In this document: in pieces, positions 1-20,292 of the stretch
Layout: the number at the start of each line of letters is the position of its first letter
Position numbering within the stretch: position 1 is the first letter of the stretch
From: a virus
Strand: one strand, 5' to 3'
DNA length: 20,292 nucleotides
Virus record (IMG/VR): IMGVR_UViG_3300047585_000093
Location: 1-20,292 of that record
Program-made: the position numbers and the translations under genes
Notes under the pieces: generated by a model
What the model saw: the letters and a program-made list of their open reading frames with translations, nothing else
The model's database searches: none
What the model was told of the DNA's origin: nothing

Positions 1-112
1 GAGCCAGCTTCTTGGCACTCGTCAGGCCGAACATCGATTGAGCCCCGTCACTGGCGTTGTGCCAGACGCCAGTGACGTCCTTGATCACGCGCCATTCGAC
101 TTGCTCGCTCAT
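1..112 (-). CDS. Unknown protein, N-terminal part only
   Basis: The first 37 codons of a leftward gene that runs off the left edge. It starts at an ATG (110-112) and reads MSEQVEWRVIKDVTGVWHNA in its first 20 residues, with no stop before the edge. It lies just downstream of the large terminase, where tailed phages often keep a small gene or the portal gene. The visible N-terminus does not identify either. No good Shine-Dalgarno precedes it, so it may depend on translation of the 18-codon ORF that overlaps its start. Confidence 0.6.
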   Translation of the reverse strand, partial: MSEQVEWRVIKDVTGVWHNASDGAQSMFGLTSAKKLA

Positions 113-165
113 GGCGCAACTTTGTTGCTCGTGGGAGCGCAGGCAGATGTAATTTTGTTGCTCAT
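109..165 (-). CDS. Possible 18-residue micro-ORF linking terminase to the next gene
   Basis: An ATG at 163-165 overlaps the terminase stop (TGA, 162-164), and its own TGA at 109-111 overlaps the ATG of the next gene. Both junctions are 4-nt ATGA overlaps, the pattern used by neighbouring genes. The ORF includes a 10-nt direct repeat (TTTGTTGCTC on the + strand at 121-130 and 154-163), so SNK occurs twice in the peptide. It may serve only to carry ribosomes into the downstream gene. At 18 codons chance cannot be excluded. Confidence 0.3.
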   Translation of the reverse strand: MSNKITSACAPTSNKVAP

Positions 166-1625
166 ATCCGAGAATTCTTGGTAGGAAGTTTCTCTTTCGG
201 GAAGAACACGTCGTCCGCCGTCATCTCATGCAGGAAGCGCGGCTTGGGTTTGCTCTCGGCTGACTTCACGGGCTGCCACACCTGGCCGATGATCTCGAAC
301 GCGTCACTCCCGTGGCTTGACCAGTCGTGGTGCGGATCATCACTCAGTATCTTCTTCTGATCGTCCCACTGATAGTGGTAACTGGTGAGGCAATCGCGGC
401 CTTTCTCGGTCTTTTCGCTATCAAACCAGCACGCCTCCAGGGTCTTGCGGGCCGCCGCGATCTGGTCCGCCTGGTTGGTCGCGGGGATGATGTTCATCGA
501 ATAGCCGTATTCGTACAGCTGATCACCGAAAGACCGCCCTCCGGCGGCCAGGGTTTTAGCGGCAGCGTCGTGAGGGCCATGATGCTCACCATAGCGATAT
601 CGCTGCCGATGAGCAGCTCCCAGCATAATTTCACCCTTCTGGACCCGTCCACCCTGTAAGGACAATGCGCATCCGGCCAGTTGTGAGGCATAAAATTGCG
701 CGTCCTTCCCCGTATTCTGGTGGTAATCGATCACATGAACCTCATTGCGCACGATCTGGAACCACCAGATGGCGGTCGCATCCCCGTATCCTAAGTCCCA
801 GGCGGTATGCACCTCGAGGTTGGCGTCGTGCGCAACCGTGGTAATCCGCCCTTCCTGGTCGGCTTTACGCATCTGTCTTGCGTAGATGGCCCCTAGGATC
901 GCGGCTTCGAACGAGCACAGATACTCCTGCTCATAGAGGTTCTGGCCCATCTCCTCGCCGTATTCCTCGATGAGTTCCAACCGCTCTTCCTCGAGCTCCG
1001 CGGCCGTGAACACCCCTGTGCTGGTGGCAGGCAACACGGACCAGTGCCATCCACGGGCCTTCTGGGCAGCCTGCAGCAGCTTCCAACCATGATTCTTGCC
1101 TCTGGGGGTCGTGATGAAGATGGCCCAGCCACCGTTCTCTCTCAGGATGGGACGCATGTAGGCCCATGAATGAGGATCGGCCAAGGCCCACTCCGAAAAG
1201 ACAATGCCAACGGGGGGGCTGCCGACCAATGCGTTGAAGTTGTCACTCCCCACTACCTGCCAGATCGAGCCATTGAGGAACTCAATCATCATCTCATTGT
1301 TGCGGGTTCGTTTACGCAGGTAGGGTGGGAAGGCTTCGTCGATACGCCTCACACCGGTATGGGGATTGATCGCATCCCAGATGGCCTTCCTGGCCTGCTC
1401 GGCCTGGGGCAGCATATGCCAGTAGTTGCCCTTTCTCTTATGGGCGGCCTTGCAGGTCCAGCGCAGGCTCACATCATCCTTGCCCGCCCTACGATGCCAG
1501 ATCTCATAGGCCCTGAGGCCACCCCCATCCAGGTAGCGCCAGAGGCTGTCTTGATGAGGTTCGGTATACCAGCTGCCGAAAACCCTAGTCGGCTTGGCGC
1601 TCGAGGGGCTTGCGGTGGTAGCCAT
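162..1625 (-). CDS. terL: Phage terminase large subunit (ATPase and nuclease)
   Basis: The DNA-packaging motor: its ATPase domain drives DNA into the procapsid and its RNase H-fold nuclease cuts the concatemer. At 487 aa it has normal length. Seen motifs are a Walker A-type P-loop HRRAGKD (residues 44-50), Walker B GIVFSEWA (140-147, with catalytic E145), and coupling motif TTPRG (172-176). The nuclease acidic residues lie in WDLGYGDATA (276-285), HGPHD (349-353) and SSHGSDAFEI (436-445). The start ATG lies inside the end of the upstream small gene (41-nt overlap), as is common for terS-terL pairs. The gene looks intact. The HRRAGKD form recalls terminases of podovirus-like phages, but the packaging type cannot be told from this. 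Confidence 0.95.
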   Translation of the reverse strand: MATTASPSSAKPTRVFGSWYTEPHQDSLWRYLDGGGLRAYEIWHRRAGKDDVSLRWTCKAAHKRKGNYWHMLPQAEQARKAIWDAINPHTGVRRIDEAFPPYLRKRTRNNEMMIEFLNGSIWQVVGSDNFNALVGSPPVGIVFSEWALADPHSWAYMRPILRENGGWAIFITTPRGKNHGWKLLQAAQKARGWHWSVLPATSTGVFTAAELEEERLELIEEYGEEMGQNLYEQEYLCSFEAAILGAIYARQMRKADQEGRITTVAHDANLEVHTAWDLGYGDATAIWWFQIVRNEVHVIDYHQNTGKDAQFYASQLAGCALSLQGGRVQKGEIMLGAAHRQRYRYGEHHGPHDAAAKTLAAGGRSFGDQLYEYGYSMNIIPATNQADQIAAARKTLEACWFDSEKTEKGRDCLTSYHYQWDDQKKILSDDPHHDWSSHGSDAFEIIGQVWQPVKSAESKPKPRFLHEMTADDVFFPKEKLPTKNSRI

Positions 1626-1875
1626 TCATCCCTTCCGGTCGCTGGGTGGGGTCATCCATGAGCACGGTGACGTTCCCATTGACGTTCAGGTCCTGGGCCT
1701 CGTTCGGCGCACAGACCACCCGGGAGAGCAGGAATTGCGCAGCCTTCTGCTGACTCGGCTTCATTTTGACCCCTTCCACCCCAAGTGCATGATCCTGCAA
1801 ACGCTTGAGGAGCTGAGTGGTACGGATACGCTGACGTACCAGCTCTGGAGTCCATAGGGTTTTGCGCCGCGCCAT
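1585..1875 (-). CDS. terS: Putative terminase small subunit
   Basis: A 96-residue protein directly upstream of and overlapping terL. The N-terminal part (LVRQRIRTTQLLKRLQDHAL, residues 12-31) followed by MKPSQQKAAQFLLSR matches the pattern of a family of short phage small terminases, in which a basic helical segment precedes an 'S-Q-x-x-A-A-x-x-L-L' helix. The small subunit recognises viral DNA and loads it onto the large subunit. The C-terminal part is Asn/Asp-rich and probably flexible. It begins at ATG 1873-1875 with an AGGG upstream. Position and motif agree; no clear DNA-binding HTH can be assigned by eye. Confidence 0.75.
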   Translation of the reverse strand: MARRKTLWTPELVRQRIRTTQLLKRLQDHALGVEGVKMKPSQQKAAQFLLSRVVCAPNEAQDLNVNGNVTVLMDDPTQRPEGMNGYHRKPLERQAD

Positions 1876-1881
1876 AAAGCC

Positions 1882-2283
1882 CTAGGCGCCGTTATCGGAG
1901 ATCCACACTGATGTGGTGGCGGTCCAGCTCTGCAGATACAGCGTGGCGCTTTTGCCCTGAGCCACCGTGATGGCCGTGTTATTGCCGGCGCCGTTGATGT
2001 TGCCGCCGGTCGGAGGGAACACGTTGATCGTCTGACCGCTCTGGCCGTTGAGTACCAGCCAGGAGTCGCCCACGGCGCCGCCATACTTGTTCGGATCGGG
2101 CAGCGTGACCGAGAGGTTACTCGAGCCGGCTGTACTCACCATCACCAGGTCCGAAGGCAATAGACCCGCTCCCTGGGAGTTGCCGCCAGCCAGTGCGGTG
2201 AGGTTCACGATGGTGGGCGTGCCGCTGACAGCATTCTGCATGCCGACTGTCACGCCACCCTGGGGGATTCCACGTAATGTCAT
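1882..2283 (-). CDS. Gly/Asn-rich beta-structured phage protein, probably virion-associated
   Basis: A 133-residue acidic protein rich in Gly, Asn, Thr and Val, with short alternating hydrophobic stretches typical of beta-sandwich decoration or fibre domains. The segment around residues 76-118 (GDSWLVLNGQSGQTINVFPP and after) resembles a motif repeatedly seen in phage fibre or head-decoration proteins. It has no signal peptide or membrane segment. It lies six bases upstream of terS in the leftward operon, preceded by a GGGGA ribosome site. Structural role is inferred from composition and position only. Confidence 0.7.
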   Translation of the reverse strand: MTLRGIPQGGVTVGMQNAVSGTPTIVNLTALAGGNSQGAGLLPSDLVMVSTAGSSNLSVTLPDPNKYGGAVGDSWLVLNGQSGQTINVFPPTGGNINGAGNNTAITVAQGKSATLYLQSWTATTSVWISDNGA

Positions 2284-2296
2284 TGTGCGTCGTCCC

Positions 2297-2812
2297 CTAG
2301 TACATCATGGATTTGCGACGACCCTCACTCGAGGTGCGCGCTTTGAGCTTTTCCATCTTGCCACCCGAGCCCCGGTCGATACCGGCGGCCCGCAGAGTAT
2401 GCTGTCCCTTACTGGCGGGCGGGGCTTTGCCGCCCATGGAGCCGCGATTCTTCGTGTGCATCATGTGGGAGCCGGTGTCGTTGGCTTCCTTCAGGGTTCC
2501 CGGGGAGCGGGTGGAGCTCGCCTTGTAGTTCGTCGTGCTCATGCCGGGCGCGTCTTTGGCCTTGGCCATCGTGCGGGCACCGGAGCCCTTGCGCTCACCG
2601 ATCGGGCCTTCGCGGTGGGGACCAAAGCCTTTGCCACCTTTCGCCCCGCCCATGTTCTGCGGCTCGTGGGCGTTGATGTAGCCCGGCATCCCCGACATGG
2701 TATTGCCGCTCTTGAGAGCGTGAGAAGTGGCTTTCGCATCCGGCTTGGGCCGCATATTGGCCGTGGTGCGGGTGCTTCGGACGGAGTCGCCCGCCGTGAA
2801 CTTCGCTACCAT
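2297..2812 (-). CDS. Basic, disordered hypothetical protein
   Basis: A 171-residue protein very rich in Lys, Arg, Gly, Ser, Thr and Met, with no hydrophobic core. Recurrent short patterns (GSGA, GSGGK, GSMGGK, MGGAKGGKG) suggest a disordered nucleic-acid-binding or scaffold-like chain. It starts at ATG 2810-2812, directly adjoining the stop of the preceding gene. Such proteins are common near packaging genes of podovirus-like genomes, but I do not recognise a family. Scaffold or internal virion protein are possibilities, not conclusions. Confidence 0.7.
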   Translation of the reverse strand: MVAKFTAGDSVRSTRTTANMRPKPDAKATSHALKSGNTMSGMPGYINAHEPQNMGGAKGGKGFGPHREGPIGERKGSGARTMAKAKDAPGMSTTNYKASSTRSPGTLKEANDTGSHMMHTKNRGSMGGKAPPASKGQHTLRAAGIDRGSGGKMEKLKARTSSEGRRKSMMY

Positions 2813-2983
2813 TTACTTCTCCGCCGATGTTTTGGCGCGACCTTTGAGGGATTCCATCTTGCCCGAATCGGCCGCCACGAACTCGCTCGCGACTTTCTTC
2901 GGGATGCCCATCTTCTTGGCGAAAGCCGGATTGTGCTTAGCGGCTTCCATCGTGCGGTGCTGTTTGGGCGAGACGGATGGCAT
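2813..2983 (-). CDS. Small phage protein of the KQHR...FAKK type
   Basis: A 56-residue basic protein. I chose the ATG at 2981-2983, giving MPSVSPKQHRTMEAAKHNPA at the N-terminus, because AAGG lies just upstream and similar phage proteins start with MP-S-x-S-x-x-Q. A TTG at 3005-3007 would add eight residues. The segment HNPAFAKKMGIPKKVASEFV is typical of a widespread small phage protein of unknown function found beside structural genes. It ends one base before the ATG of the next gene. Confidence 0.65.
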   Translation of the reverse strand: MPSVSPKQHRTMEAAKHNPAFAKKMGIPKKVASEFVAADSGKMESLKGRAKTSAEK

Positions 2984-2996
2984 GGCCTTGACTGTA

Positions 2997-3209
2997 TCAG
3001 GATTCAATCGGCGCCCGATAGGGCTTCGGGATCAGGTGGCCGGCCCAGGTGGCATGGGTCATCTGCGGGTTGCGAGTCGGCGGCTGCTCCGGCTTCTCGC
3101 GCGGCGCCATGAGACTGACCCAGGTCGCGTACGAATCCTTCGCTTCCCGCCCCCGCGCGGGCGCCGCGTTCACAGTCGCAGAGGGCGCGGCCGCGAGCGG
3201 GATTCTCAC
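2997..3209 (-). CDS. Short Pro/Ala-rich hypothetical protein
   Basis: A 70-residue protein starting with GTG (3207-3209) inside the stop of the preceding gene, a GTGA overlap that favours translational coupling. It is rich in Ala and Pro with few hydrophobic runs and no recognisable domain. The ends fit neighbours exactly, which is the main reason to accept it. Function unknown. Confidence 0.55.
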   Translation of the reverse strand: MRIPLAAAPSATVNAAPARGREAKDSYATWVSLMAPREKPEQPPTRNPQMTHATWAGHLIPKPYRAPIES

Positions 3210-3496
3210 TTGATCGCGGCCACCGCAGCCTTCAGGGTCGTGAGCTGGCTGGCCGTGAGTGTGAGCGCGATGGCGTTTACCGCCGCTTCGATACGGGCAA
3301 GACGGGTGGAGCTGCTGCTTTCGTCCGGCAGAAGGTTTTTCGAAGCCGGCACCTGAGTCTTCCCGCCCTTCACCTGGGCGCGAAGGGATGCGAGGGGGTC
3401 GGTGCCAGGGGATTTGGGAGCGACGTAGCTTTCGGACTTCGGCCCACGGGGTGCGCCGGCCTTCAGGCTCTTGCGGATGTCATCGAGAGTGGCCAT
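3206..3496 (-). CDS. Small hypothetical protein with C-terminal helix
   Basis: A 96-residue protein. The N-terminal half is charged and Pro/Gly-rich (probably unstructured). The C-terminal third (STRLARIEAAVNAIALTLTA then QLTTLKAAVAAIK) is an amphipathic helix pair that could oligomerise. It starts at ATG 3494-3496, one base before the stop of the upstream 44-codon gene. No known domain is seen; a virion accessory role is only suggested by position. Confidence 0.65.
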   Translation of the reverse strand: MATLDDIRKSLKAGAPRGPKSESYVAPKSPGTDPLASLRAQVKGGKTQVPASKNLLPDESSSSTRLARIEAAVNAIALTLTASQLTTLKAAVAAIK

Positions 3497-3497
3497 G

Positions 3498-3632
3498 TCA
3501 GTTCCTTACGGTAATCGATCCGCCCACCGTGGCGTGGTAGGGCGGCACGAGCTGGTCGCGGATCTCCTCGAGCACCTTCGTCTGGGTCTCGAGGAGCCGC
3601 ACGATCAGCTCCAACAGTTCCCGGTCGCTCAT
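3498..3632 (-). CDS. 44-residue helical protein
   Basis: A short ORF from ATG 3630-3632 to TGA 3498-3500. The first 28 residues form a strongly amphipathic, Leu/Glu-rich helix (MSDRELLELIVRLLETQTKV and on) that predicts a small coiled coil, followed by a beta-like tail ending VTVRN-type residues. Its start overlaps the stop of the upstream gene by one base (TGATG), and it ends one base before the next ATG. The perfect fit between two neighbours and a coherent helix make it a credible gene of unknown function. Confidence 0.65.
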   Translation of the reverse strand: MSDRELLELIVRLLETQTKVLEEIRDQLVPPYHATVGGSITVRN

Positions 3633-3958
3633 CAGCCCGTGACGGCGATCGTGCCACCAGAGGTGGCGAAGAACGTGCTGGGGATGCCGCCGGAGCCGCT
3701 CTCGGTCACAACCACCGGCGTTCCAATCGTCGCGCCCGTGCTATCCAGATCCGTGAAGGTCACGGTCGCCTCCTTCGGGCCATCCGTGCCGGTCAATACC
3801 GCGGTCCATGGCGGCGTCTCGGAGCCGTTTAGGGTGGCGGCGGGCAGCGTGGCGCCGCTGTTGTCCGTGACCACATAGGCCGTGGCGGCGTAGGTCTGGC
3901 CGGGAGCCAGGGGGGTGGCCGTGGTGGCCTTGATGGCGACAATCGTAATTTGTGACAC
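3632..3958 (-). CDS. Ig-like beta-sandwich phage protein
   Basis: A 108-residue Thr/Ala/Val-rich protein with alternating hydrophobic residues and the sequence features of a single Ig-like or fibronectin-like domain (TYAATAYVVTDNSGATLP, then ATVTFTDLDSTGATIGTPVV). It starts with GTG 3956-3958, six bases after a GGAG ribosome site. There is no signal peptide. Ig-like domains in phages usually decorate heads or tails, so a surface virion protein is the likely role, by inference. Confidence 0.7.
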   Translation of the reverse strand: MSQITIVAIKATTATPLAPGQTYAATAYVVTDNSGATLPAATLNGSETPPWTAVLTGTDGPKEATVTFTDLDSTGATIGTPVVVTESGSGGIPSTFFATSGGTIAVTG

Positions 3959-3970
3959 AGGGTTCTCCGG

Positions 3971-4546
3971 TTAGGAACAGTTGGCGAGCGTCGCCGTAAG
4001 TTTGGTGATCGGGCCCGTGAGGGTAACACTGGAATGGGGTACGACGTAGTACGCCACGCCGTTGACGGTATGTAACTGGGTGGCATCACACGCGGTGGCC
4101 AAAGGCACGGTTCCCACGATCAACACCCCGAAGGTGTCGTTGCCGGGCACCAGCATGTAAGCGATCGTGGAGGTCGTGGCGAGGCTCACCGTCACCCCCC
4201 CTGGGGCAGGAGGGGGTGGAGGAACGATCGTCGTGATGGGGCTCGTCTGGGCACTCTCAGCGACGATTCCGGCGAGGGACTCCGTCTGGGTGACCGCATA
4301 GACGATGCTGCCCGGGTTGACGTTCTGGCGCACAAAGCTGCAGGTGGCGCTCGAGGTCAGCAGGACGAGCGGGGAACCGGTGTAGGCGCCGTAGAGGTTG
4401 AAGCCCTGCACGGCGTTGGGGGCAAAGGCTGACCCGTCGCTGTTCTTGATCGCCGGCGTGCAGGTCACCGTGAGATTGGTGGCGCGGCTCGGCTGCGCAA
4501 TGGCCGTAGCCAGCATCAGGCAGAACAGGATCATCAGATGCTTCAA
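3971..4546 (-). CDS. Secreted beta-rich protein with signal peptide
   Basis: A 191-residue protein. Residues 1-22 (MKHLMILFCLMLATAIAQPS and on) form a clear signal peptide with probable cleavage after an Ala-x-Ala-like site. The rest is Thr/Val/Ser-rich with two likely fibronectin-type beta domains separated by a poly-proline linker (VPPPPPAPGG near residue 109-118). Four cysteines in the mature part could form disulphides in the periplasm. A signal peptide is unusual for a virion protein, so an envelope-acting function is possible. It overlaps the RusA gene by four bases (ATGA). Confidence 0.75.
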   Translation of the reverse strand: MKHLMILFCLMLATAIAQPSRATNLTVTCTPAIKNSDGSAFAPNAVQGFNLYGAYTGSPLVLLTSSATCSFVRQNVNPGSIVYAVTQTESLAGIVAESAQTSPITTIVPPPPPAPGGVTVSLATTSTIAYMLVPGNDTFGVLIVGTVPLATACDATQLHTVNGVAYYVVPHSSVTLTGPITKLTATLANCS

Positions 4547-4911
4547 GCGGTGACCTCTTGGATGTCGATCAGCGTGCGCGGGGCGGCTTTGGGTTTCTGC
4601 TCCTGCGTCACGATCAGCACCAGGTGGTCCGGGCTGTCATCGACCAGAACGTGGGCATAGCGTAACGCATCCACGATGTGCTTCACACACCCCACCAGTC
4701 CATCCGGATCCAGTTGACCGCGCGATTGTCGGTGAATGGAGACTCTGGCTTTCGCGTAAGGCAGTTTGGGCAGGGGGGTGCACTGGGTCAGCAGCCCGTA
4801 GCGGATCTCCTGCTGCCACATCTGGGCGTCTTTGCGCTGATAGCGCCAGTGCATGCGCAGGAGGATGTTCAGACTGACCGGGATGCGCGGAATTTCCAGA
4901 TGCAGCGTCAT
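4543..4911 (-). CDS. rusA: RusA-family Holliday-junction resolvase
   Basis: Predicted dimeric Mg-dependent endonuclease that cuts Holliday junctions or branched DNA, here probably clearing branched concatemers before packaging. With the start at ATG 4909-4911 it is 122 aa, normal for the family. The N-terminal PRIPVSLNILLRMHWRYQRK matches the usual RusA opening. Catalytic residues are in LDPDGLVGCVKHIVDAL (D68, D70, K77, D81) and VLVDDSP (D91, D92). A longer open frame begins at 5004, but those 31 codons overlap a convincing 50-codon gene in another frame, and the ATG at 4911 sits in an ATGA overlap with it. It lies among leftward genes, upstream of terminase. Confidence 0.88.
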   Translation of the reverse strand: MTLHLEIPRIPVSLNILLRMHWRYQRKDAQMWQQEIRYGLLTQCTPLPKLPYAKARVSIHRQSRGQLDPDGLVGCVKHIVDALRYAHVLVDDSPDHLVLIVTQEQKPKAAPRTLIDIQEVTA

Positions 4912-5060
4912 CGCTTCGCCAGCCGGGAGCGGAAGTCCTGGATACCGTCCCGTAAGTGCATCGCATGACGTCCGGGCAAACGCGCGGCCCACCACTTGTC
5001 CCACAGCTCGGGAGTGAACCGTACCCGGTGGGGCGGCTTGTACTTGCCACGGTTACTCAC
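4908..5060 (-). CDS. 50-residue basic protein upstream of rusA
   Basis: Runs from GTG 5058-5060 to TGA 4908-4910. It overlaps the previous gene by eight bases and the rusA ATG by ATGA. The product is basic and Trp-rich (TPELWDKWWAARLPGRHAMH in the centre) with an Arg/Lys C-terminus (RSRLAKR), suggestive of nucleic-acid contact. Accepting it fixes the rusA start at 4911 instead of 5004. No family recognised. Confidence 0.6.
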   Translation of the reverse strand: MSNRGKYKPPHRVRFTPELWDKWWAARLPGRHAMHLRDGIQDFRSRLAKR

Positions 5061-5622
5061 CACAGGCTTCCGCGAAATGCAGCAGGCACTTCATCCGTGC
5101 GTCCGCGGCCGTCTTGCAAGGGCTCCCCACGAGGCTCAGGCCGTGTCGGGCCTGGAAGGTGAACCCCTGAGGCCCCCTGCGGCCAAACACCGCGTATTGA
5201 CCGCCTCCGGAGGTCTGGGTGGCCTCCCCGTTGGCATGTCTCACCGGAGTCAGCCATTCGATCACCGGAGGTTCGGCGACATAGCCCTGCGGGACCACCG
5301 GTGTCCGGGTGATCAGCTCAACCGGGTCGTTGGGCCTGCCGGGCTCGATCTGGGCAATGGGCTCGCGGTCCCCGGTGAGCTCTTTCAGGCGTTCCATGTC
5401 CGCTTTCAGCCCCTCATTTGAGGGCGCGAAAATTTCACCACTCGACACGTCCAAGCGTTCGTCGGGCTTCAAATGCCCCGCTTCAATCAGCTTTTTGTCC
5501 ATCGGTGTCTTGGGGATGAACCCAGCGGTCCGCTTCGCTAGCGTGCTCATCATGTCCCTTACGGCGGACTCATCGGCCACCGGGCCGTTGGCTCGGCGGG
5601 TCATCACGGGACGTTCTCGCAT
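5053..5622 (-). CDS. Hypothetical phage protein, 189 aa
   Basis: A soluble, charged protein starting at ATG 5620-5622 (AAAGAG seven bases upstream); an internal ATG at codon 7 is an alternative. The N-terminal 60 residues are basic and probably flexible. The C-terminal third (YAVFGRRGPQGFTFQARHGL, then KTAADARMKCLLHFAEACGE) looks folded, with strands followed by an Ala-rich helix. No catalytic motif or membrane segment is seen. It sits between a small coiled-coil protein and rusA. Confidence 0.7.
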   Translation of the reverse strand: MRERPVMTRRANGPVADESAVRDMMSTLAKRTAGFIPKTPMDKKLIEAGHLKPDERLDVSSGEIFAPSNEGLKADMERLKELTGDREPIAQIEPGRPNDPVELITRTPVVPQGYVAEPPVIEWLTPVRHANGEATQTSGGGQYAVFGRRGPQGFTFQARHGLSLVGSPCKTAADARMKCLLHFAEACGE

Positions 5623-5626
5623 GGGG

Positions 5627-5695
5627 TTACTCTTTGTGCCCTGGCACCATAAGTGCTACGATTTCAATCATGATGAACGCGCTCCTGATGCTCAT
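5627..5695 (-). CDS. Possible 22-residue peptide ORF
   Basis: ATG 5693-5695 overlaps the stop of the upstream gene (ATGA), and TAA lies at 5627-5629, four bases before the next gene's ATG. The peptide is hydrophobic in the middle (AFIMIEIVALMV). It fills the only small gap here and fits the overlap pattern, but it is too short to be sure. Its main effect may be to deliver ribosomes to the next gene. Confidence 0.3.
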   Translation of the reverse strand: MSIRSAFIMIEIVALMVPGHKE

Positions 5696-5931
5696 TCTAA
5701 CTCGACCTGAGGCTCTGCGGGAGACTCAAGTCCCGTGCTGCCTGCGAGCGGTGTGGGCTCAGGCGTTAGAGGACCTTCGCCGAGCGTAAGTGCATCGATC
5801 TTGTCCTCCAGGTGAACCACCAGCGCCGACAGATTGCCCACGGCACGGACCAGGCCGTTGTAATCATCCTGACTGACGACGAAACCCTGCGAGTCCAGAA
5901 TAGCTCTGCCAATTCGCTGCCTCGATGTCAC
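5692..5931 (-). CDS. Small coiled-coil protein
   Basis: A 79-residue protein starting at GTG 5929-5931, preceded by GAGG seven bases upstream. Residues 22-49 (DYNGLVRAVGNLSALVVHLE and DKIDAL) form an amphipathic helix with heptad spacing. The C-terminal 30 residues are Pro/Glu-rich and disordered. It resembles small phage proteins of unknown function. It can be translated on its own from its ribosome site, whether or not the doubtful ORF upstream is real. Confidence 0.65.
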   Translation of the reverse strand: MTSRQRIGRAILDSQGFVVSQDDYNGLVRAVGNLSALVVHLEDKIDALTLGEGPLTPEPTPLAGSTGLESPAEPQVELE

Positions 5932-6296
5932 GGCTTCACCTCGACTTCACTCTGGCCAAGCTCCAGGCAAGTTCCAACCCCTTTCCCCCTCCTACCTACG
6001 ATCAGGTTACGGTGAGGGGTACTGAGGCACCCTCCGGGGGTCTTCCCGGTATTAATTCCAAGCTCCAACGCAGTACGGTCTGGCAACGCCAGAAGCTCCG
6101 GTCTTGGGAGCGGACTACGACCTGGGACCAATGGGGACAGGTTTACCAGGAATAGTGCTTTCCTGGCGTGCGGGGACACTTCACCCCCGTGACTCAACGT
6201 GCGCCATGACGGCAACGAACGCGGGAGTTTGAAGTCGGAGTTGATCTCCGGTATTCTTATCTCGCGGACCAGCATCTGCAGTTTCGGACTTTTCAT
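5928..6296 (-). CDS. Doubtful 122-codon ORF across a hairpin-rich interval
   Basis: An open frame from ATG 6294-6296 that ends in a GTGA overlap with the next gene, the one argument for it. Against it: no Shine-Dalgarno, many codons rare in neighbours (AGA, ATA, CTA, AGG-AGG-GGG), a product rich in Pro/Leu/Gly with no coherent fold, and several perfect hairpins within it. A + strand promoter and terminator also flank its start. I regard this 370-base stretch as more likely non-coding or regulatory, with a decayed gene as an alternative. Confidence 0.3.
   Translation of the reverse strand: MKSPKLQMLVREIRIPEINSDFKLPRSLPSWRTLSHGGEVSPHARKALFLVNLSPLVPGRSPLPRPELLALPDRTALELGINTGKTPGGCLSTPHRNLIVGRRGKGVGTCLELGQSEVEVKP
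5956..6166. other. Cluster of perfect hairpins and a repeated decamer
   Basis: Within 210 bases there are inverted repeats GGGT/ACCC (6017-6032), CCGGG/CCCGG (6034-6049), TCTGGC/GCCAGA with a 3-base loop (6079-6093), GCTCC/GGAGC (6095-6111) and CCAGGAA/TTCCTGG (6146-6166). The decamer CCAAGCTCCA occurs at 5956-5965 and 6058-6067. None is followed by a T-run on either strand, so they are not ordinary terminators. The density suggests a structured RNA or a protein-binding region. Confidence 0.45.
6229..6257 (+). promoter_or_regulatory. Sigma70-like promoter with internal inverted repeat
   Basis: TTGAAG (6229-6234), a 17-bp spacer and TATTCT (6252-6257). The spacer holds the inverted repeat CGGAG-TTGAT-CTCCG (6236-6250), well placed to act as a repressor operator. 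Transcription would start near 6264 and reach the terminator at 6331. It points against the surrounding genes. Confidence 0.5.
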
Positions 6297-6331
6297 AAGT
6301 TCACGTCAAGCCCCCGTAACAGGGGGTTTTT
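6264..6331 (+). ncRNA. Candidate 65-70 nt antisense small RNA
   Basis: Bounded by the promoter at 6229-6257 and the intrinsic terminator ending at 6331, both on the + strand and with no + strand gene between. The last 26 bases are complementary to the 3' end of the leftward gene at 6306-6527, and the rest to the start of the doubtful ORF at 5928-6296. It could regulate the leftward mRNA in cis or host mRNAs in trans, or be a by-product that prevents antisense read-through. Existence is inferred from signals only. Confidence 0.4.
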
Positions 6332-6527
6332 CGTTTGTAGCCAGAACCACCTTGCGCAGCATCTGTCCGCCCGCTCTGCGCAATGCATCGCGCTCGAGCG
6401 TCATGGCGGTCAATTCATCCCTCAGGCGCTTGACCTCCTGGTAGTGGTCCTGGGCATCACGAATCGACTCCCCGAGCGCGTGCTCGAGGGAGCGGATCTG
6501 GCGCCTCAGGACTTCATAGCCGTTCAT
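6306..6527 (-). CDS. Small coiled-coil protein, 73 aa
   Basis: Starts at ATG 6525-6527, with GGCGAG upstream, in an ATGA overlap with the membrane peptide gene before it. Nearly the whole chain is a charged helix (LRRQIRSLEHALGESIRDAQ, then VKRLRDELTAMTLERDALRR) that predicts a coiled coil. The final residues run over the + strand terminator. An open frame continues upstream to 6764, but the overlap with well-fitting genes makes that start unlikely. Function unknown. Confidence 0.65.
   Translation of the reverse strand: MNGYEVLRRQIRSLEHALGESIRDAQDHYQEVKRLRDELTAMTLERDALRRAGGQMLRKVVLATNEKPPVTGA
6309..6331 (+). terminator. Intrinsic terminator (+ strand)
   Basis: CCCCC (6311-6315), loop GTAACA, GGGGG (6322-6326), then TTTTT (6327-6331). 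The stem can extend by one G-U and two A-U pairs. On the - strand the stem is preceded by A-rich, not followed by T-rich, sequence, so it acts only on rightward transcripts. It lies inside the last codons of the leftward gene at 6306-6527. Confidence 0.75.
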
Positions 6528-6604
6528 AGGCTCGCCACCCACCACAGCAGCGCCCAGATCGCAAGACAGGCGAGCAGCAGCCCACGGGCATTGCCTCGGG
6601 TCAC
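6524..6604 (-). CDS. 26-residue single-pass membrane peptide
   Basis: GTG 6602-6604 overlaps the upstream stop (GTGA), and TGA 6524-6526 overlaps the next ATG. The peptide has a basic N-terminus (TRGNARG) followed by about 17 hydrophobic residues rich in Leu, Ala and Trp (LLLACLAIWALLWWVASL). This layout fits a small inner-membrane peptide, such as a signal-arrest or lysis-regulating peptide. Perfect junctions at both ends and a clear membrane helix support it despite its size. Confidence 0.6.
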   Translation of the reverse strand: MTRGNARGLLLACLAIWALLWWVASL

Positions 6605-6768
6605 GGCAGGATCCTCCCGATTTTGTCCTCCAAGTAGCCACGCAGGCACTCCGGAGCATCCCCGCGCCGCCTGAATTCCTCATAGATCGCCTCCAGACAG
6701 CGCCTCTCCCAGGCATCAACCTGATCGCGCATGAATGCGGCATCTTCTTCGTCAAGCCTGACATGCAT
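6601..6768 (-). CDS. Small acidic helical protein, 55 aa
   Basis: ATG 6766-6768 shares one base with the upstream stop (TGATG). The product is a charged helical chain with a Cys-Leu-x-Ala-Ile-Tyr helix and a C-terminal LRGYLEDKIGRILP segment, suggesting a small folded helical bundle. No family is recognised. An open frame extends to 6861, but it would overlap the upstream gene by almost 100 bases. Confidence 0.6.
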   Translation of the reverse strand: MHVRLDEEDAAFMRDQVDAWERRCLEAIYEEFRRRGDAPECLRGYLEDKIGRILP

Positions 6769-7058
6769 CACGGCTTCTCCACGTCGAGTTGCTCTGGCAT
6801 CTTCAACTTTGCGTACCGGGAAAGCCCTTGGTCGTAGACGAGCTCCAGCCCATGCCACCACACCTCCCCGTTCTCCATGACGATGATGTCGTGGCAGTGC
6901 GCCGCCTTCGGCCAGCGCTTGATCAGGTCGTAATCTCTGCGATGCAGCCTCAGATATTTCTGATCAGGCTTAAAGCCCCGCGTCCACTGATGCAGCGGTG
7001 TCATACGCCTGACAATCTCCTCGATACCTCGATAACCGCGAAACAGACTGTCTGTCAT
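6768..7058 (-). CDS. Hypothetical protein, 96 aa
   Basis: Starts at ATG 7056-7058 in an ATGA overlap with the membrane peptide gene. It is basic and rich in Tyr, His and Trp, with alternating strands and helices (YLRLHRRDYDLIKRWPKAAH, then DIIVMENGEVWWHGLELVYD). That pattern suggests a small alpha/beta fold. I do not recognise it. The longer frame back to 7187 is rejected because it runs through two other genes. Confidence 0.65.
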   Translation of the reverse strand: MTDSLFRGYRGIEEIVRRMTPLHQWTRGFKPDQKYLRLHRRDYDLIKRWPKAAHCHDIIVMENGEVWWHGLELVYDQGLSRYAKLKMPEQLDVEKP

Positions 7059-7147
7059 GGGTGCATCACCGGGGAGTAGAGCAGCCAGCCCACCACGAAC
7101 CCGCAGGCAAGACCGGTGAGGAAGCACAGACGCTCGCGGCGGTTCAT
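7055..7147 (-). CDS. 30-residue single-pass membrane peptide
   Basis: ATG 7145-7147 overlaps the stop of the HTH gene (ATGA), and TGA 7055-7057 overlaps the next start. A basic start (MNRRER) leads into one hydrophobic helix of about 17 residues (LCFLTGLACGFVVGWLLY). It is the second tiny membrane peptide in this operon and directly follows the regulator, where early-expressed host-takeover or exclusion peptides are often found. Confidence 0.6.
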   Translation of the reverse strand: MNRRERLCFLTGLACGFVVGWLLYSPVMHP

Positions 7148-7341
7148 GCGCCATTCCCTTTGCGATTCCAGGGCGCATCCATCGCAAGTTGTCCTTTACT
7201 CATGTGCTCGAGCTCTACCTGCCACTTCAGTGGAATGTGGCGGCGGCGTTTCCAGTTGTTGACCACCCGGCGGTCGATCCCGAGCGTTTCGGCCAGCACG
7301 ATCTGCGAGCCCCAGTGACGGATTGCTTGTAGTGGTGTCAT
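7144..7341 (-). CDS. Cro/YdaS-like helix-turn-helix repressor
   Basis: A 65-residue DNA-binding protein at the head of the leftward operon, divergent from the csrA operon. Residues 5-40 fit a Cro/YdaS-type HTH: AIRHWGSQIVLAETLGIDRR then VVNNWKRRRHIPLKWQ, in which the second helix carries VNNWKRR. It very likely binds repeats in the 157-bp divergent region and controls both operons. There is no Shine-Dalgarno before ATG 7339-7341, and the only promoter-like match would start RNA at about the ATG, so translation may be leaderless, as for lambda cI from PRM. Whether it plays a CI or Cro role cannot be decided. Confidence 0.78.
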   Translation of the reverse strand: MTPLQAIRHWGSQIVLAETLGIDRRVVNNWKRRRHIPLKWQVELEHMSKGQLAMDAPWNRKGNGA

Positions 7342-7347
7342 GACGTG

Positions 7348-7376
7348 ATAGTGGCACGGCTGAAACTATTTGTCCA
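7348..7376 (-). promoter_or_regulatory. Weak leftward promoter and possible operator
   Basis: Reading leftward: TGGACA (7376-7371), 17 bp, then CACTAT (7353-7348), placing the RNA start near the ATG at 7341. The same stretch holds an inverted repeat ATAGT (7348-7352) / ACTAT (7365-7369). GTCCAC occurs twice, at 7372-7377 and 7391-7396, 19 bp apart and overlapping both divergent promoters. These are candidate sites for the adjacent HTH protein. The -10 is a poor match. Confidence 0.4.
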
Positions 7377-7383
7377 CCTCTTG

Positions 7384-7412
7384 TTGACGCGTCCACATTT
7401 TGATGCTAGCTT
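7384..7412 (+). promoter_or_regulatory. Promoter of the rightward early operon
   Basis: TTGACG (7384-7389), a 17-bp spacer and TAGCTT (7407-7412), with TGC just before it as an extended -10. RNA would start near 7419, two bases before the leader ORF's ATG at 7421. One copy of the GTCCAC repeat lies in the spacer, so binding there by the divergent regulator would block it. Confidence 0.6.
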
Positions 7413-7420
7413 CCCATCCC

Positions 7421-7501
7421 ATGGACGGCAGCACTCTCACTGACATCCCCTCGTCAGGCAACTCGCCACCGGTGCTGGCCGTCCGTCAAGGAGAAGCATG
7501 A
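7421..7501 (+). CDS. Possible 26-residue leader peptide before csrA
   Basis: An ORF from ATG 7421-7423 to TGA 7499-7501 that ends within the csrA start (ATGATG). Its ATG would be almost at the 5' end of the predicted mRNA, so it would have to be read as a leaderless message. Translation would open the hairpin that surrounds the csrA ribosome site and couple csrA to it. The peptide is Ser/Pro-rich without a clear fold. Confidence 0.35.
   Translation: MDGSTLTDIPSSGNSPPVLAVRQGEA
7423..7484 (+). promoter_or_regulatory. Leader hairpin next to the csrA ribosome-binding site
   Basis: GGACGGCAGCAC (7423-7434) pairs with GTGCT-G-GCCGTCC (7472-7484): 12 bp with one bulged G. A nested hairpin CTGAC/GTCAG (7440-7457) lies in its loop. 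The structure ends three bases before AAGGAG (7488-7493). Two ANGGA motifs, the CsrA recognition core, are present: ATGGA at 7421-7425 and AAGGA at 7488-7492, the second being the ribosome site. This arrangement would suit CsrA autoregulation. Confidence 0.5.
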
Positions 7502-7686
7502 TGCTGCTGTTGGCCAGAGGCCTGAACGAAGAGATCCTGATCGGCGATGACATCGTCATCCGGGTCTGCAAGATCAAGAATGCCTATCAGGTGACCTTAG
7601 GCATCGATGCTCCCAAACACATCCGCGTGTGGCGCCGCGAGATCGCCGCCCGCATCAAGCTCGAGCAGGAGGATTCGAAGTCATGA
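7501..7686 (+). CDS. csrA: Phage CsrA/RsmA-like RNA-binding regulator
   Basis: CsrA proteins are small dimers that bind ANGGA motifs in mRNA leaders and block or alter translation. This 61-residue product matches the family from end to end: MLLLARGLNEEILIGDDIVI (family form M-L-x-L-x-R-x-x-x-E-x-x-x-I-G-D), then VTLGIDAPKHIRVWRREI, which keeps the APK turn and the conserved RNA-contacting Arg of the VxRxEI segment. AAGGAG lies seven bases before the ATG at 7501; an ATG at 7498 would add one Met. It is the first full-size gene of the early operon, a good place to reprogram host or phage mRNA use. Confidence 0.85.
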   Translation: MLLLARGLNEEILIGDDIVIRVCKIKNAYQVTLGIDAPKHIRVWRREIAARIKLEQEDSKS

Positions 7687-7874
7687 CGCACGAACTGACG
7701 GTTGAGCTGGCGCGCGAATGGAACTACCAGCTCGCCGAGCACGACAACCTCAAACGCGCCCTCAAGGACAAGCAGGCCGCCGAGGACCGGGCCGAGAAAG
7801 CGCGGTTGGCCATCCAGAGGCACTTCGACAACATCACTCGCCTGCTGCAGGAGAACGACGATGTCCCCGCCTGA
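7683..7874 (+). CDS. Small coiled-coil protein, 63 aa
   Basis: ATG 7683-7685 overlaps the csrA stop (ATGA). The product is one long charged helix (LAEHDNLKRALKDKQAAEDR, then AEKARLAIQRHFDNITRLLQ) with heptad spacing. Small coiled-coil proteins of this sort are common ahead of ERF genes in phages, but no function can be read. The stop overlaps the next gene by 14 bases. Confidence 0.65.
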   Translation: MTHELTVELAREWNYQLAEHDNLKRALKDKQAAEDRAEKARLAIQRHFDNITRLLQENDDVPA

Positions 7875-8016
7875 TGAGTTGGACGAGCTCGACACCCGCG
7901 AGGGGGAGGCTGCCGAATTCCGCGAGGAGCAGCAGCGCTGGAACGATCAGTACACCGGAGATTGGATGGGAGACTACGCCGACTCGGTCGGCATGCCACT
8001 GAGGGAGAAACTGTGA
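7861..8016 (+). CDS. Acidic 51-residue protein
   Basis: ATG 7861-7863 to TGA 8014-8016, overlapping both neighbours (14 bases upstream, GTGA downstream). It is very acidic (DELDELDTREGEAAEFREEQ near the N-terminus) with Trp and Tyr residues further on. An acidic mimic-like or partner protein is possible. Acceptance rests on the perfect gene junctions. Confidence 0.6.
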   Translation: MSPPDELDELDTREGEAAEFREEQQRWNDQYTGDWMGDYADSVGMPLREKL

Positions 8017-8627
8017 ACGCACCCGCTGACAATTGTTCTGAGAGCATCAACGAGCTGGCCGGCGCACTGGCGAAGGCTCAGGGCCTCATCACCGGCGCCT
8101 TGAAGGAGTCGGCGAATCCGTTCTTCAAGTCCAAGTACGCCGACCTTGCTGCGTGTTGGGACGCGTGCCGGAAGCCGCTCTCGGAGAATGGGCTGGCAGT
8201 CATCCAGACCCCGACCGTGGATGAGGCGTACGTGCGGGTCAATACCCTGCTCGCCCATTCTTCTGGGCAATGGATCAGGAGCGAACTCTCTGTGATCCCG
8301 AAGGACTTCACGCCCCAGTCAGTGGGCTCCTGCGTGACTTACCTGCGTCGCTACGCGCTGGCCGCCATGGTCGGGCTCGCCCAGGTGGATGACGATGCCG
8401 AGAGTGGGCAGGCGCGTGGGAACGATCTTCCCGACCCGAAGAAGACGCGCGAGTACGCCAAGCGCATGCAGGATGCCTTGGACATCGGTATTGATCAGGC
8501 GATTCTCGACATCCACAACGAGATCGTGGAGGACGAGCAATTCTACCGGGCGACTTGGTCGCAGATTCCCTCGGGAGCCCGGCGCGACATCAAGCTTGCG
8601 ATCGAGCGGGTGAAGGCGTCAGCCTAA
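8013..8627 (+). CDS. erf: ERF-family single-strand annealing protein
   Basis: Recombinase that anneals complementary single strands for phage recombination and genome circularisation. At 204 aa from GTG 8013-8015 (GGGAG upstream, GTGA overlap) it has the normal length. Hallmarks are INELAGALAKAQGLITGALK (residues 12-31), NPFFKSKYADLAACWDACRK with LSENGLAVIQTP, the strand LLAHSSGQWI, and GSCVTYLRRYALAAMVGLAQ followed by the acidic VDDDAESG, the typical end of the ERF core. The C-terminal 65 residues form helices that may bind a partner. It is followed by a Ref-like nuclease, a coherent recombination pair. Confidence 0.9.
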   Translation: MNAPADNCSESINELAGALAKAQGLITGALKESANPFFKSKYADLAACWDACRKPLSENGLAVIQTPTVDEAYVRVNTLLAHSSGQWIRSELSVIPKDFTPQSVGSCVTYLRRYALAAMVGLAQVDDDAESGQARGNDLPDPKKTREYAKRMQDALDIGIDQAILDIHNEIVEDEQFYRATWSQIPSGARRDIKLAIERVKASA

Positions 8628-8957
8628 ATGCCGTCGTCCCCTGATGACTGCGACGCCGCGCTTCAGTTCCTCACGGAGAGCTGCGATGCCATTGCAACCG
8701 CGAAAAGCGAGCTGGAGCGGTCCGAGATTCTGCGCAAGCGAGTGCGCAAGAGGCACTTTCTGGCGGCTGATAGCAAGCTATCCGTTGCAGTCCGAGAGGC
8801 TATGGCGGAAGTGCATGAGGACACCGCGAAGGTGGACAACCGCTACATCGCAGCCATTGCCGCTTACGAGGCACTGAAGGCGAAACGGGAGTTGAATGTG
8901 ATTCTGGTTGACGTTTGGAGAACAACCGCGGCAAGCCGCAGGCAGGCAGCGAAATGA
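8628..8957 (+). CDS. Helical protein between ERF and Ref genes
   Basis: A 109-residue protein whose ATG directly follows the ERF stop (TAAATG). It is almost all helix: CDAIATAKSELERSEILRKR, then a repeated-looking AxxAYEALKAKRELNVILVD and an Arg-rich tail. The position between annealing protein and nuclease suggests a role in recombination or replication. I do not recognise the family by name. It ends in an ATGA overlap with the Ref gene. Confidence 0.75.
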   Translation: MPSSPDDCDAALQFLTESCDAIATAKSELERSEILRKRVRKRHFLAADSKLSVAVREAMAEVHEDTAKVDNRYIAAIAAYEALKAKRELNVILVDVWRTTAASRRQAAK

Positions 8958-9358
8958 TCTGGTCCCGCAACATGGAGCGTCCCACCGAGGAGGAGCAGGC
9001 GCGTATCGATGCGATGATGAATCTCGGGTGCATCCTGACCCGCGTCCGTGGCATGCCGGCCGTGACAGCGGAATGCCATCACATCGTGGTTGGGAGAAAG
9101 CGCATGGGAGCGCTGTACACGATCCCCTTGAATCCGTGGTACCACCGCGGAGTCTGCTTGCCAGGCCGCTCGGTATCGGCCATGAAAAGCGAGTTCGGCC
9201 CCGCGCTGGTGCATGGCTCGAAAGCTTTCTTCAAGGGTCACCGGGTCACCGAGCACGACCTGTGGAAGATCGTTCAGAAGACGCTCGGCTTACCCACGGA
9301 TGCGCCGTTGAGCAAGATTGTCCGGAGGCGCATTGAACTGACCGACGACTGGGGATGA
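8954..9358 (+). CDS. ref: Ref-like RecA-dependent nuclease
   Basis: Similar to P1 Ref, an HNH-type nuclease that cuts single-stranded DNA in D-loops when RecA filaments are present. With the ATG at 8954 (ATGA overlap) the product is 134 aa; a TTG at 8915 would add 13 residues but overlaps more. Seen are ARIDAMMNLGCILTR (16-30), the metal/HNH core ECHHIVVGRKRMGALYTIPL (40-59) with PWYHRG (61-66), and GPALVHGSKAFF (82-93), in the order known for the family. The usual second Cys-x-x-Cys of P1 Ref is only partly present. Together with ERF and RusA it forms a recombination set. Confidence 0.82.
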   Translation: MIWSRNMERPTEEEQARIDAMMNLGCILTRVRGMPAVTAECHHIVVGRKRMGALYTIPLNPWYHRGVCLPGRSVSAMKSEFGPALVHGSKAFFKGHRVTEHDLWKIVQKTLGLPTDAPLSKIVRRRIELTDDWG

Positions 9359-9391
9359 TCACGTGTTGGCCGAACGTAACCACTTGAATAA

Positions 9392-9405
9392 CAAAGGTAC
9401 CTTTG
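9392..9405 (+). promoter_or_regulatory. 14-bp perfect palindrome over a ribosome site
   Basis: CAAAGGTACCTTTG lies immediately before the ATG at 9407. As DNA it could be an operator. As RNA it can fold into a five-base-pair stem with loop GUAC that hides AAAGG, the only ribosome-site candidate for the lipoprotein gene. It sits in one of the few gaps (48 bases) of this operon. Confidence 0.4.
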
Positions 9406-9406
9406 A

Positions 9407-9604
9407 ATGAAAAGCTTATCTGTCGCACTGCTCGCCCTACTCCTGTGCTCTTGCGGAAAGGTCGGCGCCGGCGGTGTTCTCAACAGGGCGTTCGGCAACT
9501 GGGCGCCCGTGGCGCTGCCGGACGGATGTAAGGCCAAGCAGATCGCAGCCGACGAGCACGGTGGCGTGTCTGTGCTGTGCGAGGACGGGAGGGTGTTCCA
9601 TTGA
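9407..9604 (+). CDS. Small predicted lipoprotein
   Basis: A 65-residue product with a type II signal peptide: MKSLSVALLALLLCSCGKVG has a short basic start, a hydrophobic core and a lipobox ending LCSC, where Cys16 would be lipidated. The mature part has two Cys and is too short for an enzyme. Phage lipoproteins expressed early often alter the cell surface or exclude other phages (lambda Bor, T5 Llp); that is a class comparison, not homology. The stop overlaps the next TTG start. Confidence 0.7.
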   Translation: MKSLSVALLALLLCSCGKVGAGGVLNRAFGNWAPVALPDGCKAKQIAADEHGGVSVLCEDGRVFH

Positions 9605-9792
9605 AGGCTGCAAAAGTGATCGTGGGGCTGCTGGCTGTCTTCGTCAGCATGCCGATCGGCTTGTATCTCCAGTACAAGATCCTGAGCCTCGTTCAGGCAA
9701 CGGACGTCATGTGGTTGCTGTTCTGGATCAACATCCCAGTGCTGGTCCTTTTCCAGATCATCTCAAAGGTGGCGGAGAGCGTCCGTGACTGA
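9601..9792 (+). CDS. Two-pass membrane protein, 63 aa
   Basis: I chose TTG 9601-9603 because it overlaps the upstream stop (TTGA) and has GGGAGGG at the right distance. A GTG at 9577 is possible. Two hydrophobic segments (residues 5-24, VIVGLLAVFVSMPIGLYLQY, and about 34-54, VMWLLFWINIPVLVLFQIIS) predict a hairpin membrane protein. Adjacent to a lipoprotein in an early operon, it may act in the envelope. A holin role is less likely because the lysis genes lie elsewhere. Confidence 0.65.
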   Translation: MKAAKVIVGLLAVFVSMPIGLYLQYKILSLVQATDVMWLLFWINIPVLVLFQIISKVAESVRD

Positions 9793-10033
9793 CACTAACC
9801 GGACCGAAGAACAGTGGAGCGGCCATAAAGGCGCCCCTCGCGAGGATGGAGACCACTGCGATAGCAGCGAGTGCCGGTGCTGGAACGATCGGTATCAGGT
9901 TGTCACACGCGAAACCCTGGAGGATCTGCACCACGCGGTGAATGCCTTCATACATCAGAAGGGATGGCGACCGCTCGGAGGTGTCAGCCAGAGCGATAGG
10001 GTGTGGGCTCAGGCGATGGTGAGGTACGTATGA
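9785..10033 (+). CDS. DUF1737-like protein
   Basis: An 82-residue protein from GTG 9785-9787. Residues 37-81 show the DUF1737-type pattern: YQVVTRETLEDLHHAVNAFI, then GWRPLGGV and WAQAMVRY. The N-terminal 35 residues are acidic with a Cys-x-x-x-x-Cys-x-Cys cluster (CDSSECRC) that might bind metal. The family's function is unknown; members are small soluble proteins. It overlaps genes on both sides. Confidence 0.65.
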   Translation: MTDTNRTEEQWSGHKGAPREDGDHCDSSECRCWNDRYQVVTRETLEDLHHAVNAFIHQKGWRPLGGVSQSDRVWAQAMVRYV

Positions 10034-10191
10034 CTAACCCGTCTGCAGAACGGGGCTATGGCTTCGCATACTTCCACTGGCATTGGTTTGCCTGGACGTC
10101 CGGAACGCCTTTCTCTGCCAGTGACTGCCGGAGTTGCTACACCGCATTCGCTGACATGCAGCGGTTCGCCAAGTTGCGGAGGCTTAAGTGA
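10030..10191 (+). CDS. Aromatic-rich 53-residue protein
   Basis: ATG 10030-10032 lies in an ATGA overlap. The product is unusually rich in Trp, Phe, Tyr and His (YGFAYFHWHWFAWTSGTPFS) with two Cys in a CRSC motif and a basic C-terminus. It could be a compact metal-binding domain. No family recognised. Confidence 0.55.
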   Translation: MTNPSAERGYGFAYFHWHWFAWTSGTPFSASDCRSCYTAFADMQRFAKLRRLK

Positions 10192-10421
10192 CATCGGAAC
10201 AGAAGAGCGGGCCGAAGTCTGGGGAGGTATGGCGTCGTGCCAAGTTCTATCAGATGAGCTGCGGACACCCTCAGGAGACGCGGCATGTCGTTGACCGTAC
10301 GCTCGGAGGTGACGTGATCTTTGTTAAGGGCCGCTGGAGCCGCAATGCCTACCGCGAACAATGCACACTGACTGACTGGCGAGAATGGTGCGCGGGTGGG
10401 TTTGGAGCAAAGAAGCTATGA
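10188..10421 (+). CDS. Hypothetical protein, 77 aa
   Basis: Starts at GTG 10188-10190 in a GTGA overlap with GGAGG seven bases upstream. The product is basic and looks folded, with strands (VWRRAKFYQMSCGH, HVVDRTLGGDVIFVKGRW) and a WREWC helix. The GDVIFVKGRW-x-R-x-A segment recalls small phage beta-barrel-like proteins, but no named family is assigned. The stop overlaps the next ATG. Confidence 0.6.
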   Translation: MTSEQKSGPKSGEVWRRAKFYQMSCGHPQETRHVVDRTLGGDVIFVKGRWSRNAYREQCTLTDWREWCAGGFGAKKL

Positions 10422-10690
10422 CCAAGGAACACCGCTTCCAAACTCCAAAGTATGCGAAGTACAGCACACCAAAGGGGCGCGTCCGCTTGGCGTACCCAAC
10501 CGCAACAACGCGGGCCACTGTCGTTAACGGCAAGACAATGCAGCACATTCAGGAGTTCGGTGGAAACCGACTCAGCGATGATTGCCCGTCGATGGCTGCA
10601 GCATGGCGAAATGCCGAAGAGCGCCTAGAAAAAAGATACGAAGCCGAACGCGCCGAAAAGCGTGCAGCAACTCAACCGGAGGCGAAATAA
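10418..10690 (+). CDS. Basic protein with C-terminal helix, 90 aa
   Basis: ATG 10418-10420 (ATGA overlap, GGAG upstream). The N-terminal part is Lys/Arg/Tyr-rich (TPKYAKYSTPKGRVRLAYPT). The C-terminal 30 residues are a strongly charged helix (EERLEKRYEAERAEKRAATQ). The basic N-terminus suggests nucleic-acid contact. It adjoins the next ATG directly after its stop. Confidence 0.6.
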   Translation: MTKEHRFQTPKYAKYSTPKGRVRLAYPTATTRATVVNGKTMQHIQEFGGNRLSDDCPSMAAAWRNAEERLEKRYEAERAEKRAATQPEAK

Positions 10691-11506
10691 ATGGCCACCT
10701 CAAAGGATGTTGCACAAGGACCGTGGTGGACGCCGACCGCCGAAGTCGAGCGCATGATGCGCGAGTGTCAATCAAGTCTATCCGATACGTGGACACTCGA
10801 CATAAAGGTACTCGAAGGGCTGCTGCACGACTCACTTCTGTGGCGTCAGGACAGACTAAGACAACCGGTCGAGACGACGGCGCCGCAAGCGCCGATCGCC
10901 ACACTCATGGTGGCTGAGGGGTTTGTCACGTGGACTCACCTCAAGGCGCCGGGCCTTCCAAATGGGATGCACGATCTATATTGCGAGCCCGAAGCGGTTG
11001 CACCTTACATGCGCAGGAAAGACGAACCAACTTGGCTAGACGACTATGTCCTGCCCGTAGCTCAGCGAGAGAGCGCCGGGGCACCGGAGGTCGCAGGCTC
11101 AAACCCTGCCGGGCAGGGCTCCAGTGAAGTTAAGCGGCTGCGTGATGTGCTGTGGCACATCCGTCCGTTGCTGCCGTCTACTGGTGTTCAGGCCGTGGAC
11201 GATGTTCTTAGAGGCTCACCGGTGGAACCGGCGGAAGAGCAGACGGTGTGGCGCCCTGTAACGCGTCAACACACGGTCTATGAGTGCCCGTGTAAAGGAC
11301 ATCCCTTCGACTGCTATGGGCATCCGACCAAATGCGGATGCTCCGGGGCGAAAGCCACAGGCCTCCTGATCGTCTCGGCCGAGGAAGCAAAGCAGCCGCT
11401 AGCATTTCGCCACTGGAGCAAGGATTCGATGGTGCCGGTCGAAGGCTGTCACTGTGGCACGTGCGTCGAGGCGAGAGGCAGTGAGAACGGGACACGTGAC
11501 GTATGA
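10691..11506 (+). CDS. 271-residue unknown protein containing a tRNA-like sequence in frame
   Basis: The longest unknown protein in the early operon. The N-terminal part (about 1-120) is a soluble Trp-rich domain. Residues 121-143, including RESAGAPEVAGSNPAG, are encoded by a tRNA-like stretch (11051-11117); peptides of this kind are a well-known sign of translated tRNA sequence. The C-terminal part has a Cys/His cluster (CPCKGHPFDCYGHPTKCGCS) and a later CHCGTC, probably zinc-binding. The frame stays open through the tRNA-like part, so the element was either inserted in frame or the two halves were joined across it. It starts at the ATG directly after the previous stop and ends in an ATGA overlap. 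Function unknown. Confidence 0.65.
   Translation: MATSKDVAQGPWWTPTAEVERMMRECQSSLSDTWTLDIKVLEGLLHDSLLWRQDRLRQPVETTAPQAPIATLMVAEGFVTWTHLKAPGLPNGMHDLYCEPEAVAPYMRRKDEPTWLDDYVLPVAQRESAGAPEVAGSNPAGQGSSEVKRLRDVLWHIRPLLPSTGVQAVDDVLRGSPVEPAEEQTVWRPVTRQHTVYECPCKGHPFDCYGHPTKCGCSGAKATGLLIVSAEEAKQPLAFRHWSKDSMVPVEGCHCGTCVEARGSENGTRDV
11051..11117 (+). tRNA. tRNA-like element with shortened anticodon arm
   Basis: Folding by eye gives a full cloverleaf except for the anticodon arm. Acceptor CTGCCCG (11051-11057) pairs perfectly with CGGGCAG (11110-11116), followed by discriminator G. T8-A9 are present. The D arm is GCTC/GAGC (11060-11074). The anticodon arm is only CCGG-GGCA-CCGG (11076-11087), 12 nt instead of 17, with a 4-base loop. 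The variable loop is AGGTC. The T arm is GCAGG/CCTGC with loop CTCAAAC (11093-11109). With no 7-base anticodon loop it cannot decode normally. CCA is not directly encoded after the discriminator. It lies within a coding frame. Confidence 0.65.
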
Positions 11507-11715
11507 CATTAACCGAAGCAATTCAGTTCATGAGCAACCAGAAGGCTTCTGACGATGGACAGGCCATCCTCGATTGTCTTGAACGCTGCCAATCTGCGCT
11601 CACGTTTATAAAGGATCTGTCCAGCGAATGTATGGAGCGTGGCGATGTACGGGTTGGGCAAGCGGCCGAGATCGCCATGCGCCACATCTTCCGCCGCGCC
11701 GATGAGACACTGTGA
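11503..11715 (+). CDS. Small helical protein, 70 aa
   Basis: ATG 11503-11505 in an ATGA overlap. The product is all-helical (EAIQFMSNQKASDDGQAILD, then CQSALTFIKDLSSECMERGD, then AAEIAMRHIF) with three Cys. It could be a small helical bundle or a partner-binding protein. No family recognised. Confidence 0.6.
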   Translation: MTLTEAIQFMSNQKASDDGQAILDCLERCQSALTFIKDLSSECMERGDVRVGQAAEIAMRHIFRRADETL

Positions 11716-11734
11716 GCGAGTCGGAGAAACAACC

Positions 11735-12121
11735 ATGACTGATTTTGAAATCGAACTAGCCGGGCGTTTGCACGAAGCCAATCTGCGTGTCGTCCACGCG
11801 GCGGAGGCTGTCGAACAGGAACGCGGGCGCCCTTTCATGCTGTTGCGTCCTCGCCTATTTCCAGAGGGAAATCAGTGGTGTGCCCTCTACGGAGAGAATA
11901 TTCAGGAGGGAGTCGCTGGGTTTGGCGACACGCCAGCCAGCGCCGCAGTTCAGTTCGACATCGAATGGCTCAACGCTCGATGCGCTGAAGGGAAGCCATG
12001 CACCAGTTGCTTTGGCGATAAGACAATTTCCATGAGCGATGGCAGCAAGCGCCTCTGTGATTACTGCCGTGGTACTGGCGTTGAACCCGCTGAGGGCAAG
12101 ACAACGGAGCAATCGAAGTGA
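11735..12121 (+). CDS. Protein with DnaJ-type zinc motif at the C-terminus, 128 aa
   Basis: Starts at ATG 11735-11737 with GGAG nine bases upstream. The N-terminal 90 residues contain a helix and then strands (MLLRPRLFPEGNQWCALYGE with GVAGFGDTPASAAVQFDIEW), like small DUF-type phage proteins that carry an FDxxW ending. The C-terminus has CTSC-x15-CDYCRGTG, the CxxC...CxxCxGxG form of a DnaJ zinc-binding motif. This motif is often borrowed as a structural knuckle in phage proteins. Confidence 0.65.
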   Translation: MTDFEIELAGRLHEANLRVVHAAEAVEQERGRPFMLLRPRLFPEGNQWCALYGENIQEGVAGFGDTPASAAVQFDIEWLNARCAEGKPCTSCFGDKTISMSDGSKRLCDYCRGTGVEPAEGKTTEQSK

Positions 12122-12531
12122 TGGGTTGCAGAGGCGCATCCCTTAACGGCTGGCCTGGTACTCAGGGAACGGCGGTACTGCCCGCTGAAATGCCGGTTGA
12201 ACAGTTGGGCCTCCGAGACGCAATCGTTAACTGTGTTGGCGGCTGGAGAAAATTAGTGCCAGCGTTTGTCGGTATCGAACAACCGTCACCGAATACACCA
12301 AGGGTCTCGTGGGGGAGTGGCTGCCCCTGGCAAAGTCATACCAAGCGCGGGGTCCGCAGGCCCGGAGCGCTTTCTGTAGCCGGCTCGAGGCGGACGCGCC
12401 AGATCACCGGAGTTGCCTGCGGTGCCGAGACCCGCCATAGCGAGAGAAGGGCCAACCCCGGCGGTGTATCCCGTAATGCGGGCACCGCCGGGCGAAGCTC
12501 ACCCCCTACATCCACACCGGAGCAAACATGA
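12118..12531 (+). CDS. Uncertain 137-codon ORF
   Basis: GTG 12118 overlaps the preceding stop (GTGA) with GGAG eight bases upstream, and the TGA overlaps the next ATG (ATGA), both in favour of translation. The first 50 residues look plausible, but the second half is Arg/Ser/Gly-rich with no fold, and a strong hairpin (12457-12492) lies in it. Another frame (about 12220-12440) is also open and gives a chain including EYTKGLVGEWLPLAKSYQAR, which looks at least as protein-like. The stretch may hold a decayed gene or a frameshift. Confidence 0.4.
   Translation: MMGCRGASLNGWPGTQGTAVLPAEMPVEQLGLRDAIVNCVGGWRKLVPAFVGIEQPSPNTPRVSWGSGCPWQSHTKRGVRRPGALSVAGSRRTRQITGVACGAETRHSERRANPGGVSRNAGTAGRSSPPTSTPEQT
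12457..12492 (+). repeat. Strong inverted repeat (14 bp stem)
   Basis: CCCGGCGGTG (12457-12466) pairs perfectly with CACCGCCGGG (12483-12492). After a TAT bulge, CCCG (12470-12473) pairs with CGGG (12479-12482) around loop TAATG. No T-run follows, so it is not a standard terminator. It lies 36 bases before the start at 12528. Confidence 0.7.
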
Positions 12532-12692
12532 CAGAAACAGAAGAATTGGCGATTGAGGACCATATCGAAATGGTGACGGCGACAGCGAAGGTGTTACCAA
12601 AACTCGTGGAACTGCTAAAGCCATTGCCACCAGTCTATCGACGCAAGGCTGTTGAGGCCGCTATCGTCTTATTGCAAGACATCACCGGGTAG
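12528..12692 (+). CDS. Small helical acidic protein, 54 aa
   Basis: ATG 12528-12530 (ATGA overlap; CCGGAGCAAAC gives GGAG at a good distance) to TAG 12690-12692. The product is helical with a Leu/Pro-rich centre (VLPKLVELLKPLPPVYRRKA) and a hydrophobic C-terminal helix (VEAAIVLLQDI). No family recognised. A clear ribosome site and regular composition support it. Confidence 0.65.
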   Translation: MTETEELAIEDHIEMVTATAKVLPKLVELLKPLPPVYRRKAVEAAIVLLQDITG

Positions 12693-12751
12693 TGCGACAC
12701 AACCTACGAGTGTAACGAAATGAATGCTCACCTGATTACGCCCTGCCCAGT

Positions 12752-12937
12752 TTGCTTCATGGTGGACGAGTGCCCGCATACCCCGTTCGCTGCCAACATC
12801 AATGGTGGTATGGAACAAATCCCTCGTCGCTTCACACACTGCCGCCTGTCGATCAGAAGATTGGCGGCCAGCGGGAGTGCGAGTGGTGCGGTCGCATCGA
12901 GCGGGCGAAACTTTCTTGGGAGACTGTCAAAGCATGA
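12752..12937 (+). CDS. Zinc-ribbon-like ORF with unclear start and possible frameshift
   Basis: This frame ends in an ATGA overlap with the next gene. It encodes CQHQWWYG followed by QRECEWCGRIERAKLSWETV, a C-x-H-x-W...C-x-x-C-G pattern typical of small zinc ribbons. It has no ATG; TTG 12752 or GTG 12770 are possible starts. A second frame begins at ATG 12720 and reads MNAHLITPCPVCFMVDECPH, also zinc-motif-like, but turns to nonsense after about 35 codons. A -1 shift would join the two. Either a frameshift (real or a sequence error) or a gene starting at a weak codon. Confidence 0.45.
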   Translation: MLHGGRVPAYPVRCQHQWWYGTNPSSLHTLPPVDQKIGGQRECEWCGRIERAKLSWETVKA

Positions 12938-13158
12938 CCACCGCCGCAGATTGGTTCGAGGACGAGAGCGAATTCCGCCAGCTCTGCGGCGATGCTCAGT
13001 CCCAGGCGCAGGGTGAATCCTCGCAGGACTTCTCTGCCGAGATGGTCATCAAGGCGAAGGAGCGCGGCCTGACTACCTACCTCAGCCAGAAGCAACTCGA
13101 GTGGCTGTGCAAGCTTGCGGACTGGGATTTACCCAAAAGGCGCGCTCACAATGGATGA
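12934..13158 (+). CDS. Small soluble protein, 74 aa
   Basis: ATG 12934-12936, GGGAG upstream, ATGA overlap with the zinc-ribbon ORF. The N-terminal 40 residues are acidic and Gln-rich. The C-terminal half (KAKERGLTTYLSQKQLEWLC and KLADWDLPKRR) is a helical segment resembling the end of small phage proteins that pack against a zinc domain. No function assigned. Overlaps the Lar-like gene by eight bases. Confidence 0.65.
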   Translation: MTTAADWFEDESEFRQLCGDAQSQAQGESSQDFSAEMVIKAKERGLTTYLSQKQLEWLCKLADWDLPKRRAHNG

Positions 13159-13402
13159 GCAGTTATCAGAATGTCCGTTCTGCGGCGGCCAAGTCGAATT
13201 CCATCAGCATACGGAAGACTGCCGAGACGGATGCCACTACATCGTTTGCAAGGGAAAATGCGGCGGTTTCTTCGATTTCAGCGCCTCGGCAGATCCGAAC
13301 AATGATTGCGAGACGCTGGCTGCGCTGAGAAGCGCTATCGCGAAATTCTGGAATCGACGCGTGTATATAACATACGTCAGCGCAGGTGACACCAATGGAT
13401 GA
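13151..13402 (+). CDS. Lar-like zinc-ribbon protein (restriction alleviation family type)
   Basis: An 83-residue protein from ATG 13151-13153. It has the hallmarks of the Lar family: an N-terminal CPFCGG (residues 8-13), a second pair in YIVCKGKCGG, and a C-terminal helix with AIAKFWNRR, where the family has A-x-x-x-W-N-x-R. Rac-prophage Lar reduces restriction by type I systems; many family members in phages have no tested function. Its place among small unknown early genes fits an anti-host role. Confidence 0.7.
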   Translation: MDEQLSECPFCGGQVEFHQHTEDCRDGCHYIVCKGKCGGFFDFSASADPNNDCETLAALRSAIAKFWNRRVYITYVSAGDTNG

Positions 13403-13712
13403 GCGCGCACAAGCTATCGCTCTGGCGCACCGGCTATTGGATGAGCCGAACTGCGACCCGGACGATGATCTCAGGATACTCGCGAGACAGTTACTGCGCG
13501 CGCGCGAGGGAACTGAGCACGTCGTTTATGCCTACGTCAAAGACGACGGCTCATTTCGTGTCGAGTCTGACATCACGACTCAACAAAAAGCCGACGACTA
13601 TGTCAGATGGTATTACGGCACCGTGGCCAAAGCAGCCGCCGAGGGACGCCGTATGGTTCAGTGTGTAGTGAGTTTTCCGGTCAGCGCATCCCGTGATCAG
13701 GAGCAAACATGA
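13395..13712 (+). CDS. Hypothetical protein, 105 aa
   Basis: ATG 13395-13397 with AGGTG eight bases upstream. The N-terminal 35 residues are helical (RAQAIALAHRLLDEPNCDPD). The rest alternates strands and helix (EHVVYAYVKDDGSFRVESDI, YVRWYYGTVAKAAAEGRRMV), suggesting a small alpha/beta domain. No family recognised. Ends in an ATGA overlap. Confidence 0.65.
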   Translation: MDERAQAIALAHRLLDEPNCDPDDDLRILARQLLRAREGTEHVVYAYVKDDGSFRVESDITTQQKADDYVRWYYGTVAKAAAEGRRMVQCVVSFPVSASRDQEQT

Positions 13713-13996
13713 AGGCGATCTACAAATACAGCCTACCCGTGCAGGAAAAGCTCACCGTTGAGTTACCTGCCGAAGCGCAGATCATTCGAGTCGAAGACGT
13801 CGCCGGCCTGTTCTTCCTCTGGGCTATCGTCGAGACCGACGAGCAGCATCCGAAGCAGACGCGCTACATCGAGTGCTACAAAACCGGACAGCCGATTGAA
13901 ACGCCGCTAGAGGATCTACGGTACATCGGCGCCTGCAAGCTCTTCATCATGCAGGAGCTTTGCCTATATATGTTCGAGAATGTCAATGTACGGTGA
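13709..13996 (+). CDS. DUF7352-like phage protein
   Basis: A 95-residue beta-rich protein from ATG 13709-13711. The pattern IYKYSLPVQEKLTVELPAEA, then VEDVAGLFFLWAIVETDEQ, RYIECYKTGQPI and a final LYMFENV matches a widespread phage and plasmid family of about 90-100 residues whose members read 'I-[WY]-K-[FY]-x-L...M-P-x-[GE]-A...C-L-W-A-x-V...GTGxPI...H-V-F'. Function of the family is unknown. It overlaps the next gene by 17 bases. Confidence 0.65.
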   Translation: MKAIYKYSLPVQEKLTVELPAEAQIIRVEDVAGLFFLWAIVETDEQHPKQTRYIECYKTGQPIETPLEDLRYIGACKLFIMQELCLYMFENVNVR

Positions 13997-14639
13997 CCTG
14001 CCAGTGTCTTTGGGCGTGCGGCCCGCTGAATGCAGCGAGTTCATGTTCTACCAGTACATGCCCATCAAGCTCGCGGGGGTGGTTGGCATTCAGGGCTCCG
14101 CGGAACCTCGTCTCCAGTGCTTCGATTCGCTCATCGGGGCGGCCTGCTGCGATTACGTCGGTTTCCGTGGCCTGGACGAGTTCGTCCGGTCCTATATCTA
14201 TGTGACCGCCAAGTACGGCTGGAATCGACCCGCCGCCCTCCAGAACCGTCCTGGTTGGCACTCCGATGGCTTCATGACGGACGACATCAATTACATCTGG
14301 TCGGACCGGACGCCGACCGAGTTCAATACCAGCGCCTTCAAGCTCACCATGGACGACGAGGTTTCCATGGAAGAAATGCGCGCCCAGGCCGAGCACCGGA
14401 ACAATCTGACGCACGCGCCGATGACGCTGCTGCGTCTGGATCAATATTGCATCCATCGACCGGCTGAGCCGGGGAACGTCGAGTTGCGCACTTTCCTCAA
14501 GGTCTCGTTCAGTCGCGATAAGTACGATCTCGCCGGCAACTCGCACAACTACTTGCTGGATTATAACTGGCCGGTGCGCGAGCGCAGTCTCGCGAGAAAT
14601 ATCCCGCAACAAGTAACCGTGTCACCGAGTCAAACATGA
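13980..14639 (+). CDS. Candidate 2-oxoglutarate/Fe(II) dioxygenase
   Basis: A 219-residue soluble protein. The sequence fits a double-stranded beta-helix oxygenase: an HxD motif in PGWHSDGF (H94, D96), a distal His in YCIHRPAEPG (H159) 63 residues later, and an Arg 11 residues on (R170 in ELRTFLKVSFSR) where 2-oxoglutarate binds. This order and spacing are those of the superfamily. The substrate is unknown; phage enzymes of this type modify DNA bases, proteins or small molecules. The conserved-looking DDINYIWSD and GNSHNYLLDYNWPV segments suggest a distinct phage subfamily. Starts at ATG 13980, overlapping the previous gene. Confidence 0.6.
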   Translation: MSMYGDLPVSLGVRPAECSEFMFYQYMPIKLAGVVGIQGSAEPRLQCFDSLIGAACCDYVGFRGLDEFVRSYIYVTAKYGWNRPAALQNRPGWHSDGFMTDDINYIWSDRTPTEFNTSAFKLTMDDEVSMEEMRAQAEHRNNLTHAPMTLLRLDQYCIHRPAEPGNVELRTFLKVSFSRDKYDLAGNSHNYLLDYNWPVRERSLARNIPQQVTVSPSQT

Positions 14640-14863
14640 CAGCCTATGTCTTCAGCAAGCCCGACAGCCCCGAGGATCTGATCTGCCGCCATGTGCGGGA
14701 GACCTGCAAGATCATCGGTCCTGCGAAGTACAGCGAGGAGATAGAGGCGTGCTTCTCGCTGATGTACCGGCTCGTGCACGAACTGCGATCGAGGATCGCC
14801 CAGGCCGAAGCCATCATGGAAAGCTCCGGTCGCCCCACGCCAGCGAATCAGGAGAAGCCGTGA
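14636..14863 (+). CDS. Small helical protein, 75 aa
   Basis: ATG 14636-14638 in an ATGA overlap. Helical, with EDLICRHVRETCKIIGPAKY and LVHELRSRIAQAEAIMESSG segments and a Pro-rich tail. No recognised domain. Tight overlap with the dioxygenase candidate suggests co-expression but not necessarily shared function. Confidence 0.6.
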   Translation: MTAYVFSKPDSPEDLICRHVRETCKIIGPAKYSEEIEACFSLMYRLVHELRSRIAQAEAIMESSGRPTPANQEKP

Positions 14864-15366
14864 AAAGAAGGCGAGCGCTGCTCAAATACGATGACGCCCC
14901 TCCTTCGGCATCCGGCCTCGAGGTGTCGGTATATCTCGCCGACGAAGTAGATGAAGTCCTCAAACGCCAGGCGTCCGCAGCGTTGGCGGGCATGAACGCG
15001 GCCAAGGCGATCTCATCGCACGACCTGGAGCGGGCTGCCCGGCTACGAGCCGAATCCTCCCCGGACGCATTGGAGAGCGAGCGGCAGGCCAACGCGAAGC
15101 TGACTCAGGAACTCTCCCTCGCCGAGGAAGGGCTGGCGAACTACGCGCGGGAGAATGCGCAGTTGAAAGCGTCAAATGAAACGCTCGCGCTACAGCGGGA
15201 CCACTGGCTCGCGGTGGCGCGAGAGAAGGATGCGCAGGTCGAGCGGCTGCGGGAAGCCATCGAGACTCATCGGCAGGCCATTGGCAACGGAGGCAACATG
15301 GTCGAGGCGGATGAAGAACTATGGGCCATATTGCAACCCGAACCACAGCCCGGTGAGCAAACATGA
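14860..15366 (+). CDS. Coiled-coil protein, 168 aa
   Basis: GTG 14860-14862 in a GTGA overlap with GGAG upstream. After a basic N-terminus, residues 40-150 form a long, charged, Ala/Glu/Gln-rich coiled coil (ERQANAKLTQELSLAEEGLA, ARENAQLKASNETLALQRDH). The C-terminal 18 residues are acidic and Pro-rich. Dimeric or trimeric rod-like proteins of this kind are frequent in phage early regions, with unknown function. An in-frame extension to 14749 would run through the previous gene and is rejected. Confidence 0.65.
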   Translation: MKRRRALLKYDDAPPSASGLEVSVYLADEVDEVLKRQASAALAGMNAAKAISSHDLERAARLRAESSPDALESERQANAKLTQELSLAEEGLANYARENAQLKASNETLALQRDHWLAVAREKDAQVERLREAIETHRQAIGNGGNMVEADEELWAILQPEPQPGEQT

Positions 15367-15518
15367 AAAAGTCTGAGCCGCCAAAGGTCATCGATCTGAA
15401 GAAGGTTCGCTATGGGCGCACAGTCATGCACTTCTATGACAAATTCGAGCGCGCTGCAAAACGACAGGATCGAGAGCATAAAGCCGAGGTCGAGCGGGAA
15501 GCGCGAAAAAAGTGGTAA
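15363..15518 (+). CDS. Highly charged 51-residue protein
   Basis: ATG 15363-15365 (ATGA overlap) to TAA 15516-15518. A Lys/Arg/Glu-rich helical peptide (KKVRYGRTVMHFYDKFERAA, KRQDREHKAEVEREARKK). It may bind nucleic acid. It is the last gene before the internal promoter. Confidence 0.6.
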   Translation: MKKSEPPKVIDLKKVRYGRTVMHFYDKFERAAKRQDREHKAEVEREARKKW

Positions 15519-15524
15519 TAGGGC

Positions 15525-15554
15525 TTGACGCCCTATAGGGTCTTATGGCCTAAT
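15525..15554 (+). promoter_or_regulatory. Internal promoter with palindromic operator
   Basis: TTGACG (15525-15530) and CCTAAT (15549-15554) with 18 bp between; TAATAT at 15551-15556 is an alternative -10. Directly after the -35 lies the perfect palindrome CCCTATAGGG (15531-15540). GGGC-TTGAC-GCCC (15521-15533) adds another inverted repeat. A regulator bound there would block RNA polymerase. The downstream HTH protein (15789-15968) is the obvious candidate. Confidence 0.55.
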
Positions 15555-15579
15555 ATCTCCATCGAAACGGGGGACGAAC

Positions 15580-15792
15580 ATGGCCAAGGCAGTACAGACT
15601 TACACCGGATACACGATGGACTTCACCAGCCAGATCCAGTTCGCCGAGACGGCCGATGGCCGGGTGTTCAAGCGTAGCCAGTTCCGGGACCCGCGCTACG
15701 GCTACAAGTGGGCTGCCTGGCGCGAGACGGTGAAAGCGGCGATCGAGGGGAAGATTCCCCAAGGCCCGCGGAACTGGAGGCTCCCGGCTTGA
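15580..15792 (+). CDS. First gene of the internal operon, 70 aa
   Basis: ATG 15580-15582 with a strong GGGGGA site. A small basic/aromatic protein (FAETADGRVFKRSQFRDPRY, then GYKWAAWRETVKAAIEGKIP). It likely folds as strands plus a C-terminal helix. It overlaps an HTH gene by TTGA and is under the palindromic promoter, so it may be a partner or target of the regulator. Family not recognised. Confidence 0.65.
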   Translation: MAKAVQTYTGYTMDFTSQIQFAETADGRVFKRSQFRDPRYGYKWAAWRETVKAAIEGKIPQGPRNWRLPA

Positions 15793-15968
15793 CCGGGGGC
15801 CAGCTTCAGAAGCTGCTAGACCGCGCAGGGTTGTCCCAGCGCGGCGCAGCCAAGGCCCTTGGGATCAATGAGAGGACGATGCGGAAATACGTGGCAGGCG
15901 ACGCTGAGGTTCCCAAAGTAGTCGAACTTGCCGTGCTCTATCTCGCGCAACATTCGGAGAAGAAGTGA
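15789..15968 (+). CDS. XRE-type helix-turn-helix protein, 59 aa
   Basis: TTG 15789-15791 overlaps the previous stop; GGAGG lies upstream. The whole chain is one HTH domain: QLQKLLDRAGLSQRGAAKAL, then GINERTMRKYVAGDAEVPKV, with the recognition helix around NERTMRKYV, followed by a dimer helix (VVELAVLYLAQHSEKK). Such single-domain proteins bind short palindromes. Autoregulation of the CCCTATAGGG promoter 250 bases upstream is a natural hypothesis. Confidence 0.75.
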   Translation: MTGGQLQKLLDRAGLSQRGAAKALGINERTMRKYVAGDAEVPKVVELAVLYLAQHSEKK

Positions 15969-16207
15969 TGCAAACCCTGATCGTCAAATACAAGACCATG
16001 GACGGCACCGGATCGTATCCCGTGGTTCAGTGGGCCAAGGGCAGCAAGTACACTCCCAAGGACCCCGAAACTCGGGCGCGCGAGTGGTGCACGCGTGGTC
16101 AGTGGGAATACCTCTCCCACCGCATCCATGATGATGGGCGCACGCGCGCCGAAGAGGAGCGCGACTACCGCGCAATGTGCCGGTCTGAGCGGCTGCGCGG
16201 CGCCTGA
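15968..16207 (+). CDS. Small basic protein, 79 aa
   Basis: I chose ATG 15968-15970, eight bases after GGAG; GTG 15965 is an alternative. The product is a charged, Arg- and Tyr/Trp-rich protein (VVQWAKGSKYTPKDPETRAR, REWCTRGQWEYLSHRIHDDG) ending in an Arg-rich helix. No known motif. Composition suggests nucleic-acid contact. Confidence 0.6.
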   Translation: MQTLIVKYKTMDGTGSYPVVQWAKGSKYTPKDPETRAREWCTRGQWEYLSHRIHDDGRTRAEEERDYRAMCRSERLRGA

Positions 16208-16223
16208 TACGTCATCACAACCA

Positions 16224-16316
16224 ATGGGCGCAGCAGCGGTGAACAGGGCCAGCCAACGGGCGCAACTCCGGTGTTACCCCGGAAAGCCGCTGCTGCACTC
16301 TCCAGTTCAACCATGA
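16224..16316 (+). CDS. Possible 30-residue ORF in a structured leader
   Basis: ATG 16224 to TGA 16314-16316, ending in an ATGA overlap with the next gene, which has no Shine-Dalgarno of its own. The same DNA forms a strong hairpin (see next entry), so coding and RNA structure compete as explanations. The peptide is basic (AVNRASQRAQLR) and unremarkable, with no ribosome site before it. Confidence 0.3.
   Translation: MGAAAVNRASQRAQLRCYPGKPLLHSPVQP
16230..16296 (+). promoter_or_regulatory. Structured leader element
   Basis: GCAGCAGCGG (16230-16239) pairs perfectly with CCGCTGCTGC (16287-16296), a 10-bp stem. It encloses a second hairpin TCCGG/CCGGA (16267-16283) and a repeated GGGCGCA (16226-16232 and 16258-16264). 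It lies in the 105-base gap before the last gene of the operon and may control its translation. No known riboswitch class is recognised. Confidence 0.5.
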
Positions 16317-16543
16317 GCACTGATTACTCCGCCACCTGTGACGCCTGTAAGATCTTTTGGCACATCGGTCAGCGTATGGCCATCGATATCTATTCGTTCG
16401 GCTACGGGACTGGAGACATCGAGGGTGCCGCAAAAGCAATGAAATTGCTCGCGGAGCACTCCGAGCATGGTGTGGTGCGCGTCATGGAGACTGACCTCAC
16501 ACCCGAAGGCTATGAAGACGTAGACCCAAAGCTCACCGGCTAA
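16313..16543 (+). CDS. Last gene of the rightward operon, 76 aa
   Basis: ATG 16313-16315; no ribosome site is visible, so translation may depend on the ORF or structure upstream. The product starts with CDACK followed by FWHIGQRMAIDIYSFGYG, then a helix with EHSEHGVVRVMETD. The C-x-x-C plus GQ plus H-x-x-H layout suggests a small metal-binding domain seen in several phage and bacterial proteins of unknown function. Converges with the leftward genes 11 bases further on. Confidence 0.65.
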   Translation: MSTDYSATCDACKIFWHIGQRMAIDIYSFGYGTGDIEGAAKAMKLLAEHSEHGVVRVMETDLTPEGYEDVDPKLTG

Positions 16544-16558
16544 CTCATCGGCAGTTAG
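16540..16558. terminator. Weak hairpin between converging genes
   Basis: CTAACT (16540-16545) and AGTTAG (16553-16558) form a six-base-pair stem that includes the stop codons of both converging genes. There is no T-run on either side, so intrinsic termination is doubtful. Confidence 0.25.
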
Positions 16559-16704
16559 TGAAGTAGCGCGCCGTGCCCGAGAATCTCTGACAGCACCCAG
16601 CACGCCAATCCGAACGCGACCAAATTATATCTCGAGGCCGGTACACCGATAGCGGCCAACAGGAACAGAACGAACGCGGCAACGAGCAGAATCAGCGTGA
16701 TCAT
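16555..16704 (-). CDS. Two-pass membrane protein, 49 aa
   Basis: ATG 16702-16704 to TAA 16555-16557. Two hydrophobic helices (ITLILLVAAFVLFLLAAIGV and YNLVAFGLACWVLSEILG) joined by a short basic turn, with almost no soluble part. It is the last gene of the lysis-type cluster, so a holin or antiholin-like role is possible. The extension to 16761 overlaps the previous gene. Confidence 0.6.
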   Translation of the reverse strand: MITLILLVAAFVLFLLAAIGVPASRYNLVAFGLACWVLSEILGHGALLH

Positions 16705-16717
16705 GGCATACCTCTTC

Positions 16718-17176
16718 CTAACTGGTGACGATGGCTCCAAGAGCGCTGCATACGATGGCAAGTGTCACGGGCTCGATCTTGTTGATCGGGCTGTAGAGCG
16801 GCGGACAGATGGCGGCCGTCTCGAGACAGGCAGTCGCCAATTCACTGCAGAACCAGGAGTCCGGTGCACGCCAATCCCGGTTGACCAGGAAGGCTTCGAT
16901 GGCGGTGATGTCGTAGGGCTTTCCCCGCTGGGCATAGGCGAAGTCCCAGAACGTCTTTTCCTGCTGAGGGTTGGTCGAGAAGCTCAGACGGGCCTTTCTG
17001 GCGAACTTCTCGTAGTCAGGTGCCCGTGAGGCTACCCCTGGCGTGCTCGTGTCGCTGCGGGCCCCGTAGAGCCTTCCATTGGCCTCCACGAGGTCTACGT
17101 GACTGAAGGGGCCCGCCCCCCCCAGTTCGATGATCAGAGAGCCCAGATCGTTCTGTGCGCTGAATTGAAGGGTGAT
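16718..17176 (-). CDS. Papain-fold (NlpC/P60-like, permuted) peptidase without a normal start codon
   Basis: Predicted cysteine peptidase or amidase of the YiiX/NlpC-P60 superfamily. The catalytic Cys is in DSWFCSEL, and the family's His is in PFSHVDLV near residue 36. The His lies upstream of the first usable GTG (17087-17089), so the true protein must start earlier. In frame upstream the family-like opening ITLQFSAQNDLGSLIIELGG is open, but contains no ATG, GTG or TTG. I place the start at ATC 17174-17176 (ACG just before is an alternative), with AAGGTGGGG upstream. Length would be about 152 aa. Similar phage proteins begin M-I-T-[LI]-Q-F. Confidence 0.6.
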   Translation of the reverse strand: MTLQFSAQNDLGSLIIELGGAGPFSHVDLVEANGRLYGARSDTSTPGVASRAPDYEKFARKARLSFSTNPQQEKTFWDFAYAQRGKPYDITAIEAFLVNRDWRAPDSWFCSELATACLETAAICPPLYSPINKIEPVTLAIVCSALGAIVTS

Positions 17177-17183
17177 CGTGGGG

Positions 17184-17471
17184 CTACCCCACCTTGGCGA
17201 CCGGTGGCGCGACAGGCCCTGACACGACGGCCGGCGCCTGATTGATCGCGGCGTTAAGGTCCGTGATCAGTTCCACCAGAAGACTCGGCTGGGCCGCGGC
17301 GATCTTCACGATGGCGGGGGCAGCCGCGGCGATCAGCCCGGCCTTGGTGGGATTGGCCAAAGCGGCTGGAATGACTGCCGCCAGCGCCGGCCCAATGACG
17401 CCGACCTCCTGGCTGTTCAGCGTGCCCAGCGGACCCTTCAAATCACTGACAAGCGTTTGGAAGAAGTTCAT
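17184..17471 (-). CDS. Ala-rich helical protein, 95 aa
   Basis: ATG 17469-17471 in an ATGA overlap with the holin-like gene; no Shine-Dalgarno is visible. The middle is a long, mildly hydrophobic Ala-rich stretch (GPALAAVIPAALANPTKAGL, IAAAAPAIVKIAAAQPSLLV) and the C-terminus is Pro/Val-rich. The frame upstream of the ATG is open to the A8 run at 17480-17487, so the protein could also be made as a frameshifted extension of the previous gene. Function unknown; virion or lysis-related by position. Confidence 0.65.
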   Translation of the reverse strand: MNFFQTLVSDLKGPLGTLNSQEVGVIGPALAAVIPAALANPTKAGLIAAAAPAIVKIAAAQPSLLVELITDLNAAINQAPAVVSGPVAPPVAKVG

Positions 17472-17749
17472 AGGGAGACTTTTTTTTCGATTGGGTTGGG
17501 TTGTGAGGCGGTCATGACGAGAGGACCCGGAGGGCCGCTCAGACCATCGGCGACCCCCTTCTGATACGCGTTGCCCGTGAAGAATCCGCGCCAGACCGTG
17601 CACAGGCCCAGCGCGAGCGTGTACCACTTCAATTGACCCTTAGGGATGACGCCTTCAGCGTTCAGGTACGACACGGTCACGGTGAGGAAGCCTAGGATCT
17701 TGGTGGAGTGGCCACCGATCCAGCTGACCAGCGCAAGGATATTGCCCAT
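17468..17749 (-). CDS. Holin-like membrane protein, 93 aa
   Basis: ATG 17747-17749. The opening WIGGHSTKILGFLTVTVSYL and the segment LKWYTLALGLCTVWRGFFTG fit two membrane helices, in the layout of phage holin-like proteins with the start 'W-I-x-x-x-S-T-K'. The C-terminal 25 residues are polar. It lies between a transglycosylase-like gene and a peptidase, which supports a lysis role. The last codons include GAA AAA AAA, a slippery sequence. Confidence 0.6.
   Translation of the reverse strand: MGNILALVSWIGGHSTKILGFLTVTVSYLNAEGVIPKGQLKWYTLALGLCTVWRGFFTGNAYQKGVADGLSGPPGPLVMTASQPNPIEKKVSL
17480..17487 (-). other. A8 run with in-phase A-AAA-AAA slippery heptamer
   Basis: Reading leftward, the 3' end of the holin-like gene has GA[A AAA AAA]GTC in the zero frame, the form X-XXY-YYZ used in -1 ribosomal frameshifting. 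Slipping back one base leads to AGT CTC CCT ATG, exactly the frame of the next gene, giving a 188-residue fusion. A run of eight A could also cause transcript slippage. Confidence 0.45.
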
Positions 17750-17814
17750 ATCGTCCAGCTTACGCCCCTTTCAGTCGATTTTCAGCGCATCCGCGACAGA
17801 AGTCGTCTGGCTTT

Positions 17815-17823
17815 TGCTATAAT
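17815..17823 (+). promoter_or_regulatory. Extended -10 promoter of the HNH gene
   Basis: TGC-TATAAT (17815-17823) is a perfect extended -10. No good -35 is present. The expected start is about 17829-17830, the first base of the HNH gene's ATG, so the mRNA would be leaderless. Confidence 0.65.
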
Positions 17824-17829
17824 TCGCAC

Positions 17830-18369
17830 ATGGAACAGTGGATGAGAATGACGGCTCACCCGGATTACGAAATTTCCGACGAAGGCCGTTGCCGATGGTT
17901 CGATACCGGCAAACCTGTCAAAGCGCATCGACGTAGGAAATACCTCGCATTCACTCTCAGAATTCGACGCACGCCGATCAAATGGAAGCGTTTTCTCGTG
18001 CATCGTCTCGTGCTAGAGACCTTTGTGGGGCCATGCCCTCCCAATCATGAGACGCGCCATATGAATGGGCGGCGACATGACAACAAACTCCAAAACCTGC
18101 AGTGGGGAACGCATGCAGAAAACATCGATGACAATGTCAGGCTGGATGCGAATCCGAGGGGTGCACGCCACTGGAGGTTCAGGCTCACCGCTCAAGACGT
18201 CGAAACTATCCGCGCCGTGCCTACGCCCTTCTCGAAAACACAGCGAGCCGAACTTATGGCTCGCTTCAAAATCTCACTGGCGACGCTGTATAGAATCAGA
18301 AACGACTACTCCACTCGAATTTGGTTAGCTGATCTTGAGCGCATCACTGACCAGAGTGCTCGGACTTAG
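17830..18369 (+). CDS. HNH homing endonuclease (NUMOD4-HNH-HTH)
   Basis: A self-contained, selfish nuclease gene. Residues 1-30 fit a NUMOD4 DNA-binding motif (MTAHPDYEISDEGRCRWF). Residues 55-95 fit an HNH domain: VHRLVLETFVGPCPPNHETR, then HMNGRRHDNKLQNLQWGTHAEN, with H58, H73/H77 and N85/N89. The C-terminal part (FRLTAQDVETIRAV, RFKISLATLYRIRND) is an HTH. It runs against the flanking lysis genes and overlaps the 3' end of the next gene by 45 bases. There is no ribosome site; the consensus -10 at 17818-17823 suggests a leaderless mRNA. Codon use is more A-rich than that of its neighbours, consistent with recent arrival. Confidence 0.85.
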   Translation: MEQWMRMTAHPDYEISDEGRCRWFDTGKPVKAHRRRKYLAFTLRIRRTPIKWKRFLVHRLVLETFVGPCPPNHETRHMNGRRHDNKLQNLQWGTHAENIDDNVRLDANPRGARHWRFRLTAQDVETIRAVPTPFSKTQRAELMARFKISLATLYRIRNDYSTRIWLADLERITDQSART

Positions 18370-18669
18370 GCCCAGACCGTCGCACACAAATGCTAAATAT
18401 TGCGCGGTATTGTTTTCTGATTCTGGGGCAAACTCGTAGATCGCCTGCTGCAAGGTCATGCCACGCTGGGCGTAGAGTTCCAACTGGCGCTCGAGGTCCA
18501 GCCAGCCGTCCGCAGGGGAATCAATTTCGCCAATTCCGTTGGGGTCATCGGGGGCATGAAATGAATGCGGGGAATGTCGCAGGTCACCCGGATTGTCGTG
18601 AGTAGTCGGTATGTCTCCAGGAATTCCATAGCCCTCCTCCTGCGCGATCAGACGGGCGAGTTTGCTCAT
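18325..18669 (-). CDS. Transglycosylase-like phage protein, 114 aa
   Basis: Likely peptidoglycan-active. Conserved-looking features are LARLIAQEEGYGIPGDIPTT (E11/E12 as candidate catalytic Glu), DNPGDLRH (25-32), DGWLDLERQLELYAQRGMTL (54-73) and APESENNTAQYL (81-92); the NPG-L, DGW and ENNT pattern is frequent in a family of phage muralytic or virion-associated proteins. It precedes the HNH gene and holin-like gene in leftward order. Its last 15 codons overlap the end of the HNH gene on the other strand. Enzyme activity is inferred, not shown. Confidence 0.65.
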   Translation of the reverse strand: MSKLARLIAQEEGYGIPGDIPTTHDNPGDLRHSPHSFHAPDDPNGIGEIDSPADGWLDLERQLELYAQRGMTLQQAIYEFAPESENNTAQYLAFVCDGLGLSPSTLVSDALKIS

Positions 18670-18884
18670 GTCGGATTCGCCTTCTCGTTGGCCTTGCCTT
18701 CAGCCAGCCCTTCCAGGTGAGACGCTTTGGCCGTAGCGGTGACCAAGGCATCTTTCATGGAATTCGTCGCAACCTCGATCTTCTTGATGTTGAATCCGTT
18801 ACGAATGCTGATAGCCGCACTCACCAGCGAGGTCACCAATGTGCTGCATGCTGCGATGATGAGAGCGACCTCAGTGCCCGTCAT
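18666..18884 (-). CDS. Single-pass membrane protein, 72 aa
   Basis: ATG 18882-18884, TGA overlapping the next ATG. The N-terminus is a membrane helix (VALIIAACSTLVTSLVSAAI), followed by a charged helical tail (IKKIEVATNSMKDALVTATA). This N-anchored coiled-coil layout fits small phage membrane proteins such as spanin- or holin-like partners, but no specific family can be named. Confidence 0.65.
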   Translation of the reverse strand: MTGTEVALIIAACSTLVTSLVSAAISIRNGFNIKKIEVATNSMKDALVTATAKASHLEGLAEGKANEKANPT

Positions 18885-19078
18885 CAGATGTGCTTCATGG
18901 CCCAGGCGAATGCATGCTTGGTCGCTTTGTCGTCATCTGCTGTCCACGCGCTTGGATCAGTCGCCAACGCATTGGCGATATCCGTTTGAATGCCGTTCGG
19001 CAATGCGCCGTGCACAAGGGGATCTGACAAACCTGTCTTGATGACAGTCCTAATGATTATCACGCCGCCGCCCGCCAT
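18884..19078 (-). CDS. Small protein, 64 aa
   Basis: ATG 19076-19078, TGATG junction with the next gene. An N-terminal hydrophobic strand (GGGVIIIRTVIKTGL) leads to a soluble helical part (IQTDIANALATDPSAWTADD, KHAFAWAMKHI). No domain recognised. It overlaps the previous gene by 29 bases. Confidence 0.6.
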   Translation of the reverse strand: MAGGGVIIIRTVIKTGLSDPLVHGALPNGIQTDIANALATDPSAWTADDDKATKHAFAWAMKHI

Positions 19079-19403
19079 TGTCTTGCTCCTTTTCAGCTGC
19101 TTGACGAGGCCAATAAGCCTCGATGAGTTGGTGATCAGTTTCTAACTTCGATTTGAAGTCTACCCAATCGTGATTCAAAAAGAATGTGAGATTGTAGTCC
19201 TTTACCTGTGCCTCAGTGCGGGCCTCACGCCACGATAGAATCGCGATGAGATTCACGGCCAGAGACAATCCCAACGCGACGCCCCACAGAACATCTCGTG
19301 AGGTGCTACCGAAGATATTCCGTACCACCTGGGTAATGCCGCGTTGCTCCGTGTGAACGGATTCATCGCTACAGCCCTGAGGGTGAACAATGGGACCTTT
19401 CAC
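19050..19403 (-). CDS. Membrane-anchored protein, 117 aa
   Basis: GTG 19401-19403 in a GTGA overlap. One membrane helix (VLWGVALGLSLAVNLIAILS, about 39-58) is followed by a soluble region (LTFFLNHDWVDFKSKLETDH, LIEAYWP) and a basic, Arg/Gln-rich tail. It resembles small phage membrane proteins near tail-spike genes. A role in lysis or virion attachment cannot be told apart. Confidence 0.65.
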   Translation of the reverse strand: MKGPIVHPQGCSDESVHTEQRGITQVVRNIFGSTSRDVLWGVALGLSLAVNLIAILSWREARTEAQVKDYNLTFFLNHDWVDFKSKLETDHQLIEAYWPRQAAEKEQDNGGRRRDNH

Positions 19404-19858
19404 GGCGGACTCTCGGCTCCGCGGTAAACCCGCTGCTCTACCCGATCCAGCCGCTTCTCGTCCATCTCCTGTCTCGCCAGAGAGGCTGACATCTGGGACT
19501 TCAGTTCCTCCAGTTGGTAGATCACCGCCCCGATACCGACGACGATCAGCCCCCCTAAGATGTTCAGCATCCAATCCCGCCATGATGGCTCTCTGCCCCC
19601 TTCGTGATAGTCACCCATCCGCAGTGTCGGCTCCTCCCGTCCCAGATCCCCTTCCAGCCGCCGCAACCGCGCCTCGTAATCGGGGTCTCGGTCGCGTGGG
19701 TCCTGGTAACGACGCGCTTCCATCAGCTCGTTGCGCCAGCGCTCGTACAGACCCGTCATCGCAAAGAGCAGCTTCGCGATCGTCGTTCTGTCAGTGGTCT
19801 CGGGTCGCGGCTCTGTCGGCAACGATCCCTCTTCCACCACCCCCGCGTGCTCAGTCAT
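19400..19858 (-). CDS. Membrane/coiled-coil protein, 152 aa
   Basis: ATG 19856-19858. An acidic N-terminus, a charged helical region (LLFAMTGLYERWRNELMEAR, YEARLRRLEGDLGRE), then one membrane helix (MLNILGGLIVVGIGAVIYQL, about 97-116) and a C-terminal coiled coil (SASLARQEMDEKRLDRVEQR). This central-anchor layout suggests oligomers at the inner membrane. Located directly after the tail spike and before another membrane protein. Confidence 0.65.
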   Translation of the reverse strand: MTEHAGVVEEGSLPTEPRPETTDRTTIAKLLFAMTGLYERWRNELMEARRYQDPRDRDPDYEARLRRLEGDLGREEPTLRMGDYHEGGREPSWRDWMLNILGGLIVVGIGAVIYQLEELKSQMSASLARQEMDEKRLDRVEQRVYRGAESPP

Positions 19859-19865
19859 GATGCTC

Positions 19866-20292
19866 CTAGTTCCCCACCCAGACCCCGTTCAACCGCTTGG
19901 CGATACAGCCCGTCCCGGTGCCTACCACCGGGTTGGTGGTCTGGCCGTCCGGACAATAAACCATGCTGCCGTTGGCAGGCGCACCGAGATTCGCGAATAG
20001 TACGCCCGGATTCATGTTACGGATCGTGCCATTTGCCGGAGTCGCGATGTAGCCAATCGGATCTAATATCTCCACCGTATTGTTGGTGGCGCTGGCGGCG
20101 ACTGAAATCTGTCCCGCAGTCACGGTGCTGGTAAAGCGCGGTGCGATAATCTGTCCCGGTCCGCAATTGGCGGTTGTCAGTTGGATCGCGACATTGGCTG
20201 AATTATTGCGGAATAGTAGATGATCTAGAACCCAGTTCGTTGCGGTTGTATCCATGGTTATATAGGAATTGTCCCATATGCCACCAGCGACG
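19866..20292 (-). CDS. Tail spike, C-terminal part (beta-helix)
   Basis: The last 141 codons of a leftward gene whose start lies beyond the right edge. An in-frame ATG at 20253-20255 exists, but the frame is open to the edge and the upstream residues continue the same repeat, so it is internal. The sequence shows right-handed beta-helix features: GIWDNSYITMDTTATNWVLD, HLLFRNNSANVAIQL, then short turns of 20-25 residues rich in Thr, Asn and Val. Such spikes bind or cleave host polysaccharide. It ends with a Cys-containing cap (CPDGQTTNPVVGTGTGC) and GVWVGN. Confidence 0.7.
   Translation of the reverse strand, partial: VAGGIWDNSYITMDTTATNWVLDHLLFRNNSANVAIQLTTANCGPGQIIAPRFTSTVTAGQISVAASATNNTVEILDPIGYIATPANGTIRNMNPGVLFANLGAPANGSMVYCPDGQTTNPVVGTGTGCIAKRLNGVWVGN

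What the first reader, a model, noticed from the sequence alone, without database searches (positions are those of the whole stretch)
11051..11117. tRNA-like element with a cut-down anticodon arm, inside a coding frame
Seen: perfect 7-bp acceptor, 4-bp D and 5-bp T stems, T8-A9, standard variable loop, but only CCGG-GGCA-CCGG where a 17-base anticodon arm should be. Known: peptides such as EVAGSNPAG are a sign of translated tRNA sequence. Inference: the pairing is too good for random decay, so the element could be a captured tRNA kept as an attachment site, an RNase P or aminoacylation mimic, a decoy for host anticodon nucleases, or a recent insertion that left the protein frame open.
Basis: partly seen in the sequence, partly recalled or inferred. 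Interest (0 to 1): 0.75.

Follow-up and report, generated by a model that had tools for sequence, protein, structure and literature searches.

The report
tRNA relic inside a phage gene
A phage gene of unknown function carries, in its reading frame, an almost complete transfer-RNA sequence (closest to tRNA-Pro) whose codon-reading arm has been cut to a 12-base hairpin; it is most likely a captured tRNA that decayed into a protein linker, although anticodon-less tRNA-like genes do recur in other phages and may be a small RNA class worth testing.

Summary
Window 11051-11117 (+) is a real tRNA homologue (Rfam RF00005, 46.5 bits, gathering 29, E about 1e-7 to 1e-11). ARAGORN misses it. All 20 pairs of the cloverleaf are intact, but the anticodon arm is 12 nt (CCGG-GGCA-CCGG) instead of 17. 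It lies in frame (residues 121-143) in ORF 10691-11506, which looks coding on both sides. The closest full-length tRNAs include phage tRNA-Pro, which shares the C1-G72 pair. Against a working tRNA: the D-loop is short and lacks GG, T54 is C, base 73 is G, there is no CCA, and the discriminator can pair with the 5' flank. Best reading: a tRNA-Pro-like gene captured by the phage, decayed and read through as a Gly/Pro/Ala-rich linker. No homologue of the protein was found, so age and insertion could not be tested. Comparative scans went further: 54 viral contigs hold tRNA-like genes with shortened anticodon arms, none with shortened D-loops, and one such gene (L020/L045) is 95/97 identical between unrelated flanks. 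So anticodon-less tRNA-like RNAs probably exist as phage genes. Whether the window copy still acts as one is unproven.

The parts
11051..11117 (+). tRNA-like element, 67 nt, anticodon arm cut to 12 nt
   Evidence: Rfam RF00005 46.5 bits, gathering 29
11051..11057 (+). acceptor stem 5' strand CTGCCCG (C1)
   Evidence: pairs 7/7 with 11110-11116
11060..11074 (+). D arm GCTC-AGCGAGA-GAGC; 7-nt loop without G18G19
   Evidence: sequence, fold, alignment with class members
11076..11087 (+). residual anticodon arm CCGG-GGCA-CCGG (12 nt instead of 17)
11093..11109 (+). T arm GCAGG-CTCAAAC-CCTGC; position 54 is C
11110..11117 (+). acceptor stem 3' strand CGGGCAG and base 73 (G); no CCA
10691..11506 (+). 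271-aa orphan ORF that contains the element in frame (residues 121-143, LPVAQRESAGAPEVAGSNPAGQG); GGAGG upstream of the ATG, overlaps the next ORF at 11503
   Evidence: no family or homologue

Best explanation
The element is the relic of a captured tRNA gene, most like a phage or bacterial tRNA-Pro (C1-G72). It lost 5 nt of its anticodon arm and drifted in its D- and T-loops, and it was incorporated into an early-region phage gene, either by insertion or by fusion of two neighbouring small genes across a tRNA. It is now translated as a Gly/Pro/Ala/Ser-rich linker between two parts of a 271-aa protein. Shown: tRNA homology, intact stems, shortened arm, loop changes, open coding-like frame. Inferred: origin from tRNA-Pro, loss of tRNA function, linker role, and the order of events. 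Loss of the elbow contacts (G19, T54), of the anticodon and of a free 3' end would also spare the mRNA from RNase P and tRNase Z cleavage, which fits a tRNA adapted to being read as mRNA (inference).
For: tRNA covariance score. Among full-length tRNAs looked at, Mycobacterium phage Archie tRNA-Pro(UGG) is closest, 54 of 66 aligned positions. Coding score in the ORF frame about 0.02 on both sides, against -0.2 to -0.4 in the other + frames (the N part directly; the C part by its correctly phased value, 0.018). D-loop and T-loop hallmarks lost relative to similar elements that keep them. Stem extension pairs the discriminator (11048-11050 with 11117-11119, read; fold). tRNA fragments are a known by-product of mobile elements (PMC9897764).
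Against: All 20 base pairs are intact although several loop positions changed; neutral decay would be expected to break some (rough estimate of about 3 breaks, p about 0.03, with ascertainment bias). Other phages carry similar 12-nt-arm elements as apparently free-standing genes. No relative shows the gene without the element, so insertion itself is not demonstrated.
Confidence: 0.62

Rival explanations
1. The element still works as a non-decoding tRNA-like RNA. A cloverleaf with acceptor, D and T arms and a capped stem in place of the anticodon loop is transcribed within the early operon and binds tRNA-handling proteins (RNase P, a synthetase such as ProRS, or a host anticodon nuclease that it would occupy without being cut).
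For: 54 viral contigs with shortened anticodon arms against 0 with shortened D-loops and a normal anticodon arm (pattern checked). 12-nt arms are enriched for C1-G72 (5 of 8 against 1 of 33 distinct viral elements, p 4e-4, post hoc). L020 and L045 carry a 97-nt block, 95/97 identical, in unrelated flanks. Acceptor stems covary across the set. The YrlA tRNA-like domain, which the anticodon nuclease does not cut, was proposed as its competitive inhibitor (PMC7790460).
Against: The window copy lost G19, T54, two D-loop bases and a free discriminator, which the other members keep, and it sits inside a coding frame that processing would cut. Acceptor pairing was a selection criterion for the set, so its covariation is partly by construction.
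Confidence: 0.2
2. The element is part of an attachment site: host-tRNA sequence kept by the phage for integrase-mediated recombination.
For: tRNA genes are common integration targets (PMC9897764); L087, an early-gene relative with a similar element, encodes a tyrosine-recombinase-like protein 0.65 kb upstream (recognised by eye).
Against: No integrase found among the window proteins scanned. att identity blocks are normally the uninterrupted 3' part of a tRNA, not a whole tRNA with an internal deletion (own knowledge). The element is inside a coding ORF.
Confidence: 0.07
3. The tRNA sequence is neutral junk in a gene that is itself spurious or broken; the ORF is open by chance in GC-rich DNA.
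For: The protein has no homologue and the fold prediction is uninformative (pLDDT 38).
Against: Coding signal in the same frame on both sides, ribosome-binding site and overlap with the next ORF.
Confidence: 0.1

Closest known systems
tRNA-Pro genes of phages (e.g. Mycobacterium phage Archie tRNA-Pro UGG)
   Same: C1-G72, TA GCTC/GAGC D stem, AGGTC, GCAGG/CCTGC T stem; 54 of 66 aligned positions identical
   Different: 17-nt anticodon arm with TTTGGGA loop, D-loop with GG, T54 (sequence); not in an ORF
tRNA gene fragments and pseudogenes left by mobile elements (PMC9897764)
   Same: non-canonical tRNA sequence on a mobile element
   Different: those described are mostly 3' fragments; here the whole cloverleaf is kept with an internal deletion, in frame in a gene
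YrlA / bacterial Y RNAs (tRNA-like domain)
   Same: tRNA-like RNA not cut by an anticodon nuclease, proposed as a competitor of it (PMC7790460)
   Different: no YrlA match in the window; no Y-RNA body
Rickettsia palindromic elements (in-frame RNA-hairpin insertions in genes; own knowledge)
   Same: structured non-coding sequence read in frame in a protein gene
   Different: repetitive family; here a single copy of tRNA origin, no second tRNA match in the window
L020/L045 phage element (this work)
   Same: C1-G72, 12-nt arm of 4 bp + 4 nt, identical T stem
   Different: loops canonical (AGYYTGGTA, TTCAAAT), outside any predicted ORF of 70 aa or more that spans it, apparently free-standing

Membership tests
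canonical tRNA | cloverleaf with 7-bp acceptor, D and T stems | tested here: met
canonical tRNA | 17-nt anticodon arm with 7-nt loop | tested here: not met
   12-nt arm, 4-nt loop
canonical tRNA | G18G19 and T54T55C56 elbow | tested here: not met
   AGCGAGA and CTCAAAC
canonical tRNA | free discriminator and CCA end | tested here: not met
   G73 can pair with 11050; GCT follows it, no CCA
tRNA-Pro lineage | C1-G72 and closest full-length match tRNA-Pro | tested here: met
   other kinds (tRNA-Arg, Met) are not far behind
tRNA-Pro lineage | A73 and NGG anticodon | tested here: not met
   G73, no anticodon
YrlA Y RNA | Rfam RF02553 match | tested here: not met
tmRNA | ARAGORN / Rfam tmRNA match | tested here: not met
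phage attachment site | integrase in the genome and uninterrupted identity with a host tRNA | tested here: inconclusive
   no integrase in the window proteins scanned; host unknown, contig is a fragment
12-nt-arm C1-G72 phage tRNA-like set (defined here) | C1-G72, 12-nt arm, paired acceptor and T stems | tested here: met
12-nt-arm C1-G72 phage tRNA-like set (defined here) | canonical D- and T-loops, free-standing gene | tested here: not met
   in ORF

The most novel reading that the evidence does not exclude
Phages carry a dispersed class of non-decoding tRNA-like RNAs, tRNA-Pro-like (C1-G72), with the anticodon arm replaced by a 12-nt cap. They act on tRNA-binding proteins rather than in translation, and the window holds a member that doubles as coding sequence.
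Probability: 0.17. Interest if true: 0.78.

Novelty: new variant of a known kind. Interest (0 to 1): 0.42.

Why it matters
If it is only a relic, it is a clean example of a structural RNA gene turned into protein-coding sequence in a phage, and a warning that tRNA finders and default Rfam filters miss such elements. If the wider class is functional, phages make tRNA mimics that cannot decode: candidates for decoys of host anticodon nucleases or for RNase P and synthetase titration. The conserved L020/L045 element would make that directly testable.

Tried and rejected
Chance hairpins: rejected by the covariance score, although folding energy alone is unremarkable. Insertion with target duplication: no flanking direct repeat. 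Homologues of the 271-aa protein, whole or in halves: none convincing. Element in related phages: 38 records fetched through the terminase, phrog_1843-family and neighbouring proteins hold only other tRNA matches, none in a homologue of this gene, since no such homologue was found. The sequences of three of those matches were read; one is an ordinary tRNA-Met. AlphaFold of the orphan: uninformative. Link to alphaproteobacterial GNRA-capped tRNA-like genes: arm similar (CCGGA-GNRA-TCCGG), but flanks and T-stems differ, so not claimed. In-frame tRNA peptides in other phage proteins: none found, only tRNA genes themselves. Literature searches gave no report of anticodon-arm-reduced phage tRNAs in the open-access set.

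Full report
What is there. Window 11051-11117 (+) is CTGCCCG TA GCTC AGCGAGA GAGC G CCGG GGCA CCGG AGGTC GCAGG CTCAAAC CCTGC CGGGCAG G. The Rfam tRNA model matches it over its full length with 46.5 bits (gathering 29), at E 3.9e-9 when 271 bases are searched, 2.9e-7 for the whole window against all Rfam and 6.9e-11 in a search of the record itself. Rfam's default filters and ARAGORN miss it. The predicted RNA fold is the cloverleaf, but energy alone is not unusual (z -1.5). So sequence homology, not stability, is the evidence. No other RNA family matches anywhere in the window.

Anatomy. All 20 pairs (7 acceptor, 4 D, 4 anticodon arm, 5 T) are standard. The anticodon arm is 12 nt instead of 17. 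The D-loop is 7 nt and lacks the usual GG; T54 is C; base 73 is G; no CCA follows. Bases 11048-11050 can pair with 11117-11119, so the discriminator is not free. Such an RNA cannot decode, and its elbow (G19-C56, T54-A58) is weakened.

Coding context. The element is in frame with ORF 10691-11506 (residues 121-143). Codon scores trained on confident genes of the window give about 0.02 in this frame before and after the element, and -0.2 to -0.4 in the other + frames (the C-part value printed there first is mis-phased by one base, and the correct one is the 0.018 printed beside it). The ORF has a GGAGG upstream and overlaps the next ORF. It is an orphan: no PHROGs or Pfam match, nothing in INPHARED or IMG/VR peptide scans, and nothing in about 60 related loci. 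The window is a 20.3-kb IMG/VR fragment with terminase, Erf annealing protein, RusA- and Ref-like nucleases, HNH and Lar-like genes; no integrase was found among the proteins scanned. Relatives by terminase (81% to 27%), by the phrog_1843-family protein and by a neighbouring gene are mosaic. None has the ORF, and the tRNA matches in their records lie elsewhere; of the three whose sequences I read, one is an ordinary tRNA-Met.

Origin. Among full-length tRNAs examined, the closest is phage Archie tRNA-Pro(UGG), 54 of 66 aligned positions, sharing C1-G72, the first four acceptor pairs and the T stem. tRNA-Pro is the main bacterial tRNA with C1-G72 (own knowledge). A tRNA-Pro origin is likely, not proven; tRNA-Arg and tRNA-Met matches are not far behind.

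Are such elements special? A pattern for canonical D and T arms with an anticodon arm of 7-14 nt hits 54 viral contigs and 31 contigs in a far larger set of prokaryote genomes. The matching control, a D-loop of 1-6 nt with a normal 17-nt arm, hits none, and a wider version of it does match normal tRNAs. So anticodon-arm loss is tolerated, or favoured, while D-loop loss is not seen. That is hard to explain by plain decay, though target sizes differ (about 3 to 1 by my estimate). Of 46 viral elements with good stems, 12-nt arms are enriched for C1-G72: 5 of 8 distinct elements against 1 of 33 (p 4e-4, post hoc). Two of these, L020 and L045, share a 97-nt block with 95 identical bases and sharp edges (21 nt upstream, 69-nt element, 7 nt downstream) in otherwise unrelated flanks, with no predicted ORF of 70 aa or more spanning it. 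This looks like a free-standing, transferred or conserved RNA gene that includes the shortened arm. Acceptor stems in the set pair fully, with changes on both sides at 5 of 7 pairs, while the anticodon arm does not; because acceptor pairing was a selection criterion, this is supportive only. The window element shares the architecture (C1-G72, 12-nt arm, identical T stem) but has lost the loop signatures that the others keep. That is why I read it as a relic rather than a working member.

Verdict. Observation confirmed; capture of a tRNA sequence supported; present RNA function unproven and, for this copy, less likely than not. The broader set of anticodon-less tRNA-like genes in phages is the more interesting lead, and L020/L045 is the place to test it.

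Noticed in passing
L061:1834-1977 (+), L077:7162-7309 (+), L069:2221-2372 (-), L080:3515-3664 (-), L066:5842-5987 (-): Alphaproteobacterial chromosomal tRNA-like genes whose anticodon stem is capped by a GNRA tetraloop (GAAA, GCAA, GCGA, GCAA, GAGA), each directly followed by a second tRNA-like with unrelated anticodons and with conserved flanks (upstream GTGTTCCG, downstream GCGGATACCGCC): looks like an undescribed structured RNA with two tandem tRNA-like domains, intergenic where flanks were checked. Strict motif in few of 385 class genomes.
   Followed up: partly
L045:12957-13053 (+) and L020:1110-1206 (-): 97-nt block, 95/97 identical, with a 69-nt tRNA-like that has a 12-nt anticodon arm (CTGA-GACG-TCGG), in phages with otherwise unrelated flanks; candidate free-standing non-decoding tRNA-like RNA gene.
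   Followed up: partly
L087:6582-6650 (+): Another tRNA-like with short arm (CCGG-CCGAG-CCGG) and short D-loop, 0.65 kb downstream of a tyrosine-recombinase-like gene, on a phage contig that shares one small early gene with the window.
   Followed up: partly
window 13115-13402 (+): Lar-like restriction-alleviation protein (PHROGs E 2e-8; Pfam Lar_restr_allev just under its cut-off).
   Followed up: no
L002/L065, L089 and window: The tetraloop GGCA recurs in unrelated shortened anticodon arms (GAG-GGCA-CTC, CCGG-GGCA-CCGG twice); possibly chance or a remnant of tRNA-Ala(GGC)-type loops.
   Followed up: no
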